Translations under genes and position numbers: made by a program
Shown: piece after piece, positions 1-64,000 of the stretch
Numbering within the stretch: position 1 is the first letter of the stretch
Layout of the letters: every line of letters starts with the position of its first letter
Notes under the pieces: model-generated
The model's input: the letters and a program-made list of their open reading frames with translations, nothing else
Database searches by the model: none
Told to the model about the DNA's origin: nothing
Source: a virus
Direction: 5' to 3' (one strand)
DNA: 64,000 bases
IMG/VR virus record: IMGVR_UViG_3300031707_000005
Span: 1 to 64,000 of that record

Positions 1-545
1 ATCCAATCGGACCTGTGGCACCTTGAAGTCCGGGTATTCCAGTCGCACCCCTCTGGCCCGTTGGGCCCTGAACACCAGTCGATCCACGCGGTCCTGTAGG
101 ACCGGTTGGACCAGTCGGGCCCTGTGGGCCTGTAGGACCGGTAGGTCCAACTGGACCGCCAGCTGGACCAGTAGGGCCTTGCGGACCCGTAGGCCCTGTG
201 GCACCCGTGGCACCTGGAGGGCCTCCGAAAGGGCCCGTTGGGCCTTCAACACCAGTGGCACCCTGTGGTCCAGTGGCACCCTGGGGACCCGTGGGACCCG
301 TTACACCGGTAACACCTTGCGGTCCAGTACAACCAGGACCTGTAGGGCCCTGAACGCCAGTCGGACCTTGCGGACCCGTAGGACCCGTGGCACCCGTAAC
401 ACCCTGCGGACCAGTCTGTCCTCGTGGTCCAGTTGGACCCGTGGAACCAGCAGGGCCCGTAGGGCCAGTCGCACCAGTAGGACCCTGAGGACCTGTGGGT
501 CCACCAGACGGACCAGTAGCGCCAGTCGGACCTGGCGGGCCCGTG
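1..545 (-). repeat. Nine-base-periodic collagen-coding repeat
   Basis: A Gly codon recurs every 9 bases on the minus strand (GGN, seen as NCC on the plus strand) with GC-rich flanking Pro and Thr codons. Such tracts are prone to slippage, so copy number may vary between isolates. Confidence 0.85.
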
Positions 546-586
546 ACTCCTACTCTTGTTATTCCGCGAGGATTCTCAATTCCCAT
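1..586 (-). CDS. Collagen-like Gly-X-Y repeat protein, probable tail fibre (C-terminus outside window)
   Basis: The minus strand is open from ATG 586 to the window edge, at least 195 codons. After a short leader ([16 protein letters not shown]), every third residue is Gly ([13 protein letters not shown] and similar), a collagen triple-helix pattern found in phage fibres and appendages. The 3' end lies outside the window. The ATG follows the TAA of the upstream gene after one base, so translation is probably coupled. The role in trimeric fibre formation is inferred from this family. The receptor-binding domain would lie beyond the window. Plus-strand ORFs here are shadows of the repeat. Confidence 0.85.
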
Positions 587-587
587 G

Positions 588-1874
588 TTAGGTACTTGAT
601 GCCGTAAGAGTTATTCCAATCGTCCCGGGAGATCCTGGAACTCCTCCTTCTGTAGCAATTAGTCTGACGGTGGTCGAACCGCCTGGAACACCGGCTTCAA
701 TCATGAAATTAACTGGACTGTTATCAGGCGGGATTGGTCCTTCAAACTCTTGCAGAGAAAGGTTTTGGATTGAGTATTGATTGAATGTTGCATAATCCAA
801 ATCAAGGAGTGTTTCCTGAATTTCCTCTGTTCCATTCCCCCACATAAGACGTAAAGATGCATAACCGCCTACAGCACCGCGTGAATAAGTAACATAGAAA
901 GTTACGTGACGAACGCGTTGAGGAATCTGGTAGTATTGTTGGTTAGTGAAGTTCCCAGCAGGAGGCAGTGGAGTTGTTGGAAGATGAATAGATCTCGCAA
1001 TTTCAAACCCACAACAGTCACCAGAAGGTGGTGATGGTACCGGAGGGAACGAAGGAGGGAATGGGGATGGATAGTTATTAATGACTATTACTCCTCCGCA
1101 TCTACCAATAGGTTCTTCACAAGTAAGCGACAACATTTGCGGAATAACAACAAAAGAAGAAGAAGACGTTGCTGGCACACATATGGTCGGCTTACCCGGA
1201 CACTGATCAATAACAACTATGATAAACGGAGCAGCAGGATAAATAACGCTAAATCGCATTTTAGCCGATTGCATCGGCGAGTTTTGATCTTGTTGATACT
1301 CCCAAAGAATTGTGTAATCACCCGACCCGACCATGACAGGCCACTGTGCATAATACTCACCAGGAGCAGCCGAAGTAGCAGAAGTTCTAGAGCCAGTGGG
1401 CCTGCCGATCGGATCTAGAATTGTCCAAAACACAGCATATGCATTTTGTGGATAACCGGAGTCATCTTTCAAAAAAAGTGGTAAGTCTCCACGACCAAGC
1501 ATCGTACCTGTTAAAAAGGTTGCGAAGCCTTCTACAGGAATAGCGTCTCCGGACGGAGGAGAACATTTAACATAACTAGATGGATCAACAACAAAGAAAC
1601 CCTCAGAAACAATTTCTGTCGAGCCGCCAGACACTTCTTGTATTTCCCATGTAATCCGATAACTTCCGTTTCTTACGTCCGTATGCCAAGGCGCATAGTA
1701 TTCTCCACAACGAGCTCGAATTGCAGTCAGTGATTCACCTGACGCCTGCGTCCCGTCGGCAGACCGAACAGTCCATTTAACAGAAAAAGCGTCCTGAGCA
1801 TAACCGTTCCGGTTGCTCAGGTAGAGCCTTAGTTCCCCTCGAGAGAGGTTCTGTCGAACAAGAAATGCGGCCAT
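588..1874 (-). CDS. Virion structural protein with duplicated beta-sandwich domain
   Basis: This is a 428-residue protein if started at ATG 1874. That ATG follows the TGA of the preceding small frame and a GGGTGAT sequence. A longer GTG-initiated frame (from 1952) has no better support. The first ~200 residues hold two related copies of a module with GYxQxAxxVxWT, GEYYAxW and YxIxWExQ, about 100 residues apart, resembling an Ig-like or bacterial surface repeat. A Pro-rich linker follows, then a Gly/Thr-rich C-terminal domain (about residue 300 on) of jelly-roll appearance. It sits directly upstream of the collagen-like fibre, so it is probably a fibre or baseplate-attached component. The exact role is unknown. 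Confidence 0.75.
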
Positions 1875-1875
1875 A

Positions 1876-2055
1876 TCACCCAGAATCTTGAATAAGCAGA
1901 CTATCGAGTTTCTTCTGTCTCGCACGAAATTCAGCTGCCCTGATATAAGCACATTTCCTACAATTTAGCTGAATCAACCTCCTCTTCGTTATTTTCACAC
2001 AGTCTTCAATCGGAACGAGTCCGTGCCTTTTACATAATATATGTGTTTTCGGCAA
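1876..2055 (-). CDS. Possible small Cys-rich protein, or readthrough extension of the upstream gene
   Basis: An open frame of about 59 codons starts at a TTG (2055) and ends at a TGA two bases before the next gene's ATG. It encodes LCKRHG and CRKC, a possible zinc-binding pair, followed by a basic helix. There is no clear ribosome binding site. The frame is continuous with the upstream gene across its TAG at 2083-2085, so it could instead be a C-terminal extension made by amber readthrough. The sequence does not settle which. Confidence 0.4.
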   Translation of the reverse strand: MPKTHILCKRHGLVPIEDCVKITKRRLIQLNCRKCAYIRAAEFRARQKKLDSLLIQDSG

Positions 2056-2082
2056 ACTGACTGGACCGAATCCACAAAAGCC

Positions 2083-2463
2083 CTACATGAATGATGCATT
2101 AAGACCATTCGCAGAAGCAGAAGATGACATGGGAGATATGTCATACTCTCGAATTACTTCTGCAGCGATCGATGGCACAGAAAAAACAATTTTCCAGAAC
2201 CCTATTCGATCCGGATAAAATCGAACCGAATAAAATCCCGGTTGACCGATTATTTCATTGAAATAAACGATTCCAGCTGAAATGGATGAGTCCGGAACGG
2301 CGGAACCGTCCTGAATCGCCCAAGTCAGAGGAACATTATTAGAAAAGACGGAGATAGATACGTTGGCTGCCAGTACTCCGGCGACCCTCGTAATACTCCC
2401 CGGCGGATTATAGAGATCTATCTGGTCAAAAACCAGAGATGCAGCGGATATTGATCGGCCCAT
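2083..2463 (-). CDS. Small virion protein with one beta-sandwich domain
   Basis: A 126-residue protein from ATG 2463 to TAG. It contains an Ig-like pattern (PLTWAIQDG, FYSVRFYPDRIGFWKIVFSV) resembling the module duplicated in the next gene downstream, with a Ser/Ala-rich C-terminus. Its position in the tail-fibre cluster suggests a surface-exposed virion component. The frame stays open for 68 more codons after the TAG. Function is not identified. Confidence 0.7.
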   Translation of the reverse strand: MGRSISAASLVFDQIDLYNPPGSITRVAGVLAANVSISVFSNNVPLTWAIQDGSAVPDSSISAGIVYFNEIIGQPGFYSVRFYPDRIGFWKIVFSVPSIAAEVIREYDISPMSSSASANGLNASFM

Positions 2464-2518
2464 ACCGTAGCGCGGAAATAGAAGGTCACGGATAGAACTC
2501 TAGTATCTATAGATAGGT

Positions 2519-2902
2519 GTGAAACTTCTGGAAAAACTCAATTCTTTAAAGCCACAGATGGCTACCGCAGCACAATCAGTCATAGACGACTGGCAGCAGA
2601 ACGAAGATGGGTTCGATGAAGAACTAGGTTCCGGAGGTGTTTGCGATAAAATTTCTGAAGCAATAGCAGCCGTTATATCAGAAAACACTTCAGAAGTGGA
2701 ATTTGCAGATGGCGGCCATGAAGGAGACGATCACGCGTACTTAATTGTATTTAACAACACTGAAGCTTATGCAATCGATGTTCCGCCAGACATATATGAA
2801 ACAGGAGGCGGATATAATTGGAAGAAATTAGAAGGTGCTACAATATCTACATCAGATGTTGTAATTACGAAAGTTGACAGAGATCTCATAGTTAACTGGT
2901 AG
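2519..2902 (+). CDS. Conserved phage/bacterial hypothetical protein
   Basis: A 127-residue acidic protein read divergently from the virion genes. The GTG at 2519 lies only a few bases after AGG, so an ATG at 2558 is an alternative start. The sequence has a helical N-terminus (ATAAQSVIDDWQQNED), a GGVCDKI segment and a C-terminal HAYLIVFN, YAIDVPPDIYETGGGYNW pattern that I recognise from uncharacterised proteins in other phages. No catalytic motif stands out. Being on the opposite strand, it is probably an accessory gene rather than a virion component. Confidence 0.7.
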   Translation: MKLLEKLNSLKPQMATAAQSVIDDWQQNEDGFDEELGSGGVCDKISEAIAAVISENTSEVEFADGGHEGDDHAYLIVFNNTEAYAIDVPPDIYETGGGYNWKKLEGATISTSDVVITKVDRDLIVNW

Positions 2903-3018
2903 TTGATGTAATTTAAAAAAATGAGTAAAGAAATTATGTAAGTACAGACAGTAAATAGTCCAAATGGGGTCTTTTTTCATCCAACTATTGTAACATAGTT
3001 ATCGATATTCGTAAAGTT

Positions 3019-3261
3019 TCAAAAGCAAAGCTGCTTGAATGCCATGATTTCTTGAGAAAATTGGTGAGGCGACACCTTTGCTATACCTTGGTAATAAGCT
3101 TCCCGTAGCTCTTTCACAGAACCAGCAGTGTTTGTAAAAATAAAAAACACCCTTTGGCCATGTCGCCTTTGTTTAAAGGTGCATCCACATATTTTTAAGT
3201 ATGCGGCCAGATATATATCATGGGTCTCGTAAGAGTTATCTTCTGTTGACTCAGTTGACAT
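3019..3261 (-). CDS. DUF5659-like small protein
   Basis: An 80-residue protein from ATG 3261, with AAAGG about 8 bases upstream. The pattern YLAAYLKxxGC, RVFFIF, LREAYYxGxAKVSPxxF and ending in a short helix fits the small DUF5659-type phage family of unknown function. It is convergent with the preceding plus-strand gene and lies downstream of the structural hairpin at 3361-3392, so it is probably transcribed separately from the tail genes to its right. Confidence 0.7.
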   Translation of the reverse strand: MSTESTEDNSYETHDIYLAAYLKICGCTFKQRRHGQRVFFIFTNTAGSVKELREAYYQGIAKVSPHQFSQEIMAFKQLCF

Positions 3262-3360
3262 AGATCATAACCTTTATTGAATCAACAACATTACCAGACA
3301 ACCATGAATTTCGGTCAAGCACCATATACTATACTGATCAGAATAAATTCAAATACATTT

Positions 3361-3392
3361 GCGCCTCCAGATGGAATTCCGTCTGGAGGCGC
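3361..3392 (-). terminator. Perfect GC-rich hairpin, likely transcription terminator
   Basis: An inverted repeat GCGCCTCCAGATGG / CCGTCTGGAGGCGC with an AATT loop gives a 14-bp stem containing one T-G pair. It lies about 20 bases after the stop of the 3414-4460 gene. On the minus strand it is followed by an AT-rich but not pure T tract (AAATGTATTTG). It is the strongest hairpin I saw in the left part of the window and probably ends the tail-protein transcript. Confidence 0.65.
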
Positions 3393-3413
3393 AGTGACCG
3401 ACCTAGGTCAAGA

Positions 3414-4460
3414 TCAAATTACGAACGGAGTTGACCCGTCGTTCGCGACGATGGCAACTGCAGCTCCGGCTGGAAGACCAACACGAGACCCACCAGGTTG
3501 AAACGACGGGCTCATGAGCTTCGAGAGCTTACCATAGACAAATGAGAGAAGAACCGGACCAGTCTCAACGAGAGACGGCGCGATGGTGTCAGCGATCGCC
3601 GTATCAAGACTGGATTTTTGAGCTGTCGTCAGGAGTGTAAAGCTCGACAACGCATTAATCGTGGCAGCAGAGACGTCAACCGACATGTTAGCGTACTCAG
3701 TCCACGTGAGAGCGGCGTCTGGAGAAACGGCATCTTCATTCGCAACCTTAACCGATGTTGCCGAGATGAAGTCGTTAATGCGGAACGTTCCGTTGTTAGC
3801 AGGGTTAGCCGAACCCGAGAACGTGATGACCTTGCCAACATCAGAAGCCTGCATACCCGTAAGGCCACCAATAGTCGCCTCAGTGCCATCGAAAGCCGTA
3901 ACGGTTGCTGCGGCGCCAGTTTGACCAGCAACGGCATTCAAGCCAACATACACGGCCTTAATCAAAAGGGAGACTGTGAGACCCGATAGAGCAGCAATCG
4001 TCAAACCAAGAACAGTCGCCAGGGCAGCAGCCGTGGTATCCATCTGAATGTACGCAGCAGACCCACCAATCGTCGAATCGATAGCGACGTTAGTACCGCT
4101 AACCCTGGCAAGGAATGGAAGACCAGCGTTCAGGAAACCAGCGTTCAGGTCAACAACGATCTGTGCAGCCGTAACAGCAGCACCCGATGACACTGTAATT
4201 GAAGTGTACGCCGCAGCGGCTGAAGCCTTGATCTTGAGAATTGTCCCGTTTGCGACAGTAGTATCAAACGGCGATGCAACGCTTCCAACGCGCGTTACAA
4301 ATGCATAGCTCTTTAGAACTGCTGCAAGCTCAGCGTCCGTTGGACTATGGAAGTAACGGCTCTGACCGGCCGGTTCAGAAGAGAAATTCCTCTGGGACCT
4401 GTTCTCAACGTCGTCGAGGTAAAGATGGCTGATGTCGGTACGAAGGGCTGCAACGCGCAT
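3414..4460 (-). CDS. Virion structural protein, Ala/Thr/Ser-rich
   Basis: A 348-residue protein from ATG 4460 with a strong TGAGGAG site. The N-terminus (LRTDISHLYLDDVENRS) resembles the two genes upstream in mentioning a per-particle ordered segment. The middle is a long Ala/Thr/Val-rich beta-type region (SAAYIQMDTTAAALATVLG), and the C-terminus is Gly/Pro-rich. The composition is typical of tail tube, sheath or tail-needle proteins and it lies among other virion genes. I cannot assign a specific family. Confidence 0.65.
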   Translation of the reverse strand: MRVAALRTDISHLYLDDVENRSQRNFSSEPAGQSRYFHSPTDAELAAVLKSYAFVTRVGSVASPFDTTVANGTILKIKASAAAAYTSITVSSGAAVTAAQIVVDLNAGFLNAGLPFLARVSGTNVAIDSTIGGSAAYIQMDTTAAALATVLGLTIAALSGLTVSLLIKAVYVGLNAVAGQTGAAATVTAFDGTEATIGGLTGMQASDVGKVITFSGSANPANNGTFRINDFISATSVKVANEDAVSPDAALTWTEYANMSVDVSAATINALSSFTLLTTAQKSSLDTAIADTIAPSLVETGPVLLSFVYGKLSKLMSPSFQPGGSRVGLPAGAAVAIVANDGSTPFVI

Positions 4461-4507
4461 TTTTGATTCTCCTCAGTGGGTAAATTTTATCAAAGAGTGA
4501 AAGACGA

Positions 4508-5083
4508 TCACAGTGTGAAGATGGCCGTCCTCTTTGAGTTAGCCTGAACGGTAACTTTCCAACCAACTCCGGGGGTGCCGATTGTCACGAGAGCGTCATC
4601 GATCTCAATCTTAATAGCAGAAATGGTATTCGGAGGACCGGCAGTGATGAGATCCGTATCAGTAATGACTTGAGATGAACCACCAGGACTAGTGAGTGTC
4701 ACGTAGGTAATATCTGGAGCCAAACTAAGAAAATTCGTCCCATTGACGGTCGTGAGACCAAGCGCATTAGACGCAGAAGTAATTGTCGGAGCTGCTATTA
4801 GCGCCGAACTAAATAAAGTCGTTGAAACCTCACCTCTGGCCGCAAGCCCAGCAAGGACACCCTTACTAGCAAGGGCAAGTAAAACTTCATCCGTCGGGAC
4901 CATGTCAATATAACCCTTGACGGACGAATCGAGTGGGTTAGAGTACGGAACGTAGACCTTCTGTTTCGCCGTTTGAGCGTGCGAAAGACCAGTTTCAAAC
5001 TGACCGGAAGTCCTGTCCACTTTATCGATAAGAATCGATCGGACGCGCCGTTGCTGATTAACAACCCTAACAAGTGTAGACAT
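4508..5083 (-). CDS. Virion structural protein
   Basis: A 191-residue protein from ATG 5083 with a CAGGAGATC site. The N-terminus carries a basic segment (NQQRRVRSILIDKVDRTSG). It is followed by YVPYSNPLDSSVKGYIDMVPTDEVLLAL and a beta-rich C-terminal half (TITSASNALGLTTVNGTNF, GVGWKVTVQAN). Short intergenic spacing to genes on both sides indicates one tail operon. Assembly role unknown. Confidence 0.65.
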   Translation of the reverse strand: MSTLVRVVNQQRRVRSILIDKVDRTSGQFETGLSHAQTAKQKVYVPYSNPLDSSVKGYIDMVPTDEVLLALASKGVLAGLAARGEVSTTLFSSALIAAPTITSASNALGLTTVNGTNFLSLAPDITYVTLTSPGGSSQVITDTDLITAGPPNTISAIKIEIDDALVTIGTPGVGWKVTVQANSKRTAIFTL

Positions 5084-5118
5084 GCCTGATCTCCTGTCCT
5101 ATAAAGACAATAAAAGCT

Positions 5119-5760
5119 TCACGTAACTGGATTATTCCTCAACGCTGCAGTGAGATTGAAAGCGGTAGCAGCTCCAGCCCCACGTACGAAAACTTGATAG
5201 AATGAGTCAAACGTTTTCGAAACATCCGTAAATTCAGCGGCCAATGACGGAATTCTTTGCTCCGGACCACCGGATTCAAATGCCAGGTATAGGTCATTGC
5301 CGCCATCAACCTGTACGCGCATATTGTGACACTGCATAGGAAGTTGCAGTTCGTAAGACCCCGTAATGTCGATCGCACTCGGAGCTCCGCCAGCGATCAC
5401 AAGTGCACGATTTGGTTGTGAACTGAACGGGAGAATAAGGTGTCTGGCCTCAAACGGACCGACCGTCCCATCAACACTAACTTGCTTGATCTGAATCCAA
5501 AGGGGGGCCGAGTCATTCAGCGAATAATCAACTGGATTAAACAAAAACCTTGTTTGGTTTCTGTAGTTACCATCGGTATAACTAGTGTTAACAACAGTTG
5601 CTGATGCTTTTCCATACGCTGGAACAGTCTCAAACTGTGTAAACGCAACGTCGAAATTTGTGGCCGAGAAAAATTGGTATGACGCTACTCCAGCACGTGC
5701 TTGAAGCACAAGGTCAACCAAATTTGTTCGACGCCTAACTAGGGATAATGATCGGGCCAT
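5119..5760 (-). CDS. Virion structural protein
   Basis: A 213-residue protein from ATG 5760. It starts with a basic segment (SLVRRRTNLVDLVLQARAG) similar in style to its downstream neighbour, then a beta-rich body with PLWIQIKQVSVDG and a YELQLPMQCHNMRVQVDGGNDLYLAF strand-rich patch. It has no membrane segment or catalytic motif. Likely a tail or connector component by position. Confidence 0.65.
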   Translation of the reverse strand: MARSLSLVRRRTNLVDLVLQARAGVASYQFFSATNFDVAFTQFETVPAYGKASATVVNTSYTDGNYRNQTRFLFNPVDYSLNDSAPLWIQIKQVSVDGTVGPFEARHLILPFSSQPNRALVIAGGAPSAIDITGSYELQLPMQCHNMRVQVDGGNDLYLAFESGGPEQRIPSLAAEFTDVSKTFDSFYQVFVRGAGAATAFNLTAALRNNPVT

Positions 5761-5804
5761 TTCAAGGATGACCAGGGGACAAAAGGCGGAATTAATTAAT
5801 AACC

Positions 5805-6221
5805 CTATGAAGTTTTCTTCTTTCTTTCCTCCGCAACCTTAGGGTTATATGTAGCGGCACTATCAGTACCCTTTTCTTTTAGAGCCTGGAACTGTGCTTC
5901 GGCCCACGTACCGGTTTCTTTACCTTGGAAATTAGGAACGGCGTCTCGTTTAAGATGACCATAACGATCTTTTTCACGACGTCCAGCGGCTTCAGAAGAT
6001 TTCTGCCTATACTTTTTTACGCGTTCGCCTTTGGACGGCCATGAGCCGGACGGTCCATCTCGGAGAATAGTATGTGGTACATATGGTTTCCATAAATAAT
6101 TACATAAGGAACCACATTTTGGGCACGGCGGGTGGTGTTCTTTATATCCTGTCATCGAAGCTTGATCTTCGATTTCAGCCCCACATTTATTATTCGTACA
6201 AAGATAATCGTATTGTGGCAC
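5805..6221 (-). CDS. FmdB-type zinc-ribbon protein
   Basis: GTG 6221 is chosen as the start because AGAGG lies 6 bases upstream and because the family begins MPxYDYxC. This gives 138 residues. The ribbon has two Cys pairs (YLCTNNKCG and CPKCGSLC) about 25 residues apart, followed by a basic, lysine-rich, probably disordered tail ending KVAEERKKKTS. In bacteria FmdB domains are small putative regulators. In phages they occur in structural clusters, which is the context here. Zinc binding is inferred from the Cys spacing. Confidence 0.7.
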   Translation of the reverse strand: MPQYDYLCTNNKCGAEIEDQASMTGYKEHHPPCPKCGSLCNYLWKPYVPHTILRDGPSGSWPSKGERVKKYRQKSSEAAGRREKDRYGHLKRDAVPNFQGKETGTWAEAQFQALKEKGTDSAATYNPKVAEERKKKTS

Positions 6222-6288
6222 AGTAAACCTCTTGCACGGCGGATTCCGCCAGTCCAACAAGACGTTACTGTTCGAATAAAACGAAGAT

Positions 6289-7635
6289 TTATTCTTCGGT
6301 TTGTTCTCCAGGCTCTCTTAAAGCTTCATAGTCAACATCATGCTCGTCCTCGGGCTCAGGTTCAGGTTCTTCCTCAGGTTCTTCCTCGGGCTCATCGAAC
6401 GCTTCATAGTCAATCTGTTCATGTTCTTCAGGTACTTCATCCGAAGCTTCGTAGTCTATATTATCTTCTGAATCATCTAGAGATTCATAGTCAACAGGAT
6501 GTTCTTCAGACACTGGTTCATCGACATCAGAGGTATCGACATCATAATTTTCTTCAGCAAGTTCATCAACTTCTTCAGGATGAACTTCAGCGGATTCTGG
6601 TTCAAAGTCTTTCGGCTCCTCGTCCCAGTCTATTTCAATGTCAATATCATTATCATCAAGAGACTCTTCAGGAACTTTAACGGTTCCTTCAAGACGATCC
6701 CACTGTTCATCGACTTGCTCCATGAGCTCATCGTCGTCAAGATCCCAGTTCTCTTCAGCAAGCTCCTGAACGAAATAATCCAGACGCTTCAGAACCGCTG
6801 CAGCGTGCTTACATAACCAGTATTTACGGTCGGGGTCACGAATATTCGGCGGAGAAGCCGTTCCATAAGGCTGGCCAAGCATAAATGAATTTGAGGAGGC
6901 ATGGAATTCGGGACCGTTGTACCTCCAGAATTTACAATCACATGATAAAGCAACTTCGTCGATTTCCGACAAAGAAGCTTTCACATCCTTCGGACCGTTC
7001 CCAGCATCAACTGAAAAAGAAAAAACGTGACTCTTCTTATCGTAAGAAACAAGAGATACGTCACATTTCTTCGAATTACGATCAATTTTATCAGGAATTC
7101 TCGATTTAAGATCTTCTGGCTTCAGCGCAAGTCGAAGTTTTAGAAGAATCGGAGTCGATATGGATGAATGGCGAGGTTTCTCTTTTGATCTATACGGGTA
7201 ATCAAAATACTGAGTCGTATCAATATCCGACAGGTAACTCGTGTCGGTCGGAGCTTGAATATTTTCGTCGAAATTATACTCTTGGTGATGCGTTAAATTA
7301 TCGGCACCATCAACTTCGAAAATAGAACCAGGTTCAGAACTCGGAACCGTTGGCTCGTTATCGTCATTTTTAAAAGTCTGGTAACTAAAGAGATCACCTT
7401 CCGGAGTGTCACCTGTGGGAGTTGCACCATCAGCGTAATGATGTGAGGCTATCTTTGCAGCTACAGAAGAAGTGATAGAATCGAGTTGGACCGGTATGAG
7501 GAATAATTGTTTCAGGTGATCTGGAATAGCTGCTGCGAAGCTAATGATATCGGGAAATACATCTTGACATTGAAATGAATATAAAGCAGCGTCTGAGAGG
7601 ACAAAACCATGCGGAATATTGGCTGGTCTTGCCAT
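6289..7635 (-). CDS. SWIM zinc-finger protein with long acidic tail
   Basis: A 448-residue protein. Residues ~1-70 include an AAKIAS motif shared with other virion genes. Around residues 230-290 is a SWIM-type finger: CDCKFW, a long insert, then WLCKHAAAVL (CxC...CxH). The last ~150 residues are dominated by Asp/Glu with an imperfect DYEALDE/DYEAFDE repeat, probably disordered. SWIM fingers bind DNA or protein. The acidic tail may mimic DNA or bind a scaffold, but this is inference. Its ATG follows directly after the TAA of the upstream gene. Confidence 0.7.
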   Translation of the reverse strand: MARPANIPHGFVLSDAALYSFQCQDVFPDIISFAAAIPDHLKQLFLIPVQLDSITSSVAAKIASHHYADGATPTGDTPEGDLFSYQTFKNDDNEPTVPSSEPGSIFEVDGADNLTHHQEYNFDENIQAPTDTSYLSDIDTTQYFDYPYRSKEKPRHSSISTPILLKLRLALKPEDLKSRIPDKIDRNSKKCDVSLVSYDKKSHVFSFSVDAGNGPKDVKASLSEIDEVALSCDCKFWRYNGPEFHASSNSFMLGQPYGTASPPNIRDPDRKYWLCKHAAAVLKRLDYFVQELAEENWDLDDDELMEQVDEQWDRLEGTVKVPEESLDDNDIDIEIDWDEEPKDFEPESAEVHPEEVDELAEENYDVDTSDVDEPVSEEHPVDYESLDDSEDNIDYEASDEVPEEHEQIDYEAFDEPEEEPEEEPEPEPEDEHDVDYEALREPGEQTEE

Positions 7636-7977
7636 TTATTTACCTATCCTACGCGGAATACGCATACGGACTTCTTCAAGCACGCGCTCGAGCTCATCGA
7701 CTTTCTCAGGTCGAAGAAGCTGACGCTGTTCTTCATAGTCAACCTTATTAACGGCCATAGACACCGCACCAAGAGCCTTCTCTAGTTTAAGAAGAGTCTC
7801 AGGAACGGCAAAGATCACATCCCCCGCAACGGCATAAAAATGATCTTTTTGTGGAGAACCGTTAACAAGATCTAATACCCGAACCACATAACTTTTAAGC
7901 TCATCGCAACGCAAACGAGCGTCACTGAGCTCTTCTTGAATATAAATCGTGGCCCCGGCAGTTCTATGGAGTACCAT
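7636..7977 (-). CDS. Hypothetical helical protein next to the SWIM-finger gene
   Basis: A 113-residue protein from ATG 7977 to TAA 7636, immediately followed by the next gene's ATG. It is mostly alpha-helical, with heptad-like Leu/Val spacing (LRPEKVDELERVLEEVRMRI), a central hydrophobic patch (YAVAGDVIFAVPETLLKLEKALG) and a basic C-terminus. The position between virion genes suggests a small structural or chaperone protein. No family recognised. Confidence 0.6.
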   Translation of the reverse strand: MVLHRTAGATIYIQEELSDARLRCDELKSYVVRVLDLVNGSPQKDHFYAVAGDVIFAVPETLLKLEKALGAVSMAVNKVDYEEQRQLLRPEKVDELERVLEEVRMRIPRRIGK

Positions 7978-8012
7978 GTTACCCCGGGGGCCCTCATCAA
8001 AGTTCGACGGAG

Positions 8013-9083
8013 TCAGCCACCAAACTGCTTCGGGAAAGTCTGCTCGAGCATCTTTCTCATTTGGTCGCCTTCAGCAGCATACAGGGCCTCCAAGAACTGA
8101 GGAGTCGCCCCGTACGCTTCAACTGCAGCCATACGATCCTTAAGCTTGCCCTGGAATATCCAATCAGAAGGAAAATCAGGGTCAATTCTACGCGCCATGC
8201 GGATCTTCGGAGGAAGGCTCGTATCGATTTTCCGAGCTTTCTCCAGAGCTGCTTTCGGGTCTGCTTTAGTAGTTACCTTGGCAGATTCATTGCGGATGTT
8301 ACTAGTATCAGTAACACTAACACCGTCAGATGACGAGGCTTTCGAATGGCGAACTTTCCCAACAACCTCCCCACCGTCATCCTGAGAGGCCCGAACATTT
8401 CGATCGACCTGACTCACATTCGTCTTAATAGTAACGCCTTCAGTGGTCGACTCACGACTGAAGATTTCGGGCTTACCGAGACCACGATTCTCAATATCCT
8501 TAGCCATACCACTTGCACGACTGTCGAGTACATTATCTACCTTTAGAGTAGCGGGAGACCTGACTCTCCCAATAGTAACGGCATCTTGTTCTTCATGTTC
8601 ACTGTTATCAACACGCATACCAGCAGTCGACGCACGGCGGTTATTTTTAGACTCCAATACCTGAGGACGAGCCCGAGGGTTATTCGTAGAATCAGGACGT
8701 CGATCAGAAACGTTAAGGACGGTTTCTTCATCCAATGAATCCGTATCGAGCGGTCTATGGTCTCCGCGTTGAACTCGAGAAAGATCTCGGTTTATCGTCT
8801 GAGATTTTGCAATGTCTCGACTTGGCTGAACGGTAGCCACCTGACCGGTTCCGGTGCCGTCGGAATCAGTTGTAACCCACCCGTTCTTAATCGCACCGCG
8901 AAGTTGTGGTGAATGGATCTCTGAACCAGCATACTTCAAAAGCTGACCGTCATACTCAAATTCATCACCCTCTTGAATATCTATCGGGATAGATTTGGGG
9001 TCCGCTGCACCAACCCTGATTTTCATCAGAGCGTAAAACTTATGATAGGTACCACGTTGCCATTTAAAATTTGCGAAGTACAT
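8013..9083 (-). CDS. Virion-associated protein with disordered middle
   Basis: A 356-residue protein from ATG 9083 with a strong GAAGGAGA site. The N-terminal ~85 residues form a compact domain (YALMKIRVGAADPKSIPI, EGDEFEYDGQLLKYAGSE) and the C-terminal ~80 form another (KADPKAALEKARKIDTSLPPK, ending in a helical repeat). Between them lie ~190 hydrophilic Arg/Ser/Asp-rich residues, probably unstructured. It is the first gene of the left tail operon. Function not identified. Confidence 0.65.
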   Translation of the reverse strand: MYFANFKWQRGTYHKFYALMKIRVGAADPKSIPIDIQEGDEFEYDGQLLKYAGSEIHSPQLRGAIKNGWVTTDSDGTGTGQVATVQPSRDIAKSQTINRDLSRVQRGDHRPLDTDSLDEETVLNVSDRRPDSTNNPRARPQVLESKNNRRASTAGMRVDNSEHEEQDAVTIGRVRSPATLKVDNVLDSRASGMAKDIENRGLGKPEIFSRESTTEGVTIKTNVSQVDRNVRASQDDGGEVVGKVRHSKASSSDGVSVTDTSNIRNESAKVTTKADPKAALEKARKIDTSLPPKIRMARRIDPDFPSDWIFQGKLKDRMAAVEAYGATPQFLEALYAAEGDQMRKMLEQTFPKQFGG

Positions 9084-9104
9084 GTATCAGTCTCCTTCAT
9101 TTAT

Positions 9105-9110
9105 ATTATA
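9105..9110 (-). promoter_or_regulatory. Candidate -10 element TATAAT upstream of the tail operon
   Basis: TATAAT on the minus strand, 22 bases before the ATG at 9083, in the 104-base divergent gap with the 2H phosphoesterase gene. A TAACAG lies 17 bases upstream in the -35 position. It is a poor match to TTGACA, so the promoter may use a phage-modified or alternative factor. Confidence 0.4.
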
Positions 9111-9187
9111 CTAAGAAGATGAGTCGTCTGTTATTAAAAGATTAACGATGGTCACCAATAGTGGGCCTCTAGTGATAAAGTAATATC

Positions 9188-9688
9188 ATGGCATTCATAG
9201 GAATTCATGTTCCGGAAGACGTTTCGAATAGTTTATCTATGGTGGAAACACCTGGAAAACAGGCAGAACCGGAAGAAATGCATGTTACTCTAATATATCT
9301 CGGAAAAAACGCACCATTATCTAACATAATAAAGGCATTCGCGGTTCTAGCATCTTTCGCTCAAAAAAGGAAGCCATTTTTGATCGGATGTGCGGTAAGA
9401 ACATGTTTCCCCGAAAACCCAGATGACGGAACTCCGATAATAGCGAGAGTTCAGTCTCTAAGTCTTGCAAAGCTGAGATCTGAATTAATGGTAGAGATGA
9501 ATATGGCCGGTGTTCAGTATATTGATAAATACCCGGAATTCAAACCACATATAACACTTTCCTATTCAGATGAACCGTGTGAAGACTTAGGGTTCAATCC
9601 TATAGTATGGAAAGTCAACGCACTAACTATCTGGGGTGGAGAGAGTATGAAAGATAGAGTTGTAGCTTCAGTGGAACTAGAAGGCTGA
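9188..9688 (+). CDS. 2H phosphoesterase (LigT / 2'-5' RNA ligase-like)
   Basis: A 166-residue plus-strand protein with the two hallmark motifs of the 2H superfamily: HVTL at about residue 32 and HITL at about residue 116. This family hydrolyses 2',3'-cyclic phosphates or 2'-5' linkages in RNA or nucleotides. Phage members can destroy cyclic-nucleotide or 2'-5' oligonucleotide defence signals or help tRNA repair. Length agrees with the family. There is only a weak ribosome binding site. It lies between two oppositely oriented operons, so it is probably expressed alone. The substrate cannot be told from sequence. Confidence 0.85.
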   Translation: MAFIGIHVPEDVSNSLSMVETPGKQAEPEEMHVTLIYLGKNAPLSNIIKAFAVLASFAQKRKPFLIGCAVRTCFPENPDDGTPIIARVQSLSLAKLRSELMVEMNMAGVQYIDKYPEFKPHITLSYSDEPCEDLGFNPIVWKVNALTIWGGESMKDRVVASVELEG

Positions 9689-9704
9689 TCAAGCATATAA
9701 AGCT

Positions 9705-10103
9705 CTAACCAAGCATTATTTCAGCTATACATGCCATACCTTCAAGATATACCTTATCAGCCCCGGAAACTTCACGAGAAAATCTGCGCATGAGCTCAGC
9801 CGTTCCATATCGGATGACTTGACGCTGAAACTTTCGGATAGAAGCACCGGGTATTTCTCGAGCATACCGGTAACAAAGTTCAGCGTCATTTGAACGTAAA
9901 ACGATGTTGGCAAGACGAGCGAGATCTATATTCCTACTACGCCATTGCCTGGCGAAATAGAATGCGGCCCAGCCGTGGTATTCACCAGTCCAGGAGTAAC
10001 GTGAGTCTACCCACCGACTGTTGAGTCCAGTCCAACCGATTAATAATTCTTGATATCTTCGCTCGAGCCTCTTAGTGAGTCTCGGCCTACTCTTCATGCA
10101 CAC
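9705..10103 (-). CDS. Hypothetical protein with repeated helical Arg-rich pattern
   Basis: A 132-residue protein. GTG 10103 is preferred because GAGG lies 6 bases upstream. An ATG two codons later is the alternative. The protein is very basic and aromatic (Trp, Arg, Tyr), with segments such as LARLANIVLRSNDAELCYRYAREIPGA that look like short helical repeats. It lies convergent with the 2H phosphoesterase gene and just downstream of the lipoprotein gene. No function recognised. Confidence 0.6.
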   Translation of the reverse strand: MCMKSRPRLTKRLERRYQELLIGWTGLNSRWVDSRYSWTGEYHGWAAFYFARQWRSRNIDLARLANIVLRSNDAELCYRYAREIPGASIRKFQRQVIRYGTAELMRRFSREVSGADKVYLEGMACIAEIMLG

Positions 10104-10204
10104 AAATCACCTCATTGCAAGGTCATATTCTCCTCTTTGCAATGAGATTGTGCGAGAGCATGATCAAATTAAACCATACTTTATGTATCACGTCAAGAAT
10201 AAAC

Positions 10205-11914
10205 TCAGGGAGCCGGAGGTTGGTAACGACCACCAACGGACAAAGGACTACCTCCGCCACAACTTCCTGACCAAGCAATAAGTTCAGAGCCTGTCCAGGC
10301 AGTAGCAGACGAATCAACAAGCGTTGAGGGTGGAGCGGAAGTGTCAGTAAGCATTAAATCTGTAACGCGGTCATAAAACGAAACGGTAGTTATACCAGGG
10401 CATGATCCTGTGGACTTAAGAAAGAAAATACGACGTCCATCATCAGCATTCCTACTTGGAACAAAACTTGGGACGCCAGAAGGAACTGGATTAGCGGAAA
10501 ATGTATCGGTAGAAACAGTGTATTTCAGTGCGTCTTTAGAGAAACCACCCCATATATCGATGTTACCAGAGTCATCAATGAAAGCATTCGTATATCCGGT
10601 AGTCGGAAGTGATGAATTGATATTCTTACATCCGGAGAGCGAACAAGAGGCATCAGTCCACGAACGAGCAACCGGGTCGAACACGGAACCATCTGCCAAA
10701 TAACCAGTCAAATCTTGACCACCAAAAACGAAGAGCTTCTCCGTAGACGGAATTGATACCATCGCGAAATCAGATCGGGCCTGAGGAGCCGTACCGGATG
10801 TTGCCACGAAAGAAAAGAAATCGGTTCCTCCAGCACTAGCAAACTCAAGCGTACCGATCAGAGTTCCACTCGAATCAGTGAAACCGCCGAATACATAAAT
10901 ACCACCGGTATAAGTGGTTACAGCTTTATGTCCATATCGGGCGTTCTTGAGCGGAGACGACTTCCCCCAAGTGTCACGAGATGGATCGTATACGTAAACC
11001 GCACTAGTTGGATTAGAACTAGAGTCAAGACCACCAATGGTCGTGAAGAGTTTTTCAGAAAAAACAGCAGCATGTCCAGTTGTCGGAGGAGGCGCACCGA
11101 CAATAGAAAGCGACTGCCAAGCAGGTGTCGGAACGCCACTGATGCATGTTCGTCCATGAACGGCTTTATAACCACATGCACCGCAGTTCATCGGATCAGT
11201 ATTGAGATCCACACAAGACCCGCCGCAAACAGTATCGGTACACGAACCGACTGGACCGGAGTCAGACCCGGAGTCGATACCGGAGTCAGACCCGGGATTA
11301 CCGACGGAACCTGAGTCAACGATAGGATCAGAACCGGAGTCCACAGTCGAACCAAAACCTGAGTCAGTACCTGAATTCACACCAGAGTCATGACCATTCA
11401 TTTGACCATCAGAGTCGTTATTCACGTCAAAAGATGAGAGTTCGTCAACATTAACATTGGCATCGACACAGTTTCCAGCACTACACGTTTGAGTGTCTGT
11501 ACATTCAGAAATTTTTCCAATACATAGGTCATCGAAAAGAAGTGGCAAGAGGAGTGCCTCACCGGATCGATATCCGCTAATCGCTCGCACACGAGCAATT
11601 TCAATACCAGATGAATCGAGTGCAGTTGCCGTAATCTCATAAACACGAGTCACATCGTCATTTTGAGGAACGAGAGAAAACTGCAGAGGCCAACGATATT
11701 TATCCGAGTCGATGATCATCTTCCGATCAAAACGGTTCTCCCACTCCGTGTTCTTACCGTGACCAGAACGAACGCGAATTTCTACACTTTGTGTTTGTGT
11801 ACGAGTATCTAGTTGCGCATCGATTTGTACCATAACCTGAGTAGAAGAGGTGTTTTTAACGGAACATGCAATGATGAAAAATGAAAGAATAAATGTGAAT
11901 ACTTGAAAAATCAT
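10205..11914 (-). CDS. Kelch-repeat lipoprotein of myxobacterial type
   Basis: A 569-residue protein. Residues 1-17 form a lipoprotein signal peptide ending FIIAC (lipobox, Cys17). An N-terminal beta domain follows to ~140, then a Cys patch (CSAGNC), a Ser/Gly/Asp linker with repeated DSG units (~165-220), a Cys-rich module (CTDTVCGGSC ... NCGACG) and five or so Kelch blades with GHxAV and IYVFGG signatures to the C-terminus. This combination is typical of Myxococcota surface lipoproteins. In the phage it would sit on the infected cell's membrane after export. It overlaps the upstream TPR gene by ATGA, so they are co-translated. Likely acquired from a host. Function in infection unknown. Confidence 0.85.
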   Translation of the reverse strand: MIFQVFTFILSFFIIACSVKNTSSTQVMVQIDAQLDTRTQTQSVEIRVRSGHGKNTEWENRFDRKMIIDSDKYRWPLQFSLVPQNDDVTRVYEITATALDSSGIEIARVRAISGYRSGEALLLPLLFDDLCIGKISECTDTQTCSAGNCVDANVNVDELSSFDVNNDSDGQMNGHDSGVNSGTDSGFGSTVDSGSDPIVDSGSVGNPGSDSGIDSGSDSGPVGSCTDTVCGGSCVDLNTDPMNCGACGYKAVHGRTCISGVPTPAWQSLSIVGAPPPTTGHAAVFSEKLFTTIGGLDSSSNPTSAVYVYDPSRDTWGKSSPLKNARYGHKAVTTYTGGIYVFGGFTDSSGTLIGTLEFASAGGTDFFSFVATSGTAPQARSDFAMVSIPSTEKLFVFGGQDLTGYLADGSVFDPVARSWTDASCSLSGCKNINSSLPTTGYTNAFIDDSGNIDIWGGFSKDALKYTVSTDTFSANPVPSGVPSFVPSRNADDGRRIFFLKSTGSCPGITTVSFYDRVTDLMLTDTSAPPSTLVDSSATAWTGSELIAWSGSCGGGSPLSVGGRYQPPAP

Positions 11915-12549
11915 TCGGCCCTCGACAAAGTCATAATTTCCACACCAGTCCTACTATCCAGTGGAGAAGATTTACTGACGCCACCAGAAGATGCAGCGAT
12001 CGCAACCACGACGCCGGTTACAACAACTGCTCCAATTCCAGTCCAAAACCACCATCGGGAAGTGATCGGTTTACCATCTTTAAAATTAATCGGTTCAGTA
12101 ATCGGTTCAGTTACATGCGATTGAGTTTTCCGTGCAGTCTCTTCTGGCGTCGGAACAACCGGCGTACTGGCTAAAACTGGTTGCTGTGTAACAACTGAAG
12201 ACTCACGTTCAGATTTAGCAGCTTCGAGTGCATGAATCCTACCTTCAACTTCCATGCGGTTATCGGATTCTGGAACTTGAGATAGGTATGCTCGGAACGC
12301 CCAAAGGGCTTTATCATCATGACGCAAACGGTCATGAGCAAGACCAAGGTTATAAAATAGTGTGGGGCGTCCAGAAAGGTCGTACGCTTCTTGCCAGCGT
12401 GAGAGTGCAGCGTCATACCTGCCGCCATCGAACGCTTCACGTCCAGCCTGAAACAGAGCCTTCGCCTCTGCGTCTCGAGTCCCGTCTGCGTGGACTGAAG
12501 AAGCAACCATGGTTAAAATGGCAAACAAAATGTACGGAATTTTTTCCAT
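11911..12549 (-). CDS. Signal-peptide TPR protein with C-terminal membrane helix
   Basis: A 212-residue protein with a signal peptide (PYILFAILTMVASSVHA-D), two TPR units at ~25-105 (LFQAGREAFDGGRYDAALSRW and YNLGLAHDRLRHDDKALWAF), a Pro/Thr linker, and a membrane helix at ~172-192 (WFWTGIGAVVVTGVVVAIAA). The pattern is very common in myxobacterial genomes, where such proteins accompany protein kinases or surface lipoproteins. It overlaps the lipoprotein gene by four bases. Membrane-anchored with the TPR domain outside the cytoplasm is inferred from topology. Confidence 0.85.
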   Translation of the reverse strand: MEKIPYILFAILTMVASSVHADGTRDAEAKALFQAGREAFDGGRYDAALSRWQEAYDLSGRPTLFYNLGLAHDRLRHDDKALWAFRAYLSQVPESDNRMEVEGRIHALEAAKSERESSVVTQQPVLASTPVVPTPEETARKTQSHVTEPITEPINFKDGKPITSRWWFWTGIGAVVVTGVVVAIAASSGGVSKSSPLDSRTGVEIMTLSRAE

Positions 12550-12584
12550 ATAGGTTATACTTCAGGTTTTTGATAATTTACGAG

Positions 12585-13160
12585 TCATCTCTCACGAGGC
12601 TTCACGACTGGACTGACAGTGATTTCAACCTTCTTACCGCGAACCACTTCAAAGAGCTCTCGATCAAAAGGCGCACCAGCGTAATATCCCTCCGGGACGA
12701 TCCAATGTGGATGCTTGGCACAAGAACCGTCCTTGCAACGGACGATTTCTTTCATCTTAAAAGGGTCGTATCCAGACCCCGGAACTCGAAAGTCCTCGGG
12801 GTTATTCGGGTCTATGATGGCACTGAAAGAAGTTCGGTGATAATATAGATCACCGAACTCAAGACCGATGAGTGGTAAACGAAGCACGTAAGCCGAATCA
12901 TGTTCGAAATCCGTGGTCCCCTCGAGAAGGTAAGACTTCAAAAGATATCGACTCTGATTTTCAAATTTCTGAATGTTGGCTTCACCGAAGGTGAGCCACT
13001 CAACTCTAGTATTCCAGTCTAAATGAATTGTAACTGTTGTCACACAAGTTTTCGATCGACGAGTGATTTTTCGAAAATCAACACGGTCAATCTTTACCTT
13101 TGAAAGTTTTTCCCTCTCTTCAATTTGATAGGCTTCGAGGGCAGAATAAATATTTCGCAT
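12585..13160 (-). CDS. Hypothetical protein upstream of the TPR-lipoprotein pair
   Basis: A 191-residue protein from ATG 13160 with CAGGAG well upstream. It mixes helix (N-terminal KIDRVDFRKI) and beta-rich stretches, including RCKDGSCAKHPHWIVPEGYYAGAPF near residue 140. There is no signal peptide, although it is co-oriented with two secreted proteins. Two closely spaced Cys (CKDGSCAKH) could bind metal. No family recognised. Whether it is part of the host-derived cargo block is an inference from position. Confidence 0.6.
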   Translation of the reverse strand: MRNIYSALEAYQIEEREKLSKVKIDRVDFRKITRRSKTCVTTVTIHLDWNTRVEWLTFGEANIQKFENQSRYLLKSYLLEGTTDFEHDSAYVLRLPLIGLEFGDLYYHRTSFSAIIDPNNPEDFRVPGSGYDPFKMKEIVRCKDGSCAKHPHWIVPEGYYAGAPFDRELFEVVRGKKVEITVSPVVKPRER

Positions 13161-13226
13161 ACATGCAGTACAAGACTCCTGCAGTGATTTACGAAATCGT
13201 AGTTGGTTGATAAATTGTATTTATGA

Positions 13227-13496
13227 ATGTTCCCGAAATTCCAAAAGAAAGCTCCATCGGAAAAACCGACAGAACAGGCCAGCGAAGAAGACTACGAGTT
13301 ATTCCATACACTGTGTACCGTTTGGTCAGATTGTACGTACGCCCAACAGTATGCAGATGACCAGGACCGTAGTGTCGCACCACTTGCAGCTCGCGAAATA
13401 CGAAAAGCTATTGAAGAATCCATATATGCTGATATGGAAATAGGACTAGATCATATAGAATTACTCAGACGAATTGAATCATCTGAGCCCATCTAG
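13227..13496 (+). CDS. Small acidic hypothetical protein
   Basis: An 89-residue plus-strand frame starting ATG 13227, with a Lys/Glu-rich N-terminus (KFQKKAPSEKPTEQASEEDYE) and a helical C-terminus (REIRKAIEESIYADMEIG). Its 3' end overlaps the convergent release-factor gene by 18 bases. There is no clear ribosome binding site, which lowers confidence. A coding-like amino acid pattern and divergence from gene 12585-13160 support it. No family recognised. Confidence 0.5.
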   Translation: MFPKFQKKAPSEKPTEQASEEDYELFHTLCTVWSDCTYAQQYADDQDRSVAPLAAREIRKAIEESIYADMEIGLDHIELLRRIESSEPI

Positions 13497-14160
13497 ATCA
13501 CCACGCAAAAACGCCTTTACGGTTATTTGACGTCCAGTCCGATGGTCGGTAACCTGATCTCGTTGTACGGCTATAGTGCGAATTTTATCGCCTCGCATAC
13601 CTGAACCTACCTGATCTTTTCGATCTTGAGCTCGACCGTCAAAAGCCGCCGACTTGATTCGCTCCTGAAGTCTGGACCGAAGAATTTGTAAAGCTTCTTC
13701 TTTATTTTGATGTTGCGAACGTTCTGATTCACAACGAACCATAAGACCAGTAGGTAAATATGTCGCCTGAACAGCCGACTCAGTTTTATTCCGGTGTTGT
13801 CCGCCCGCCCCGGAGCCTCTACAAGTCTTAATTTCCACGTCTCGCATATCGAGCCGCATCTGTTGTTCCGTGACTTCCGGAAGTACGGCAACAGTCACCG
13901 TGGACGTATGGATTCGACCCCGCTTTTCATTTGGGGGCTGGCGCTGCCAACGGTGGCCACCTGATTCTCGAGAAAAGAGCTGGGCAACGTCTTTACCGCT
14001 TGCACGGAAGACAAGGATGCCGGGGCGCTCATCTAAAATAGATAGGTCAAAGAAACCTCCGAGCTCCCATCCGGCAATAAACCGCGAATTGTTCTAGAAC
14101 CAGGGATTTGGCGTCGTCGCCACCCTCTGCGCCGCGTATCTCAACTATGACAGTAGACAT
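13479..14160 (-). CDS. prf-like: Peptide-chain release factor, joined by programmed +1 frameshift
   Basis: Translation starts at ATG 14160 behind GGAAGGAG. Frame 0 runs 37 codons (EIRGAEGGDDA, as in RF1 domain 2) to CTT-TGA at 14052-14047. Reading resumes one base later at GAC and runs 189 codons to TGA 13479, giving a 226-residue protein. It has GRIHTSTVTVAVLPE and the catalytic GSGAGGQH motif (GGQ at ~119-121), plus GSGMRGDKIRT and VTDHR, closer to RF1 than RF2. Domain 1 is absent. The codon-reading tripeptide position holds PPN rather than PxT or SPF. Homology is continuous across the junction, which argues against a random frameshift mutation. Confidence 0.85.
14046..14061 (-). promoter_or_regulatory. 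prfB-type programmed +1 frameshift site
   Basis: On the minus strand the order is CGGAGG, then TTT, then CTT TGA C: a Shine-Dalgarno-like hexamer three bases before a CTT codon and a UGA followed by C. This is the arrangement of the bacterial prfB site (AGGGGG, TAT, CTT TGA C). There, slow UGA termination allows the Leu tRNA to slip, so factor scarcity raises production. The same self-regulation is inferred here. Confidence 0.85.
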
Positions 14161-14186
14161 ATTTGACTCCTTCCTAACAATTATAC

Positions 14187-14226
14187 ATCTGGATAGTATT
14201 CATCTATGTTTATCCACTCCGATTTC
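14187..14226 (-). repeat. Direct repeat copy 1, upstream of the release-factor gene
   Basis: About 38 bases (core ATCGGAGTGGATAAACATAG, continuing ATGAATA..ATCCAGAT) are nearly identical to 14737-14775. A TATAAT at 14180-14185 follows and the release-factor start is 20 bases further on. TGGATA and TATCCA within the copy can pair around a 15-base loop. One reading frame gives SEWINIDEYYPDV then a stop. Confidence 0.8.
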
Positions 14227-14232
14227 ATTCGT

Positions 14233-14697
14233 CTAAAGTTGGATAATTTCGATTGGAGGGCCTTCAACGTCCGACCCAGTCTCGCCGTTGATGATGAGTC
14301 CGTCGAACCCGAGATTTTTGAGGATTGGAAGAAGACCCTCGATAAGAGTCGAGATATCGTCCGCCATTTCGGATTCGACACCAGAGGTTTCGTAGATGAA
14401 ATTCAGATGGTCTTCATTGTCGAGGTCAAGAAGAGCGACCTTCGAGAACGAAGGAAAGTCATACTCCTGGACTTCATTGTCCGGGTAGATGGAACGATAT
14501 AATTCCGCGCCCTCCGGAGATACGTGATAATATGAACCTGCCGGACCAACCCTATAGATTTTCCCGTTCCATTGAGCATCTTCGTAGTCTTTGAGAGACT
14601 TCTTTATATATGAAGGTGGATTCTTCAAGTACATGGACTTCGGAACAGTCTTATCGGAAGCAATTCTTTTTGCTATATTGTTAATGTCTATAGTCAC
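14233..14697 (-). CDS. Hypothetical protein between the two direct repeats
   Basis: A 154-residue protein from GTG 14697 (no strong ribosome binding site, an ATG at 14634 is the alternative). The N-terminus has IAKRIAS, the Arg/Lys-hydrophobic-Ala-Ser motif seen in many virion genes here. The rest has a YYHVSPEGAELYRSIYPDN segment and a C-terminal LLPILKNLGFDGLIINGETG that recalls the closing strands of ADP-ribosyltransferase-like folds. That resemblance is weak and not a function call. It lies between direct repeats and upstream of the release factor. Confidence 0.65.
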   Translation of the reverse strand: MTIDINNIAKRIASDKTVPKSMYLKNPPSYIKKSLKDYEDAQWNGKIYRVGPAGSYYHVSPEGAELYRSIYPDNEVQEYDFPSFSKVALLDLDNEDHLNFIYETSGVESEMADDISTLIEGLLPILKNLGFDGLIINGETGSDVEGPPIEIIQL

Positions 14698-14736
14698 ATT
14701 CTTTTTACATTAATAATACTTTATAATTATGCAATC

Positions 14737-14775
14737 TGGATGATATTCATCTATGTTTATCCACTCCGATTCGGG
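14737..14775 (-). repeat. Direct repeat copy 2, upstream of gene 14233-14697
   Basis: Near-identical to 14187-14226. It differs mainly by a swap of two bases and one other position inside the hairpin arm (TGGAT/ATCCA instead of TGGATA/TATCCA). CATAAT and TATAAA follow it before the GTG at 14697. In one frame the encoded peptide SEWINIDEYHPDC matches copy 1, suggesting remnants of a coding sequence as well as a possible operator. Confidence 0.8.
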
Positions 14776-14896
14776 GACAGGATTTTTCGACAGGACATTC
14801 CCTCCGGGAGGCCTTGATGACAGCGAGGTCGTCAGGACTGGAACCGACAGAGCACCTAATCTTCTCGAGAACTCGTGAAATTTGGCGACGTTCCAT
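14747..14896 (-). CDS. Possible 49-residue Cys-containing protein
   Basis: ATG 14896 to TGA 14747 gives a 49-residue frame with CSVGSSPDDLAVIKASRREC and a CP..KSCP pair, followed by a basic end. It runs into direct repeat copy 2, which provides its last eight codons. No clear ribosome binding site. The Cys spacing looks protein-like but the call is weak. Confidence 0.35.
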   Translation of the reverse strand: MERRQISRVLEKIRCSVGSSPDDLAVIKASRRECPVEKSCPRIGVDKHR

Positions 14897-14921
14897 GGTT
14901 TTAAATAAAAACTACATAGAG

Positions 14922-14950
14922 TTGTTAACTTCAGTATACATCCGTAAATT
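14922..14950 (+). promoter_or_regulatory. Candidate plus-strand promoter
   Basis: TTGTTA (14922-14927), 17 bases, then TAAATT (14945-14950), 26 bases before the ATG at 14977. It fits a sigma70-type promoter for the two plus-strand genes that follow. Only a sequence-level match. Confidence 0.35.
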
Positions 14951-14976
14951 TACTGAGTTTTATTGTAAAATTGGAT

Positions 14977-15474
14977 ATGGGTTTATCAGAAAAACTAAAT
15001 CATATTCGAGAGTTGAAATCAAAAGGTTCTGGATTTGAAGTTCAGGCCATGTATGAAGTCCTGAATCTTGAAAAGACTTCGATCCTTTGGAAGAAGGGTG
15101 ATATCAAGAGATTTGAGGATGTTTTGAGGGATGAATCAGGGGTTTGCACCCCTTCGAGACTAAATTCCTTCAGGAAGGCGACCGAATATTTCGAACGTCA
15201 AACTATCGAGAACCTCGGGGTAGCATGCGTTTGTTTGCTAGCAAACCAAAATGCCAAGACTCGAGAAAGGCTCTTGCCTCACGCCCTAGGATTCCGTAAG
15301 AAATTCGGGGTAGAGCCGACTTATCAGTATTTTTCGCGATTTTTGCGAAAACCGGACACAGGTCCAACCAGAAAAGAGCTTCTGGACTATATCGATAACC
15401 TAAAGCAAGAAATCAGGGAGCTTGGTGGAAGGGTCCCGGTAATGCGACGTGGTGGCTCAAAAAAAGTAAATTAG
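14977..15474 (+). CDS. Hypothetical basic protein
   Basis: A 165-residue plus-strand protein from ATG 14977 (a TTG two codons earlier is also open). It is helical and basic, with ENLGVACVCLLANQNAKTRE in the middle and a C-terminal RKELLDYIDNLKQEIRELGG helix that could be a coiled coil, then an Arg/Lys/Gly tail (VMRRGGSKK). The charge pattern suggests nucleic-acid binding. First of two co-directional plus-strand genes, 44 bases before the next. No family recognised. Confidence 0.65.
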   Translation: MGLSEKLNHIRELKSKGSGFEVQAMYEVLNLEKTSILWKKGDIKRFEDVLRDESGVCTPSRLNSFRKATEYFERQTIENLGVACVCLLANQNAKTRERLLPHALGFRKKFGVEPTYQYFSRFLRKPDTGPTRKELLDYIDNLKQEIRELGGRVPVMRRGGSKKVN

Positions 15475-15518
15475 ATAACGAATAATTGACATATCAAATC
15501 TATGGATTGTGAGGAAAC

Positions 15519-15956
15519 ATGAATAAGAATGATTTCAAATTTTTGCTAAAACTAAACCAAGATATCGATCACGGATGCCAGATTCTTCGAGTGAACCGAG
15601 ATATCTTCCTACCACAACTTCAACTAATTTTTGAAGCGGCTAGTTTTGGAATGGAGCGCTCTCCTGATCAAAAGACTGAAAAAGTCGCGAAAGGAAAGGT
15701 ACCGAAATCCAAGTCAAAACCAGAGACTGGAAAGACTGGCGCAACAGAACGTGCGGGCTTAGTAATTGCCGCTGTGGAAAAGATTTTGGCCAAAACTGAG
15801 TCGATGCGTTTGGTCGATATAATGAACCACTCGAACGTATTTCCGTTAGTAAAGGATTTGAAAAAGCCTCTATCTTCCGTTTGGACAACTCTAAACGACA
15901 GCACTACTATCGTCAAAGTGAAAGACAAGACAGGTTTTTACAAACTGAAGAAATAA
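15519..15956 (+). CDS. Putative DNA-binding protein with C-terminal winged helix
   Basis: A 145-residue protein from ATG 15519 with GAGGAAAC upstream. The N-terminal half is helical. A Lys/Ser linker follows (~50-75), and the C-terminal 70 residues have the layout of a HARE-HTH or similar winged helix: ERAGLVIAAVEKILAKTESM, LVDIMNHSNVFPLVKD, then SSVWTTLNDS and KVKDKTGFYKL. Probably a small regulator. It overlaps the convergent truncated HNH-like gene by 19 bases. Confidence 0.65.
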   Translation: MNKNDFKFLLKLNQDIDHGCQILRVNRDIFLPQLQLIFEAASFGMERSPDQKTEKVAKGKVPKSKSKPETGKTGATERAGLVIAAVEKILAKTESMRLVDIMNHSNVFPLVKDLKKPLSSVWTTLNDSTTIVKVKDKTGFYKLKK

Positions 15957-16477
15957 ATAAGATTCGTGAGTTCCCAACACTCTTCTAAAGAATAATCAAG
16001 AGCCTTCAAAACGGATGAATTTTTAGAGCCGCCATTTAATTTAAGAGCTTCCCAAACACGCGAACGAATATTTCCACGAAGTCTATACTCCGGGTCTGCA
16101 TGATATTTAGATTTAAAGGATGCACGGCGTTCATCTCGTTCTACTGCATAGCGTTCTCTCCATAATCGATTCCTACGAGCTTTATTCTCAGGCTTTTGCT
16201 TGTAAGCTTTAGAACGAGCCTTGAAATATGCAGCGTTGGCGAGGTATGTATCTTTACCTCGCTTTTTTGACATGACGACTCGTTCAGGCTTCGAAGAATA
16301 AGCTTTATTCTGAGCCTTGATCAGCGGCTGAGTCGTAGGATCATGGTAACGCTTCTTCCGGCTCTCTCGAGCATCTTTCCGCTCGCATTCAATGCATTTA
16401 GGCGGATAATACTTCCCCTTCATAAGTCGGAATTTTGAGAGTTCCGACTCTCCACATCCAGGACATGGCTTCTTCAT
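15938..16477 (-). pseudogene. Truncated HNH-homing-endonuclease-like protein
   Basis: ATG 16477 is chosen over an upstream GTG because the zinc finger starts there (MKKPCPGCGESEL with CPPKCIEC following). The middle is a Lys/Arg repeat (KARSKAYKQKPENKARRNR). The DPEYRLRGNIRSRVWEAL, SSVLKALDYSLEECWELT segment is the N-terminal half of a common free-standing HNH endonuclease. In full members a WHIDHI catalytic region follows, but here the frame stops after LTNLIYFFSL. It is likely inactivated by 3' loss at the junction with the plus-strand gene. Confidence 0.6.
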
Positions 16478-16504
16478 GTCCGAAAATACATCGAAAGTCA
16501 AATA

Positions 16505-16547
16505 CTTTTCGACCCCAGCCACCGCAAGAGCGACTAGGGTCGAAAAG
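16505..16547 (-). other. Strong 16-bp hairpin behind the major capsid gene
   Basis: CTTTTCGACCCTAGTC pairs with GGCTGGGGTCGAAAAG across an 11-base loop (15-16 pairs, two wobble). It lies 20 bases after the major capsid stop. The 3' arm ends in As, not Ts, on either strand, so it is not a textbook intrinsic terminator. It may stabilise the abundant capsid mRNA or act with a factor. Confidence 0.6.
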
Positions 16548-16567
16548 GAACCAGGGTTCTAGCTAAT

Positions 16568-17458
16568 TCAGCGTGTCACAATGAGACGCACGAGACCACG
16601 CGGGTTGTACGCGCCGATACCAAGATTCTCAAACATAGAGAACCCTATCGTACGTTCTTCCGGGTTATCCGCCGAGAGAACCGTGAGCTCTGTACGGACC
16701 GGAATACGGCCGAAGTGCTCGGGTTCGCAGCAGATGTAGACAACGCCCTTCGGAACGAGACGGCTGACGATGAACTGAGCATTCCAGCCCGTGCTCATCA
16801 TACCGGTCTTCCACAGCGTCGCCTGCGACTCGATATCCAACACGTCGCGACCGAACTTGCGGATATCCGCGTAGTCCGTTGCGTTCATGTAGACGCGAGC
16901 AACACGGAGGTCGTGCGCTTCGATCTCGGCAAACGCGTCCGCGAGGACGGCAGGCGAGATAGGAGCCACCACCGGGATGTCTGGGTTCGTTCCGCCCGGA
17001 AGCGAATCGAAACCATTCACCGCGATCGCGTCCATGATGCTGAAGACGCGATCGTCTTCGGCAGCCTGAACCTGCGCCTTACCAAGGTCCTGCATACGCT
17101 TCAGGAGGTCATAACGACGCTCCTTGATCTGCGTCAGCGGTGCCTTGGGGAGAGCTGCGATCTCGAAGAGCGGGAAAATCACGCGACGTGGCTTCGCCAC
17201 GGCGGTAATTGACTCGCCTTCTTCACCAATGACGTATGCAACGACATCGGGGTCCTTGTCGTAGATCGGAATCGCGCCATCGGGGAGCTGCTCGACCAAG
17301 AAGGTCTTACGACCAACGGACGAGTAGTCTCTACGCTCGCGCAACGGCTGGATCATCGATGCCGCGAGTCTGCGGCGACCGGCTGAAGAGCCGATGTACT
17401 GGTCGATGAGCTTCTCTTTGACAGTATTGTCAACAACTTTAACGTCAAACGGATTCAT
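16568..17458 (-). CDS. Major capsid protein (HK97-type)
   Basis: A 296-residue protein from ATG 17458. The N-terminus (MNPFDVKVVDNTVKEKLIDQ, then RRLAASMIQPLRERRDYSSVGRK) and the IPIYDKDPDVVAYVIGEEGE segment match a group of phage major head proteins. Later VARVYMNATDYADIRKFG and LTVLSADNPEERTIGFSMFENLGIGA fit the A and P domains of the HK97 fold. It forms the capsid shell. The coding region is unusually GC-rich compared with neighbours, consistent with high expression. The strong hairpin downstream and a separate leader upstream support high-level transcription. Confidence 0.85.
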   Translation of the reverse strand: MNPFDVKVVDNTVKEKLIDQYIGSSAGRRRLAASMIQPLRERRDYSSVGRKTFLVEQLPDGAIPIYDKDPDVVAYVIGEEGESITAVAKPRRVIFPLFEIAALPKAPLTQIKERRYDLLKRMQDLGKAQVQAAEDDRVFSIMDAIAVNGFDSLPGGTNPDIPVVAPISPAVLADAFAEIEAHDLRVARVYMNATDYADIRKFGRDVLDIESQATLWKTGMMSTGWNAQFIVSRLVPKGVVYICCEPEHFGRIPVRTELTVLSADNPEERTIGFSMFENLGIGAYNPRGLVRLIVTR

Positions 17459-17483
17459 GATGAATGTCCTTTCTTGTTCCAGC

Positions 17484-18149
17484 TCAGAAGTTGAGCTCGA
17501 GGAACATCTCCGCGCTTGACGCGTCGGGGGGTGAAAGAACGATTCCCATGCGGGTCACGTCCGGCTCAATAGCGACGCCTGCGGCACCGCTACCCGAAGT
17601 TGTGGCATTGATCCACTGCGTCTCGTACGAATCCTGCCAACGATTGGTCAGAAGTCCGTTTACCGACCCGTAGACTCGATCGCCCACTGAGTACGCAACC
17701 GCAGTACCAACCACACCACCACCAACGATGGTCTGGACCTGCGTCTCGTAGAGCTTCACACCGCCTGAGCCACCGCGCAGGAACGGACCCTTGCCCGAAG
17801 CCGGTCCGGGTGTGTTCTCAAACGCGTTACCAGCCGAATCGTTGATGAAGAGCCCGAGGGGACGGGTCTTTGCAACGAAAGCAGATGAAACGAGTGCGGC
17901 ACCGCCGATTGTATTGGGCCCGATATCAGGCCGGGTGAACGCCACTGAACCACCGAGAACGCCCTTTTTGACGTTCACAGGGATAGTGGTGCTTTTTGCC
18001 GAGGGCGTTGTTACGACGCTCGGATTGCTCTGCGTGAATCCGTCTGCCGCCAAGCTCGAAATCGAGTCCTTGATCAGCGAGTACAGGATTCGCAGGGCAG
18101 AAGTACTCAAGCGAAAATCGCCCGAGGCTTGACCGCCAATTGATCCCAT
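17484..18149 (-). CDS. Probable capsid decoration or head-completion protein
   Basis: A 221-residue protein from ATG 18149 with AGAAGGA upstream. It is rich in Gly, Ser and Thr, with short hydrophobic strands and PGPASGKGPFLRGGSGGVK in the middle. It has the same GC-rich codon style as the capsid gene and lies 25 bases upstream of it. Phages often place decoration or stabiliser proteins here. No decoration-family signature is visible, so the role is inferred from position. Confidence 0.6.
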   Translation of the reverse strand: MGSIGGQASGDFRLSTSALRILYSLIKDSISSLAADGFTQSNPSVVTTPSAKSTTIPVNVKKGVLGGSVAFTRPDIGPNTIGGAALVSSAFVAKTRPLGLFINDSAGNAFENTPGPASGKGPFLRGGSGGVKLYETQVQTIVGGGVVGTAVAYSVGDRVYGSVNGLLTNRWQDSYETQWINATTSGSGAAGVAIEPDVTRMGIVLSPPDASSAEMFLELNF

Positions 18150-18361
18150 GATAACTATATCCTTCTGTTGACTTAAGGTTTCTACGTATCTTCTGGTCTG
18201 TCTTAAAACGTAACTTCAGTTCGGTTAACCGCGAAGTTGTCCGTTTCTCGTCTTTCCTTCAGAGCGTATTACCTTAAGATCTACGAGTGGTGCCTGTCTA
18301 CGTATTATATATGTATCAGTTATCGAGTTAAGACCCTTGCAGTATCAAAACTCGACAAATA
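18150..18361 (-). promoter_or_regulatory. 212-base leader with candidate promoter for the capsid genes
   Basis: A gap with no gene. On the minus strand TTAACT (18331-18326), 16 bases, and TATAAT (18309-18304) form a plausible promoter 155 bases before the decoration gene's ATG. TCGAGTT and AACTCGA further upstream can pair. The long untranslated leader may help high expression of the capsid genes. Confidence 0.45.
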
Positions 18362-19648
18362 TCACGGTCTCTCCCAAAGATTCTCGAGGACTGTGTCCAC
18401 CGAGGCCTTCGCCGTATTCTTAACGGCACCAAGCTTCTTAGCTCCACCATTCGATGAAGCTACGCGACCGAAGCCACTCTCACGAGCAGCTGCTTCACGA
18501 CCAGAAGCCTGAATCTCACGCTGAGCCTGAACTTCAGGATCATCAGCAAAGAGACTATCAAGGGCGTCAGACGCGACCTTCGGATCGGGAGAATCGTCGC
18601 CGTCATCAAACGAAATGTCTGAAGCCATCATGGGCATCGCAGCGGGAGCTGCGGGTACACCACTAAAGAGAGCCGACAGGTCGTCACCATCAGCGGCCGG
18701 AGCGGCCGGAGGACATGGGGCACAAGCCTCGCCACCTTCACTATTCAGCATGGAATCAAGCATGGCCATCTCTTCGGCAGAGAGACCATGAGCCTCTTGC
18801 TGCTCCTGAGAGGTCGTACCTTCCTCTTCCTCTTCCTCTTGCTGTTCCTGCTGAGCCTGTTGTTCCTGCTGAGCCTGTTGCTCCTGCTGAGCCTGTTGCT
18901 CCTGCTGAGAGGTCTTACCCTGCTGTTCTTCCTGCTGTTCCTGCTCCTGCTCCTGCTGAGAGGTCTTACCCTGCTGTTCTTCCTGCTGTTCCTGCTCCTG
19001 AGCAAGGCGAGAAGACGCGATAGTACGGATAATGGACTTGAGCGTCGGATCATCAACCGACATCATGATCGATCCGAGTTGTTCAACAGACTTGGCAGTA
19101 GCAGTCGCACCAAGCATACGAGCCGCGAGCTTTGTGCACGCGAGAGCACGCTTAAACTTCGACTGTTTGGGAAGAGAATTCGGCGAGACAGCGTCAAGAC
19201 GCTTTAACATCGCGACAATTGACTTATCAGGCAAAGCCATCAAATCAATGGTAGCACCTTCAATGAGCTTATCGTCGGCAGTGCGAAGAGTCGCACGAGC
19301 AAGACGCTCACAAGCCATAGCACGACGCTCAGCGGCAGTCTTGGCATTATCATACTTGCCCTTACCGTTCCATTGGTCCGAGTCCTTATGCTTCCACGTA
19401 TCTTCACGGAATTCGCCGAATCCGACTTCATTCCGCTTGACGTGATCGCCATCATACTCGCCCTTAACGGACATCTTGTCCGCTGGGACAGGAGTTTCCG
19501 CCCAAGAATCGGGATCACCATTCTCATAGTCGACAGGCGACGGCTGAGGATGTTCCTGATTCATTGTGTAAATGTCAGCTTTACGCGAAGTCGCCGCCTG
19601 ACGCGGGGTCTCGCTAGTTTTGCCTTGCCAGGTGGATCGAGCTCGCAT
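18362..19648 (-). CDS. Candidate scaffold/core protein with Gln-rich repeats
   Basis: A 428-residue protein from ATG 19648 with AGGAGG nine bases before. It has a polar N-terminus and a helical middle (KRALACTKLAARMLGATATAK). A Gln/Glu repeat tract at ~210-300 has EQEQQEEQQGKTSQQ twice, then AQQEQQ units and a Glu run. An acidic Ala-rich part follows, with a C-terminal FGRVASSNGGAKKLG motif. Repetitive, acidic, low-complexity proteins just upstream of the capsid gene are typical scaffold or internal-core proteins. The role is inferred from position and composition. Confidence 0.55.
   Translation of the reverse strand: MRARSTWQGKTSETPRQAATSRKADIYTMNQEHPQPSPVDYENGDPDSWAETPVPADKMSVKGEYDGDHVKRNEVGFGEFREDTWKHKDSDQWNGKGKYDNAKTAAERRAMACERLARATLRTADDKLIEGATIDLMALPDKSIVAMLKRLDAVSPNSLPKQSKFKRALACTKLAARMLGATATAKSVEQLGSIMMSVDDPTLKSIIRTIASSRLAQEQEQQEEQQGKTSQQEQEQEQQEEQQGKTSQQEQQAQQEQQAQQEQQAQQEQQEEEEEEGTTSQEQQEAHGLSAEEMAMLDSMLNSEGGEACAPCPPAAPAADGDDLSALFSGVPAAPAAMPMMASDISFDDGDDSPDPKVASDALDSLFADDPEVQAQREIQASGREAAARESGFGRVASSNGGAKKLGAVKNTAKASVDTVLENLWERP
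18830..19010 (-). repeat. Tandem repeats coding for Gln/Glu-rich units
   Basis: Two longer copies encode EQEQQEEQQGKTSQQ. They are followed by four ~18-base units encoding AQQEQQ or similar. The purely repetitive codon use (CTGCTG on the plus strand) makes slippage likely. Confidence 0.75.
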
Positions 19649-19686
19649 ATTCAAGTGCCTCCTACGAAACGTCTTTTATGAGAAAT

Positions 19687-22419
19687 TTAAATGTTAGAGA
19701 CGGAAGCAATCCGTCCCTTCCAAATCAAAAAGTTTTCTTCATTCGAAGAGAGATCTCGACCTAGCCTAAGTTTGCAGGCTGCAAGAAAAGATGTCTCACT
19801 TGGGAAGTTCAGCATCGGTCCAACTTTCATCGCAGTCTTGTAAAGGTGCGATGAATAATTGCGTCCATAGACGCGATCCTCAATCCATGAAAGGACTATC
19901 AAATCCTTTGGAGTCATTTTAGACGCCCGAACGGCTTTTATACCACCTTCATGAACGATTCGATACGCCTTTGAAGACCACTTATGAAGAAGTGGAACTT
20001 TAGGATATAACTTTTGAACTCTACGATCGAATTCATTAGAAGAACGAACAAAGTTATCATTACCTTCGAGAACACTTGGAGCAGGGGCGACAGTTCCAAC
20101 GTCTTCAGGTTTCGGCTCGAGCTTTTCACCGAGTTTATCAACCATGATTGATAAAAGTTGCTCTTGAGCTTTCTCAAGCATCTCATCAATCTTATCGGAT
20201 TTGGGTCCGGCAGGTTCAGATGGATCCTGGCCACCCTGATCCTGGCCACCCTGATCCTGGCCACCCTGATCCTGGCCACCCTGATCAAGACCTTGATCTT
20301 GATCGCCTTGATCAAAAAGTTGACTAAGATCCTGGTCCTGACCACCCTGATCTTGTTGAGCAGTGCGCGAAGAAGCTGCTTTCTTTATACCATCCGGTAA
20401 CGGAACGTCAGTACGAATTTTATAAACCTTCTCGGCTTCTTCAAGACGTGCAGCAATTTGCGTGCTATCCGGGTTCAGAATATTTCGACGAACAGCACCA
20501 CGGAAAGCAGGGTTTCTAACCCACGATGCTTCGATAAACTGATTCGAATTTGGTATAGACGCGTGTCCAATTAACTCAGCTACCGGGTGTTCAATACCCT
20601 GCTCGTCGGAAAATTTATTTCCTTTACCAACATAAAGAACACAAGGACAAAGTTGAGAATCGTCTGCAGCAACATTTCCGCAGCAAGTGCAGATAGTGAA
20701 AAGAGATATACAATTAGAAACTCCAACGCCGTTTACAACATATGAATGATCCACATCAACTTGAAGATCATATACAAATCCATTTAATTTCGAATTTTCA
20801 ATATTCTTGACGACAGAGTATACATGGCCTTTGGAAATCCAACGATCACAATTCCCGGAATTTCTTTTTTCGAAAGAGGTACCGGATTTTCTGATTTTCT
20901 CCGACGGAATGATGAAGGAACCAGAGTTTCTAATCCGAATCTGGTGATCAATACCAGAAGAATTCGGAAGCATCTTTGTCCCTTTCCTCGGGATCGAAGA
21001 TAATGTTCCGATGAGACCACAGCGGTTCAGAATAGTAAGAAACTGAGTTGCGAGACCCTTGTTACGAGTAGATATGAAAACTTGTTTCGTTCCACGTTTG
21101 GTCGAACTAATACACCCATCAGAGTCTATGACACCCGAAAGAAATGCAAGTTGATGTTTTTTCGGCCACAAAAGAACATCTCGTTCAAGGCATTTATCAA
21201 GAGCTCGTCGACCCGTAACATGACGATCAACCAAACCACGAACGGCTCTTGATGAACTAACGAGGTAGTTGGCTCCTCTACGCGTCGAACGCGAAACAGT
21301 TTTCGGAATAGAGCCGCCGACTGCTATTCTCATTTCCTTGGCAAGCCAAGAAATGCGATTTATTTCGGATTCAACGAAGTTCGTTATTGATGCGTGTTCT
21401 TCCGAAGCATCAAGGCAGAAACCAACACCAACGGTTGAGTCGTGTTTATTTTCGAATTTCCAACCATCTCCAACCCAAAGACCAAGGAGCCGAGCTTCCG
21501 ATTCCGTGCAAGAAGGGACCACTTCGCCCTTCAAAATCGGAGTAGCAACAATATCTCCAATTTCAAGGCATCCGGCTTCACGATATTCAAAACCGTAAGC
21601 TTCCGGACGAAGACGCTTCTTACCACGTCGTACATCATATTGCACGATATCGCGAGGGACAGCATAAAATTTATGATTATTTGTCGCATGGATCGAGGGA
21701 AGTCCTACCACCTTCACACGACGCATAGACCAACGGTTTTCCCTGATCTGAAGATTATCGACTCGACAGATATTTCCCTTTTGGGAAATGACTTCCATAT
21801 CAGGGCGAATCTCTTCAATAGGGAGAGTAGTCCCATCTGCCATTAGAACGGGCGTACCCGCTTCAAAGCAGCCCATGGACATCGCGTTAATATCACCGGA
21901 CACGATATCCGTAACAAGCTGACGGTGCTTACGATCAGTAGCAACCAGTATGTCAATATAAGCTGATTTCCCGAGGTCTCGGGCGATGGCGTCAACAATG
22001 AAGCCTTTTGATAAATCCGGAAGCTGGATATGCTCGAGATAGTTATGAGCTCCGATGAACGTTCGGTATGTAGAAAGAAGAAGCGAACGTTCCCAAGCAT
22101 CGCCGTTATTATTAATAATCTCGTGACATTCCGGTTTAATACGGAAATCAGGCCAACGAACATCAATCTGAACGCCCTGAGTCATACTGCGTCCGGTCTT
22201 CACACCCTTGGGGGTGTATGTATCGACGGACGCGACAATCGTGGCATGTGATAGAAGATATTGCTTCGGATCGCATTTACGAAGAACGGTCTTAGCCACA
22301 CGGTGTATATGATCACGTGGAACCGCACCTTCGTTTTGATTACGAAGAGTTTCCATCCAGTCATCAAATTCGATTCCAGGTCTCGAGACAATAGCTTTAG
22401 CTGTGCGTCTAAATGACAT
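19687..22419 (-). CDS. Prohead maturation/structural protein interrupted by an intein
   Basis: A 910-residue frame from ATG 22419. Residues 184-569 form an intein. The spliced 524-residue protein has DIDILVATDRKHRQLVTDIVSGD, GDINAMSMG joined to CISLFTICTCCGN, and a GHASIPNSNQFIEASWVRNPAF block. This matches a phage family found beside portal and capsid genes and thought to be a capsid maturation protease or core protein. A Gln/Gly/Asp repeat follows (~700-740), then a helical C-terminus ending GRIAS. The catalytic role is not proven by sequence. The Cys pair CTCC probably binds metal. Confidence 0.7.
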   Translation of the reverse strand: MSFRRTAKAIVSRPGIEFDDWMETLRNQNEGAVPRDHIHRVAKTVLRKCDPKQYLLSHATIVASVDTYTPKGVKTGRSMTQGVQIDVRWPDFRIKPECHEIINNNGDAWERSLLLSTYRTFIGAHNYLEHIQLPDLSKGFIVDAIARDLGKSAYIDILVATDRKHRQLVTDIVSGDINAMSMGCFEAGTPVLMADGTTLPIEEIRPDMEVISQKGNICRVDNLQIRENRWSMRRVKVVGLPSIHATNNHKFYAVPRDIVQYDVRRGKKRLRPEAYGFEYREAGCLEIGDIVATPILKGEVVPSCTESEARLLGLWVGDGWKFENKHDSTVGVGFCLDASEEHASITNFVESEINRISWLAKEMRIAVGGSIPKTVSRSTRRGANYLVSSSRAVRGLVDRHVTGRRALDKCLERDVLLWPKKHQLAFLSGVIDSDGCISSTKRGTKQVFISTRNKGLATQFLTILNRCGLIGTLSSIPRKGTKMLPNSSGIDHQIRIRNSGSFIIPSEKIRKSGTSFEKRNSGNCDRWISKGHVYSVVKNIENSKLNGFVYDLQVDVDHSYVVNGVGVSNCISLFTICTCCGNVAADDSQLCPCVLYVGKGNKFSDEQGIEHPVAELIGHASIPNSNQFIEASWVRNPAFRGAVRRNILNPDSTQIAARLEEAEKVYKIRTDVPLPDGIKKAASSRTAQQDQGGQDQDLSQLFDQGDQDQGLDQGGQDQGGQDQGGQDQGGQDPSEPAGPKSDKIDEMLEKAQEQLLSIMVDKLGEKLEPKPEDVGTVAPAPSVLEGNDNFVRSSNEFDRRVQKLYPKVPLLHKWSSKAYRIVHEGGIKAVRASKMTPKDLIVLSWIEDRVYGRNYSSHLYKTAMKVGPMLNFPSETSFLAACKLRLGRDLSSNEENFLIWKGRIASVSNI
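20226..20285 (-). repeat. 15-base repeat, four copies (Gly-Gln-Asp-Gln-Gly)
   Basis: CCTGGCCACCCTGAT repeats four times exactly on the plus strand, coding QDQGG on the minus strand inside the maturation protein's disordered segment. Confidence 0.9.
20713..21870 (-). other. Intein in the maturation protein gene (386 residues, LAGLIDADG type)
   Basis: It starts CFEAGTPVLMADGTTLPIEE (splicing block A, Cys1) and ends with VYDLQVDVDHSYVVNG ... SN followed by extein Cys, the block F/G pattern with a terminal Asn. In between are two dodecapeptide-like motifs (LLGLWVGDGWK and FLSGVIDSDGC), so it carries a LAGLIDADG homing endonuclease and is likely mobile. Extein joins at G|C, giving MSMGCISLF. Block H shows His before the Asn region in HSYVVNG. 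Confidence 0.9.
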
Positions 22420-22454
22420 TGCAACCGGAGAATTTAAAGCAAGTCTAAAATCAA

Positions 22455-23030
22455 ATGGGTCGTAAATTAACTATACTGGACCGTACCCGCTATATGAGCG
22501 ATAAAGTAGCAGATCTACTCCGACATGTCAGCACCTCAAAGGTGGAAATAATGTTGTCGGAGCAGAATGTGGTTTCCGGAATCCCGGACTCCGGTTTTTG
22601 GCCAAGGGTTACTATCAGTATCCCGGGCAAATTCAGGACATTTCCACTTACCTACTATAAACAGCAAACTAAACAAACAAGTAGTATACTCAGTGAACTC
22701 GAAGTAGAAATTCTCATATTGGTTAGTGGGGGCTCAAAAACCGATGTAAACCATTATGGACGTAAAAGGGAACTAAGAGGTGCTGCTGCCAGAATACAGG
22801 GTGTCATTAATAGAGCCATTCTAAAGGCATCAACGAAAGACCCGATGGCCACTAGACATGCAGCTGCATCCCGTCGATATAGAAAGAATAAATTCTTGCA
22901 AAAGTTCAAAGACTTCTGCAAGACGAACGGTTACGGAGTCGAATATGAAGACATCAGACCATCGGAACTTGGAAAAGTCTGGGATGACGTCCGACGAACG
23001 AAGCTAGCCGAGTCCGTGATGGACAGCTAA
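22455..23030 (+). CDS. Hypothetical basic plus-strand protein in the head cluster
   Basis: A 191-residue protein from ATG 22455 with no clear ribosome binding site. The N-terminal half is beta-rich (VEIMLSEQNVVSG, FWPRVTISIPGKFRTFPLTYY). The C-terminal third is basic and helical (AAASRRYRKNKFLQKFKDFCK, KVWDDVRRTKLAE). It interrupts an otherwise minus-strand operon and is convergent with gene 23031, sharing one border. Insertion of an accessory gene between head genes is likely. No family recognised. Confidence 0.65.
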   Translation: MGRKLTILDRTRYMSDKVADLLRHVSTSKVEIMLSEQNVVSGIPDSGFWPRVTISIPGKFRTFPLTYYKQQTKQTSSILSELEVEILILVSGGSKTDVNHYGRKRELRGAAARIQGVINRAILKASTKDPMATRHAAASRRYRKNKFLQKFKDFCKTNGYGVEYEDIRPSELGKVWDDVRRTKLAESVMDS

Positions 23031-23780
23031 TTATTTTGCGGACGCCATTCTCATTCGCTTGATAACCGGCAAAAGAGCTGTTCTGAGTCTCGGACTCGAA
23101 TGAGCAAGTCGGATCAATACCGGGAGAGCAGAAGAAATGGATGAAGTTTTGTGATGTTTGAGAATATCATAAATTTCTCTCATCATAACTTGGACTTCAG
23201 TCTTCGGATCCAGGACATCATATACTTCTTGCATCAGGGACTGGGTTTCATCTGAAGGCGTTTTTTTAGTTTCAACCTTAGGTTCAGTCTGCTTCGAGAG
23301 ACCCTCGGCACCCTTCAAAACAGACTTGATCCCGCCTTCAGAAGGTTCTTCCTCGAGATCGTCGAGCTCAACAAGAAATTGTTCCAATTCTTTAAGGTGA
23401 GGAACGTCTTTATCTTCGCCTTCACCAGCGACTCGAGCCGAAGCGCTCTTCGCGCTCTTCGCGCTCTTCATCTTCTTAACGATCTCGCGAAGTTTTTCTT
23501 TTTCTTCAGCGGCTTCATCGTCAAAGAACTTCACAAATTCAGCCGACGCAGGATCGAGATCACCTGATTTGATTTTCTCAAGAGCCTTCTTCAAGGTATC
23601 CTGAAGCTTCTTCAGAACCGGGGCAGCCGACTCGAAATCTGAGTCAAAAGACTTCGGTTTCGGATCTGGATTTTCAGCCGCATATTGAAGAGTAGCCTTC
23701 TCGAGCTCGTATCCGAGAATTGGGTTGCTACTGGAAACGCGGCTAGCGATCTCCATTAATTTTGCGATATGCTGGTTCAT
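23031..23780 (-). CDS. Virion or core protein with Lys/Glu-rich middle
   Basis: A 249-residue protein from ATG 23780 (a longer upstream start overlaps its neighbour). The N-terminus carries IAKLMEIASRVSSSNP. The middle is charged with a KSAKSAKSASARVAG repeat. The C-terminus (~200-249) has SALPVLIRLAHSSPRLRTALLP, a module also found at the C-terminus of 25512-27014. The two may share a partner in the capsid. Charged, partly disordered composition fits a scaffold or internal protein. Function unproven. Confidence 0.65.
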   Translation of the reverse strand: MNQHIAKLMEIASRVSSSNPILGYELEKATLQYAAENPDPKPKSFDSDFESAAPVLKKLQDTLKKALEKIKSGDLDPASAEFVKFFDDEAAEEKEKLREIVKKMKSAKSAKSASARVAGEGEDKDVPHLKELEQFLVELDDLEEEPSEGGIKSVLKGAEGLSKQTEPKVETKKTPSDETQSLMQEVYDVLDPKTEVQVMMREIYDILKHHKTSSISSALPVLIRLAHSSPRLRTALLPVIKRMRMASAK

Positions 23781-23782
23781 AG

Positions 23783-24226
23783 TCAAATACCCAATTCTGT
23801 ATTCGCTCGAGTTAGATCGGAGATCCACTCTGCAAGAATTTCTGGAATTTCCGTGTCCTTGGTTTTCTCAAAACGTGCAAGTGCACGATTTCCAGCGTAT
23901 GAATGAGGGATACCGAGATCCGGATAATCGATCGTTTCATCAATCGGTTTTCCGTTAAGGGTCCAAACCTCTTTCTCGGTACCACCACCAGAATCAATCA
24001 ATCCATGGCCTACAAGCTCTCCAAGAGAGGTGTCGGCAACGACATGAAAACTACCATAACTACGTTTATCACCAGTTTCGTAAACAAATTCTTTAACAGT
24101 CACAGGGGCTATGGCAGCTATGATTTTCTTCAAATCACGCGCCACAAGTGCGCGATCCGGATTCCGAGATTTATTGATTGCTGATGCAATCCGACGAAGA
24201 GTCTTGGAAAGTTCCGACGGTTCCAT
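23783..24226 (-). CDS. Hypothetical protein of the head cluster
   Basis: A 147-residue protein overlapping its upstream neighbour by one base (TAATG). It begins with a helical LRRIASAINKSRNPDRALVARDLKKIIAAI and then a compact domain (VKEFVYETGDKRSYGSFHVV, GTEKEVWTLNGKPIDETIDYPDL). The N-terminal RIAS motif recurs in other virion genes. No family recognised. Confidence 0.6.
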   Translation of the reverse strand: MEPSELSKTLRRIASAINKSRNPDRALVARDLKKIIAAIAPVTVKEFVYETGDKRSYGSFHVVADTSLGELVGHGLIDSGGGTEKEVWTLNGKPIDETIDYPDLGIPHSYAGNRALARFEKTKDTEIPEILAEWISDLTRANTELGI

Positions 24227-24915
24227 TAGTGAAGATCCTTAGGATGAATCACAAAGCTACAATCTTGGCATTGCAAGACTTTTTTACCCGCACGATAGAC
24301 ACGTGGCTTAAGTAAGCCTTTGCACCGAGGACAGGACACCTTCCCAGAAGATTTCTCTTGTTGGGTTACTTTGTACCGACGCTTGTTATTCTTCCAGTAA
24401 ATTGCAACTCGACGGCCGAGTTCATATAGATTCGAGACCGTCAGTCGAACGGCTTCTTGCCCATACTCAGGACCGAAGGTAGAAGACATACGGAAATATG
24501 TCTCGACCTCGTCCATACCACAGTGCCACGCTTCACAGGCTGCTCTCCATAAAGGAAGAGTCCTATCTTCATAAGCGTCGACAGCGCGACTGGCGAGTGA
24601 CTTACGGAATTTCTCATCAGCCTTCTGAACCGGCTTCGAATTAATATTCCGAGCACCTTCCCAGGTTGAATAACTCTGGTCAGCTTGTGACGGAGCGAAG
24701 TACTCAGAAGTATCTCTGATTAACTCCGAAGCTGTCTCGAGCTCTGCACCCCAAGGCCATTGGACCTGAACTTTCCCGGTGTCCACGTTCGAATAGAGAA
24801 CTCGACCAATATAGGGACTCATAACGAAGTCGCGCAACCCAGCCTTGCGCACGACATCGCCGGTATTAAAATCCCTAGCAATCAGTTGGTCATCTACGAA
24901 CGCAGTCCGGTGCAT
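24226..24915 (-). CDS. Structural protein with C-terminal zinc ribbon
   Basis: A 229-residue protein from ATG 24915. A KOW-like opening (TGDVVRKAGLRDFVMSPYIG, VLYSNVDTGKVQVQW) starts it, a helical middle follows, and the C-terminal ~35 residues form a four-Cys ribbon (CPRCKGLLKPRVYRAG, LQCQDCSFVIHP). It lies in a chain of overlapping genes between the maturation protein and the portal. Binding DNA or another head protein is inferred only from the ribbon. Confidence 0.6.
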   Translation of the reverse strand: MHRTAFVDDQLIARDFNTGDVVRKAGLRDFVMSPYIGRVLYSNVDTGKVQVQWPWGAELETASELIRDTSEYFAPSQADQSYSTWEGARNINSKPVQKADEKFRKSLASRAVDAYEDRTLPLWRAACEAWHCGMDEVETYFRMSSTFGPEYGQEAVRLTVSNLYELGRRVAIYWKNNKRRYKVTQQEKSSGKVSCPRCKGLLKPRVYRAGKKVLQCQDCSFVIHPKDLH

Positions 24916-24951
24916 CTGGGTCTCCCTGGTGCCTCAGCCAGCAAACCAAGC

Positions 24952-25470
24952 TCAAGGAGCCCAGGTCTTACCAGCGGACGCGGTACGGGGAGCTTCAGAA
25001 CCCTGCTTGGTGCTCTTACCGGCAGGACCCTTCGTCCAAGAAGGTTGCTTCTTGGTCGGTTCGGCCCATTCCGATAGATCACGGACCTGATGTTCCTTAC
25101 GATCGGTCACCGTTGTGGTGCGGTCCTGATCGTAGTTGTCGATCCCATCAGCATTGAAAGACTTCTCAGTCTTATGCATGTATGGCTCGTCCGAATCCGA
25201 CTGGATCACCTTATTCGGGTTGTCGAACGTATCCATATACTTCTCATCGGAGTCCTTCTGAAGAACCTTCGCGACCTTCGTCGCGTGGCGCTTCAGGGCA
25301 TCATTACCGAACGCTGCGACCTGAAAACGGTCAGCAAACGTATCGATATCACGTGTAAGAGCCGCAGCAACCCGCGGGTCCATCTTACCCGCTTTAGCGA
25401 GAAGGTCAATCTTATTAGCGGTCTCGTCGAGATTCGCGAGGACCTTGTTAGCAACTTGCTTCTGAATCAT
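24952..25470 (-). CDS. Hypothetical head-cluster protein
   Basis: A 172-residue protein. ATG 25470 is chosen because of GGAG nine bases upstream. The N-terminal ~85 residues are helical (QKQVANKVLANLDETANKIDL, DTFADRFQVAAFGNDALKRH). The rest is hydrophilic with SDEPYMHKTEKSF repeats and ends in SEAPRTASAGKTWAP, another Arg-hydrophobic-Ala-Ser motif. Likely internal or connector protein by context. Confidence 0.6.
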   Translation of the reverse strand: MIQKQVANKVLANLDETANKIDLLAKAGKMDPRVAAALTRDIDTFADRFQVAAFGNDALKRHATKVAKVLQKDSDEKYMDTFDNPNKVIQSDSDEPYMHKTEKSFNADGIDNYDQDRTTTVTDRKEHQVRDLSEWAEPTKKQPSWTKGPAGKSTKQGSEAPRTASAGKTWAP

Positions 25471-25511
25471 GAGTATCTCCGGGCTTACCCTATAAGGGTT
25501 GCATGAAAGGT

Positions 25512-27014
25512 TCACCACTCCGCATCGTCAATCGAAGCCTTTTTCTTGCCAAAAGGAGGAGCCTTTTTACCACCAAACGGAGGAGCTTTCTTACCTCCAA
25601 AAGGTGGTTTCTTCTTTCCGTCCTTACCGGCAGGAGCTTTCTTTTTAAGGGCTTTCTTACCCTTCTTCTTGTCCTTGTCCTTGTCCTTCTTTTTCTTGGC
25701 TGCAGCCAAGATCGGAAGAAGGGTGCTCCGAACAGCCGGAACTTCATGAGCAAGGCGGACAAGAGTGCTAAGACTGACGCGAACTGAGCTCGTCTTAACG
25801 TGTTTAGCAGCTTCTCCAACATCTGAGAAGAGTGCGTCGAGACCCTTCACGAAGGACTCGATGTCGTCATTTGCAAGAGCTTTATCAAGCTCAGAAGCTT
25901 GACCACTAAGAGTCTTCATGAAAGCTTTGCCTTCATCGTCAGACATTGAGTCGAGTGCGTCCAGAACGCTCTCAAGACTCGCGCCACCAATATCAGCAAC
26001 ACGCGCGGAAGCGGTCTTCTTCTCAAGAACTTCTGATATATCTTTCAAACCATCAACAAAACCTTCAACATCTTTGGAATTGACGAGCTTCTTCGTCTTT
26101 TCCTTAAGATCTTTCAGATCAAGATGTCCTTCAACAAATGAGTTCATTTCTTTGTCAGATAAAGAACCCTGTTCTTGTTGTTGACCTTGTTGCTCCTGAG
26201 AGTTTTTACCCTCTTCCTGCTGTTCTTCCTGCTGCTGTGAGGTTTTACCCTCTTCCTGCTGCTGCTGCTGCTCTTCAGCAACACGCATTGATCGAACAGT
26301 TTTAACGATATCAAGCGCGGCGCGCGGATTTGAATGCCTTAGTTCACTGGCAATACGCAGGAAATCTTGAACATTGGTCATGACTGAGGCGCTCCTATTA
26401 GATCCGTCTCTAGGTAAAATAGTCTCGGCAAACTGATCATGCTTCCAACCTGCGACACGATTTAGAAGCATGTCGTATGTCTCAGCATCAATCTTAGATT
26501 GATATAGATTAGAGTCGGCAAGATGGATGGCTAAGTCTAGCGCGGCTCGGATGGGAGCATCAGGAGCACCGCCTTCCCAACCATTTTTCAACCAATCTTC
26601 ACCCATCAACTCTTTAGTGGCTGCCACGATAGAGTCGAAGTGGTCTTTCCCAAAATAACGCTTGTCGTACGACTTATACGGAGTATTTGTCGGACCGGAC
26701 GGATGTCCTTGTCCAAGTACTCCGTGATATGAAGCAATCTTTTGAGACATAGCCTTAATAGGTCCGGTTTCATAAGAAGTTGCTATACTGGAAGCAATCT
26801 CATTAATAATAATAGGTTTCATAGACATAGTCGCGAGAGACATATCAGAATCATCTGTCTTAGTATCCGTGTCGCCAGTATCGATCCTACGACGCCTATT
26901 ATCGTGTTTCGGTCCACGCTTATCGTCTGTCTTACGAGATGGGGGAGTCTTTTTATCAATCAGGCGTTCTACCTGACGTTCCTCTTTCTCTGATGGAGTC
27001 AAATCAGTCGGCAT
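25512..27014 (-). CDS. Structural protein with repetitive basic C-terminus
   Basis: A 500-residue protein from ATG 27014. N-terminal basic region (KTPPSRKTDDKRGPKHDNRR), then IASSIATSYETG and a folded part containing DFLRIASELRHSNPRAALDIV. A Gln/Glu repeat follows (EEQQQQQEEGKTSQQ), helical DLKDLKEKTKKLVNSKD, and a C-terminal SSVRVSLSTLVRLAHEVP module like that in 23031. The end is Lys-rich with three KKAPPFGG units. The mix of acidic repeat and basic tail suggests a scaffold or DNA-contacting core protein. Unproven. Confidence 0.6.
   Translation of the reverse strand: MPTDLTPSEKEERQVERLIDKKTPPSRKTDDKRGPKHDNRRRRIDTGDTDTKTDDSDMSLATMSMKPIIINEIASSIATSYETGPIKAMSQKIASYHGVLGQGHPSGPTNTPYKSYDKRYFGKDHFDSIVAATKELMGEDWLKNGWEGGAPDAPIRAALDLAIHLADSNLYQSKIDAETYDMLLNRVAGWKHDQFAETILPRDGSNRSASVMTNVQDFLRIASELRHSNPRAALDIVKTVRSMRVAEEQQQQQEEGKTSQQQEEQQEEGKNSQEQQGQQQEQGSLSDKEMNSFVEGHLDLKDLKEKTKKLVNSKDVEGFVDGLKDISEVLEKKTASARVADIGGASLESVLDALDSMSDDEGKAFMKTLSGQASELDKALANDDIESFVKGLDALFSDVGEAAKHVKTSSVRVSLSTLVRLAHEVPAVRSTLLPILAAAKKKKDKDKDKKKGKKALKKKAPAGKDGKKKPPFGGKKAPPFGGKKAPPFGKKKASIDDAEW
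25545..25620 (-). repeat. Repeats coding KKAPPFGG
   Basis: Three near-identical units (about 24 bases) encode a Lys-Lys-Ala-Pro-Pro-Phe-Gly-Gly motif at the end of gene 25512-27014. Confidence 0.75.
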
Positions 27015-27056
27015 AAATATTCGACATAACAAGACAATGAAAGTCTATTGCATGAT

Positions 27057-27062
27057 ATTATA
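27057..27062 (-). promoter_or_regulatory. Candidate -10 element TATAAT behind the portal gene
   Basis: TATAAT just past the portal stop codon, inside the palindrome GATATAATATC, 43 bases before the next gene's ATG. There is no good -35 match at 17 bases. It may drive the downstream head genes. Confidence 0.35.
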
Positions 27063-28883
27063 TCATGCCGAGTCTTCAGACTGTCCGAATCTATCACCCT
27101 TCTTCTTAATCATTTTGAGACCGGCATTTGTGACAATTTTCTCTAGTGCATCGGTTTCGTCAATAGCTTTATCTCCAGCCTTCTGGAGAACATTTTTTAA
27201 GAATTCATTGAATGTTGAGTCATTCGGGGTAAACATATCACGCTTTAGCTCTTCAAGAGTTTCGTCTGAATCTATATTCAGGAGTTCAAGAATAAACGAA
27301 ATCGGAAGTGATCCCTTTTGATAGAGATTAAACATGAAGTCTTGGAGCTCCGTATTATCTCGGAGGGCAAGACGAGTAAACTGAAGTTTCGGATAAAGGT
27401 ATACCTTATTTCCGAATTCATCGATTTCAAAGAATCCTTTTTTCTCTGCAACGGGTTCAAAAAGCTGCTCCTCAACAAATTGGGCAATACTCTCCCGGTA
27501 CAGAAGATACATCGTATTCATGACATCAAGATGAATTCGTTCACCAGAGTAAGTTGACTCTCCGGTCAACATTGACTCAGTGATACGAAGACCGATGAAC
27601 AAGAGCTTATTTGTAATCTCATATTCAGTTCCGAGATCAAGAAGACGATCTCGTGATCCAATTTCATCCCAATGAACTTCAAAGTTCGTAACAACAGTGA
27701 AATCAGGATCAATAATAGCTTGATCTATTTGATCACGCAAAGCATCAACGTCTGGTTCAGACATCTTATCTGCCCATATGATACGTTTCGGAGTCATCGC
27801 ACGAGACGCAATTGAAGTTTGGGCTTGACGAAGTTTATCTTGATATAAAAGAGTACGGAGACAACGTTCTAAAAGTGATATTCCACGCTCATCATATGAT
27901 GACTTCTTGTGGGAAAGATGGTGGCAAAATGATGAACAAAGAAAAGAATCATATGGACTTGAATTAAGAGGTATAGGTTGTCCAGACATCAAGTTTTCAC
28001 GGATTTGCTCCGGAATATCATCAGCAATACGTGCCGACTCTTCGTCGTGTTGTTCCGTAGCCTTCATAACGAGAAGTCTATCCTTCTCGGAAGGAATAAG
28101 TTCTATTTTCGCTTTATTTGTATACTGAAAAACCTCAAGCTTAACTTGTTCTGGAGGAAGAATTTGGAGTCTTTCCCACCCAGTATAATTCTCAGCCACG
28201 TACTCGCGGATGGTTTTATTCATCTCGCTTTCCGGTTTCATTGCGCGTTTACGCTCTGTTTTCGTTCTCGCACGACCAGCGTAATCAACTTCAACGACGT
28301 TTTCTTCAGCGGGTTCACCTTCTTTAGGAGGCTCAAGAAACATTTCGTCAGTTATACTAGAAGTAAGGTCATGGTCTTCACAGAAGATAAAAACGTTCCC
28401 GTGAAGCCAGTATTCATGGGTGGCATCATACAAAGTCTGAAATAAACGAACCCTCTTACACATTCTTTCATAAAAATGAAGAATTTGTTTGTTCCGGGTC
28501 TTGTCTTTTCCCTTCGGGAGAGAAAGACGAATTTTGCTCATCGGAACGTCTGTATGGAAATCAATAGCTGACCCAACTATAGGGTGTGTCGTGTACCAAA
28601 ATCTAAAAAGCTCACGTTTTTCACGTTCAGACTGAGGTAATTCAAGAAAGTCTGTGGAAAGCTGAGGACTATAAAATGCAGAGTCGGCATTCGCAATGGC
28701 ACTGGAACCAGAGTTCCCGAAACCACCGGCAAATGAAGCAACACGAATAGACTGAGAAGCTTCCTTCCTAGCCATCTTCTCGAGCTTTGACAATCTAGAC
28801 TTAGTAGCAACCTGTTCTTGTGCCTCAACGACAGGAAGACCTGGTCGCGGGGGTTGAACTCCTGTCCGTGGTTTCTTAGGCAT
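27063..28883 (-). CDS. Portal protein
   Basis: A 606-residue protein. The N-terminal tail (TKSRLSKLEKMARKEASQSI, IRVASFAGG) is followed by the conserved block FYSPQLSTDFLELPQS, ELFRFWYTTHPIVGSAIDFHTDVPMSKIRL, then a WLHGNVFIFCED stretch and a stem/clip region with SIASRAMTPKRIIWADKMSE. These are features of a phage portal family. It forms the dodecameric ring for DNA entry at one capsid vertex. It lies between the terminase gene and the head core genes in the usual order. Confidence 0.85.
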   Translation of the reverse strand: MPKKPRTGVQPPRPGLPVVEAQEQVATKSRLSKLEKMARKEASQSIRVASFAGGFGNSGSSAIANADSAFYSPQLSTDFLELPQSEREKRELFRFWYTTHPIVGSAIDFHTDVPMSKIRLSLPKGKDKTRNKQILHFYERMCKRVRLFQTLYDATHEYWLHGNVFIFCEDHDLTSSITDEMFLEPPKEGEPAEENVVEVDYAGRARTKTERKRAMKPESEMNKTIREYVAENYTGWERLQILPPEQVKLEVFQYTNKAKIELIPSEKDRLLVMKATEQHDEESARIADDIPEQIRENLMSGQPIPLNSSPYDSFLCSSFCHHLSHKKSSYDERGISLLERCLRTLLYQDKLRQAQTSIASRAMTPKRIIWADKMSEPDVDALRDQIDQAIIDPDFTVVTNFEVHWDEIGSRDRLLDLGTEYEITNKLLFIGLRITESMLTGESTYSGERIHLDVMNTMYLLYRESIAQFVEEQLFEPVAEKKGFFEIDEFGNKVYLYPKLQFTRLALRDNTELQDFMFNLYQKGSLPISFILELLNIDSDETLEELKRDMFTPNDSTFNEFLKNVLQKAGDKAIDETDALEKIVTNAGLKMIKKKGDRFGQSEDSA

Positions 28884-28912
28884 TGTATGTCAAATCGAAC
28901 GTAAAAAGTGTA

Positions 28913-29272
28913 TCACCGGAGCAGTTCCGGGTCTCGAATGGCTTCCTCGAGTTCGTTTCTCTTAGTCTGTAATGATTTCCCTACGGATTTAGTAACAGAC
29001 GAAGTCTTAGAACTAACATTTCTTATATCCTGTATTACTGCCTGAATGGCAAGACGCCGTGATACCATAGCAGCCCTCAAAGCAGGATTCTTATCACACA
29101 TTCGACGAAAGTGGTCAGCATCAACGAGGGCGGCTTCAAGAATCGGAGTAGCTTCAGACAACCGATTAGAAACCGACCCGAATAGCTTGAGAGCTTTTTC
29201 TAAGTCATCCTGACGATCGCGCAATTCAACAGCACTAAGTCCTCGCGATGGGTGATTTGACATATCTGCCAT
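28913..29272 (-). CDS. Hypothetical protein between portal and terminase
   Basis: A 119-residue mostly helical protein from ATG 29272 (four bases after the upstream TAA). It has two clear helices (ELRDRQDDLEKALKLFGSV and LRAAMVSRRLAIQAVIQDIR) and a Ser/Lys C-terminus ending AIRDPELLR. Position suggests a head-tail connector or packaging helper. No family recognised. Confidence 0.6.
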   Translation of the reverse strand: MADMSNHPSRGLSAVELRDRQDDLEKALKLFGSVSNRLSEATPILEAALVDADHFRRMCDKNPALRAAMVSRRLAIQAVIQDIRNVSSKTSSVTKSVGKSLQTKRNELEEAIRDPELLR

Positions 29273-29275
29273 GTT

Positions 29276-29563
29276 TTACCCTACTAGTCCGATAAACTTT
29301 GAAGCAATTCGAGCAGCAATCTTTCCAACCCCTCGAGACTTTACAAGATGGTCTAAGGCATCCTCAATAATCTTTACGGATCTCATATCACCATCCATGA
29401 GTGCCTGCCACGAGCCGCCTCGACGGTGAAAATCGTGATATAAACCTATGAAATCCTTATTCGACATTTCCTCATCGTCACCATATATATGATCCATAAT
29501 TTGTCGGGATATAGTATAGGCCGTCGTATCCTTAACACCGGCTTTGTTGTTAGAGTCATCCAT
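29276..29563 (-). CDS. Hypothetical protein between portal and terminase
   Basis: A 95-residue protein from ATG 29563, ending GKIAARIASKFIGLVG with the Arg-hydrophobic-Ala-Ser motif. It has short helices (DTTAYTISRQIMDHIYGDDEE) and no catalytic residues. The TAA overlaps the next start region. No function identified. Confidence 0.6.
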   Translation of the reverse strand: MDDSNNKAGVKDTTAYTISRQIMDHIYGDDEEMSNKDFIGLYHDFHRRGGSWQALMDGDMRSVKIIEDALDHLVKSRGVGKIAARIASKFIGLVG

Positions 29564-29586
29564 TATGCTGAAAGAAGACGAAAGGG

Positions 29587-31533
29587 CTATGGAAGTCTCC
29601 TAGCTTGCCGTGAAGCTGTTCGAAGAGATCCTCCATGTAAACGAGTACGCTGTCGATGATATTGGTGATATCCGACACTAGATTGTCTTGAGGAATGTTG
29701 CGTAGCAATTTGACGTCCATTTGAGTCAAGAACTCCAGGATTTTCACGAACATGTTCCATAACAAGCATGATGGAACGGGCAAGTGAGTCAGACATATCG
29801 TCATGTTTCCCGGCTATTTTCGGGGACTCAACGGAAATCATGTTTTTTCCACTAGACGACGACTGAAGTTCAAGAAGTTCAGATATTAAAGGAGAATGTC
29901 GTACACTTCCACTTTCAGCCAAAGCCTGCTCTGGAATAGGCCAGTCATAAAGGGCGAGCTGACGGTTGAACATCGCCATCCTGAAAGTTTGCCACATTTG
30001 AGATGTTTCTGACGGAAAGAAATTTCGCATTTCAAATTGAGTCAAATTTTTCTTATGCAGAACTTGCTCAAAAACTGGACCTGCCCACTGATCGAAAACA
30101 CCGCGATACATATAAAAACGTTTCGATAGGGCAAAAAACCAGTTAGCTATCTCATCAAGATCAAGACGAGATTGATCCTGGAGTGTCATAGCATACGGAA
30201 CCATCGGAGCTTCGAGATGCGGATTAGCGTCTTTCCAATTCCTTTTCGGATACCAAACTTCATGATAAGCAAGTTCGATTTTCCCACCAGATATATGGGT
30301 GAGAGATATAGCCGTTCCATCGTTTGAAAGACCGAAATCAACACCGGCCCAGTGGGCTTCACGTGGGAATCCACGAGTAGCAGGACGCAAAGACGGGACT
30401 ATACAATCCTGCAAATCTTTCCAATTCTCGATGAAACCACGAACGCGATCAGAAAACTCAGCCCCATACTCAGTCATGAATGACTTCGGGTCTTTAGCGT
30501 ATTCGACCTTATAATCTTCTTGAGAAAGAGTCGGATTCACTTCCCAAGTCGGAGCTTGGATAATTAAAGTGTTTGAAGCTTCAACGCCACCAGACATGGC
30601 TTGTTGGTAAAGACGGTAAAAGAATCCCTCTTTAGCGTCCGGTGACGATATGAGAATCATGCGACCGTCTGTTGGACCGATCGGTTTATGTTTATCTTTT
30701 GAATCTTTCGGAGTAAACTGCTTTAATGATGGAGCAAGACCACGATATACCTGTTCAGCGCTACTCTTACCATCATCGATAAAAAATGCGATCTCGTCCA
30801 AAATAGCACAAATAACGCCACGACCACGAAGACCTTTTGCGATCGAACTTTTAAAAGTAGCAGTTATCGTTGCTTTCCCATCCGGTCCGAAACGTTTTCT
30901 ATCACTATCTGTTCTAAACTTCACATATGTTTGGGTGTCATGGGCAACGTTATTTTTAAAGTAATCAACTGCTTGAATATGAGATTGAATGTCACCGTAA
31001 ACGATGGATGCTTGCTCTTTATCATTAGCAATATCCAACACACGCATTTCAGAACCAGGAGGAAGGCCGTAATAAGCCTGCGGGGAACCGCGTTTCAGAA
31101 GTTTGTATAGCTCATACGCAGCAAAAATAGCCGCCATGGAGCTTTTACCAGAACGACGACCGAGAATTAAAATAAGTTCTCGACGAACTTTATCATCCTG
31201 TTCTTTAATATTGCATCGTCCCTGGTCATATAAATACTTAAGATATTCTACTTCAGTAAATTCATATTTTACACGATTGTTTAAATAATCCTTAACTAGA
31301 ATGGTTTTATTTACATCATCGAGCGGTAGGTTATAATACAGTTTAACAATAAATTTTTGAGCTGGGAAGAGACCATACGGAAAAAGTTTAAATTTTTCAA
31401 TAAATTCTAAAATTGAAAGAAAATCTTCATCACCGTTGCCTTCATCGCCATATTTATCACGACGTTTCTTTCCGATAAAGTCGGAAACCTCTCCAGTGAG
31501 TTGGCTTTGAAACTTTGGTTCTTTAGTAGGCAT
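29587..31533 (-). CDS. terL: Terminase large subunit (ATPase-nuclease packaging motor)
   Basis: A 648-residue protein from ATG 31533. Walker A GRRSGKSS is at 125-132 and Walker B VICAILDE is at 240-247. A nuclease-domain metal-binding segment, HWAGVDFGLSNDGTAISL, lies near 395. This is the packaging ATPase that translocates DNA into the capsid and cleaves concatemers. It lies directly upstream of the portal side genes, as in most phages. The C-terminal ~40 residues are Arg/Ser/Gln-rich (LRTASRQARRLP). Confidence 0.92.
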   Translation of the reverse strand: MPTKEPKFQSQLTGEVSDFIGKKRRDKYGDEGNGDEDFLSILEFIEKFKLFPYGLFPAQKFIVKLYYNLPLDDVNKTILVKDYLNNRVKYEFTEVEYLKYLYDQGRCNIKEQDDKVRRELILILGRRSGKSSMAAIFAAYELYKLLKRGSPQAYYGLPPGSEMRVLDIANDKEQASIVYGDIQSHIQAVDYFKNNVAHDTQTYVKFRTDSDRKRFGPDGKATITATFKSSIAKGLRGRGVICAILDEIAFFIDDGKSSAEQVYRGLAPSLKQFTPKDSKDKHKPIGPTDGRMILISSPDAKEGFFYRLYQQAMSGGVEASNTLIIQAPTWEVNPTLSQEDYKVEYAKDPKSFMTEYGAEFSDRVRGFIENWKDLQDCIVPSLRPATRGFPREAHWAGVDFGLSNDGTAISLTHISGGKIELAYHEVWYPKRNWKDANPHLEAPMVPYAMTLQDQSRLDLDEIANWFFALSKRFYMYRGVFDQWAGPVFEQVLHKKNLTQFEMRNFFPSETSQMWQTFRMAMFNRQLALYDWPIPEQALAESGSVRHSPLISELLELQSSSSGKNMISVESPKIAGKHDDMSDSLARSIMLVMEHVRENPGVLDSNGRQIATQHSSRQSSVGYHQYHRQRTRLHGGSLRTASRQARRLP

Positions 31534-31536
31534 TAA

Positions 31537-32133
31537 TCAACCGGCCACTTCAAGTAGTTTCTTCTCCCAATCCTGCATATCAGCTTCCATCTGCTTGAAG
31601 ACTACGTCGATGGTAGACTCAGGAAGGTCAGCTTTTGACATCGAGTCATAGACAAATTCCATCCACAAATGAAGAACTTGTTTAAACCTCGGGCTCTGGA
31701 GATCGAGTCTCTCTGCCCTAGTATTTTCTTGCCGTTTTTGTAGAACATCAGCAAGTTGCCGAAGAGAAGCTATACGTGAGATAGTATAATTAGCGGTATT
31801 TTTACCTTCTTCAGTTGCTTTCCGACGCTCATATTTAAGGTGAGATAACTCCTCAGCTATTTCATTTAAAACAGCATCAACAACATCAGAAACAGGAGCT
31901 TTCTCAGCAATAACCCGAACGAGTTTCTGAGAACTGACAAAATTTTCCCTTTTGCGAATTTCGCGTTCAATAAACCTGGGGTCTATAAGTTCAGTGGTGG
32001 GAAGATCCCCGCCCTGACCTACAACAAAATCAACACCAACTTCTTTGGTGTCAACTTTTTCACCACCAGGGAATGAGAGTAACTTCCCATTACTCCCATT
32101 CTTATCGCCATCTTTATCATCGGTGTCGCTCAT
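31537..32133 (-). CDS. Probable terminase small subunit or packaging accessory protein
   Basis: A 198-residue protein immediately upstream of the large terminase (three-base gap). It has a charged N-terminus, DPRFIEREIRKRENFVSSQKL, then helical TANYTISRIASLRQLADVLQKRQENTR and an acidic C-terminus. The helical, DNA-facing character and position fit a small-subunit role. It has no recognisable helix-turn-helix, so the call rests on location. Confidence 0.5.
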   Translation of the reverse strand: MSDTDDKDGDKNGSNGKLLSFPGGEKVDTKEVGVDFVVGQGGDLPTTELIDPRFIEREIRKRENFVSSQKLVRVIAEKAPVSDVVDAVLNEIAEELSHLKYERRKATEEGKNTANYTISRIASLRQLADVLQKRQENTRAERLDLQSPRFKQVLHLWMEFVYDSMSKADLPESTIDVVFKQMEADMQDWEKKLLEVAG

Positions 32134-32155
32134 GCTTCACCGACTATACAAGTTG

Positions 32156-34132
32156 TTAATCGTCGAGGCTACCGCTAGGGATAAAAACATCAATCCCCCT
32201 TGACCTCGAGCCATTTAAATCTACAGAAAGCTCGCTCGAAAGTTCATATTTTTCAACAGGATTCTCAACAGGACCGGGCTGAATGACAGGAAGGCTCCTA
32301 GCCGCAGCAATATGTTCACGAACCTGGGTCGGGACCTGTCGAATCAGATTCTTAGCATATTTAGAACACCAACCGGGTGCAGTTTGAAGGGTGCATCCAG
32401 TGCATCCTCTGGAAGCAAGAACGCTCGAGGCACCCTGCTTCCGGAAGTGTTTAGCACCTTCAACGCACCCTTTACCATAATCCAAGTATGCGGTCGGGTC
32501 AATAAAATAATGACCCTGAACACCGTCATCAACGGATGCCCTACGACCAACTTCCGGAACCTGACGAAGGTCTTCAACTGAATAACGCTTAAGAAGTGCG
32601 CTTTGAAGAGCTCTACCGGAAAGACCGGTATTCATCAAATGAGAGAGAGTTCGACGAACCTCATCAGAGTCCATCTTGGTAGTGACACTAGAGTCACTTC
32701 GACCAGGATCACCGTAGTGAGCCGAAACGTTAATACCACTATATTCCGAAGGACCACTATTCGAAGGAGGCGAATAAAGATTAGCCTGAGAAGTGAGTTT
32801 AGCCCACGCAGCATTGTCGTTAACGGCACCAAGAGCCACGCTGACTTGACTGGACGCGATACGACCTTGAGAAACGGCACGTTCCATAGCGGAAATGAAA
32901 GCGGCTTTGCCAATATCCGGTTTTGAAGCCGTCAAAACAGAACGCTTGCAAATTTCAGCACAAGCCCCGTCTGATGCATGGTTACAAATAGAACAAGATG
33001 ACGATCTGCGAATGACGAAGTCAGGAGAGAGAGAACGCACATTCATTGTAGAAAGAGCGTTCCGACATCCACCGAGAGCATCCATATCAAGATATGTATG
33101 GCCAAGAATTCCAAATTCTCCGGCAAGAGAACGGACCTCGGGATCTATTGAAGCTACGAGAAAAGAACGATCATCCGCACCATTCATCATTCGACGGGCA
33201 TACTTAAACCAAACAGATGATGGCGTTTTTTCAAGTTTCGGAGCAGAGGCTGCCCTATCAAGGAAACTGGCAACATCTTGATTGGTAACCTGCGGCTTTA
33301 CCGGAGTGCGTTGTGTGTGAACAGTCTTAATTCCACCGTCGCGATGGGCAACCGGAGACTTCAAGAAGGCAGAACGAAGAATTTCTTTATATTCACGACC
33401 AGATGCCGATAAAATATCCGGACCAACTTTCGGAAGGGTTATCGGACGCTTTTCAGAGGCAAGTCGCGAAGCATAATGAGAAGCAAGATTTGCACCCCAA
33501 GGAACCTCATCTACAACGCGTTTGTTACCAAACGTGGCACACATGCCAGTTTCATGACAATTACACCCGTTTTTACCACCACATCCACCGATTACAAATA
33601 CAGCATTCTTTCCGAAGGTTGTCGCATATTTGCGTTCTTTCGGGTCACGGTGAGCATTTGGAAAATGGCTAGCATCAATATAAACATTCCCGAGAACACC
33701 ACGTTCATCCATGACTGAACGAATAGCATCAGCAGCTAATCTAATATCTCCAGGAGCGAATTCGAGACGAACTCGCTTCTCGATCTCAGCAGGAGGAAGA
33801 CCCGCCATAACTAGTCTAGCAACTCGGTTACGAATCGGGGAAGTTTGATCAGACTCAGAAGTCTGCATATACTCATTTGAAAGTGGATTTCGGTTCACAA
33901 TTGTATGTGGACGAAGCGGAATAAGTTGAGGAACATCTTCTTTCGAATCGGCAAGGAGAGCTTTTTGAAGCTCAGGGATAATATCTAAGTTTTGTTTAGG
34001 TAGGGCCTCAGCTGCCCTATAATCAATTTCATCGATTGCGAGCCACGACAAGTCAGATATACCTTGATTATGCATCAAGGAGGATATATCCCCTAAGCCA
34101 TGTTCGGAATAAATGTCTTTCTTATCAGCCAT
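32156..34132 (-). CDS. Three-repeat Cys-domain protein of the packaging cluster
   Basis: A 658-residue protein from ATG 34132 (GAGG seven bases before). Three tandem copies of a ~120-residue module occur at roughly 105-210, 310-415 and 480-590. Each has a helical lead, a GHTYLD or GNVYID type strand, and a Cys pattern near its end (CGGKNGCNCHETGMC, CSICNHASDGAC, CTGCTLQTAPGWC). The Cys-rich end suggests a metal site, with each copy holding four or so Cys. There is no known catalytic motif. The role is likely structural or packaging-linked, inferred from its place beside terminase. Confidence 0.65.
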   Translation of the reverse strand: MADKKDIYSEHGLGDISSLMHNQGISDLSWLAIDEIDYRAAEALPKQNLDIIPELQKALLADSKEDVPQLIPLRPHTIVNRNPLSNEYMQTSESDQTSPIRNRVARLVMAGLPPAEIEKRVRLEFAPGDIRLAADAIRSVMDERGVLGNVYIDASHFPNAHRDPKERKYATTFGKNAVFVIGGCGGKNGCNCHETGMCATFGNKRVVDEVPWGANLASHYASRLASEKRPITLPKVGPDILSASGREYKEILRSAFLKSPVAHRDGGIKTVHTQRTPVKPQVTNQDVASFLDRAASAPKLEKTPSSVWFKYARRMMNGADDRSFLVASIDPEVRSLAGEFGILGHTYLDMDALGGCRNALSTMNVRSLSPDFVIRRSSSCSICNHASDGACAEICKRSVLTASKPDIGKAAFISAMERAVSQGRIASSQVSVALGAVNDNAAWAKLTSQANLYSPPSNSGPSEYSGINVSAHYGDPGRSDSSVTTKMDSDEVRRTLSHLMNTGLSGRALQSALLKRYSVEDLRQVPEVGRRASVDDGVQGHYFIDPTAYLDYGKGCVEGAKHFRKQGASSVLASRGCTGCTLQTAPGWCSKYAKNLIRQVPTQVREHIAAARSLPVIQPGPVENPVEKYELSSELSVDLNGSRSRGIDVFIPSGSLDD

Positions 34133-34196
34133 TACGAGCCTCAAACTTATCAGGACACATAGTCATATTGAAAACACGGCTATCAAAGTCGCAAAC

Positions 34197-35300
34197 CTAT
34201 ATGGTCTCGAGCCTCTCCAAGTCCGCGATAATATTCGAGATATTTGCAGCACAGCGTCTGAACTGTGACGATACCTCGGGTTGAAGGATTGAATCAATCT
34301 CCAACTGAATAAGCTTCTCACGGATTGCGGATAAAGAAAACTTCCCATCCGACGCTGTCTTAGCAATCGGAAACTCGTCAAGTACATCCTTCACGAAAAC
34401 TGAATGACGAAGCTTAAGGCACCTGATGATATCAGATGCCAAAAACTGCGGCTGATTCTGACCGGACAAAAACGACATAATATGTCGACGCGTCAGGTCT
34501 TTCTTCCCAAACTTCTTTACGAAGTCTTGAGTCAACCCGGTAACAAGCTCAATATTGGTTGCCTGACGATGATTCATGGTTCCTGTCTCCGACGCAATAA
34601 TGCGACCTCCATTTTGAAGATCGCTCCTGTCGTAATCAACATTCTCAGAAAAATCCTCTGACGGAAAGCCCTGAGGACCCGATATATCTTCAGTCTCGTG
34701 TCCGGACCAAAAATTCCCGAGGGAATTCAGGAAGTTATCCATCGTAACTTCGTTCTTCTGAACTCCGGGAAGTGAATCTTCTTCAGTGGAATATGAACCG
34801 GAGTCCTCATCTGCCCATTCGTCGCCAGAAAAACCCATCTTCATATGATCGTAGTAGTCAGCTCGAGCTGATGGATTGTTCCCGTCATTCGGAAGCTCAG
34901 CTGTCTCAGCTACGGAAGGGGTTACAGGTTCCTTAACATCCATCTTTGGATGTTGATGGGTCGTATTAGTGTCTTGGTCACCTGGAAGCATTCCAGTAGC
35001 ATCACGAAGACGATCAGAGAGCTCCCTAGTATACGCTTCGATAGTAATAACTCGACCGTCTTGCGTAGTTATTCGACGATCTGCCGCGAACGTCTGCGGA
35101 TAACTTAATAGTCGATCAGGACCGAATGGGTCCGTACCATGCGTTCCAGGCAAAGCGTCGCCATGCGGCGAGGTTTCCGATCTCGGATCCTCGTCGTCTT
35201 CCCCACGTGAGGTAACACCGTTATCCGAGTCATAAGTCCCTATGCCAAACTCATTAACTGCTTTACCTAAGGCATTCTCTGTAGGGAGAGACGCAGGCAT
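34197..35300 (-). CDS. Structural protein, hydrophilic
   Basis: A 367-residue protein whose start overlaps the stop of the next gene (TGAATG). The N-terminal ~200 residues are Asp/Ser/Pro-rich and probably disordered. The C-terminal half is helical, with LVTGLTQDFVKKFGKKDLTRRH and SAIREKLIQLEIDSILQPEV. It forms a pair with 35301-36668, which has similar composition. Likely internal virion protein. No family recognised. Confidence 0.6.
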   Translation of the reverse strand: MPASLPTENALGKAVNEFGIGTYDSDNGVTSRGEDDEDPRSETSPHGDALPGTHGTDPFGPDRLLSYPQTFAADRRITTQDGRVITIEAYTRELSDRLRDATGMLPGDQDTNTTHQHPKMDVKEPVTPSVAETAELPNDGNNPSARADYYDHMKMGFSGDEWADEDSGSYSTEEDSLPGVQKNEVTMDNFLNSLGNFWSGHETEDISGPQGFPSEDFSENVDYDRSDLQNGGRIIASETGTMNHRQATNIELVTGLTQDFVKKFGKKDLTRRHIMSFLSGQNQPQFLASDIIRCLKLRHSVFVKDVLDEFPIAKTASDGKFSLSAIREKLIQLEIDSILQPEVSSQFRRCAANISNIIADLERLETI

Positions 35301-36668
35301 TCAAAATTCTACCTCCCAGAGGTCTTTCGGATCAACTTTTCTTTTCGGAGCCTCGATTCCTGCAGGAAGTATCGGAGCCGCTTGTTGACGCATCCAATCG
35401 AGGTCATCATCTGTGAGACCACGTTCGTAATAATTCAGATTCCGGTCATTCGAAGCACCAGGGAGCCATGAATAACTATCTTGAACTGAGATAGCAACAC
35501 GACTTGAGATTTTCAAAACTGTCTCATCACCATCGGTCGAGTTATCATCTCCAGTGACGCCATCCATCGTCCAATCCTCGTAAAGAGGTTTAGACATGTT
35601 TGTGCCACTCGGAAGGCCATCTCCGGCCAAGTCATCCGATCCAAATGAATCTCCATATCCACCACTCTCAGTCCCGGACGCACCAGGACCGATGTGTTTA
35701 ACTCGAGGGCCTGGAAGAGTCTCAACCGGTATCGAGGAACTACCGCCAGCTATCATGAACCGCTCAATAAATTGTTCGAACGAAATAGGTTCACGTTTCC
35801 CAGCAACTCTAGCTTCATGATAAGACCGATATGCCTTAAAAACACGAGCCATCGCTGATGAATATCCGCCTTCATTTGATGACGTGGTATTCATTACCAT
35901 TTCAGAAACAGTTTTACCCTGCCCCTGCTCGCCAGAGTCAGAAGGGAGTTCGGATCCAGGTTCTTCTGGTTCCGGATATTTAAGTTTCTTTAGGTCCTTC
36001 GCATCAGCAAAAGCATTCTCAGAGGCAATTTGAGAGAAGAAGTCATCATCTTCTTCTTCATCACTGTCATCATCCGATCCATCATCAAGGACAAAGCCCT
36101 CATCAAAGTCCTCAGGAACAGGATTTGAAATGGGTTTTTCGTCCTCTTCATCGTCGTCGTTGCCAGGACCCGGGTCAAACCCTTCATCTTCTTCAAATTC
36201 GTCTTCTATGAATCCTTCAGGGTTCCCCTTCACTTGCTCCGCATCTTGAACCATTCCAGAAATTTTATCATCAGAAACCCGCTTCCAGTGTTCTGCATTA
36301 ATTTCATCGTGAACGGTATCAGTAAAACTCGACATGGTCTCAACAGCCGTAGCAAGAGATTGCCTCATCTCTTTAACAGCTTGAATATACCCGCGACCAC
36401 CAAGAAGACCGTCCGGGGAAAAACCGGAAGACGGGATCTTACTAAACAACCGATATGCGGCGATGGCATAACTATGGGACCGTTGTGCAGCCCAAAGAAT
36501 TTTTGCTAAGTTCTTAAGATTTTCAGGAGTCCATTCAAACCCTTCAACCCGAATATCACGACGTACAGGACCGGAGTCCTTAACGAACTCGATTTTCCCG
36601 GCTGTACGAACAGTCCCATGACTGGATGCAAGTCTTCGGGCGATTGTGTCAAAATCCTTCGAATTCAT
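35301..36668 (-). CDS. Structural protein with acidic stretches
   Basis: A 455-residue protein from ATG 36668. The N-terminus has DTIARRLASSHGTVRTAGKIE, the motif found in other virion genes. A helical middle follows (AIAAYRLFSKIPSSG, RQSLATAVETMSSFTDTVHDE), then an acidic part (DDEEDEKPISNPVPEDFDEG) and a Gly/Ser C-terminus. Probably an internal or scaffold-associated protein. Confidence 0.6.
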   Translation of the reverse strand: MNSKDFDTIARRLASSHGTVRTAGKIEFVKDSGPVRRDIRVEGFEWTPENLKNLAKILWAAQRSHSYAIAAYRLFSKIPSSGFSPDGLLGGRGYIQAVKEMRQSLATAVETMSSFTDTVHDEINAEHWKRVSDDKISGMVQDAEQVKGNPEGFIEDEFEEDEGFDPGPGNDDDEEDEKPISNPVPEDFDEGFVLDDGSDDDSDEEEDDDFFSQIASENAFADAKDLKKLKYPEPEEPGSELPSDSGEQGQGKTVSEMVMNTTSSNEGGYSSAMARVFKAYRSYHEARVAGKREPISFEQFIERFMIAGGSSSIPVETLPGPRVKHIGPGASGTESGGYGDSFGSDDLAGDGLPSGTNMSKPLYEDWTMDGVTGDDNSTDGDETVLKISSRVAISVQDSYSWLPGASNDRNLNYYERGLTDDDLDWMRQQAAPILPAGIEAPKRKVDPKDLWEVEF

Positions 36669-36669
36669 A

Positions 36670-36924
36670 TCAGCTCTTTACAGGCCCATCCGAGTCATCA
36701 ATAAGACGCTCGATATAATACCCGTCGGTGTCTTGACCGAGTTTCCAAAAGTCATTCTGGGAAATTCGAACCAATTGGTCCTCAGCAATAATGCGAAAAC
36801 CGGCAAGATGGCTGAGATTCGCTACACGCATCTTCCCACTCGACGCAATTTTCAGTGCTGGTGAGGAGAAAAAATCGTCGATAGAACTCGACGAAAATCT
36901 CAAGTCCTCAATTTTAAGAGTCAT
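36670..36924 (-). CDS. Small hypothetical protein of the structural cluster
   Basis: An 84-residue protein with GAGAGG seven bases before its ATG. It carries a LKIASSGKMRVANLSHLAGF segment like the shared motif, then VRISQNDFWKLGQDTDGYYI. Its stop overlaps the next start region by TGATATG. No family recognised. Confidence 0.65.
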   Translation of the reverse strand: MTLKIEDLRFSSSSIDDFFSSPALKIASSGKMRVANLSHLAGFRIIAEDQLVRISQNDFWKLGQDTDGYYIERLIDDSDGPVKS

Positions 36925-37033
36925 AAATAAACCTCTCGATTAAACCCCGATGAAGGGCTTATGAGTTTCTTTGTCCTACGTCTAACGGCAGTATATAGTC
37001 CAGTATAAAACACTGGAACTGTCGTATAAAGGA

Positions 37034-37942
37034 CTAAGGACTTACCGTCAAACTACAAATGAGGGTGATTGGACCGTTAGAAGCATTCGGAGACGACACG
37101 AGAACGGTCTCCGTATATACCCCAGGGGATAACGGAACACCGGAGTTTATGACCGAGAAAGTGACCGGAGAAATAGCCAAAGACGCCAGCGGACCGACCG
37201 CCGTAGGAACAAACTGAAGCCATGGACTTCGGTTTTGAACCTTCGCCAGGGTGGCGTTCAAGATGGACCCGGCAGGACCAGAGTTCGAAATTTGGACCTG
37301 TTGAGAACCACCAGACGTCGCAAAACCTATTGAATAAGTCAGGTTAACCTGTGTAATATCCGTAAGAATTGCGGGTTTCGGTAAAACCGTCGCGTTAAAG
37401 TTATATACGATAACAGTTGCCGGTTGTCTATTATCTTGAAGAGTTATATGACCAGTATAGGGAGAACCCGTAGATAAAAGAGTTGACGGAACAATTTTAA
37501 TACTAAATTGTCCTTGTTCGTTCTTGTTCAAACCGGAAACAATAGATGGGTCAGATTGAAGCCACGGAACATCCGGGGTTGCAATGGCTGTAAGAAAAGA
37601 CCCGAAAGCACCGGAATTTTGGAAAACAATCGTAGCGATAGATGAGGAGGCATCACCTTCTGTAACGGTTATGGAGATATTCAAATTGGACGGAGATATG
37701 ATCGAAAGAAGAGGAGCAAGTTGTTGTTGAACTTGCTGAAGCGTATCAGCCATGGCCAGAACGATATCTCCCGGAAGAGGTAATTCTACATCAGAAAACC
37801 TCCCGAATGGAGACATAATATCAATAACCCTATATAGCTGGTTGGACCCGTGCACATTGTCCGCCTGAACGGTCCAATACCACTTACCACCAACAGAGTT
37901 CAGGTCGAAAGTAAAACCACCCGCTGATATATTAGACGCCAT
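37034..37942 (-). CDS. Structural protein with BACON-like Ig repeats
   Basis: A 302-residue protein. An N-terminal ~95 residues precede two repeats with PWLQSDPSIVSGLNKNE ... TGHITLQDN and PWLQFVPTAVGPLAS ... GVYTETVLVSSPNASNGP. These resemble the BACON or viral Ig-like modules that decorate phage heads and tails and bind carbohydrate. The DUF-like first part (GKWYWTVQADNVHG) is unassigned. Likely virion surface or fibre-associated, which would help attachment to polysaccharide. Confidence 0.65.
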   Translation of the reverse strand: MASNISAGGFTFDLNSVGGKWYWTVQADNVHGSNQLYRVIDIMSPFGRFSDVELPLPGDIVLAMADTLQQVQQQLAPLLSIISPSNLNISITVTEGDASSSIATIVFQNSGAFGSFLTAIATPDVPWLQSDPSIVSGLNKNEQGQFSIKIVPSTLLSTGSPYTGHITLQDNRQPATVIVYNFNATVLPKPAILTDITQVNLTYSIGFATSGGSQQVQISNSGPAGSILNATLAKVQNRSPWLQFVPTAVGPLASLAISPVTFSVINSGVPLSPGVYTETVLVSSPNASNGPITLICSLTVSP

Positions 37943-37944
37943 AG

Positions 37945-38061
37945 TTATCTAGGCATAACGTCGAAAAAGAAGCTCATTAAGTATGGATGAAGGTCACGGA
38001 ATAAAACCGAGTCCCGTACATCCCGATCGGTGTTATCCAGTAATAGTGAGGATTTGAGCAT
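37945..38061 (-). CDS. Possible 38-residue overlapping small protein
   Basis: ATG 38061 to TAA 37945 gives 38 residues (DSVLFRDLHPYLMSFFFD in the middle). It overlaps the sigma-like gene's 3' end by 29 bases and fills the 90-base gap to the next gene. AGGG lies eight bases before the ATG. It could be a real small protein, or the tail of the sigma-like gene reached by a frameshift. Confidence 0.35.
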   Translation of the reverse strand: MLKSSLLLDNTDRDVRDSVLFRDLHPYLMSFFFDVMPR

Positions 38062-38806
38062 CCCCTCTATCCCTGAATTGCGGTAAAGATACTTCATGCA
38101 GTATATTGAAGTGCTTATCAGATATGGCGAAGTAAACAGTCCAATACTTACCGAATCTAGAGTTATTGATCGCATCATCAACAGCTCTCTCAGCTGTGGC
38201 GATTTCTTCAGCACTTCGACCATGTTTTCGAAGCATTTGAACTTGAACTTGCTTTTCGCGAGCTTCCTCGGCAATGAGGTCCTTAATTTTCTGAAGAGCT
38301 CGAAAGAATCTATGTCGAACACGACCCTGTGTCAAATTCATTTGTTTAGCAATTTCTGATTGACATGTAGTTTCATACATACGCCAGAGAATCTCACGAT
38401 CTTGATCACAAAACTTGGATCCGAGCTCAAGTTCGAACTGATCACGATCAAGCTCCGGAATAGTGCGCAAAAATTGAATACGCTTAATTCCTCTATGTAG
38501 ACGATATGAAACGGCAGCTTGAGTGATCCCGAAAAGTTTCGCGATCTGCTCTTGTTTCATTTTATCTTTATGATATAAACGGATCAAATCCGCTTCTCGA
38601 GGCGGAATCCTATCTAGATATCTAGATATAGCATCAAAATTAAGTGAATTACCTTCTGTAGCAAGGTCTTCTTCAACCTCTGGGGCGAGGTTATGTTCAA
38701 TCAGACTTTCAAGGTCATCTGAATCATGATCATATCCGAGACGATCCTGATTGCTAAACCTCGAAGAAAGACTACTCGGATCCTGAATCAAAATATGGGT
38801 CGACAT
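38033..38806 (-). CDS. Protein with two sigma region 4-like HTH domains
   Basis: A 257-residue protein from ATG 38806 with a GGAGAG site. Residues ~65-115 (IPPREADLIRLYHKDKMKQE, QIAKLFGITQAAVSYRLHRG) and ~132-178 (FCDQDREILWRMYETTCQSE, IAKQMNLTQGRVRHRFFRAL) each fit a sigma-70 region 4 helix-turn-helix. No region 2 is visible. It may be a phage sigma-like factor or region-4-type regulator that directs host RNA polymerase to late genes. Two copies in one protein are unusual. Confidence 0.7.
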   Translation of the reverse strand: MSTHILIQDPSSLSSRFSNQDRLGYDHDSDDLESLIEHNLAPEVEEDLATEGNSLNFDAISRYLDRIPPREADLIRLYHKDKMKQEQIAKLFGITQAAVSYRLHRGIKRIQFLRTIPELDRDQFELELGSKFCDQDREILWRMYETTCQSEIAKQMNLTQGRVRHRFFRALQKIKDLIAEEAREKQVQVQMLRKHGRSAEEIATAERAVDDAINNSRFGKYWTVYFAISDKHFNILHEVSLPQFRDRGDAQILTITG

Positions 38807-39066
38807 TGCTCTCCATGTGATATTGGGCCGGGCCCATGAGGTATCCAGTATTCGTATTGATCTAGCGGGGTTCCGCGGTTTGTATACGTATTTGTCTGAA
38901 TATCTCGGCGGAGAGCGGTATGAACCGATGCCTGAATTACATTACCAAGTGAAAAAATAAGAAGTTTTCATAGTTTAGTCATTATAGTAACCGATTATGT
39001 ACGAGTTAGGAATACATGACTTTTATACGTGCCATGCTGATCAGTGACGGGCTAGTATTTTCAGTG
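38807..39066 (-). promoter_or_regulatory. 260-base leader region with candidate promoter for the sigma-like gene
   Basis: No gene fits here and I find no tRNA cloverleaf. On the minus strand CTAACT (39009-39004), 17 bases, then TATAAT (38986-38981) make a candidate promoter about 175 bases before the ATG. The leader also holds short inverted repeats (GCGG ... CCGC). The -35 resembles the TTAACT at 18326-18331. Confidence 0.4.
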
Positions 39067-40137
39067 TTATATATCAGATAACCATGAATCCATTGGAATT
39101 GATTCAGGAATTGATGGAGCAATTGATGGAGCAATTTGTGTTCCGGTCCTAAATGGTGCTATGTCTATGGATAACATTCCGAAATCTTGACGGATGATAT
39201 CAAGAGCTATTTGAAAATCTTGACGTCCAGCTTCTCTAAGAAATTTAGGTAAATTAATTTCATTATCAAATCCGACTAAGTCATAATTAAGAGTTACACG
39301 ATCACGTAGAGCAAAAGACTTTTCTCGTTCTGATGCAGACATTCCAGGAAGACCACTGGAGTATAAGTCATCAATGCTTTTGTGATGACATAAAGCAGCA
39401 GCAACTTTCTTCCTGAGTCTATCGACACCGTGTATTCCGTCAGATGAATCACCGCAGAGAGCTTTAAACATACGAACATGAGCTGGAGGAATTGCCGGAT
39501 GTTTACCATTATTCATTCGAGCCCAGTGCTGAGTGGACTTATCAGCATCGAAAAATCTGTCCCCGTCAAGACCAGGGACGTAGCAAGCTACACGAGGATC
39601 CACGAGAAGCTGAAAAAAGTCCTTATCGGCGGATACAATCACCCGAATGGAATCGGGATGAGACTTACAAAAACTAGCAATAAGATCATCTGCTTCTTCT
39701 TCGGGATGATGATATATATCACACCCGAGAAGAGAAAAAATATGAGCGACAATGTCAACTTCACATGTGGCCGCATAACCATCCTTCAAAATCTTATCAA
39801 ATCTAATTCCCGTGGAAGACGGATCAACAAGCTTCAAACCACGATTCGACGCCTCATCTCTATTTGATTTATATGTTGGATCAAGTTCTTTTCGTCGTCT
39901 TGAATACCCATCAAAAAACACTGATATTTTGGTTATATCTGGAATAGAGTATAGCCAATTTGAAAGCATGGAAAGAGAACCGAAAATAACTCCGGTCGGA
40001 TAACCGCCCGGACCAGAAAGAAGGGGTTCTCCACGACCAAAACGAGCCTCTACATATGCATAATAAGCTCTATGAACAAGATTGTTCCCGTCAACAAGCA
40101 CATGACGTTCAGTCTCTTTACCACCAACACGTCTCAT
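39067..40137 (-). CDS. 5'-3' exonuclease (FEN/PIN fold)
   Basis: A 356-residue protein with the Pol I N-domain / T4 RNase H motif set: VLVDGNNLVHRAYY (~11-24), EEADDLIASF (~147), VIVSADKDFFQLL (~165) and a helix-3-turn type GDSSDGIHGVDRL segment. These Asp residues bind two metal ions. It removes RNA primers and flap 5' ends during lagging-strand repair. It overlaps the NusG-like gene by ATGA. Final ~25 residues are Pro/Ser-rich, suggesting a short docking tail. Confidence 0.9.
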   Translation of the reverse strand: MRRVGGKETERHVLVDGNNLVHRAYYAYVEARFGRGEPLLSGPGGYPTGVIFGSLSMLSNWLYSIPDITKISVFFDGYSRRRKELDPTYKSNRDEASNRGLKLVDPSSTGIRFDKILKDGYAATCEVDIVAHIFSLLGCDIYHHPEEEADDLIASFCKSHPDSIRVIVSADKDFFQLLVDPRVACYVPGLDGDRFFDADKSTQHWARMNNGKHPAIPPAHVRMFKALCGDSSDGIHGVDRLRKKVAAALCHHKSIDDLYSSGLPGMSASEREKSFALRDRVTLNYDLVGFDNEINLPKFLREAGRQDFQIALDIIRQDFGMLSIDIAPFRTGTQIAPSIAPSIPESIPMDSWLSDI

Positions 40138-40748
40138 TCTTCAATTGCTTTCAGATAAGATACAGGAAAGTCTATCAAAATCGGTTTACTCTTTAATTTT
40201 ACATGTACCTGAGCATTTTCTCCATCCTCATGTACATATGATATTTCAGCTTGAAGGCCCTTAAAGTTTCCTTTAACAATTTTAACATACTGACCTTCTT
40301 TAAAGCTCCCAAGTTTGAGAGTTTGCATACCGACTCTCATCGGAGCAATATCTTTGTCATCAAGCAGAGAAAATACCTTTCTGCGTTCTCCATTAATAGT
40401 ACTTGTTTGAATCAATACGGTGCTGAAATACATGGTATCAACAAGTTTCAAATATTGAACACCATCTTCATGACGAATGAAGACATACCCATCCATATAA
40501 AACATGGTTTGAGATTCGTCTCTAACATTCTGAGAAACTGCCGGAACAAAAACATCAAGGGGTTTACCAAGTATTCGGTGAGCAGACCGAGTGATCGATT
40601 GAATATTTTTCTCACGTTCACCAAGAGAAGTAAGTTGAACGATGACCCATTTTATGGGAGCAGAAGGAGGAATTGAAGAAGTCTTAGTCTTAGTTTTAGA
40701 CCCTGACTTCAATTTATTAGTTTTATCTGATTTGAGTGTTTTGTTCAC
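40134..40748 (-). CDS. NusG-like transcription elongation factor
   Basis: A 204-residue protein from GTG 40748. A Lys-rich N-terminus (~1-28) is followed by a NusG N-domain-like segment (WVIVQLTSLGEREKNIQSIT, MDGYVFIRHED) and a C-terminal KOW domain (FKEGQYVKIVKGNFKGLQAE). Such factors bind RNA polymerase and modulate pausing and termination, and in phages can act as antiterminators. Identification is by the KOW and N-domain pattern. No RfaH-type specificity can be read. Confidence 0.75.
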   Translation of the reverse strand: MNKTLKSDKTNKLKSGSKTKTKTSSIPPSAPIKWVIVQLTSLGEREKNIQSITRSAHRILGKPLDVFVPAVSQNVRDESQTMFYMDGYVFIRHEDGVQYLKLVDTMYFSTVLIQTSTINGERRKVFSLLDDKDIAPMRVGMQTLKLGSFKEGQYVKIVKGNFKGLQAEISYVHEDGENAQVHVKLKSKPILIDFPVSYLKAIEE

Positions 40749-40783
40749 AAAACACTCTACCCATCAGTTCATTACGGAAGTTG

Positions 40784-42223
40784 TTATTTAACGGTATTTC
40801 CTGTCATTCTGTTTATGAAACCACGTGAAAATTCTTTCTCAGGAAGTGGTATCTTAGATTTGTCTAATTCCGTATTTGCAGTTATGGGCACGGACTGCTG
40901 AGGTGTATGGACGCTAGGTTCTATTTTATGATCTAATGATGTTAACTTTTCATCATGAGTAAATTTAATACCATCAATCTCAAGCGGTCTCTTAGATGGA
41001 GGATCAGCTTTCATAGGAATAGGTTTCAATGCGGGAGACGCTGTCGGAGTTGAAGACTCAACTGGAGCGGATCTCAATTGGACTAATGGCACTACCAAAC
41101 TCGTAAGACTTTGAACTACTGCAGGAATAATTACAGGAACCGGAACCGGAACCGGAACCGGAATTTGCTGTTGATGCTCAGACGCGCTAAAAACTGTCGC
41201 ATCAACAGATGCGGTTCCAGTCGATATTATGGCAGCCTCGATATCATGCGATGTCGGACGATCAAGAGCACCGAGAGCACGAGCAAGATCACCCCAACGA
41301 AGTCCTCGAGCAGGGAAGAAATTTGAGTTGACTGGGTAAGTGGCTTTAGCTCCGACAGCGACACGAAGAGAACTTGAAATGGCTGCAACCATATTATCAC
41401 GAACCCAAGTCACACCATCATGAGAAAAAAGAATATCAAGGTCTTCAAAAGCTGTAGATGGGTCAGAGTCTAATCTTGAAAGAACATTAACAAGAAGTTC
41501 CATGGAGCCATACCGAAATAACTCTTTTACGAGTCTGTCTGTAACTCCACCAATTATGCGAAGCGTATCAAGAGATGTGAGACATGTGCGAGGGCAGCAT
41601 TTATTATGTCTCGCAACAGTGTTTAAAGCTTCCAAGTCATACTGAATATTTTCCGCTCTACAAACAAATTCAAGTTTAGAAACAATTTCCTTTTCAGAAG
41701 GAGGAGATACAGGATACTCCTCCAAACGAGAGCGAATGGCCTCTCCAATCTTATGCGGTTCAGTAGTACAAAAAATAATTATAAATCTTCGGTCTTCAAC
41801 TGCTTTCAAAAGAGCATCTTGAGCTGCTTTAGATAAACGTTGAGCCTCATCTAGGATGATGACTCTTGTTTTCCCATCAATAGACCCATATTCTAGGTCA
41901 TCAATTATAGATCGTATGCGGTCAACCGTTCCCTGCGTAGCAGCATCAAATTCATCCATGCTTGATGATGAATCATGGACGACAGACTCGCATGAGTTAC
42001 ATACGCCACATGGTTCACCATCTTGTATATCATCGCACACTATTGCCATGGCAACAATGCGAGAAAGGGACGTTTTACCACACCCCTTCGGTCCACTAAA
42101 CATGATAGACCGACCAGCAAGTGTACCGGTATGTGATCTACGGAGTAAAAGATTTACAACCCCGGAGTTCCCGACTACGTCAGAAAACTTCCGAGGTCTA
42201 TACTTTAAGTCTAAAACTTCCAT
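40784..42223 (-). CDS. dnaX-like: DNA polymerase III gamma/tau-like clamp-loader subunit
   Basis: A 479-residue protein. Starts EVLDLKYRPRKFSDVVGNS, then Walker A GPKGCGKTSLSR, a zinc module (CGVCNSC), Walker B VIILDEAQRLSKAAQDALLK and sensor SRLEE. The C-terminal third is a Pro/Val linker (PVPVPVPVIIP, from VP repeats) instead of a polymerase-binding tau domain. It is the ATPase of the sliding clamp loader. Unlike the T4-type phage loader, it is bacterial in design, and delta and delta' homologues occur at 59.8-61.5 kb. Confidence 0.92.
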   Translation of the reverse strand: MEVLDLKYRPRKFSDVVGNSGVVNLLLRRSHTGTLAGRSIMFSGPKGCGKTSLSRIVAMAIVCDDIQDGEPCGVCNSCESVVHDSSSSMDEFDAATQGTVDRIRSIIDDLEYGSIDGKTRVIILDEAQRLSKAAQDALLKAVEDRRFIIIFCTTEPHKIGEAIRSRLEEYPVSPPSEKEIVSKLEFVCRAENIQYDLEALNTVARHNKCCPRTCLTSLDTLRIIGGVTDRLVKELFRYGSMELLVNVLSRLDSDPSTAFEDLDILFSHDGVTWVRDNMVAAISSSLRVAVGAKATYPVNSNFFPARGLRWGDLARALGALDRPTSHDIEAAIISTGTASVDATVFSASEHQQQIPVPVPVPVPVIIPAVVQSLTSLVVPLVQLRSAPVESSTPTASPALKPIPMKADPPSKRPLEIDGIKFTHDEKLTSLDHKIEPSVHTPQQSVPITANTELDKSKIPLPEKEFSRGFINRMTGNTVK

Positions 42224-42273
42224 GAGTTAAATTACACTAACTGAATCGAAGTTAGACCATATATGTAGAGAGA

Positions 42274-42816
42274 CTAACGATCTTGCAAAGAGTTTCCGAG
42301 TTCGACAAGCTCGTTATTCCATCTACCGTAACGTTCTGCAATTTCCGAAAACTCCTGAATCTGAGGAGGACGAATGCTATATCTCATCTCACCGGATTTT
42401 TCATCTTCAGTTCCGACGCACCGTGTAAGAAGATGATCAACGAGTGCATGGCGTTGATTAGGTTGCATATTATTCCAAACTTCAAGAGCTACAGTCATGA
42501 TGAAATGCGCTTCTTGGTTATCTTCATGATTACTTGAAAAGTACGAACGTGAGATATGGGCTTCAGTCGGTGTAGCTTTCTTCAAATGTCCAGGGACAAG
42601 TTTTCCAGCAGACTTCGCAGCCTTATTACGACACAAATAAATGATGTTGGCACTAGCGAGCTCAGGGTGATGTTTCGGGATAAGTCTTTTCGCTATTTCC
42701 GCAACAGTGTCCGAGTCACCAATGATAAGTGGCTCAGGGGCAACTTTTTCTTTCTTACCACGAACAGCGTCATTTTCTTGTTTCATTGTCAGTTCATCTT
42801 GAATACGTGCAGTCAT
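42274..42816 (-). CDS. PhageMetallopep-like protein lacking the catalytic motif
   Basis: A 180-residue protein overlapping the primase gene by ATGA. Layout matches the putative phage metallopeptidase family (PhageMetallopep): ANIIYLCRNKAAKSAGKLVPG, HFIMTVALEVWNNMQPNQRHAL then a VDHLLTRC where family members usually have DHExCH, and a closing EFSEIAERYGRWNNEL. The Glu and second His of HExxH are absent, so peptidase activity is doubtful. Possibly a structural or regulatory relic. Confidence 0.7.
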   Translation of the reverse strand: MTARIQDELTMKQENDAVRGKKEKVAPEPLIIGDSDTVAEIAKRLIPKHHPELASANIIYLCRNKAAKSAGKLVPGHLKKATPTEAHISRSYFSSNHEDNQEAHFIMTVALEVWNNMQPNQRHALVDHLLTRCVGTEDEKSGEMRYSIRPPQIQEFSEIAERYGRWNNELVELGNSLQDR

Positions 42817-43601
42817 GTTCTCATTATCTCCTTGAAATGTCGCCTAAACTTATCATCCCCGATTTTTTTCCAAATATCACCAGCATCTTTACCGGCTCCA
42901 GGGATACCATATTTTACGTCAACAATGTCGAAATCAAACCCATGCTGATGAATGAAGCTTTGCGCACCCTTCCTACCAGCTGAATCCAAATCGAGACACA
43001 AATAAATACGACGAACAAAACGTTTTAAAAAACGAACTTGAAATGTACCGGCACCAGCAGTAGTAAGAGCAAGAACGTCAGGGCGAATAAGACGTTCCAT
43101 TATGAGTTGATCCCCCGGACCCTCAACTAGAACAACTTCTCGAGAGGACCAAATAGACTCCATGTTCGGACCGATACCAAAAAAGTACCCCTCTGGACGC
43201 CTCTTTAAAGCAAATGTGTCATATTCTTTTCGATCAAGAGATCGAATTTGAAAACCAACAGCTTTACCGGAGTATGAAGTAAGAGGAAATACGACACCGC
43301 CAGTTATGCGACGGCCAACATGTCGAGTTTTCTTTGATCCTTCTTCAGGAGCTTCCCACACCGCAGACCAGTTTCGATAATGACAGGAGTCACACCAAAG
43401 GTGTTTCTTTTCCCAATCACTACATACTTCATTATGACCCTGGTCGTGTGTCGGATCAACGTCGAATTCACCGCCAACAAATCCGAGTTTATGCTTCGAC
43501 CATTGTTCTTTCGATATACCACGACCAAGAAGATACTCTTGAGCACGTTCGGAGTTTTCGAGATGGCCATTCGCCCATTCAATGAACTGTTCTACGAACA
43601 T
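42813..43601 (-). CDS. DnaG-like TOPRIM primase
   Basis: A 262-residue protein if started at ATG 43601 (one base after the upstream TGA), which is preferred over a longer frame. It has AQEYLLGRGISKEQWSKHKLG near its start, a CSDWEKKHLWCDSC patch (possible zinc site), then a TOPRIM core: VVLVEGPGDQLIMERL, ALTTAGAGTFQVRFLK, and YLCLDLDSAGRKGAQ. It should synthesise RNA primers. It lacks a long helicase-binding tail. Confidence 0.8.
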   Translation of the reverse strand: MFVEQFIEWANGHLENSERAQEYLLGRGISKEQWSKHKLGFVGGEFDVDPTHDQGHNEVCSDWEKKHLWCDSCHYRNWSAVWEAPEEGSKKTRHVGRRITGGVVFPLTSYSGKAVGFQIRSLDRKEYDTFALKRRPEGYFFGIGPNMESIWSSREVVLVEGPGDQLIMERLIRPDVLALTTAGAGTFQVRFLKRFVRRIYLCLDLDSAGRKGAQSFIHQHGFDFDIVDVKYGIPGAGKDAGDIWKKIGDDKFRRHFKEIMRT

Positions 43602-43602
43602 A

Positions 43603-44220
43603 TCATTTACGGGGACAAAACGCGATACTATGCTTAATGTTGTGAAGCACAATACTTGACTTACCACCTAGAATTTGAGTATACATCCCAACGAAATCAG
43701 GTCTCGATAAAAAAATCGGGAATTTCACCCCACACTGTTGAATGCGACATGTTTTTTTATATACAGAAACCGTATCACGTGTTCCATCTGAATTAGAAGG
43801 AGTTGATCCATGAGTCAAATTAGATTTCCCGGCCCATTTTTCAAGTTCTTTCTGACTCCAAGATAATGGAACTAGCACACAGTGAGGCTGTGCCTCGGTC
43901 CCACTCTGCTTTTGTAACCAGTTAAATGCAGACTCTGATGTCTTATGGATATTATCCCATTTTTCACTAAGAGAAAGCTCATAAGCCGCATTCATAAGAT
44001 CGGGAATAATCTCATCTAAGCGATCAGAGTCATACTTAAAAACACCAGATCTTATCATCCCGTCTACAAGTTTTCTTGCAACACTAAACTTCGGCGTTGA
44101 TAAACTTACAACAGCCGGTAAAAATGATGGCTTTGCTGGAACTTCAATCCAAAAGATCGTCCCGTCAACCCCACGTTTGTACTTATGAAGATCGTGATCA
44201 AGTATTCGAAGAAGGATCAT
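43603..44220 (-). CDS. Hypothetical protein in the replication cluster
   Basis: A 205-residue protein (ATG 44220) overlapping the next gene by 23 bases. It has a compact alpha/beta layout (HKYKRGVDGTIFWIEVPAKP, LSTPKFSVARKLVDGMIRSG) and a Lys/Trp-rich middle. The C-terminus ends ILGGKSSIVLHNIKHSIAFC, with two Cys near the middle (CRIQQC). Located between a primase and a Rad50-like gene, a replication or recombination link is inferred. No family recognised. Confidence 0.6.
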   Translation of the reverse strand: MILLRILDHDLHKYKRGVDGTIFWIEVPAKPSFLPAVVSLSTPKFSVARKLVDGMIRSGVFKYDSDRLDEIIPDLMNAAYELSLSEKWDNIHKTSESAFNWLQKQSGTEAQPHCVLVPLSWSQKELEKWAGKSNLTHGSTPSNSDGTRDTVSVYKKTCRIQQCGVKFPIFLSRPDFVGMYTQILGGKSSIVLHNIKHSIAFCPRK

Positions 44221-44773
44221 CCCAAAGGTCCTTTGGAAGAGATGGAAGAGGGACTGTCGCGGACGGTTTTAGCACACGAATAAAGAAACATTTAACCCAC
44301 AGAACAAAACGTTCCAAGTTGGTTAACGGAACTTCGTGAATACGCTCACCTAAAACCCATTGAAGCGTCGCAACATCCCTATAGTTATTGAAAACATATT
44401 CATCGTTAGCAACGAGTTCAAGAAATTCATCTTTAGCAGTCTGAGCGTCTACTCTCGGTTTGAACATTGAACATGATTTAGCAATATCATCGGAGTCACA
44501 CATGGATCCTTGCCATTTATTGGAGTCAGATCCATACATGCAAAGATGAGTTACATCTTGTCTTCCGTGAAAAACAACAAGAGTAACCTGATCTCTCGGA
44601 GCTATGGGCATTTCAATGGACTTAGTCCGAGTATACGGAAGATCCCGAGTTTCATGAACTTCGTTAAAAACGCAGTTCAGATGTTTCCTTTCTTGAGAAG
44701 CACTAGCGTATTTATTTGCATATCTAACACGCAATTTCCTAAGACGTTTCTCTATATCTTCCTGATTTTTCAC
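44198..44773 (-). CDS. Hypothetical Cys-containing protein in the replication cluster
   Basis: A 191-residue protein from ATG 44773. Basic N-terminus (EKRLRKLRVRYANKYASASQE), then LNCVFNEVHETRDLP, a segment with LCMYGSDSNKWQGSMC and KSCSMFKPRVDAQ, and a Trp-rich C-terminus. Several Cys are spaced like a metal-binding patch (C..C...C..C), which I have seen in unassigned phage proteins. It overlaps the Rad50-like gene by four bases. No function known. Confidence 0.6.
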   Translation of the reverse strand: MKNQEDIEKRLRKLRVRYANKYASASQERKHLNCVFNEVHETRDLPYTRTKSIEMPIAPRDQVTLVVFHGRQDVTHLCMYGSDSNKWQGSMCDSDDIAKSCSMFKPRVDAQTAKDEFLELVANDEYVFNNYRDVATLQWVLGERIHEVPLTNLERFVLWVKCFFIRVLKPSATVPLPSLPKDLWDDPSSNT

Positions 44774-45411
44774 GTTACGTCTCCGGATCCACCGGATCTA
44801 ATCCGCTTAAGTTTTAGGCTACCGTCTTTATGACCTTCATATGCCACATGAGCATGAGATATGAATTCCGGATTATGGGTAACCATTAAGATATTGATCC
44901 CGGTCTGTTCCGATAACTGACGCATAAAATCAGCACAAGAAGGAACATATCCATTCCAAAGAGCTGCCATTGACTCATCAAGCAAAAGAAGATTCCCCAT
45001 ACCCATACGGGCCATAACGGCGAGTCGAAGTACTAAAGAAATAACGACAGCAGCACCACCACCAAATGACGCAAGTGGATCACCCTCATTCCCATCTTCC
45101 TCAACTATGAAACGCATAGCTAAACGATTCTTTTGAGGGTCTTGGCGAATATGGAAAGATAACTCTTGATCACCAAGGACATGCCTCAACCCCGTAGTAG
45201 CCAGTTGAGCGATGGAGTTCACATTCTTGTCAAGAGAGTCTTCAAGCCAAGTTTTGAAAACTTCAGTACACTTCTGATGTAGATCAGCATTATATCTGAG
45301 ACTTTTTTCTAAAGTTTCAGCAGCATCGGCTTGAGAGACAAGAATGTCCCTGTACGCTTTCAACCTGGAAACATCATTTCTTAATTGCTTCAGACGATCT
45401 AGTGACGTCAT
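44770..45411 (-). CDS. Rad50/SbcC-like C-terminal ATPase half
   Basis: A 213-residue protein with ATG overlapping the clamp gene's stop. A helical part (LRNDVSRLKAYRDILVSQADAAE) leads to a signature motif SFGGGAAVVISLVLRLAVMA, Walker B LLLLDESMAALW and an H-loop VTHNPEFIS. This is the C-terminal half of an SMC-type ATPase. There is no Walker A and no N-terminal half next to it. It should need a partner subunit. Its nearby SbcD-like nuclease at 47725 suggests a split SbcCD-like complex. Confidence 0.75.
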   Translation of the reverse strand: MTSLDRLKQLRNDVSRLKAYRDILVSQADAAETLEKSLRYNADLHQKCTEVFKTWLEDSLDKNVNSIAQLATTGLRHVLGDQELSFHIRQDPQKNRLAMRFIVEEDGNEGDPLASFGGGAAVVISLVLRLAVMARMGMGNLLLLDESMAALWNGYVPSCADFMRQLSEQTGINILMVTHNPEFISHAHVAYEGHKDGSLKLKRIRSGGSGDVT

Positions 45412-46541
45412 CACGTCCCTCTTTCTTTCATCGCCTGTAGAAAATGCCGTGAACGAACACTAAAAACTTTCACTCCAAGTTTTTTAGTGTCACATATTTC
45501 TAAAATTGTCGGGGATATTTTATGTTGAAACCTAAACAGAATTTTTTCTGATTCAGTATATGAGATAACCCCAGCAAGTATATCCGCCGGGAAATCCGCA
45601 GACATCGAGTCACCAGATAAAAATGAAATAGGAAGACTGGAAACTTCTTGACCATTACATGACATAGTCATGGAGCCATCAGACATCTTAAAAGAAACGC
45701 GACGAGTTCCCTCACGAGCCATGTTAGCCCACTGAAGAGCTTTAACTAATTGCGATCTATCAACTTCAAATTCAACGCCATACCCATCATCTGGAAGAAC
45801 TTGAAGAGAAGGTTTATTACAGGAAATTCGACTAAATGATATAATTGACCCTGACTTAGGATCAGATAAAAACATCTTTGTTCGGTCCTGGCCGATTACA
45901 ACATCATCCCCAGATGATTTTGAGCAAAAAGCTCGCATAACCGGAAGATCATCTGATACAATGGATAGCTCGAGAGCAAGGTCATCCATATATGCGACCG
46001 TTGCATAAGTACGAGCATTTGAATAACCGCACTTTTCAGTCGGATAAAAGTGAACTTGATTCACTTTTCGGTCTTCATCTGTTTTCGTTTTTTTAACTAA
46101 TGCAGAACACGAAAGCTGATGAAGAAGCTCTTCAAATTTTTTCGCGGAAACAGAAGAACCAGACATGGACGGCTTAGGTGACATTGGTGAGCGTCTAGCC
46201 GAATCGACACGTTTTTTAACAACAGCTTGACGAGTTTGGCCATCACCATCAGCTTTAATCGTTAAACCTTTGTCATTAACAGATAATGTAACTTTAGTGA
46301 GCTCACTATCAAAAAATGCAGACCTGTCAACAGACAAATAAAAATCGTCAGAAGAACTTCCGTCTGAGTCCGATGACTGAGATGAAACAACGGCATGAAC
46401 CTGACGACGTCGGTCTGTTGAATTAATCCAAAGATCGTTACCAACAACACGAAGAACATAATCTCCAGACATCGGGCGAACCAATTTCACCATAGCAAAA
46501 CCACGACGTAAATCGTCGGGAAGAAAAAATAACTTCGTCAT
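45411..46541 (-). CDS. Candidate DNA sliding clamp (DnaN-like fold)
   Basis: A 376-residue protein with length close to bacterial beta clamps (~370). It has many short beta strands, an NVNDKGLTIKADGDGQT region, and a C-terminal DFPADILAGVISYTESEKIL, FRFQHKISPTILEICDTKKL like the third DnaN domain. Gene order beside a clamp loader-linked set supports it. Sequence identity to DnaN is not obvious by eye, so this is inference. If right, the loader genes would use it. Confidence 0.5.
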   Translation of the reverse strand: MTKLFFLPDDLRRGFAMVKLVRPMSGDYVLRVVGNDLWINSTDRRRQVHAVVSSQSSDSDGSSSDDFYLSVDRSAFFDSELTKVTLSVNDKGLTIKADGDGQTRQAVVKKRVDSARRSPMSPKPSMSGSSVSAKKFEELLHQLSCSALVKKTKTDEDRKVNQVHFYPTEKCGYSNARTYATVAYMDDLALELSIVSDDLPVMRAFCSKSSGDDVVIGQDRTKMFLSDPKSGSIISFSRISCNKPSLQVLPDDGYGVEFEVDRSQLVKALQWANMAREGTRRVSFKMSDGSMTMSCNGQEVSSLPISFLSGDSMSADFPADILAGVISYTESEKILFRFQHKISPTILEICDTKKLGVKVFSVRSRHFLQAMKERGT

Positions 46542-46542
46542 A

Positions 46543-46842
46543 CTATAAACTTAATTCTTTCAACATTGGCTTGAGAATAATCTCAGCCGCGTCAAGATCT
46601 GCTTCATAATTGTCAAGTTTAATCTTAAATACTTCTTTTGCTCTACGAATATCTTCCTGAATCGTATCAGGGTCCCAGTTATTCTTCTTACATTCTTCCA
46701 TTATGCTCTTGAGAGTACGTTTATTCTCAACCTGAGCAGCATCGATTCTTAGCTTTTCTTGAGTAAGTATACTTCCTCTCTGAGATAAAGTTTTATATCT
46801 AGACTCAAGTTCTTCCAAACTTTTTTCAATTATTTGTGACAT
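46543..46842 (-). CDS. Small coiled-coil protein
   Basis: A 99-residue protein with GAGGAG upstream of ATG 46842. It is almost entirely helical and charged with a heptad-like pattern (EKSLEELESRYKTLSQRG, RTLKSIMEECKKNNWDPDTI). It may act as the coiled coil missing from the Rad50-like ATPase half, but this is speculative. It sits between the Cas4-like and clamp-like genes. Confidence 0.65.
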   Translation of the reverse strand: MSQIIEKSLEELESRYKTLSQRGSILTQEKLRIDAAQVENKRTLKSIMEECKKNNWDPDTIQEDIRRAKEVFKIKLDNYEADLDAAEIILKPMLKELSL

Positions 46843-46865
46843 GTTTCTCCTCAGGCCATCTTACA

Positions 46866-47711
46866 CTAAAAACTCTCAATGTCGAACACCGAATTATCTA
46901 TTCTACCACCAGTCTCCACACGTCGATGAGCTATATATTTCTTACCATCATCACATTTTTCTCTATAGTCACATCGATGACATTCTCCAGATGGAGTAGC
47001 TCCGAAAACTTTGAGTTTAATCTTCTTAGCAATATCAAACGTGTCGTCAAGAAGAGCACGCATCTTAGACTCGTCGTAGTCTATCCACTTAATCGGATCA
47101 TCCGGAAATTTCCAAAATATGAATCCAAGTCTGGTTGGAGCTACGTGATACTTTATATAATGCTGGACCGCATACCAAATTAATTGATCAGCATCAGCAT
47201 ATTTCTCACGATGTTGAGAACCTTTCCCATCTATAATCCAAACATCCGTACGGTCTTTTGAATGAATAAAGTCAGCATATCCGCCGAGCTTCAGTGTCAT
47301 CCCATATTTATCATTTCCATAAACAACATTCAAATTTTCTTCAGCACGACTATGCGGAGTTAAAAATCCATGAAGTCTAATATTTTCAATTGCTCTAGGA
47401 AGATATATAGATAAATCTCTGCGTAGGAGATTAACGAATGCCGGATCCGATACACGGTCAAAGTTTTCTTTAAAGAAAATAGTGTCGATCGCATCGTCTA
47501 TACGCGACATCGCAGAAGCGACCGGGTCATCTTCAGCCCAAAGTCTTTTATTATAAAACCACTCGAGTATTTTTCCAATAACAGACCCGAACATGGCGGA
47601 ACGTGAATCACGAGTTACGGGCTCTTTTATTACATACCGATAATTATATGAAGATGGACATGCCTTATATGTCTTCCGACCAGAATAACTAAGATAAACA
47701 TCGAAGGACAT
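46866..47711 (-). CDS. Cas4/RecB-like PD-(D/E)XK nuclease with likely iron-sulphur site
   Basis: A 281-residue protein. Residues near the N-terminus give LSYSGRKTYKACPSSYNYRY (first Cys). The core has GYADFIHSKD, VWIIDGKGSQ and DADQLIWYA, which fits the nuclease D-x-K and Q motifs. The end has CHRCDYREKCDDGKKY (three Cys), giving a four-Cys Fe-S type cluster as in Cas4 and AddB. It should be a single-strand exonuclease for recombination or end processing. No CRISPR array was seen. Confidence 0.85.
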   Translation of the reverse strand: MSFDVYLSYSGRKTYKACPSSYNYRYVIKEPVTRDSRSAMFGSVIGKILEWFYNKRLWAEDDPVASAMSRIDDAIDTIFFKENFDRVSDPAFVNLLRRDLSIYLPRAIENIRLHGFLTPHSRAEENLNVVYGNDKYGMTLKLGGYADFIHSKDRTDVWIIDGKGSQHREKYADADQLIWYAVQHYIKYHVAPTRLGFIFWKFPDDPIKWIDYDESKMRALLDDTFDIAKKIKLKVFGATPSGECHRCDYREKCDDGKKYIAHRRVETGGRIDNSVFDIESF

Positions 47712-47724
47712 AAGAACACCATTC

Positions 47725-48717
47725 TTATTCGTCTGCTACGCCTGACTCTGCTGCTTCGAGAAGTTCAAGGGCAAGATTTCTTAAGTCCTGAGGGAACTTA
47801 TCGAGTTCTTTCTTACGAAGTTCCATGGAAGAGTCAGATGCCATTTCTCTATTCATATGAAGTTGAGAAATAAATTCATTTAAAGAACGTCGTTCTCCGT
47901 CAAGTCTCTTTTTAAGTTCCAAGTCAAAAACGGAAGAAGAGTCTTCGTGCGGTACGATGTGTTCCTCAACTGTAATTCCACTCGAGTCTGCTTTAATCAA
48001 ACCAACTTTCGGTTTACGATCTAAATTTTCAAACGTTAAAGCTCCACGAGATATAGCACCGAGATTAACAAACTTCACACCCATATGATCTACAATTCCT
48101 TGGTCTTTATGATAATGACCGAAAACGTAGACATCAGGACATCCATCAAATACTAAATCACGATAATCAAAAATATTTTCATGAAAAAATGACTGTATAC
48201 GCTCTTCCGGTGCCATAGATGCGAGAGCGTGAACAAAAGCGACAGTGTATGTATCGCCAGGCTTCTTCCTAACAAGATCAGCAAGACCATCAACAGCTAA
48301 GTCAGTAGTATATTCAACACCAACAACTCTTACTTTTAGTGTCCCATCAACAAAGGATTCATCTCGAAGTTGTCGAAAAACACCACTCTTTAAAAGAATT
48401 CCGAGTGGCTGTCTATGTATCGACGACGGGTCATTGTTTGACATATCATGGTTACCAGCCATTGCATATGTAGGGCAATGGTAACGACGATGAATTTCAG
48501 CAGCTGCAGTTGTCGTTGCATATGTCGTCTTATTGGCAGCCTTTACATGGAAAAAATCTCCACCGCGAAGAACAGCTGTAGCTCCGAACTTCTTAGCAAT
48601 TTCACCTTGCCATTCTACTTTTTTAAGAATAGAATCGCGATAATTATCTTTGCGGAATCCTGGATTCAGATCCGCAAGATGTTCATCGGATGAGGTCAAA
48701 AGTCGAATTTCTGACAT
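47725..48717 (-). CDS. sbcD-like: SbcD/Mre11-type metallophosphoesterase
   Basis: A 330-residue protein with the calcineurin-like motif set: SSDEHLAD near 10, GGDFFH near 52, AMAGNHDM near 85, AFVHALAS near 165 and FGHYHKD near 200. These bind two metal ions. The C-terminal ~80 residues are helical and charged (EHIVPHEDSSSVFDLELKKRL). It would act as a DNA end nuclease with a Rad50-type partner, here the 44770-45411 protein. Located in the same operon. Confidence 0.9.
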   Translation of the reverse strand: MSEIRLLTSSDEHLADLNPGFRKDNYRDSILKKVEWQGEIAKKFGATAVLRGGDFFHVKAANKTTYATTTAAAEIHRRYHCPTYAMAGNHDMSNNDPSSIHRQPLGILLKSGVFRQLRDESFVDGTLKVRVVGVEYTTDLAVDGLADLVRKKPGDTYTVAFVHALASMAPEERIQSFFHENIFDYRDLVFDGCPDVYVFGHYHKDQGIVDHMGVKFVNLGAISRGALTFENLDRKPKVGLIKADSSGITVEEHIVPHEDSSSVFDLELKKRLDGERRSLNEFISQLHMNREMASDSSMELRKKELDKFPQDLRNLALELLEAAESGVADE

Positions 48718-48742
48718 GTGTTATTGTACAGCAAACCATTAG

Positions 48743-49000
48743 TTACTTGTTATACCATAAAACATGAGAAAAAGTTATACCAGTTTGATTTTCTATATCA
48801 TCAACTTGTTTCTTAATGTTTCTATACTCTGAAGGAGAAACACGAAAACGTGATACACGATCAACTGTAGCGAGTTCACCATACCCATCATGGTCAACAA
48901 ATGATCCATTTTTACAGGATTCCATAAAATCCTGTAGACAAAGAATCATTCCGTCTTCCGAATCAAAAATTTCTAATTTCATATTCGTATTAGTGTTCAT
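48743..49000 (-). CDS. Hypothetical small protein
   Basis: An 85-residue acidic protein overlapping the upstream gene's stop by ATGA. Pattern: LEIFDSEDGMILCLQDFMES, then SFVDHDGYGELATVDRVSRF and KKQVDDIENQTGITFSHVLW. No signature of a known family. Genes on both sides are in the same operon. Confidence 0.65.
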   Translation of the reverse strand: MNTNTNMKLEIFDSEDGMILCLQDFMESCKNGSFVDHDGYGELATVDRVSRFRVSPSEYRNIKKQVDDIENQTGITFSHVLWYNK

Positions 49001-49941
49001 ACTTTCGGCATTATAGCATCAGAACCAACAAACATTTCTGAGGGCCAAAGTCCAGATGACTGCGCAGCTAACCGAGTTCTAACATACCGTTTATCCCAGT
49101 TACCGTATTTCTTGCACATGAGTTCTTGGATTAGAATTTTCGAAAAATTAGGAGAAATGAGTTTTGATTGACAAAACAATAAACACTCAGCTGCAATACC
49201 AGGGGCATTAACACTATGCGCATGATATACACACATAGCAAGGTCCACATCAATTTTTAAATGTGAGTCATCAAGAATAGATGAATCCATAACTTTAATT
49301 TTCGAAAGAGTTTGATATGTACTGAGTTCTAATTTCTGTTGACCTTCCACAAGATATTGAGTTGCACATGTTATCTGTGATGCGTAAGTTTCTGAATCAG
49401 AAAATAGGTTGTGAAATAAAATAGCCCATGTTTCTGCCGAAGCACGATCTTGTCCACTCTGAGGAACAAGTCCGTTCACGGGAGCAAAAGTATTCCTGAT
49501 AACATCACCGGGGATTGGTTTACCTAATGAATCACGAAGAACCCCGTCCGGAGAAAGATACCAACCAATTTTAGAAAAAGCACTTGAAAGGCCCTTCCAG
49601 TTTACATTTTTCTCTGGGTGCGGAGAGCCATTTTTATCCGCATATATGACACCAAGTGAGTCTCTTATTTTAGAAATTATTCCAAAAAGAGGACCCTGTT
49701 TTAAAGTACTAGGGTAAACTGCAATCCAATGGAAAGGTCCTGCGCTTATCCCGGCACCGTCATAACTTTGAATGGAACCCCATGAAGGAGATTCCAAAGA
49801 TGTGGCCAAATAAGCGGCCCTTTGAAGATGAAAGTTGGTCTTAAATGCTTTAATCGATACAGGAATAGACCCTATGGCTCGTATTCCAGCATATTTGTTA
49901 TATGTAACTCTATCAAATTTCGACAGTGTGTTTACAGTCAT
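48997..49941 (-). CDS. Hypothetical protein with lysozyme-like segment
   Basis: A 314-residue protein. After a basic N-terminus, the segment LATSLESPSWGSIQSYDGAG then ISAGPFHWIAVYP resembles the active-site region of some phage muramidase-like proteins (Glu followed by Trp-Gly and Asp-Gly-Ala-Gly). The rest, including LKIDVDLAMCVYHAHSVNAPG, does not fit a known lysozyme. There is no signal peptide. I give low weight to an enzymatic role. It stands just downstream of RecD2 in the operon. Confidence 0.55.
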   Translation of the reverse strand: MTVNTLSKFDRVTYNKYAGIRAIGSIPVSIKAFKTNFHLQRAAYLATSLESPSWGSIQSYDGAGISAGPFHWIAVYPSTLKQGPLFGIISKIRDSLGVIYADKNGSPHPEKNVNWKGLSSAFSKIGWYLSPDGVLRDSLGKPIPGDVIRNTFAPVNGLVPQSGQDRASAETWAILFHNLFSDSETYASQITCATQYLVEGQQKLELSTYQTLSKIKVMDSSILDDSHLKIDVDLAMCVYHAHSVNAPGIAAECLLFCQSKLISPNFSKILIQELMCKKYGNWDKRYVRTRLAAQSSGLWPSEMFVGSDAIMPKV

Positions 49942-49943
49942 AC

Positions 49944-52196
49944 CTATATACTTTCTTGCTGAATTGGTTCCGGTTCGAGTTTTTCAGACAAGCTATCTTG
50001 AATCAAATTTCTGAGATTCGAATTTCGAATTGTTTCGCGTTCATTGTGGATGGCAAGAGAAAAAGCTCTTGGGTCTCCAAACATGAAGACCTTCTTTTTA
50101 GCACGAGTAATCGCAGTATAAACTAAATTTCTATATAACATTATGCCATACTGCATGGTCATTGGCATCAAGACGAAATCAAATTCTTGTCCTTGAACTT
50201 TATGCGCTGTGCAAGCATATGCAACTTTTAGAACATGCCTAGCTTCTTCAATCTTGAACAAGAAAACCTTATCTATGTATCTCGGAACAGATGAATCCTG
50301 ATCAAACCAGTCAAATATTTTTACTTCAACTTCATCCTGTTTAATTGAAACACGGGTTACTTTCCCAACGTCACCATTGAAGATCATTCGTTCATAGTCA
50401 TTCTTGACTATCATGACACGATCACCTTCAAACAAATCAACATTACCATGTTTAAGTTTTGTAGCTTTCCCAGAAATAAAATCAGGGTTCAAAACTCCAC
50501 GAAGTCGTTTATTCAAAGTATCAACACCAAGTTCACCGTTATACATCGGTGCAATAACCTGGAAATTCATATCTCTTGATTTCAACGCAGTAGACATTTT
50601 ACATATTTCGTCTGCAACATCTTCAATTGGAATGTTCATGTAAACAAATTGAGACGATGTATTAGTTCGAGTATCTACCGCATTTCCTTTCAAAATGGCA
50701 TGAGCAACAGTAATAATATCTGATTGCTTCTCTTGACGATAAACACGAGTAAGAGACACGTGAGGAACGTCACGACACTGCATTAAACTATTCAAAACAT
50801 AGCCAGCTCCGACAGATGGGAGCTGTGCTGAGTCACCAACCATTATTACGATAGTTGTCGGCAATAACGCGGAAATTAGGTTAAATAGAGTTGAACTATC
50901 AACCATTGACATCTCATCAACGATAACAGCATCAACATGGAAATGATTTCCGGAATAAAACTCCCAACCACCATCTTTTTTGTAACCGAGTGCTCTATGG
51001 ATCGTATAAGCAGGTTTTCCGGTAACTTGAGATAAACGCTTAGCAGCAATACCGGTAGGAGACATCAAAGTATAATGAAGACCGGCTTTTTCAAAAAGAT
51101 TAACGAAAGCTGACACGAGAGTAGTTTTGCCGGTACCTGGATATCCAGATATAACACAAAACCTTGAGCGCTCAAGCATAAGAAAAGCATCTCGTTGATC
51201 ATCAGATAATGAAATTCCGCGGGATTCTTCAAAGTCATTCAAGATCAACTTTAGATCACCCATAACACGCGGAGGCTGACGAACGATTTCCGATATATAC
51301 TTAGCAGACTCAGATTCATATTTCCAATTATGAGCTAGGTAGATGAAATCACCAGAACAAAAAATGTCACCAGAACTCTGGAGTGACTTCAAACCCGAGA
51401 AAAAATGCGAGTCAGACATATACTCGCCATGAGAAAAAGCAGACACGGAGTGCCTTCGAAACATTTTCTTTGACATATACTCGAGAATTTGTCCAGAAGT
51501 GCAATAAACGTGTCCATCTGATGCAGCAAGTTCACGCATGACGAACGTAATCATTGCACAAATACGTCTCGAATCATCTACACCGATACCGGTTTTCTGA
51601 GCCGCACTGTCCGCAGTGGCAAACCCGACACTTGGACATTCACAAAGTCTATATGGATCTTCACGAACAATATTTTTAGTTTGAATACCAAATTTCGTAA
51701 AAACATTTCTTACCTGAGCTGCATTTAACCCAAGATCCGTTAAAAAGATCGCGACAGTTCGACTTTCTGAGGCTTCAGTCCATTCCCTAACTATAGCATC
51801 GGCCTGAGTCTTTGTAAGAAATGGCAAACTACGAACTTGTTCCGGATCAGTATTTAAAGTATTAACTAATTCATCACCGAGGGCATCATATAATCTAGTG
51901 GCAGTAATCATTCCAATAGAAGGAACGTTAGCCATTAAATATATTATGATGCCGTTTCGTCCTTTTTCAGGAAGGACTTCACAGTCGGTGGCATTGAATT
52001 GCTTGCCGAATTTTTCATGAACTTCGTAACCACCGGTAAACTTAGCTTTCAGACCAGTTGCGATAGACACTCCAGGAAATGTTCCACGAATCGTAACTTG
52101 CTGTGAATTGTTATCAAGCGTGGCCTTAACAATGTAAAAACCGGTTTGACGATTCTGAAATTGAATACCAGATACTTTTGCGGTAATTTGCTCCAT
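49944..52196 (-). CDS. recD2-like: RecD2-type DNA helicase
   Basis: A 750-residue protein from ATG 52196 (CGAGGTG four bases upstream). N-terminal OB-like part (QITAKVSGIQFQNRQTGFYI), then HhH-like segments (LPFLTKTQADAIV), Walker A GYPGTGKTTLVSAF near 345, Walker B VDEMSMVD near 420, motif AHKVQGQEFDFV near 665 and YTAITRAKKKV. It should unwind DNA 5'-3' in repair or replication restart. The full domain set is present. Confidence 0.93.
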   Translation of the reverse strand: MEQITAKVSGIQFQNRQTGFYIVKATLDNNSQQVTIRGTFPGVSIATGLKAKFTGGYEVHEKFGKQFNATDCEVLPEKGRNGIIIYLMANVPSIGMITATRLYDALGDELVNTLNTDPEQVRSLPFLTKTQADAIVREWTEASESRTVAIFLTDLGLNAAQVRNVFTKFGIQTKNIVREDPYRLCECPSVGFATADSAAQKTGIGVDDSRRICAMITFVMRELAASDGHVYCTSGQILEYMSKKMFRRHSVSAFSHGEYMSDSHFFSGLKSLQSSGDIFCSGDFIYLAHNWKYESESAKYISEIVRQPPRVMGDLKLILNDFEESRGISLSDDQRDAFLMLERSRFCVISGYPGTGKTTLVSAFVNLFEKAGLHYTLMSPTGIAAKRLSQVTGKPAYTIHRALGYKKDGGWEFYSGNHFHVDAVIVDEMSMVDSSTLFNLISALLPTTIVIMVGDSAQLPSVGAGYVLNSLMQCRDVPHVSLTRVYRQEKQSDIITVAHAILKGNAVDTRTNTSSQFVYMNIPIEDVADEICKMSTALKSRDMNFQVIAPMYNGELGVDTLNKRLRGVLNPDFISGKATKLKHGNVDLFEGDRVMIVKNDYERMIFNGDVGKVTRVSIKQDEVEVKIFDWFDQDSSVPRYIDKVFLFKIEEARHVLKVAYACTAHKVQGQEFDFVLMPMTMQYGIMLYRNLVYTAITRAKKKVFMFGDPRAFSLAIHNERETIRNSNLRNLIQDSLSEKLEPEPIQQESI

Positions 52197-52209
52197 GAGC
52201 ACCTCGAAA

Positions 52210-53013
52210 TCAAGAAGCGTTGGAACCCATCATCTTATACAGGTCAGACTCAGAGATTACCTGAACACCATGTTTCTTAGCGCTCTTCATCTTGGAACTA
52301 GTGGTATCAGAGTCATTAGTAACAAGGTATGACAAACCGGAACCAACAGAACTTTTCGAAACCCCTCCAGCGTCCATAATCATTTTTTCAACAGCTTTTC
52401 TAGGTTTTGAAGTAGATCCGGTTATACAAAAAGATTTTCCAGAAAGAAGACCACCAACCGGTTTTTTAAGATCAAGAACCTCTGACAAGTCGAGTATAGC
52501 ACGGTGATGTTCTTGGAGACCGTCAAAAACTTGCCTCGCGGTCACTTCTCCAATATTCGGAATTTTCAAAAGTTCTTCGTGAGTAACCGCTAAAACCTTG
52601 TCAACAGTATCATACCCGGCTTGAACGATATCCGTAGCCGTAGCAAGAGCAAAATTTGGAATGTTAAGTGACGCTAGGAGCAACTCAAGAGGAATTTTCT
52701 TACCTGCATGAAGAACTTCATAACATTTCTGCGCCATTTTCTGGCCGGATGTACACATAACTAAGTCATCGATAGTTAATTTATATAGATCGGCAATGGA
52801 TTGTATGCGAGGATTATTTGGATCAGTGAGCTCGTCTATGAGGGCATCACCCCAATGAAGTAGACCAAGTCTCATAATCCATACTTTTATAGACCCGGCA
52901 AGCTTCGCAGAGCAAGACCGATTTCGACACCAAAGGAAGAAACCCTCGGTGGAAGTTGGTCCATTACATATAGGACAAAAGTCCGGAATTTTAAAGCGAT
53001 CCTGGTCTCCCAT
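52210..53013 (-). CDS. ligA (C-part): NAD-dependent DNA ligase, C-terminal half (zinc finger, HhH, BRCT)
   Basis: A 267-residue protein that starts directly at the ligase zinc finger: CPICNGPTSTEGFFLWC, RSCSAKL. Tandem helix-hairpin-helix motifs follow (LNIPNFALATATDIVQAGYD, LLKIPNIGEVTARQVFDG) and a C-terminal BRCT domain (LLSGKSFCITGSTSKPRKAV, YLVTNDSDTTSSKMKSAKKH). It lacks the adenylation and OB domains, which lie on the opposite strand at 53723-54841. The two must associate to form an active enzyme, as with the paired ligase genes of T5-like phages. Confidence 0.92.
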   Translation of the reverse strand: MGDQDRFKIPDFCPICNGPTSTEGFFLWCRNRSCSAKLAGSIKVWIMRLGLLHWGDALIDELTDPNNPRIQSIADLYKLTIDDLVMCTSGQKMAQKCYEVLHAGKKIPLELLLASLNIPNFALATATDIVQAGYDTVDKVLAVTHEELLKIPNIGEVTARQVFDGLQEHHRAILDLSEVLDLKKPVGGLLSGKSFCITGSTSKPRKAVEKMIMDAGGVSKSSVGSGLSYLVTNDSDTTSSKMKSAKKHGVQVISESDLYKMMGSNAS

Positions 53014-53042
53014 AAGGAAGAGTACAGGACAGAAAGTCAGCT

Positions 53043-53627
53043 TTACTCAGCAGCTTGTTCCTGAGTCTCTTCAGGAGCTTCATAATCTTCTTCAGATTCC
53101 TCCTCTTCCTCTTCTTGCCCCTCTTCCTCAGCTCCGGAAGGCTCCTGGCTCATATCAGGTGTTTCAGTATCGTAGGAAGGAGGGGTCTCACCAGCGGGAG
53201 TTCCACCGGCACCGGCTTCAACATCATCCAGTGATTGGTTCTTCGGGATAGGCGCCCCTCCCTCATCACCATAGGTATATTCAGACTGAAGCATCTCATA
53301 TTTACCTTCATAAAAGGCCTTCGAGAAGGTCGAGAGTTCGTCTCCAATAGCAAGAACAGCTTCCGAAATCTTTGAGAGCCGGGCGAGTTCCTCCCCAGCA
53401 AAGTCTCCCTGAAGTCGGGCGAGTTTAGCATATAAAACGTGAGTGTCTTTTAAGACGTCAGCAACGTAAGAATTAACGCGTTGCCACTCACCGTCACGAT
53501 CTTCGGTAGCAACACGATTAAAAATACTTTGTCGTACTTCAGAAGCTATACGGGAAAATTCAGTCCGAGGCTCATCAGACGTGGCTTTTTGAACTTCGGA
53601 TGCAGCGTTGCGAAATATAGTGGTCAT
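53043..53627 (-). CDS. Acidic-tailed protein inserted between the ligase halves
   Basis: A 194-residue protein with AAGGG before its ATG. N-terminal FSRIASEVRQSIFNRVATED (the Arg-hydrophobic-Ala-Ser motif twice), then a helical part (LYAKLARLQGDFAGEELARLSK), and a Glu-rich tail. It resembles head-cluster proteins, so it is likely a virion or scaffold component placed in the replication block. Confidence 0.65.
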   Translation of the reverse strand: MTTIFRNAASEVQKATSDEPRTEFSRIASEVRQSIFNRVATEDRDGEWQRVNSYVADVLKDTHVLYAKLARLQGDFAGEELARLSKISEAVLAIGDELSTFSKAFYEGKYEMLQSEYTYGDEGGAPIPKNQSLDDVEAGAGGTPAGETPPSYDTETPDMSQEPSGAEEEGQEEEEEESEEDYEAPEETQEQAAE

Positions 53628-53722
53628 AGTTTTCCCTTTACAGCAGAAGGTAACAAAGGGTCTAGAAAATTAGAAAGGATACTATACTATTAAGTAAAGA
53701 ACTCTCGAGCGTAGTTTTTTAG

Positions 53723-54841
53723 ATGTCACAAAATCGTATCAATGAACTAAGGTCAAGTCTCAAAAAATGGAGAGACGCATATTATAACTTGGATCCGAAA
53801 GTTTCAGACCAAGAATATGACTCAGCCAGGGATGAACTGGCAGGACTATCTCCAGATGATACGGAAATTATTGCAATAGGTGCGACACCATCTCAACACT
53901 CTGTATGGGAAAAAGTTCGACACGAAATACCGATGGGATCACTCGGAAAAGCAAATTCTGAGAAAGAAATTGATGACTGGATTGAAAAAACAGGCGCAAA
54001 AGAGTGGTTCATAACACACAAAATTGATGGATCATCCATGGAGCTCGTTTACAAGTCCGGAAAACTAATAAGATGCGTAACTCGAGGGGATGGAATTATC
54101 GGTGAAGATGTGACAGTAAATGTGTCAAAAATTCCATCAGTCCCGAAATCTTTACCGATGCCTATAGATACGATTGTACGCGGGGAAATAGTGATGTTGA
54201 AGAGTGTATTCACTCAGAAATACTCAGAAGAATATGCAAATCCACGAAACACAGCAGCCGGAAAAGTGCGTGAAAAGAAAGGTGGAGGAGAAGCGTGTAA
54301 AGACCTTGAGTTTCTCGCCTATTGGATTCATTTCGAAAAACAGGCAGATAAGCAAAATGGCATGTTTGCATCCATACTTTGGCTCAAAGAGAATGGATTT
54401 AAAACTCCGACATGCACTGTAAGTCGAAATCTAGATACTATTAAATCGGTATATACTGATCAGTCGACAAAAAGAGACGATATAGATTATGAAATAGATG
54501 GAATGGTTGTTTCCGTCGAAGATTTAAATCTAATCGAAGAGTTAGGTTCAATTAATGGGCGACCAAGAGGTCAGATCGCGTGGAAATTTGATCCCGCCAT
54601 GCGAGAAACAAGAATAGTTGACGTAAAATGGCAAGTCGGTAACTCTGGAAGAATAACGCCTGTAGCAGTAGTAGAACCGGTTGATGTCGGAGGAGTTACA
54701 ATAACAAATATATCCCTACATAACCTATCACTATTTCGAGATCTCGCCTTAAATAAAGGAAATCGAGTCCTTGTGTCACGTAGAAACGACGTCATTCCGT
54801 TTTTAGAAAAGAACCTAGATATTGATATTGATCAAGAGTGA
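53723..54841 (+). CDS. ligA (N-part): NAD-dependent DNA ligase, N-terminal half (adenylation, OB)
   Basis: A 372-residue plus-strand protein. N-terminal Ia-like AYYNLDPKVSDQEYDSARDE, adenylation lysine motif THKIDGSSMELVY (near 98), EIDGMVVSVEDLN and KFDPAMRETRIVDVKWQVGN. The OB part closes with GGVTITNISLHNLSLFRDLA and VLVSRRNDVIPFL. It ends after the OB domain. The zinc, HhH and BRCT domains are in the minus-strand gene 52210-53013. NAD binding comes from the Ia region. Confidence 0.93.
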   Translation: MSQNRINELRSSLKKWRDAYYNLDPKVSDQEYDSARDELAGLSPDDTEIIAIGATPSQHSVWEKVRHEIPMGSLGKANSEKEIDDWIEKTGAKEWFITHKIDGSSMELVYKSGKLIRCVTRGDGIIGEDVTVNVSKIPSVPKSLPMPIDTIVRGEIVMLKSVFTQKYSEEYANPRNTAAGKVREKKGGGEACKDLEFLAYWIHFEKQADKQNGMFASILWLKENGFKTPTCTVSRNLDTIKSVYTDQSTKRDDIDYEIDGMVVSVEDLNLIEELGSINGRPRGQIAWKFDPAMRETRIVDVKWQVGNSGRITPVAVVEPVDVGGVTITNISLHNLSLFRDLALNKGNRVLVSRRNDVIPFLEKNLDIDIDQE

Positions 54842-54850
54842 CATTACAAT

Positions 54851-55042
54851 ATGATTAAACAACACAGATGGTCAGGATGGCCCGGGGCTTTCTGCCTAGA
54901 TTGCTTCGCAGAAGACCAAGGCGAAGCATGCTTAGTTGACGAATGTTATGGCGCCATACAGTGCATTAAAGGACATATTCAATGTGAAGAACATGAATAT
55001 ATCGGTTGTGAAAAACACAAAAATTCACCATGCACTAAATAA
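54851..55042 (+). CDS. Small Cys-rich zinc-type protein
   Basis: A 63-residue protein nine bases after the ligase N-half on the same strand. Eight or nine Cys in short spacing (CLDCFAED, CLVDECYGAIQCIKGHIQC, CEKHKNSPC) and a WSGWPGAFCLDC opening, a pattern seen in small uncharacterised phage proteins. Likely binds zinc. Possibly linked with the ligase half by co-transcription, but no role is known. Confidence 0.7.
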   Translation: MIKQHRWSGWPGAFCLDCFAEDQGEACLVDECYGAIQCIKGHIQCEEHEYIGCEKHKNSPCTK

Positions 55043-55044
55043 AA

Positions 55045-55560
55045 TCAGACTTGAATTTCACCGATATACGGAAGGTTCCGATGTTTCTCCTGATAATCCA
55101 TACCATATCCAACAACAAACTTATCTTCAATAGTAAACCCGGTATAATCGATTTTCACTGGAACTCGAGTTCTACACGATTTATGTAAAAGAGCACAAAT
55201 CGAAATGGAAGCTGGTTCTCTAGTTTGAAGAATTTTAATTAAGTGTTGAATTGTAAGTCCAGAATCAACAATATCCTCAACAATAAGTATATCTTTTCCC
55301 TTAATAGACCGTGTTAAGTCATGAGTGATCATAATGGAACCGGAAGACGTTCCACCATTATACGAACTAATACCGAGAAAATCAACAAACGTATCCGGAA
55401 GCTTAATGGTCCGAATCAGATCACCAGCAAAAACAAAAGACCCCTTTAACACAGGAATCATCGTTAATGGACTCCTAGCGAAATCCTGAGTGATAGCCTG
55501 TCCGATCCACGAAATGCGATTAGCGATACTAGACGCTGATATCAATTCGCGAATCGGCAT
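55045..55560 (-). CDS. hpt: Hypoxanthine phosphoribosyltransferase
   Basis: A 171-residue protein with the PRTase PRPP loop ILIVEDIVDSGLT (near 95-107), a LKGSFVFAGDLIR segment and a VDFLGISSYNGGTSSG part, then YTGFTIEDKFVVGYGMDYQE. Length matches bacterial Hpt (~175). It salvages hypoxanthine and guanine to nucleotides. Located beside the ribonucleotide reductase, it would support dNTP supply in infected cells. Convergent with the plus-strand Cys-rich gene. Confidence 0.93.
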   Translation of the reverse strand: MPIRELISASSIANRISWIGQAITQDFARSPLTMIPVLKGSFVFAGDLIRTIKLPDTFVDFLGISSYNGGTSSGSIMITHDLTRSIKGKDILIVEDIVDSGLTIQHLIKILQTREPASISICALLHKSCRTRVPVKIDYTGFTIEDKFVVGYGMDYQEKHRNLPYIGEIQV

Positions 55561-55561
55561 A

Positions 55562-55816
55562 TTAATGTTCCTCGCTCTGAGACTGAACTTTCTGCATCAT
55601 TGCTTCAATGGCTTCCATTGCATCGAAAGCAACGCACGTCACACGAACACGTTTACCGAGGAGGGATCGAAGAAGCGCTTGATTCGAAAAAGCAATTCCT
55701 TCGTCGTCAACTATGACGACTTCTCCGGTATCTGGATCAGTTTGAACAATTCCATCAACAATTGTACCAGCATCATATCCGTGAGAAAAACGATCTCGAT
55801 CGTTGTTATAGTCCAT
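55562..55816 (-). CDS. Hypothetical small protein between Hpt and NrdJ
   Basis: An 84-residue acidic protein with GEVVIVDDEGIAFSNQALLR then GKRVRVTCVAFDAMEAIEAM. Its stop overlaps the Hpt start (TAATATG). The VVDDEG and LLGKRVRVT pattern recurs in short unassigned phage proteins. Function unknown. Confidence 0.65.
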   Translation of the reverse strand: MDYNNDRDRFSHGYDAGTIVDGIVQTDPDTGEVVIVDDEGIAFSNQALLRSLLGKRVRVTCVAFDAMEAIEAMMQKVQSQSEEH

Positions 55817-55825
55817 GGTGTTGTT

Positions 55826-58800
55826 TCAACTACAACCTGTCGTAGTTCCACATGAGGAACAAAGATAACAAGAACCATTACGTTGAGTTATGTTACCACA
55901 ACGAGCACATGGAGGACCGCCAAGGTTCTTACGCGGCGTCTTTATCGTAGCATCAGTAGAATGTAACGGAGGCGGCGGTATTGAAGGCGGCGATGAATGG
56001 TATTGATCCGATACTTCATCCTTCGCAATGCTTTCATTAACGTCGTTGTCCGACTCATCAGAACGATTAGAAAGACCGGAGTGTTCCCCATTATAATAAT
56101 GAACATCAAGAACTTTGAACATATAATCATATAAACTCTTAGCAAACCGAACTTTCTTGTTCGTTGTCATCCCAGCGGGTTCAAATCGGGTATCGATGAA
56201 ACTTGAAATAAGTTTCGGTAAAGGAATCCCGTATTGAATGGCAATAGAACAGAGCTGGGTGAAACCATCTATCAGACCAGATACAGTGCTACCGGGTTTC
56301 CCGAGTTTAAGAAAGATTTCACCCGGACGACCGTCAGGATACTCACTAACAATAAGATATCCCTTATATCCGTCAATTTCAAACTTATGCCGCCAACTCT
56401 TAACATCATTCGGCATTTTCTCACGACGAACAACAGGAACTTGAATTTCACGAACAACTTCTCTGATGTTCATGTCAACGGCTTTTAAGGCCGCTTGCAG
56501 TGAATCCTTGGAGTCCTTCGTCGTGAGAGGCTGAGACGCCTTACACTTATCACGATATAGAGCTATACACTTCAAACCGAGACGCCACGATTCTTCATAA
56601 ATCTTAGCAATCTCGTCAGAGGTAACGCTCTCAGGAAGATTAACAGTCTTGCTCATCGCACATGTAATAAGTGGCTGGATGGCAGCCATCATTTTGACAT
56701 GCGCCATAGGCGATAGATACCGCGCCGATGGACCGGCAGGCATCGCAGTGTCGAAAACATGAATATGCTCGTCCTTTAGACCGGGAGCTCCTTCTATCGT
56801 GTCATTAGATTCGACATGATTGCAAATCTCTGCAACTTCATCTGTCGAATATCCGAGATTCACCAGGGCCTCGCGAACACCGAAGTTGATGAGCTTCATT
56901 ACGCCGCCACCGACGAGCGACTTATAACTCACAAGTGAAAACGCCGGTTCGATACCAGTAGTGTTCATTCCCATCAGGAACGATATAGTTCCGAGTGGGG
57001 CCTGCAGTGTGGCTTGAGAGATATTATAGCCGTACTTTTCACCAAGAGAGATGGCTTCTTTCCAGACTTCAGCGGACAATGAAACCACGTCATCATTGAC
57101 CGGATCCTTCGGAAGGTGCCAACGCTCGATGATTTTTGCATCAGCTTCCTGATGCATTCGCATCACGCGAAGCATATCTTCACGGTTCTTCTCGAATTCA
57201 GAGAATGCGCCGACACGAGCAGCAAGCTTTGCTGATGTTAGATAAACAATTCCGGTCATGAGAGATGCCATGCGAGCGGCAACAGCACGACCCTCATCGG
57301 AATCATATCCATAACCGAGATTCATGACGAGCGCACCAAGATCACCATAGTTAGTGCCAATGGGACGAAGCTTTATTGAATTAGACCCGATTTCGTCAGT
57401 CGGATATGCAGCCTTCGCAACAATAGCCATCTGAGCGGTACTAAAGATTCTCGTGGCTTGAGTAAATCTCTCAGGAACAAATTTGCGGCCATCGAAAAAC
57501 TTCGTCAGGTTAATCGCACAGAGATTACAGGCTGTGTTGTCAACATGAAGGAATTCACTACAATTATGAGCAACAATCCCGTTTGCGATGAGCGAACTAG
57601 TTTCAGGCTCGGTAATGTCGTAAACGGGAACAATCTCACCATTGTTAATCACACGGACAACATCATCTGTCCATTTATCGCGGCCGTTATGATTAATTGA
57701 ATCAGGAATATCGGAGAATCGAGCTTGTTTCCTATCAGAAAGCAATCCGATTGATTTCATAAGATTTCTGAAAGTTTTAAGACTCTGGCCAGTGATAACA
57801 AGATCATTTGTCTTCTCTTTCGAGAAATACGTTCGAGTTTCGCCCGACACTGTCGTATATGAAAACGTCGGTTTATCGTTAGGACGACGATCTTTGTAAA
57901 GAGTGCTGTTAACACCAAGATTCAAAAGAAGATCCTGGACTCCGCGTAGAAGTTCAAGACTAGTAGAACTAAAACGAGCGTCAACATTCTTCTTCGGTTG
58001 AATATTGAAAGTCCCATCTGCAGAAAAAAGACCAGCAAGAAATGCAAGTTGTTCCTGAACTGTTGATCGAAAAACGGCATCCATGACTTTTTTAGTCGGA
58101 GCTTTAGACCCAGGTTCACAAGCCCAGACCAACATGGATTCCCAAATGGCTTTCCTGTGAATCCGAATATAATCCGGGCTTTCACCGACAGATCCATTTT
58201 GATATTTTTGAGAGAATGGGATGTCTTGATCACGGAAAAATGCAAGAATCTTATCCATTGCATCTTTGTCATCTTTACCAAAAACGAGCCCAACTTCGTG
58301 AGTATTTCTACAAGGAAGTGCTTTCAAGATCCATCCATCACCAACAATCCACCCAGCAATCTTGTGCCACATGAGATCAAGACCAGATGACTCCGTCGAG
58401 TATGCACCAACTCCGGCTTGCAAACAAAGAACACTATCTTCCGTCAGATCGGATGCCTCTACCCACCCATCAGTCGTCATAAGACGATGATCAGGGGTTA
58501 CCTTCAGTATTCTACCTCTTCTCGTATGAACTTCAACAACATTTTTCACACCAGTCGGAAAAACTGTGGCTGCTTTCAAAACAGGTCCATCTGGTGTTTG
58601 AACGAGAGTCAAAAATTTCGAAGAACAACCTGATGACTCGAATTCTGCACACAAATCTTCAATACGTACTAAGCCAAGCTCAGTGGCAATGCGAGTATCG
58701 GGATGGAAGCATGGATTTGAAGCACGAATCTTCCCATTCTTTGGGGTAGTGTGCCACTTGTTTATATTGTCGGAGAATTGAACGCCCGGGTCACCACAAC

Positions 58801-59842
58801 GCCACGCAGCATCGGCAACTTCTTTCCAAATTTCACGAGCTTTGTAGTTATGAACTACTTTTCCACTCTTACGCTCACGAGTTTGCCATGAACCGTCATC
58901 GAGCATGGTTTGCATAAACGCGTCAGGAACAGATACAGAGTGATTTGCGTTCTGATATGGAACTATTTTGTATGCACCATTCGGGTCGTCATACTCTGCA
59001 GAATAACCAATAGAAACAAGATCATGAGCAAGCTTCTCCGACCACGACTTGCAACGAATGAAACCGGGACGACCATCACGTGTTTCAAGAATGTCAGGAT
59101 GATCCATATCCATAACAACCATCTTCGCTGCGTTTCTCGTAGCACCACCCGATTTCATCGCACCAGCGTATGAATTATTCCCCTGCATCCAAGACATCGG
59201 ACCAGAAGTATACGAACCAGCAGAAATCTTTTCATAAGAAGAACGGAGATTTGATAAATTAGCACCGGAGCCGGATCCACCACGGAAAATGGTAAGCTCT
59301 GACGTCTGAAAACGCATAATGTCATCAAGAGAATCTTCAACACCAGAAATGAAACAAGCCGAAGCTGCTTGTTTACGACCTTCAACACCAAGGTTAAACC
59401 AAACCGGAGAATTAAATGCTCCGTATTGATGCAAAAGAGCATGAATAAGCTCTTCTTCAAATACTTGAGCATCAATTTCAGTATTGAAAAAGTTCTGTTC
59501 TTCCGCCCAATTTCGAATGGCACAACAAACACGAGTAAACATTTGCTTTACTGATGTTTCACGAACACCATTAACAACACGAAGATATTTATCTGCTACA
59601 ACATTTACGTTATTTTGAGTCCACCAAGCAGGAACCTCAATATTCTTTTGTTCGAAAACAATCTCACCTTTACCATTACGAATACAGGCATCAGCAGTCT
59701 TCCATTCAACTTGGTCAAACGGATGAGATCCTTCTGAGGTAAATACACGAGGCCAATGACCCGCATCGCGTGATATCAAGTCCTTAGTGGAGTGAGCCCT
59801 AAGGTTTACTACTGGTGCGGATATAGCCTCAGTGTTTGACAT
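55826..59842 (-). CDS. nrdJ: Class II (B12-dependent) ribonucleotide reductase NrdJ, with intein
   Basis: A 1338-residue frame from ATG 59842 with a strong GAGGAGG site inside the delta gene's end. Spliced length ~955 matches NrdJ. Landmarks: FNSPVWFNLGVEGRKQAASA with CFISGVEDS, FRGGSGSGANLSNLRSSYEK, GDPGVQFSDNINKWHT, RASNP joined to CSEF, ACNLCAINL, and a C-terminal CARCGNITQRNGSCYLC tail of class II enzymes. It reduces ribonucleotides to dNTPs with adenosylcobalamin. The phage would depend on the host's cobalamin. Confidence 0.93.
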   Translation of the reverse strand: MSNTEAISAPVVNLRAHSTKDLISRDAGHWPRVFTSEGSHPFDQVEWKTADACIRNGKGEIVFEQKNIEVPAWWTQNNVNVVADKYLRVVNGVRETSVKQMFTRVCCAIRNWAEEQNFFNTEIDAQVFEEELIHALLHQYGAFNSPVWFNLGVEGRKQAASACFISGVEDSLDDIMRFQTSELTIFRGGSGSGANLSNLRSSYEKISAGSYTSGPMSWMQGNNSYAGAMKSGGATRNAAKMVVMDMDHPDILETRDGRPGFIRCKSWSEKLAHDLVSIGYSAEYDDPNGAYKIVPYQNANHSVSVPDAFMQTMLDDGSWQTRERKSGKVVHNYKAREIWKEVADAAWRCGDPGVQFSDNINKWHTTPKNGKIRASNPCFHPDTRIATELGLVRIEDLCAEFESSGCSSKFLTLVQTPDGPVLKAATVFPTGVKNVVEVHTRRGRILKVTPDHRLMTTDGWVEASDLTEDSVLCLQAGVGAYSTESSGLDLMWHKIAGWIVGDGWILKALPCRNTHEVGLVFGKDDKDAMDKILAFFRDQDIPFSQKYQNGSVGESPDYIRIHRKAIWESMLVWACEPGSKAPTKKVMDAVFRSTVQEQLAFLAGLFSADGTFNIQPKKNVDARFSSTSLELLRGVQDLLLNLGVNSTLYKDRRPNDKPTFSYTTVSGETRTYFSKEKTNDLVITGQSLKTFRNLMKSIGLLSDRKQARFSDIPDSINHNGRDKWTDDVVRVINNGEIVPVYDITEPETSSLIANGIVAHNCSEFLHVDNTACNLCAINLTKFFDGRKFVPERFTQATRIFSTAQMAIVAKAAYPTDEIGSNSIKLRPIGTNYGDLGALVMNLGYGYDSDEGRAVAARMASLMTGIVYLTSAKLAARVGAFSEFEKNREDMLRVMRMHQEADAKIIERWHLPKDPVNDDVVSLSAEVWKEAISLGEKYGYNISQATLQAPLGTISFLMGMNTTGIEPAFSLVSYKSLVGGGVMKLINFGVREALVNLGYSTDEVAEICNHVESNDTIEGAPGLKDEHIHVFDTAMPAGPSARYLSPMAHVKMMAAIQPLITCAMSKTVNLPESVTSDEIAKIYEESWRLGLKCIALYRDKCKASQPLTTKDSKDSLQAALKAVDMNIREVVREIQVPVVRREKMPNDVKSWRHKFEIDGYKGYLIVSEYPDGRPGEIFLKLGKPGSTVSGLIDGFTQLCSIAIQYGIPLPKLISSFIDTRFEPAGMTTNKKVRFAKSLYDYMFKVLDVHYYNGEHSGLSNRSDESDNDVNESIAKDEVSDQYHSSPPSIPPPPLHSTDATIKTPRKNLGGPPCARCGNITQRNGSCYLCSSCGTTTGCS
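57563..58711 (-). other. Intein in NrdJ (383 residues, LAGLIDADG type), at the catalytic Cys
   Basis: Starts CFHPDTRIATELGLVRIEDL and ends VYDITEPETSSLIANGIVAHN before extein Cys. Two dodecapeptide-like motifs occur (IAGWIVGDGWI and LAGLFSADGTF), so a homing endonuclease is present. Splicing at NP|C rebuilds NPCSEF, where the Cys is the thiyl-radical Cys of class II reductases. Insertion immediately before it makes enzyme activity depend on splicing. Confidence 0.92.
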
Positions 59843-60749
59843 TCTTCACCTCCTCAGACATTCGAATAATTTCAGACTCTAAACCAAAACGAGCCGATTC
59901 ATCACCGCGCTTATGCGCGACATCTAAATCGCAAAGAGTATGGAAACTAACCATTAAAGACTTCCTAGACCACAGACCACATCTTGTAGATATAAACTTT
60001 TTGAAAACGAACGGATGAACACCGAGAAGTTCAGCTGCGCGATCATCTGAAAGTTTACGTTCAAGTGCTTCTTCAAGTTTAAGTTGTTGCAATACGTGAC
60101 GTTGCATGTACGCAATAATCCATCCAGTTTCTTCAGCTCGATCTTGTAACTTGTCATAGTAAGCAAGGGCCCTGACTGTATGTCCATCACATACAGCATC
60201 TATAACTTCACGCGGACTGATCTCCGCAGAGAAAATTATGAGAGAACGGGCTTCTTCTGGAGAAACAACGGTACCTGGAGAGGTTGCTGCGGCAAGTTTT
60301 TCAATTTCTGAATGAAGCTTACGCAGACACGTTCCTGAGTTCACAAAAAGAGCACCCGCAATCCTGCTTAGATCTATGTTAAAAGACTGGCCCTCTTTTA
60401 GAATCCACTTAGTTACTTCGTTATTGTTACTGAATGACTTTAACTTCGGAAAAACAAGAGAACGCTTCGCTCTTTTATCTTGAAGTACACGCTTTCCTGA
60501 AGGAGAAACACATATAAGTGTATCTATACCGGACTCAGGAAGATTTGGTATTTCTTTTACGTCCCAAAGGATAAAAACACGTGATATACCGGACATCAGC
60601 GGTACTTGTGAATCGTATGAATACGATTCAAGTCCTTCAGGAAGAGTATATTCAATAACTTCAGAAGCTAGTGATGAAGCTGCTTCTTGTCTTGCTGCTC
60701 TCTCCATCAAGAAGTCTTCTTCGCCACTGATAAGAATGAGAGAGGACAT
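59829..60749 (-). CDS. holA-like: DNA polymerase III delta-like subunit
   Basis: A 306-residue protein from ATG 60749 (a TTG three codons upstream is open). Begins LILISGEEDFLMERAARQEA, the delta-family opening. Later parts have ILWDVKEIPNLPESGIDTL, a helical clamp-opening middle and IIAYMQRHVLQQLKLEEALE near the C-terminus. It would open the sliding clamp. Last 14 bases overlap the NrdJ start. Confidence is lower than for DnaX because delta is fast-evolving. Confidence 0.75.
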   Translation of the reverse strand: MSSLILISGEEDFLMERAARQEAASSLASEVIEYTLPEGLESYSYDSQVPLMSGISRVFILWDVKEIPNLPESGIDTLICVSPSGKRVLQDKRAKRSLVFPKLKSFSNNNEVTKWILKEGQSFNIDLSRIAGALFVNSGTCLRKLHSEIEKLAAATSPGTVVSPEEARSLIIFSAEISPREVIDAVCDGHTVRALAYYDKLQDRAEETGWIIAYMQRHVLQQLKLEEALERKLSDDRAAELLGVHPFVFKKFISTRCGLWSRKSLMVSFHTLCDLDVAHKRGDESARFGLESEIIRMSEEVKNVKH

Positions 60750-60759
60750 GAGTATCAAA

Positions 60760-61563
60760 TTACATTAAGAGGTCGGAAACCATTCTCATCCAATGAACAT
60801 CAGTATTGGCAGAAGTAGAATTAGATAAAACACTACAAAATTTAAGAATTGGAATCGATATAGACTTATTGAAAAAATATGGTTTACAAGCACAGCGAAT
60901 CGTATGAATAACAGCATCACGAGTAAGACTATATCCATTTTCAAGATCGGATATTACTTTCGGTGGCTTTGAAAAAATAGACAGATCACGCTTTGCTGCA
61001 GAAATTATAGAGTTGTGAAGTTCTTCAAAACCACCGGTTTCCACAATTAGTTTATATAACTCCGGAAGACCACATGCCATCACAAGAATGTCGTTAGACA
61101 CAGGAACGACGAGAGATGAAGCATATTCTCGCATTTCGTCCATAGAAAGTGGTGTAAATCTGATTTCTGCACGGATTCTAGAAGACAGAGCTGGTTGTAA
61201 AAGGCCGACATCGTACGCAATAAGTACGATGACTACAGAATCAGGAGGAGACTCAGACAACTTCAAGAGAGCATCCTGCGCTGGTTCAGAAAGACGATCA
61301 GCATCGTCTACGAGAATAACTTTTACTAGACCACCAACCGGCTCAGTACGGGCAAATTCAACAACTTCTCGAGCTCCGTCGATACCGGATCCCATTTCCA
61401 TGAAATCCGATTCATGGAAATCTCTTGAGAGAAGTACTTTAATAGAAGTACTTTGACACAAAAAACGAGAACCAGTAATAGCAATGACCGACGGATTATT
61501 CGGGTTTTTCCTCAACAGAAAACTCTGGAGGCAGGATAGCTGGTTGTTGTTCCCCCGGTTCAT
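60760..61563 (-). CDS. holB-like: DNA polymerase III delta'-like subunit
   Basis: A 267-residue protein. A degenerate P-loop segment (VIAITGSRFLCQSTSIKVLL) lacks the GKT as in delta', then VILVDDADRLSEPAQDALLK, LSESPPDSVVIVLI and SSRIRAEIRF. This is the stator subunit of the clamp loader. It overlaps the upstream small gene by 68 bases. The delta gene follows by ten bases. Confidence 0.82.
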   Translation of the reverse strand: MNRGNNNQLSCLQSFLLRKNPNNPSVIAITGSRFLCQSTSIKVLLSRDFHESDFMEMGSGIDGAREVVEFARTEPVGGLVKVILVDDADRLSEPAQDALLKLSESPPDSVVIVLIAYDVGLLQPALSSRIRAEIRFTPLSMDEMREYASSLVVPVSNDILVMACGLPELYKLIVETGGFEELHNSIISAAKRDLSIFSKPPKVISDLENGYSLTRDAVIHTIRCACKPYFFNKSISIPILKFCSVLSNSTSANTDVHWMRMVSDLLM

Positions 61564-61699
61564 TTTGAAGTAAAGGTCCCGACACCTTTATAATGGCAAC
61601 ACTAACTGAAAATATACATCTACAAGTTGCACACAGAAAATAATTAAATCGACCTGTAGCTTGTAAACTTGAACCGTCGTCAGGGCAGTAGAAAATCAT
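61496..61699 (-). CDS. Small zinc-ribbon-like protein
   Basis: A 67-residue protein from ATG 61699, overlapping its upstream neighbour by ATGA. It has CPDDGSSLQATGRFNYFLC then ATCRCIF, a Cys pattern for a zinc ribbon, and a Pro/Glu-rich end. Its 3' part overlaps the delta' start. Function unknown. Confidence 0.65.
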   Translation of the reverse strand: MIFYCPDDGSSLQATGRFNYFLCATCRCIFSVSVAIIKVSGPLLQNEPGEQQPAILPPEFSVEEKPE

Positions 61700-61890
61700 A
61701 TATTCAAACTACCACCAACCGGAACTGTCCAAACGTGCTGACATAATTTACAACGAAGCTGTACATATGAAGACCCATCAGGAGTGAGTTTCTCAGCTTG
61801 CATCCCTTGGCAGGCTTGCCCGCGAGTCGCAGCGTCATTTCCACGACGACACTTCATGTGGACCACAGGGTTTTCAGTTTTTTCAGTCAT
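61696..61890 (-). CDS. Small zinc-ribbon protein
   Basis: A 64-residue protein with HMKCRRGNDAATRGQACQG and LRCKLCQHVWTVPVGG, likely a four-Cys ribbon. Pattern is common in small phage proteins of unknown role. The stop TGA overlaps the next start. Confidence 0.7.
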   Translation of the reverse strand: MTEKTENPVVHMKCRRGNDAATRGQACQGMQAEKLTPDGSSYVQLRCKLCQHVWTVPVGGSLNI

Positions 61891-61892
61891 AT

Positions 61893-62255
61893 CTATCTCC
61901 CGGAAAACTCTACCCGGAGATAAGCAGCAATGCGTTTTTTCAGGTCTTGTATAGGTTCAGATGAAAAAGCAGAGATCCGTCCGGGGCCATGTTTATTTTG
62001 AGAAAAAGCAATAGCGATTCGTCTACATATGATGAAGTCTTCTTCACGAAGAACGAATCGTTTCTCGAAGTATAATGGGAGAAATACATGAATATTTTCA
62101 GCGCCGTTCGGACCTGAAGCAACGGCGTAAGAAATTGAATACTGGCCGGAAATGAGTCCGACAACTACATCAGGGTAGTCTCTGATGATCGCATCCATCG
62201 GAATTGGTCGATCAAGATGACCTTTTACAACCCTATTTGCACGAGTTCCGTCCAC
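61893..62255 (-). CDS. Hypothetical protein
   Basis: A 120-residue protein from GTG 62255, two bases after the upstream TGA. It has a beta-rich core (DVVVGLISGQYSISYAVASG, NIHVFLPLYFEKRFVLREED) and a helical end (SSEPIQDLKKRIAAYLRVEF). ATG at codon 20 is an alternative start. No family recognised. Confidence 0.6.
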   Translation of the reverse strand: MDGTRANRVVKGHLDRPIPMDAIIRDYPDVVVGLISGQYSISYAVASGPNGAENIHVFLPLYFEKRFVLREEDFIICRRIAIAFSQNKHGPGRISAFSSEPIQDLKKRIAAYLRVEFSGR

Positions 62256-62256
62256 A

Positions 62257-63711
62257 TCACCATCCGTGATTGACAGAAGCTATCCTCGCAGCAATTCCGA
62301 GAATGGATGCCTGTCGAGAGCTAGCAGTTTCTTGCTTACGCTTCTCTCTAAGACTCTTCGTTGTCTTAGCTGAACCTTCAGGGTTCTCACTTGATGGGAT
62401 AGTATCAACGTCAATCCCCTGTCCCTTGAGTTTTTTAACAAGAGACTCGTAGGTCTTCTTATCCTTATCAGAGATCGTCCCTTGTTCAGTTTCCCATTTA
62501 AGGCGAGAAATTTTTCGCTCATCAATACCGCGTTGATAGGACTCTTTCTCGGATTCTTTCTTCATTTCAAGGGCTTCAACATCACCCTCAGTTGTATCAC
62601 TAAAGAAAGTGTCGTAAAGAACCTGTTGTTGTGCGGGAGATAGAACGTTCTCAACGAAATCTGTTATCTTAGTGAGAAGCTTTTTTCTCGTATCTCCAAC
62701 AAATCCGGACCAACGCTTTTCATTCTTCTCAACAATGGCTTTTCCAGCCTCGGATTCAGAAAGCTTTTCTTTAAGCTTCGAGGCTTGTTTCATATTCTCT
62801 TTAATATCAGAACCGAAGCCACCTTCGTCTTCATAAAAGATGAGATCAAAAAGAGCAACTTCTTCCGGAGAAAAAGTCTCACGAAGATTCGGAACTTCGT
62901 CTTCGAGCAAATCCATGAATTCTTTAATAGCAGCTTGATCATCAAGCGCACGGCCTAAAGAACTCTCCGGATTGGTCGGCATTCTGCCTTCACCACCAGA
63001 AGGATCCCCACCTTCTTCACCTCTAGTCCCGAACGCTTCATCAATACTCTTAGTCTTTTGACTTTTCCAACCAGCCTTCGGGATAGGCTTAATGGTCGAA
63101 ATATCGGTACCATCATACTCGAGGGTTTCCTCGAGTTGTTTCATTCGCTTGTCGTCATCAGGGCCCCATTTTTTAATATGGGTCTTACCTTCGTCTGTAT
63201 CAAGAAGACGAGATTTTTGTTTCCCATCACCAACAAGATTCTGATTCTGTTTTCTGAAAAGAAGTTCGCCGTACTCTTCAGCCGGGTCTTTCTTTGATCT
63301 AAAACGAGACATCGACTGAGACATGGCAGTCGTTTTAACGTTATTTAATATATTATTGAGAGCCTGTTTCCATGTTTTGGCTCCCGGGGAGCCTTTTTTC
63401 GTAGGACCACGGAAGTCAAATTCCGGTCTGTCCTTCCGACCAACGATCTTAATCATGAAGTTTTGAACGGCGTCTAAAGCCTCTGCATAGTCTCCCTGCA
63501 GTTCCTTTTTGGCCTTACTGACCATCATATTACCGATCTGAGTGCCGTTCAGGTCTATTTCCCCGGCTTGATCAGGGTACTGACGTTTCAGAATTTCAAG
63601 GATATGCCGTCCTAGAGATGTCTCTATGTCTGCAGCAAGACGCAGCATAGCATAAATCAAACGGACTGACGCAGATATATGGGTATTGGCGACTTTAGTG
63701 GTCATCGCCAT
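62257..63711 (-). CDS. Helical protein with weak sigma region 2-like part
   Basis: A 484-residue protein from ATG 63711. Residues ~75-140 (YAEALDAVQNFMIKIVGRKD, TWKQALNNILNNVKTTAMSQ) weakly resemble sigma region 2. A long charged helical middle and an acidic patch (LLEDEVPNLRETFSPEEVAL) follow. The last residues are ASILGIAARIASVNHGW, the Arg-hydrophobic-Ala-Ser motif. The last feature argues for a virion protein, the first for a transcription link. I do not choose between them. Confidence 0.55.
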   Translation of the reverse strand: MAMTTKVANTHISASVRLIYAMLRLAADIETSLGRHILEILKRQYPDQAGEIDLNGTQIGNMMVSKAKKELQGDYAEALDAVQNFMIKIVGRKDRPEFDFRGPTKKGSPGAKTWKQALNNILNNVKTTAMSQSMSRFRSKKDPAEEYGELLFRKQNQNLVGDGKQKSRLLDTDEGKTHIKKWGPDDDKRMKQLEETLEYDGTDISTIKPIPKAGWKSQKTKSIDEAFGTRGEEGGDPSGGEGRMPTNPESSLGRALDDQAAIKEFMDLLEDEVPNLRETFSPEEVALFDLIFYEDEGGFGSDIKENMKQASKLKEKLSESEAGKAIVEKNEKRWSGFVGDTRKKLLTKITDFVENVLSPAQQQVLYDTFFSDTTEGDVEALEMKKESEKESYQRGIDERKISRLKWETEQGTISDKDKKTYESLVKKLKGQGIDVDTIPSSENPEGSAKTTKSLREKRKQETASSRQASILGIAARIASVNHGW

Positions 63712-63733
63712 GAATAGGGCACAAAGGGCTTAT

Positions 63734-64000
63734 TCAGTTGGAATATACGTCGGAAGTAGAACTAAGGATGGACGCACGGTTAATGGCGGATAGAACACGG
63801 TCTTCCGACATACCATAACGTAAAGAAACCTCAGAAACGCTGAATCCAGACATACGTAAAAAGTCAAAGAAATATGCACGAGCAATGATAGCAGAACCAA
63901 GACATACTCGCGGAGATAACATGTCGGAGACAGAACAACCATATCTCTCCGATATTTTAGATGCCATTGCCGTAATTATATCCGGACCGGCCCCACCGGC
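63734..64000 (-). CDS. DnaA domain IV-like DNA-binding protein (5' end outside window)
   Basis: The minus-strand frame is open to the window edge. MASKISERYGCSVSDMLSPR, then ARAYFFDFLRMSGFSVSEVS and MSEDRVLSAIN fit the DnaA C-terminal domain pattern (helix-turn-helix with the Arg-containing box). The ATG at 63967 has no ribosome binding site and similar residues continue upstream, so the true start is probably outside. It may bind a phage origin or act as a regulator. Confidence 0.5.
   Translation of the reverse strand, partial: AGGAGPDIITAMASKISERYGCSVSDMLSPRVCLGSAIIARAYFFDFLRMSGFSVSEVSLRYGMSEDRVLSAINRASILSSTSDVYSN

Follow-up and report, generated by a model that had tools for sequence, protein, structure and literature searches.

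The window analysed here, a stretch of 64,000 nucleotides (positions 1 to 64,000 of the viral contig IMGVR_UViG_3300031707_000005, which has 84,623 bases), carries a pair of genes in which a phage surface Kelch protein has most likely been fused to a host-type TPR/lipoprotein display pair. A TPR gene (11911-12549) is followed by a gene for a composite Kelch lipoprotein (10205-11914), and our leading interpretation, held at a probability of about one half, is that a TPR/lipoprotein operon of the type found in Polyangiales displays a phage Kelch protein on the cell infected by a huge phage. The pair itself and its capture by a huge phage are what is new here; no papers on such a TPR/lipoprotein pair were found in the literature searched, and PADLOC-DB, which covers known defence families, gave no match for it. 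The pair provides a rare and testable gene-based link between a widespread lineage of huge phages and the Myxococcota.

Composite Architecture of the Gene Pair

The Kelch and TPR open reading frames proposed in the initial annotation are present, both on the minus strand (no strand had been given), as are all the features of the pair described below. The proposed ATGA overlap was likewise seen at 11911-11914, where it joins the TPR stop codon to the lipoprotein start codon in a -4 arrangement that recurs in bacterial pairs, and secretion signals were read by inspection in both products.

The TPR protein (212 aa) consists of a Sec signal, a TPR domain, one C-terminal transmembrane helix and a short tail. 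Its signal peptide (aa 1-21; 12487-12549), read from the sequence and not by a predictor, is MEKIPYILFAILTMVASSVHA followed by DG, with the cleavage site between SVHA and DG. The TPR domain (about aa 29-112; 12214-12465) matched Pfam TPR_16 (3.8e-5) and TPR_2 (4.1e-5), both under Pfam's own cut-offs; the assignment was confirmed by homologues aligning along the whole protein, and a low-confidence single-sequence model (pLDDT 54) forms helix pairs in this domain. Alignment of homologues placed the transmembrane helix (aa 166-187, starting WWFWTGIG) and a 25-residue tail ending GVEIMTLSRAE at 11914-12054. Because a single-pass helix follows a cleaved signal, the conserved tail would lie in the cytoplasm, a position that would not obviously help a lipoprotein partner and that counts against display.

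The lipoprotein (569 aa) begins with a signal of 17 residues (11864-11914), MIFQVFTFILSFFIIA followed by C, with the lipobox IIAC. This signal was read by eye, and homologues keep the lipobox at the same place; it is unusual in having no basic residue ahead of the hydrophobic stretch, which counts against the predicted lipidation. The following region (aa 18-160; 11435-11863), hereafter the N-domain, has four conserved cysteines and is common to Myxococcota lipoproteins that often lie beside TPR genes. It matched no Pfam family, either in the window protein or in the bacterial relatives scanned, and its low-confidence single-sequence model (pLDDT 53) has six strands. An Asp/Ser/Gly-rich linker (aa 161-225; 11240-11434) leads to a Stig1-like Cys motif, CGGSCVDLNTDPMNCGACG (aa 226-261; 11132-11239; Pfam Stig1 3.9e-6). 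The NCBIfam model NF041328, "MXAN_6577-like cysteine-rich protein", matches the Cys-rich stretch at aa 133-261 with 33 bits against a cut-off of 100, so that only a module is shared. The remainder is a Kelch beta-propeller (aa 262-569, ending GGRYQPPAP; 10205-11131) that matched the Kelch_KLHDC2 family (1.3e-22) and Kelch_1 (7e-14), with repeats passing the Pfam cut-offs (PF24681, 80.7 bits vs 50; Kelch_1, 51.4 vs 20.1). The description of a single Kelch lipoprotein with a TPR partner therefore had to be revised for a composite protein: the tie to TPR genes holds for the N-terminal ~160 residues only, whereas the Kelch half is common to stand-alone lipoproteins.

A chimera of bacterial and phage DNA was excluded on both sides of the pair. 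In a different metagenome, another viral contig (L002/L188) has the same TPR start beside the same phage genes (~99.9% identity), which rules out an assembly chimera on the TPR side, and the Kelch locus is syntenic with those of the related phages L094 and L235.

Relatives of the Pair in Myxococcota

The search started from four loci matching the Kelch protein, including a Polyangiaceae MAG and a Myxococcales MAG, and 282 Myxococcota genomes were then searched with the TPR protein and the lipoprotein (E 1e-12); the N-domain searches covered that phylum. Relatives were found in 65 of the 282 genomes for the TPR protein and in nine for the lipoprotein. Genome G276 was the best for both: its TPR protein is the closest bacterial match (52% identity, E 2.3e-51), and the first ~160 residues of the lipoprotein are 41% identical to its counterpart. 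The N-domain Cys pattern is present in the window protein by alignment; the N-domain HMM gave 8.6e-65, a value obtained with the window protein itself as part of the model, and the independent single-sequence match to G276 gave 2.4e-39. The two genes lie side by side at two loci in G276 with the same -4 overlap, and adjacent TPR and N-domain relatives also occur in G129, G172, G181 and G215. G276 belongs to the same order as the L004, L005 and L006 genomes; L005 is the Polyangiaceae MAG, and the NCBI taxonomy places Polyangiaceae within Polyangiales, Myxococcota. In these and other Polyangiales pairs the TPR protein has a signal, a WWFW membrane helix and an xTL tail as in the phage, and the four-Cys N-domain, the gene order and the 4-nt overlap are the same. 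However, a Kelch half like that of the phage was found in none of the sampled bacterial N-domain proteins, and the window pair has phage composition.

An N-domain profile detected 2 to 23 genes per genome in 20 genomes of the order of G276, with 23 each in G181 and G425; at 1e-12 the domain was present in 15/235 Myxococcota genomes, the search being made within that phylum. When 60 further regions were fetched by the N-domain alone, a same-strand TPR-family gene adjoined 31 of 63 N-domain genes so chosen, nearly always upstream and often with the start codon at -4 or -1. The first 20 loci, whose selection had rested in part on TPR, do not enter this count, which is a minimum, some contigs being cut off at that point; a genome contains only tens of TPR genes of this family. 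When every distinct N-domain gene is considered, 44/81 had a TPR neighbour and about half had none. The C-terminal halves of the bacterial N-domain lipoproteins vary, comprising FG-GAP, Dicty_CTDC, MopE, disintegrin-like plus lamin-tail, and DUF1554 modules. Bacterial Kelch lipoproteins of other families in some cases (L170-L172) have an overlapping downstream TPR gene, an arrangement that fits a general lipoprotein/TPR partnership.

The TPR tails also differ with the neighbourhood. An xTL/AL C-terminal tail was found in 23/43 TPR proteins adjoining N-domain genes vs 2/43 others (p=6e-7, descriptive because the motif was worded after the tails were inspected), while the last residue was aromatic in 30/43 TPR proteins without an N-domain neighbour vs 7/43 beside N-domain genes. 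Myxococcota TPR proteins without such a neighbour (e.g., L048, L050 and L051) often end in G-x-V-x-G-R-F, with the terminal aromatic residue. The window TPR protein has the partner-linked xTL/AL tail.

The myxobacterial character first assigned to the pair agrees with these results, as the closest relatives lie in one Myxococcota order and the MXAN_6577-like match reaches 4.8e-8; within the searches possible, the closest homologues were thus not confined to phages or to an unrelated phylum. The view that the two genes belong together is likewise upheld by the recurrence of adjacency and of the 4-nt overlap in bacteria. At the level of sequence, a putative Myxococcota origin of the TPR/N-domain unit is supported, and conserved adjacency together with the partner-linked TPR tail supports a probable TPR/lipoprotein partnership.

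The Kelch Half and the Phage Locus

The Kelch half has a different set of relatives. Its best bacterial matches are two stand-alone lipoproteins of G358, a genome of the same order (42% and 40% identity), which have no N-domain, and stand-alone Kelch lipoproteins without N-domain or TPR occupy the same phage locus in L094/L189 and in L235. These proteins resemble the window protein in their lipobox, a short Cys motif and a Kelch domain ending GGR(Y/F)QP, and differ from it in that neither an N-domain nor a TPR neighbour was found. The five Kelch sequences (the window, two of G358 and two of related phages) form one clade (100/100), inside which the branching is unresolved. Of the relatives, 41 extend 5 kb or more beyond the capsid gene; a Kelch lipoprotein is present in two of these only (L094/L189 and L235). 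The Kelch lipoproteins at this locus in the three phages share 32-37% identity, compared with 90-97% for their capsid proteins. In another related phage, the region after the capsid gene carries a thaumatin-family lipoprotein (L206:6167-7147, plus strand; Pfam 4e-15), suggesting that this is a locus for surface lipoproteins.

The TPR gene was found, among the viruses searched, only in the window phage and the near-identical L002/L188. No homologues of the TPR protein or of the whole Kelch protein were detected in GenBank phages, none of the Kelch half in plasmids, and scans of viral contigs with the N-domain and TPR profiles returned nothing. Inheritance of the pair as one phage unit was excluded, since in related phages the Kelch lipoprotein occurs with neither N-domain nor TPR; for the same reason, Kelch function in general does not require the TPR protein. 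Most simply, a stand-alone Kelch lipoprotein would have come first and later been fused to an N-domain accompanied by its TPR gene; a loss of the N-domain and TPR gene in the other phages is a less simple account.

Composition, Phage Lineage and Host

The composition of the pair was compared with that of the phage, and the GC and GC3 of both genes equal those of the phage. The phage has a GC content of 44% vs ~66% in the bacterial relatives, and the GC3 of both window genes is 35-37 vs 73-75 in the pair of G276. As the composition is fully phage-like, the pair is not a recent import, and recent transfer from bacteria is excluded by GC and GC3. The genes have either long been resident in low-GC DNA or derive from an unsampled low-GC host.

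The major capsid protein (16568-17458, minus strand) places the contig in a lineage of huge phages. Both terminase and portal have matches in a 485-kb uncultured phage (41% and 47.5%) and in jumbo phage Tunturi 5, and the gene order of the structural module is collinear with that of the 485-kb phage, whose capsid protein is 76% identical. Among viral contigs the capsid protein has 437 relatives, the best 80 of which share 75-100% identity and lie on contigs of up to 619 kb. The window is thus probably part of a huge-phage genome. The GC content of the 80 fetched capsid relatives ranges from 37 to 67%, so the lineage may well span several hosts.

The suggestion that the pair points to the host phylum was borne out in part. 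It is favoured by the relatives of the pair in Myxococcota; however, a terminase search for prophage relatives gave a match in only one of 282 Myxococcota genomes, and a weak one, and the GC contents (44% vs ~66%) differ. Taken together, a host in Myxococcota is likely, as judged indirectly from sequence comparisons.

Proposed Role of the Pair

A mechanism can be proposed on the basis of the gene order, the domains, the homology, the conserved pairing and the locus shared with related phages, all of which are observed. The bacterial unit pairs an exported TPR protein, which carries a membrane helix at its C-terminus, with a lipoprotein in which the N-domain is conserved and the C-terminal module varies. 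During infection, both phage-encoded proteins would be exported by Sec and the lipoprotein would be lipidated, while the TPR protein would be held in the membrane by its one helix, facing the periplasm. We infer that the TPR protein binds the N-domain, and may thereby help to sort, stabilise or present the lipoprotein. The next step would be presentation of the Kelch propeller at the surface, where it could cover or bind a surface component (receptor masking or another change of contact), and the inferred effect, most likely, would be a cell refractory to a second phage or one with altered surface contacts; an effect on predation or adhesion, as first suggested, would be conjectural. More tentatively, and with some doubt, Polyangiales may possess an undescribed modular surface-display system, in which a TPR protein partners an N-domain lipoprotein whose outer modules can be exchanged, and a locus for surface lipoproteins may allow huge phages of this lineage to insert Kelch or thaumatin-like modules of their own into the display routes of the host. 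The two-gene surface unit with exchangeable outer modules is of interest in itself, as it recurs and its key domain has no Pfam family. If the display idea is true, phages borrow a host surface-protein chassis to remodel the infected cell.

Other roles were weighed against surface display. The Kelch propeller could be part of the particle, as a fibre or whisker accessory, as in jumbo phage CBB, whose Kelch protein CBB_552 was found in mature particles, Kelch proteins also being reported from other giant phages (PMC5259590). This would agree with a position ~4.7 kb from the capsid gene and with a weak hit (1.1e-4) in PHROG to a family of virion structural proteins. However, CBB_552 is a virion protein, whereas an envelope location is indicated by the lipobox in the window, L094 and L235 proteins and by the signal and membrane helix of the TPR partner, and presence in so few of the well-covered relatives would be odd for a particle part; we regard a virion role as rather improbable. 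That the pair is a passenger, host genes acquired by chance, still present and useless to the phage, is unlikely: although a single phage type has the TPR gene and N-domain, in an accessory region of high turnover, both frames are intact, their phage-like composition and GC3 require long residence, and the Kelch lipoproteins kept at one locus in three phages, far more divergent than the capsid proteins, look more like fast-changing but retained genes.

Two further possibilities also place the pair in the envelope. It could shield the infected cell, for example from predators or lysis from without, and not act on other phages. Ordinary envelope roles are plausible given the many N-domain genes kept by bacterial genomes such as G181 and G425, and we consider such protection unlikely to about the same degree as a passenger. 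A very improbable role is that of a kin-discrimination or contact device, in which outer-membrane exchange would carry the lipoprotein from one host cell to another, or the lipoprotein would change how cells recognise each other, to the benefit of the phage. Modular, polymorphic myxobacterial lipoproteins, the SitA toxins of Myxococcus, are exchanged between cells (PMC5562445, PMC8546572), and the N-domain family has the same modularity. However, its C-terminal modules are propellers, Cys-rich or binding repeats and not toxins, the window protein has a Kelch half and a TPR partner with no immunity-like gene recognised, and outer-membrane exchange in the likely host is conjectural.

Accessory Interval and Other Features of the Window

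The interval around the pair is flanked by a conserved phage gene (9705-10103, minus strand; 69% identical in a related phage). This neighbour and the one at 12585-13160 had no PHROG match and nothing above the Pfam cut-off. Further out, 9188-9688 (plus strand) encodes a 2H phosphoesterase (60% identical in a related phage) whose relatives include LigT and Acb1, an anti-CBASS protein (Pfam Acb1 1.4e-6). The accessory interval also encodes a protein with an RF-1 (GGQ) domain (13479-13898, minus strand), and the same interval of a related phage (L094:11191-11613, minus strand) one resembling peptidyl-tRNA hydrolase 2; both functions are of the type that rescues ribosomes or tRNA. A 38-nt direct repeat (14187-14224 and 14734-14771, 95% identical) flanks the ORF at 14233-14697. 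At ~15957-15980, a near-identical contig (L096, 4029-5039) is ~1 kb longer, with an additional endonuclease III-like gene and an extended HNH gene; the two are copies of one phage that differ by an indel here.

Elsewhere, inteins with a LAGLIDADG domain lie in a structural-module protein (19687-22419, minus strand) and in a class II ribonucleotide reductase (55826-59842, minus strand). A protein with two sigma-70 region 4 matches (38033-38806, minus strand) has a relative in the 485-kb phage, and a collagen-like protein with GPTGPTG repeats (2-586, minus strand) runs off the contig edge.

Follow-up and report, generated by a model that had tools for sequence, protein, structure and literature searches.

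Is a phage release-factor gene that runs into a stop codon after 37 codons a decaying gene, or is the stop a control element, and what would it then report on? The question is raised by the window analysed here, a stretch of 64,000 nucleotides (positions 1 to 64,000) of the 84,623-base virus record IMGVR_UViG_3300031707_000005. A sequence-only reading had proposed a phage release-factor gene split into a 37-codon frame and a 189-codon frame offset by +1, with CGGAGG, three bases and CTT TGA C at the junction. We found both frames on the minus strand, which that reading had left unstated, at 14160-13479, and read the junction directly at 14061-14047 with the C that follows. The assignment to a phage also held: open reading frames of the virus record match a major head protein, a portal protein, a clamp loader and helicases, and the product of the split gene carries the PCRF and RF-1 domains. 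The features of the locus are as follows.

14167..14175, minus strand: ribosome binding site AGGAAGGAG, 5' of the ATG, graded good
14047..14160, minus strand: frame A, starting with the ATG at 14160, 37 codons MSTVIVEIRGAEGGDDAKSLVLEQFAVYCRMGARRFL and then TGA; encodes the beginning of class-I release factor domain 2
14056..14061, minus strand: Shine-Dalgarno (SD)-like stimulator CGGAGG, kept in relatives beyond codon usage
14053..14055, minus strand: 3-nt spacer TTT
14050..14052, minus strand: slippery codon CTT, in the P site before the shift; CTT in 105/105 relatives
14047..14049, minus strand: gate stop codon TGA, followed by C
13479..14048, minus strand: frame B (+1), 189 codons from GAC at 14048, with a final TGA
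13929..13937, minus strand: PPN, at the place of the PxT anticodon tripeptide in RF1
13797..13805, minus strand: GGQ peptidyl-tRNA hydrolysis motif, in invariant columns

If CTTT is decoded as a single leucine, the two frames give a 226-aa product whose predicted junction-spanning peptide is RRFLDLSILDER. Frame B encodes the larger part of domain 2, the GGQ-bearing domain 3, and domain 4. The match to RF1, for which solved structures were compared, is uninterrupted over residues 4-224 including the junction, as the claim of continuous homology had it. This layout is unique in the window: no other such stop occurs in the 64 kb on either strand, the one other loose match having the wrong spacing. 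An independent contig (L002) is identical to the window gene at 682/682 nt, which makes a sequencing error unlikely. Elsewhere in the window, positions 10205-11914 (minus strand) encode a Cys-rich protein that combines Asp/Ser repeats with Kelch-like ones; Myxococcota commonly have proteins of this style, which may hint at the host.

The product belongs to the class-I release factor superfamily, with a GGQ domain and a PCRF decoding domain; in Pfam, RF-1 (PF00472) scores 107 bits and PCRF (PF03462, C-terminal part) 58 bits, both above cut-off. Profile scores are 223 bits for RF1, 147 bits for RF2 and 89 bits for PrfH. It is nevertheless no RF1 (prfA) equivalog, the score of 223 bits standing against a cut-off of 400, and the RF1 model is covered at positions 105-333 of 347 only, domain 1 being absent. 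Nor is it an RF2 (prfB) protein, since it has PPN instead of SPF and RF1 scores higher than RF2, or a PrfH, for which the cut-off is 166.65 bits. The decoding tripeptide is PPT in most relatives. An RF1-like profile combined with a PxT-type tripeptide predicts that the product reads UAA and UAG. A relative interrupted by an in-frame TGA, folded with that TGA read as Trp, is predicted with a mean pLDDT of 94 and superimposes on ribosome-bound RF1 with a Foldseek TM of 0.92-0.93, against 0.69 for PrfH. We infer that the window gene yields an active factor for UAA and UAG. The suggestion of the sequence-only reading that the phage could adjust termination at UGA codons thus sits poorly with the PPN/PPT tripeptide and the RF1-like profile.

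We then assembled relatives of the gene. A first scan of viral contigs yielded 52, nearly all of which align over 3n+1 bases, most with a CTT-stop at the same place; three further scans and the huge-phage records extended these to a non-redundant set drawn from viral contigs and bacterial genomes. In this set, 105 genes have a +1 shift and 68 one in-frame stop, 7 contain a pair of in-frame TGAs, and 13 run without interruption; 3 genes with an apparent shift of another kind and 24 unresolved loci were excluded. Clustering at 70% identity gives 132 clusters (78 shift, 44 readthrough-type and 10 uninterrupted). Among the 105 shift genes, the gate stop is TGA in 80, TAG in 22 and TAA in 3, and it is followed by C in 77. 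CTT is invariant as the slippery codon, yet it accounts for 11.5% of Leu codons in the rest of these genes. Of the Arg codons at -4/-3, 142/152 are CGG or AGG, a share that is 28% at other places. The duplex with the anti-SD has an energy of -8.3 kcal/mol, whereas synonymous shuffles give -3.4 kcal/mol. Together, the invariance of CTT, the Arg codon bias and the SD energy indicate selection on the nucleotides and not on the protein alone. Gene by gene, the synonymous SD test reaches p<=0.05 in only 57/105, and a clear SD is missing in some relatives (for example L017, L019 and L071). Downstream RNA structure, tested in single shift-type genes, was not significant. The CUU-stop with coding continued in +1, the SD-like element at 3-nt spacing and their conservation characterize a prfB-type +1 site. 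The comparison of homologous genes that had been called for therefore came out in favour of a maintained site, the relatives keeping both the CTT-stop and the SD-like hexamer. A pseudogene or a sequencing error has nothing to recommend it except the broken frame itself; with the interruption recurring at a small set of positions in more than 170 non-redundant genes, frames intact on both sides, and with an identical independent contig, we regard the chance of either as negligible and rejected both.

The 68 genes with one in-frame stop (67 TGA, 1 TAG) carry no shift. At site I, 51/54 of the in-frame stops fall on a conserved Trp column of RF1, the very column on which the slippery Leu of the shift genes lies (98/98). 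Judged from that column, Trp is probably inserted at the in-frame UGA. UGA is not a general Trp codon in these genes, since each contains a single stop beside 141 TGG codons in the set. A second gate position about 10 codons downstream is used by both modes, with a shift in L045, L259 and L275 and an in-frame stop in L027, L036 and L043. In one subclade, a covarying stem starts 7 nt after the UGA (A6 columns 11-28 with 55-72; for example L184:5106-5180): its pairing holds in 88% of cells but in no more than 45% with the partner strand slid along, and two-sided changes occur in 10/16 pairs. By its sequence pattern, this stem looks like a candidate readthrough stimulator. No known RNA family or SECIS was matched at the readthrough site, only tRNAs. 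With an in-frame stop, a standard code and a putative 3' stimulator, the stem having been tested in one subclade, these genes have the marks of programmed stop readthrough. A special tRNA-Trp with a four-base-pair stem was considered as a readthrough helper and set aside, the pattern not being clear. Two in-frame TGAs occur in L026, L032, L117, L136, L138, L161 and L236, which include phage records of 735 kb and 635 kb; DnaB and RecA matches in the double-TGA phage records have no internal stops.

An in-frame stop would be no gate at all if these phages had reassigned their stop codons. Some phages do recode stops, and RF1 can occur in code-4 phages (PMC10746230). However, the 19 DnaB, 20 RecA and 3 PolA matches from 25 records (23 IMG/VR records and two huge phages) contain no internal stops, so that the in-frame-type phages tested use the standard code. 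No UGA-suppressor tRNA was found near any locus, and CTA tRNAs numbered three only. The gene is moreover present in cultured bacteria of standard code (Variovorax, Gemmobacter and Rhodovibrio), and reassignment is unable to explain a +1 change of frame. Reassignment is accordingly very unlikely, and we rejected it for the phages tested. Plain ORF coverage was too noisy to serve as a reassignment test, partly because tRNA arrays surround the gene. A tRNA lies within 3 kb of 31/67 viral shift loci and 32/51 viral readthrough loci. Dense tRNA arrays enclose the release-factor gene in L149:1-10663 (29 tRNAs in 10.7 kb), L154 (33 tRNAs), L197, L193 and L057. The CTA-anticodon tRNAs, possible UAG suppressors, are found in TGA-gated phages (L201:8851-8926, L208:9040-9114 and L117:4815-4886), and tmRNA genes lie near the phage release factor in L194:7018-7357 and L201:6194-6650.

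Mapped on a tree, the mode of bypass changes at least 11 times, also when the site columns are left out, and the identity of the gate stop changes at least 17 to 19 times among the shift genes, without the decoding tripeptide changing along with it. The tree is a quick, unrooted one, and gains are indistinguishable from losses because the root was not inferred. We looked for a match between the gate stop (TGA, TAG or TAA) and the decoding motif and found no association; the one residue that strongly separates TGA genes from TAG/TAA genes is, trivially, the codon made by the shift itself. Both modes use the same codon column in most genes; since they also interconvert on the tree, what is conserved is a stop codon to be bypassed.

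We therefore consider it likely that the gene encodes an RF1-like factor lacking domain 1, that its full-length product is made by programmed +1 frameshifting, and that the gate senses slow termination; that the family builds the same gate by shift or by readthrough is what points to such a sensor. A ribosome would arrive at CTT TGA with CGGAGG three bases upstream. A fast release factor would then produce a dead-end peptide of 37 residues. Were termination slow, pairing at the SD-like element and the loose hold on tRNA-Leu could promote a slip of one base, from CUU to UUU, and the 226-residue factor would be made. A UGA gate would sense the host RF2, and a UAG gate RF1 together with, probably, the product itself. 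We infer that slippage occurs and responds to release-factor activity. The sensing of host termination is supported, and the gate most likely reports host termination, through RF2 when the stop is UGA.

Does the product also switch off its own synthesis? If it were relaxed or omnipotent, it would read its gate stop and so limit its own production in true self-feedback, as RF2 does in prfB. Two observations would suit this: the shifts in gate identity, which no change of the decoding motif accompanies, are expected if the factor reads all stops, and TAG and TAA gates directly suit an RF1-like product. Yet PxT and RF1-like surroundings, present in nearly all members, predict recognition of UAA and UAG only, and UGA is found at 80/105 shift gates and 67/68 readthrough gates. 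As a general account, self-feedback is thus a tentative possibility, which we hold to be doubtful. Where the gate is UAG or UAA, a closed loop as in prfB is plausible. With a UGA gate it is not obvious, because the decoding motif predicts no UGA recognition; the window gene, with a UGA gate and the PxT-type tripeptide PPN, is of this kind. A specificity broader than the motif suggests would close the loop.

The gate could alternatively hold the factor at a level that is low, constant and insensitive to release-factor activity. Readthrough and frameshifting are both low-output by default, and no conserved gene neighbour indicates a response. But many synonymous routes lead to lower expression, and still a release-factor gene, of all genes, keeps a stop through at least 11 mechanism switches; TAA, which is read by both RF1 and RF2, is also rare among the gates (3/105). 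A constant level is improbable on these grounds, more so than self-feedback, and we retain the gate as a sensor of slow termination.

The gate resembles that of prfB (RF2) in its SD-like hexamer, 3-nt spacer, CUU-stop-C, +1 direction and location within a release-factor gene. Unlike in prfB, the product is an RF1-like factor without domain 1 that comes on top of the normal ones, the gates include TAG, and relatives swap the shift for in-frame readthrough. The site also differs in lying within domain 2, and is therefore not the inherited prfB site. A 2025 survey found TAG absent from 8,164 prfB motifs and prfA without programmed frameshift (PMC12421855). A 2016 review calls both the in-frame UGA version for RF2 and its UAG counterpart for RF1 unknown, and cites a giant-virus gene as the exception (PMC5009743). 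This is the eRF1 of Mimivirus and Megavirus (R726/mg280), which requires readthrough and a +1 frameshift at CUU UAG C / CUU UAA C (PMC3521657). It is likewise a virus-encoded class-I release factor that needs recoding, but it is of eukaryotic/archaeal type, occurs in amoeba viruses and combines both events in one gene; its unrelated fold family makes the likeness convergent. Bacterial RF1 (prfA) is the closest in sequence (223 bits) and in fold, the differences being that domain 1 is absent here and that prfA is unshifted. PrfH (RF-H) is also a class-I factor without domain 1, but it matches much more weakly, has no known recoding, and its rtcB-like conserved neighbour has no counterpart here. 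A report on huge-phage genomes lists RF1/RF2 with no mention of a frameshift, gate or interruption (PMC7162821), and L140, a Lak-type factor, passes this site unbroken in the alignment.

Chromosomes of Myxococcota carry the closest relatives from cells: Minicystis rosea (61% identity), Archangium, Pyxidicoccus and several Nannocystis, the gene surroundings in Nannocystis being common to strains. In Minicystis, two Nannocystis, Variovorax, Achromobacter and Gemmobacter, the gene is extra to two full-length release factors. No conserved operon partner such as rtcB was found across the loci, and no rtcB-like neighbour lies directly upstream. RefSeq divides a readthrough-type gene on a Variovorax plasmid (L288:1474-2178, NZ_LR594667.1) into a hypothetical protein and a release-factor-like one, and three other Variovorax plasmids have the same split labels; annotation breaks up or omits such genes. 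Two records labelled Acinetobacter phage (L286 and L287, CAKLQH020000004/13) hold ordinary prfA-hemK and prfB loci and look bacterial-chromosomal. The bacterial copies, the loss of domain 1, the position of the site in domain 2 and the large readthrough branch were all absent from the sequence-only reading.

Searches of the open-access literature brought up no account of frameshifted phage release factors or of this family, though an earlier one may exist in subscription journals. To our knowledge, control of a release factor by frameshifting is known only for bacterial prfB, nearly always with UGA, and for a single eRF1, that of giant viruses. The present RF1-like family, a separate one, reaches the same logic elsewhere in the protein, with UAG gates and in-frame readthrough, and it offers a natural comparison of frameshifting and readthrough as interchangeable sensors. 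That some 170 distinct phage and bacterial relatives keep the gate by one of two tricks suggests that the gene senses the cell's termination. On balance, we lean slightly towards a wider reading, in which these genes form a widespread third-release-factor family of phages and bacteria with a termination-sensing gate, of which only the stop is conserved while the means of bypass is repeatedly swapped, and by which phages would detect a loss of host termination and supply a host-independent substitute factor. The family also provides a lead on the reason why phages carry release factors.

What the first reader, a model, noticed from the sequence alone, without database searches (positions are those of the whole stretch)
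13929..13937. Unusual codon-recognition tripeptide in the release factor
RF1 uses PxT and RF2 uses SPF at the position aligned to PPN here (residues ~75-77). The rest of the protein resembles RF1, yet the frameshift depends on UGA, which RF1 does not read. Either the factor reads UGA in a new way, or the frameshift monitors the host RF2. The absence of domain 1 also departs from standard factors.
Basis: partly seen in the sequence, partly recalled or inferred. Interest (0 to 1): 0.75.

Follow-up and report, generated by a model that had tools for sequence, protein, structure and literature searches.

The report
Phage release factor gated by stop codon
A bacteriophage gene for a shortened protein that ends translation can itself be made only when ribosomes slip past a stop codon early in the gene; most of the related genes examined in other phages and bacteria carry such a stop-codon gate, which suggests a self-adjusting third termination factor.

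Summary
The minus-strand gene at 13479-14160 encodes a 226-residue class-I release factor without domain 1. It needs a prfB-type +1 shift (CGGAGG-TTT-CTT|TGA-C). Residues 75-77, at 13929-13937, are PPN where RF1 has PxT.

PPN alone is a minor variant. Among 178 relatives the tripeptide is PPT in 149 (PxT with x=P), PPN in 13, other in 16. All 20 cellular RF1 controls have PxT.

The larger result is the family: a sister clade of RF1, mostly from phages, some from bacterial chromosomes. Of 178 members, 164 carry a bypassed stop codon within residues 33-53. In 96 it is a +1 shift site: CTT|TGA 74, TAG 20, TAA 2; a published survey of cellular prfB found TAG in 0 of 8,164. In 68 one or two stops are passed in frame; in one clade of 43 most sequences carry a covarying RNA hairpin after the UGA. 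On the tree the shift-site stop changes at least 19 times, and no residue was found to track it.

Best reading: a backup release factor, switched on by slow termination, that probably reads both UGA and UAG, closing a feedback loop. Codon specificity is inferred; nothing was assayed.

The parts
13479..14160 (-). whole release-factor gene: ATG at 14160-14158, +1 shift after codon 37, stop TGA at 13481-13479; 226-residue product
14167..14174 (-). likely ribosome-binding site GGAAGGAG, 6 nt before the ATG
   Evidence: sequence upstream of the ATG
14047..14160 (-). zero-frame ORF: 37 codons, then TGA
   Evidence: frame 0
14056..14061 (-). internal Shine-Dalgarno-like CGGAGG, 3 nt before CTT (CGGAGG in 45 of 96 shift sites)
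14047..14052 (-). slippery CTT + in-frame TGA, followed by C
14113..14115 (-). Asp16, at the place of RF1 Glu119 (first-base contact); D in 172 of 178 relatives, E in 20 of 20 cellular RF1 controls
13944..13946 (-). Gln72, at the place of RF1 Gln181 (third-base contact); Q in 176 of 178
13929..13937 (-). PPN, residues 75-77, at the RF1 PxT tripeptide
13905..13910 (-). His84-Thr85, at the place of RF1 His193-Thr194; the His is Gln in 48 of 178 relatives
13797..13805 (-). GGQ peptide-release motif, residues 119-121

Best explanation
The gene encodes a short third class-I release factor (RF1 domains 2, 3 and 4, no domain 1) found in tailed phages and some bacteria. Its synthesis is gated by a stop codon early in its own gene. 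When termination is fast, ribosomes finish at that stop after 37 codons. When termination is slow, they slip +1 at CTT|TGA and make the factor. The factor probably reads the gating stop itself, and across the family both UGA and UAG, which closes a negative feedback loop. It would then be a backup that tops up termination whichever host factor runs short. Shown by sequence: homology, loss of domain 1, GGQ, the gate, its conservation, the UGA/UAG exchange. Inferred: release activity, that the shift happens, reading of UGA and UAG, feedback, backup role. PPN is a tolerated variant of the family's PPT.
For: Best hits are RF1 (NCBIfam prfA 223 bits, prfB 147, prfH 89, all under their cut-offs). 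The tree puts the 178 members in one clade (SH-aLRT 99) beside 6 RF1, with 6 RF2 outside. Of 178, 96 have CTT|stop shifts and 68 in-frame stops; 170 of 175 stop or shift events lie within residues 33-53, so these are gates, not decay. The shift-site stop is TGA 74, TAG 20, TAA 2, against 0 TAG in 8,164 cellular prfB (PMC12421855, passages read; Fisher 2e-40). It changes at least 19 times on the tree, and no residue tracks it (best of 816 tests p=7e-4, not significant after correction). L182 (TAG) and L190 (TGA) differ in one residue of the recognition loop. The Q181-equivalent is kept in 176 of 178.
Against: No release assay exists. By the RF1 rules (PxT Thr, Gln181) the consensus should read UAA and UAG, not UGA. 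UAA is nearly absent from the shift sites (2 of 96, against 222 of 770 ORF ends), so host factors clearly shape the gate, and free exchange of UGA and UAG could also arise if the factor reads neither. The independent-pair tests have low power: 10 pairs on supported branches, few of them informative. The closest TGA/TAG pair (L004 against L015 and L016) also differs by loss of the loop. Seven members seen have a shortened recognition loop (six, plus L252), hard to square with normal codon reading. 13 of 178 have no gate, one of them truncated, and one (L202) aligned oddly.
Confidence: 0.48

Rival explanations
1. The factor is RF1-like and reads only UAA and UAG. UGA gates report host RF2 shortage and UAG gates report RF1 shortage; the shift is a sensor of host termination capacity rather than self-feedback.
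For: PPT and Gln181 equivalents are RF1-like; UAA, read by both host factors, is avoided at the shift site (2 of 96).
Against: Most shift sites (74 of 96) are UGA, where such a factor could neither feed back nor help, while UAG, its own codon, is the minority.
Confidence: 0.2
2. The factor reads no particular stop codon: it is a rescue factor for stalled or damaged ribosomes, like PrfH, switched on when termination fails for any reason.
For: Domain 1 is absent as in PrfH; the recognition loop is shortened in seven members seen; the RF1 His193 place is Gln in 48 of 178 and the Glu119 place is Asp in 172 of 178; stop identity is uncoupled from the residues.
Against: The loop is intact and PPT in 149 of 178 and Gln72 is kept in 176 of 178, which a codon-blind factor would not need. 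No RtcB in the virus record. The model of a family member matches RF1 (Z 21.8) better than PrfH (Z 14.1).
Confidence: 0.22
3. The stops are sequencing errors, decay or a changed genetic code in the phages.
For: Metagenome contigs can carry errors; some phages recode stops. For two loci (L096, L205) no TGA-ended ORF was seen in the stretch held.
Against: 170 of 175 events fall in one short stretch; the 96 shift sites share CTT|stop, most with a Shine-Dalgarno-like box; TGA ends 152 of 426 ORFs in the loci of the readthrough clade; a covarying hairpin follows its UGA in most of them; complete Nannocystis poenicansa and Minicystis rosea chromosomes carry the site.
Confidence: 0.02
4. The separate N-terminal and C-terminal reading frames make two proteins, or the C-terminal part starts internally, so no bypass occurs.
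For: Some members have a possible start codon near the junction (L207 GTG).
Against: Both sides align continuously to RF1 domain 2; the first-base contact (GGxD) lies before the gate and the tripeptide after it. Shift-site nucleotides are conserved.
Confidence: 0.08

Closest known systems
Bacterial RF1 (prfA)
   Same: Sister clade; same domains 2-4, Gln181 and GGQ; family consensus PPT fits PxT
   Different: No domain 1; Glu119 is Asp, HRVQ becomes mostly HRWQ or HRIQ, His193 is Gln in 48 of 178, tripeptide PPN here; gated by a stop codon, which prfA is not known to be (recalled; consistent with passages of PMC12421855)
Bacterial RF2 (prfB) with its programmed +1 frameshift
   Same: Same kind of gate: SD-like box, 3 nt, CTT|TGA, C after the stop
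   Different: Protein is not RF2 (no SPF); shift sites also use TAG (20 of 96), never seen in 8,164 prfB (PMC12421855, passages); related clades have in-frame stops instead
PrfH (release factor H, RtcB2-PrfH)
   Same: Class-I factor lacking domain 1, sporadic distribution (PMC1586002 and PMC6514570, passages)
   Different: Below the prfH model cut-off (89 of 166.65 bits); no RtcB in the record; keeps an RF1-type tripeptide loop; stop-gated
Omnipotent RF2 E167K (engineered)
   Same: Would be the functional parallel if the factor reads all three stops (recalled; a ribosome structure of E167K RF2 is in the list)
   Different: Laboratory mutant of RF2; here a natural RF1-like family, specificity untested
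mtRF1 and mtRF1a of mitochondria
   Same: RF1 relatives; mtRF1 has an altered recognition loop (recalled)
   Different: Organellar, full-length, not stop-gated (recalled)

Membership tests
RF1 (prfA) | Domain 1 present | tested here: not met
   Matches begin at RF1 residue 88-112; PCRF matched only from profile position 101 of 194
RF1 (prfA) | PxT tripeptide | tested here: not met
   PPN in the window; family consensus PPT would meet it (149 of 178); 20 of 20 cellular RF1 controls PxT
RF1 (prfA) | Gln at the third-base contact, GGQ | tested here: met
   Gln72 in the window, Q in 176 of 178; GGQ at 119-121
RF1 (prfA) | NCBIfam curated cut-off | tested here: not met
   223.2 bits against 400; 218 against 423.25
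RF1 (prfA) | Releases at UAA and UAG, not UGA | not testable with these tools
   needs biochemistry
RF2 (prfB) | SPF tripeptide | tested here: not met
   PPN here; no SPF among 178
RF2 (prfB) | SD-like box, CTT TGA, +1 shift site | tested here: met
   CGGAGG TTT CTT TGA C; that shifting occurs was not assayed
RF2 (prfB) | NCBIfam curated cut-off | tested here: not met
   146.9 bits against 370
PrfH | NCBIfam curated cut-off | tested here: not met
   89.2 bits against 166.65
PrfH | RtcB gene next to it | tested here: not met
   0 RtcB in the 84.6 kb record, which holds both flanks of the gene; RtcB was not searched in the relatives' records
prfB-type autoregulation | The encoded factor reads the gating stop, so its excess lowers the shift | not testable with these tools
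   only indirect evidence from UGA/UAG exchange

The most novel reading that the evidence does not exclude
A natural bacterial-type class-I release factor that reads all three stop codons with an RF1-like PPT/PPN loop, carried by phages as a self-regulated universal terminator. Different lineages have evolved different gates for it: frameshift at UGA, UAG or UAA, or UGA readthrough helped by a downstream hairpin.
Probability: 0.3. Interest if true: 0.92.

Novelty: new variant of a known kind. Interest (0 to 1): 0.8.

Why it matters
Programmed frameshifting of a release factor is known from RF2 and UGA (with a few UAA); a 2025 survey found no UAG in 8,164 prfB genes (PMC12421855, passages read). 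This family puts such a gate, with UAG as well, on an RF1-like protein, and in another clade appears to use a readthrough hairpin. It offers a natural experiment on how release factors read stop codons and how termination is kept in balance, and it points to termination capacity as something phages manage. Small size (226 residues, no domain 1) makes it easy to test, and a natural factor with broadened stop reading would be useful in work on the genetic code.

Tried and rejected
Genome-wide recoding of TGA as the cause of in-frame stops was rejected because TGA ends ORFs in most of the same classes of loci; for L096 and L205 no TGA-ended ORF was seen in the short stretch held. A partner gene was looked for by clustering neighbours in the distinct loci (the list shows clusters of 8 or more loci only): the largest clusters have 19, 18 and 15 loci, all viral. 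Five of these recurring neighbours were tested against Pfam: a phosphatase-like one, an HNH endonuclease, a SLOG-family one and two without a match; none was RtcB. A consensus RNA structure by automatic folding failed (no structure for the residue-37 and shift classes, a marginal one for residue 48); a per-sequence z scan and folds read by eye found the hairpin, then counted. In the residue-48 and two-stop classes single folds show stems but no shared register was established. For the shift class no downstream structure was seen (z near 0 in 45 sampled of 96). An almost equally strong folding signal upstream of the UGA in the residue-37 class (z -1.56) comes from a GCCGC...GGCGG palindrome that encodes AAEGG; not pursued. 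A residue that explains UGA against UAG was sought and not found. In 188 genomes of the phylum of one Nannocystis genome, only that genome showed a third match at E 1e-30; the others showed two or fewer, so the third factor is rare there; of these matches I looked at 20, all RF1. Loss of domain 1 in relatives was checked only by the open frame upstream: 164 of 178 have fewer than 80 open codons before the match; 14 have more and were not examined further. Eight loci were left out before the counts: L001 (the window), L050-L053 and L219-L221 (fragments or short matches); L050 has a CTT|TAG site. Eight of the 43 residue-37 loci were left out, seven with gaps or no stem in that register as read by eye and one a near-copy; one search used all 43. 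Each of two relative searches kept only the best 80, of 421 and of 311, so counts describe a sample. Papers: PMC12421855, PMC6514570, PMC1586002, PMC10746230, PMC13245932 and PMC3974865 were seen as passages only; others only as search listings. Searches for a description of this family showed none in what they listed; few subscription journals are covered.

Full report
What was checked. The minus strand from 14160 down to 13479 holds an ATG with a likely ribosome-binding site, 37 codons ending ...CGG AGG TTT CTT, a TGA, and then an open +1 frame to a TGA at 13481-13479. The shifted product has 226 residues (P0001). Plus-strand 13929-13937 encodes Pro-Pro-Asn at residues 75-77. The window lies in an 84.6 kb virus record with phage major head, portal and terminase genes.

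What the protein is. Pfam finds the RF-1 domain and the second half of PCRF. NCBIfam ranks prfA first (223 bits), then prfB (147) and prfH (89), all below their cut-offs. Solved RF1 structures align from RF1 residue 88 to 112 onward, so domain 1 is missing. The alignment HRWQRQPPNEKRGRIHTS over RF1 HRVQRVPVTESGGRIHTS has no gap, so PPN lies at PxT. RF1 contacts (E. coli numbering, T. thermophilus in brackets; PMC3974865, passages read) are Gly120 (116), Glu123 (119) and Thr190 (186) for base 1, Thr190 and His197 (193) for base 2, Thr198 (194) and Gln185 (181) for base 3. In the window the last five fall on Asp16, Asn77, His84, Thr85 and Gln72. In RF1, Thr190Ala raises the KD for the ribosome about 250-fold (same passages); what Asn does is not known.

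Relatives. A scan of viral contigs gave 52 relatives; two profile scans gave the best 80 of 421 and of 311; bacterial genome contigs gave 45. After eight loci were set aside, 213 loci were aligned with a frameshift-aware script, giving 178 distinct proteins: 136 viral, 42 from bacterial contigs. 177 of 178 have a start codon near the start of the match, and 164 of 178 have fewer than 80 open codons before it, too few for domain 1 in frame. The bacterial ones include seven Nannocystis loci, Minicystis rosea, Pyxidicoccus fallax, Variovorax, Achromobacter and others. Six Nannocystis loci share the same neighbours, a ClpS gene and a Clp ATPase gene, so there the gene looks resident. Phage records of 595-636 kb (L253-L255) also carry relatives, two of the three with in-frame stops.

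Tripeptide. PPT 149, PPN 13, SPT 4, shortened loop 6, PPS 2, PQN, PET, SPL and PAN 1 each, of 178. In 20 cellular RF1 genes it is PTT 8, PAT 4, PVT 2, PET 2, PLT 2, PST 1, PKT 1, all with GGxEA and HTS. The family is distinct at several contacts: Asp at the Glu119 place in 172 of 178, Gln at the His193 place in 48 of 178, but Gln181 kept in 176 of 178.

Gates. In 96 of 178 the frame passes through CTT|stop by +1: TGA 74, TAG 20, TAA 2. CGGAGG stands three bases before CTT in 45, CGGGAG in 12, CGGGGG in 6, and C follows the stop in 73. In 68 there is no net shift but one or two in-frame stops, at residue 37 (43 members, all TGA), 48 (10 TGA, 1 TAG), 38 (4), 44+52 (5) and others. Thirteen have no stop (one truncated, L209) and one aligned oddly (L202). 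Of 175 stop or shift events, 170 fall within residues 33-53. TGA ends ordinary ORFs in most of these classes.

UGA and UAG exchange. A quick tree places the family as one clade (SH-aLRT 99) beside 6 RF1, with 6 RF2 outside; 65 of 187 inner branches are weak. The shift-site stop needs at least 19 changes; well-supported branches alone force 10 for TAG. Across 816 residue tests the best p is 7e-4, which does not survive correction, and PPT or not does not go with the stop; only 10 independent pairs are available on supported branches, so power is low. In published prfB genes 98.6% of gates are TGA and none of 8,164 is TAG. UAA is avoided at the site: 2 of 96 against 222 of 770 ORF ends tallied in the 86 loci first classed as shift sites; TGA against TAG is 74:20 at the site and 354:194 at ORF ends (p 0.007); the TAG share of ORF ends does not differ between loci with TAG and TGA sites (p 0.28). 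Sequences are related, so these p-values are guides only.

Readthrough clade. In the residue-37 class the UGA follows GGC in 36 of 43 (GGC is 36% of Gly codons elsewhere in these genes; p 1e-10). Seven to nine bases further a long stem-loop begins in most members. On 35 of the 43 (eight left out, see Tried and rejected), 72.9% of cells pair against 35-45% when slid, 15 of 19 pairs show changes on both sides, and none of 500 shuffles reaches it. On all 43, pairing in that register is 7.91 of 12 against 5.96, sd 0.20, for synonymous codon shuffles; the register is the best of 13 in 29 of 43. Of 23 less similar sequences, 9 reach 8 of 12 pairs in it, so the hairpin is common but not universal. 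This supports programmed UGA readthrough. The UGA stands where T. maritima RF1 has Trp (KGW), so decoding by tRNA-Trp would restore it (inference).

Structure. The ungated relative L177 was modelled (pLDDT 86.9); it matches ribosome-bound RF1 over residues 1-225 (Z 21.8, rmsd 2.5, 220 aligned, RF1 104-335) and PrfH less well (Z 14.1, rmsd 4.4, 192 aligned). The window protein was not modelled.

Interpretation. A gate on a release factor's own gene makes its level rise when termination is slow. In RF2 the gate is nearly always UGA, which RF2 reads. Here UGA and UAG exchange with the same recognition residues. Either the factor reads both, or it reads neither and the host factors set the gate. 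The intact PPT loop and Gln181 in nearly all members favour codon reading; the shortened loops and His-to-Gln changes favour relaxed reading. I put reading of both UGA and UAG, with feedback, at about one half. PPN in the window is a tolerated variant on this background, not the cause of UGA reading.

Noticed in passing
L115 3097-3168 and corresponding places in the other 42 loci of the residue-37 class: Covarying stem-loop 7-9 nt after an in-frame GGC-UGA in most of these phage release-factor genes: a likely readthrough element.
   Followed up: yes
L026, L032, L096, L099, L102, L191, L255: Two in-frame stops (TGA+TGA or TGA+TAG; codons not read out for L255) within about 13 codons of the same gene, frame kept; how both are passed is unclear.
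   Followed up: partly
L015, L016, L018, L041, L061, L077, L252: Recognition loop shortened, tripeptide missing, yet GGQ kept.
   Followed up: partly
L202, L204, L206, L207, L210, L213: Nannocystis chromosomes carry the third factor in one shared neighbourhood with ClpS and a Clp ATPase; three of these genomes were searched and hold ordinary RF1 and RF2 as well.
   Followed up: partly
residue-37 class, 58-110 nt upstream of the UGA: Palindrome GCCGC...GGCGG at the AAEGG codons near the start; folding signal stronger than at most other places in the gene.
   Followed up: partly
window 14187-14225 and 14734-14771: A stretch of about 38 bases (atctggat..attcatctatgtttatccactccgatt) recurs with few changes at both places; on the minus strand it encodes SEWINIDEY in two ORFs.
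   Followed up: no
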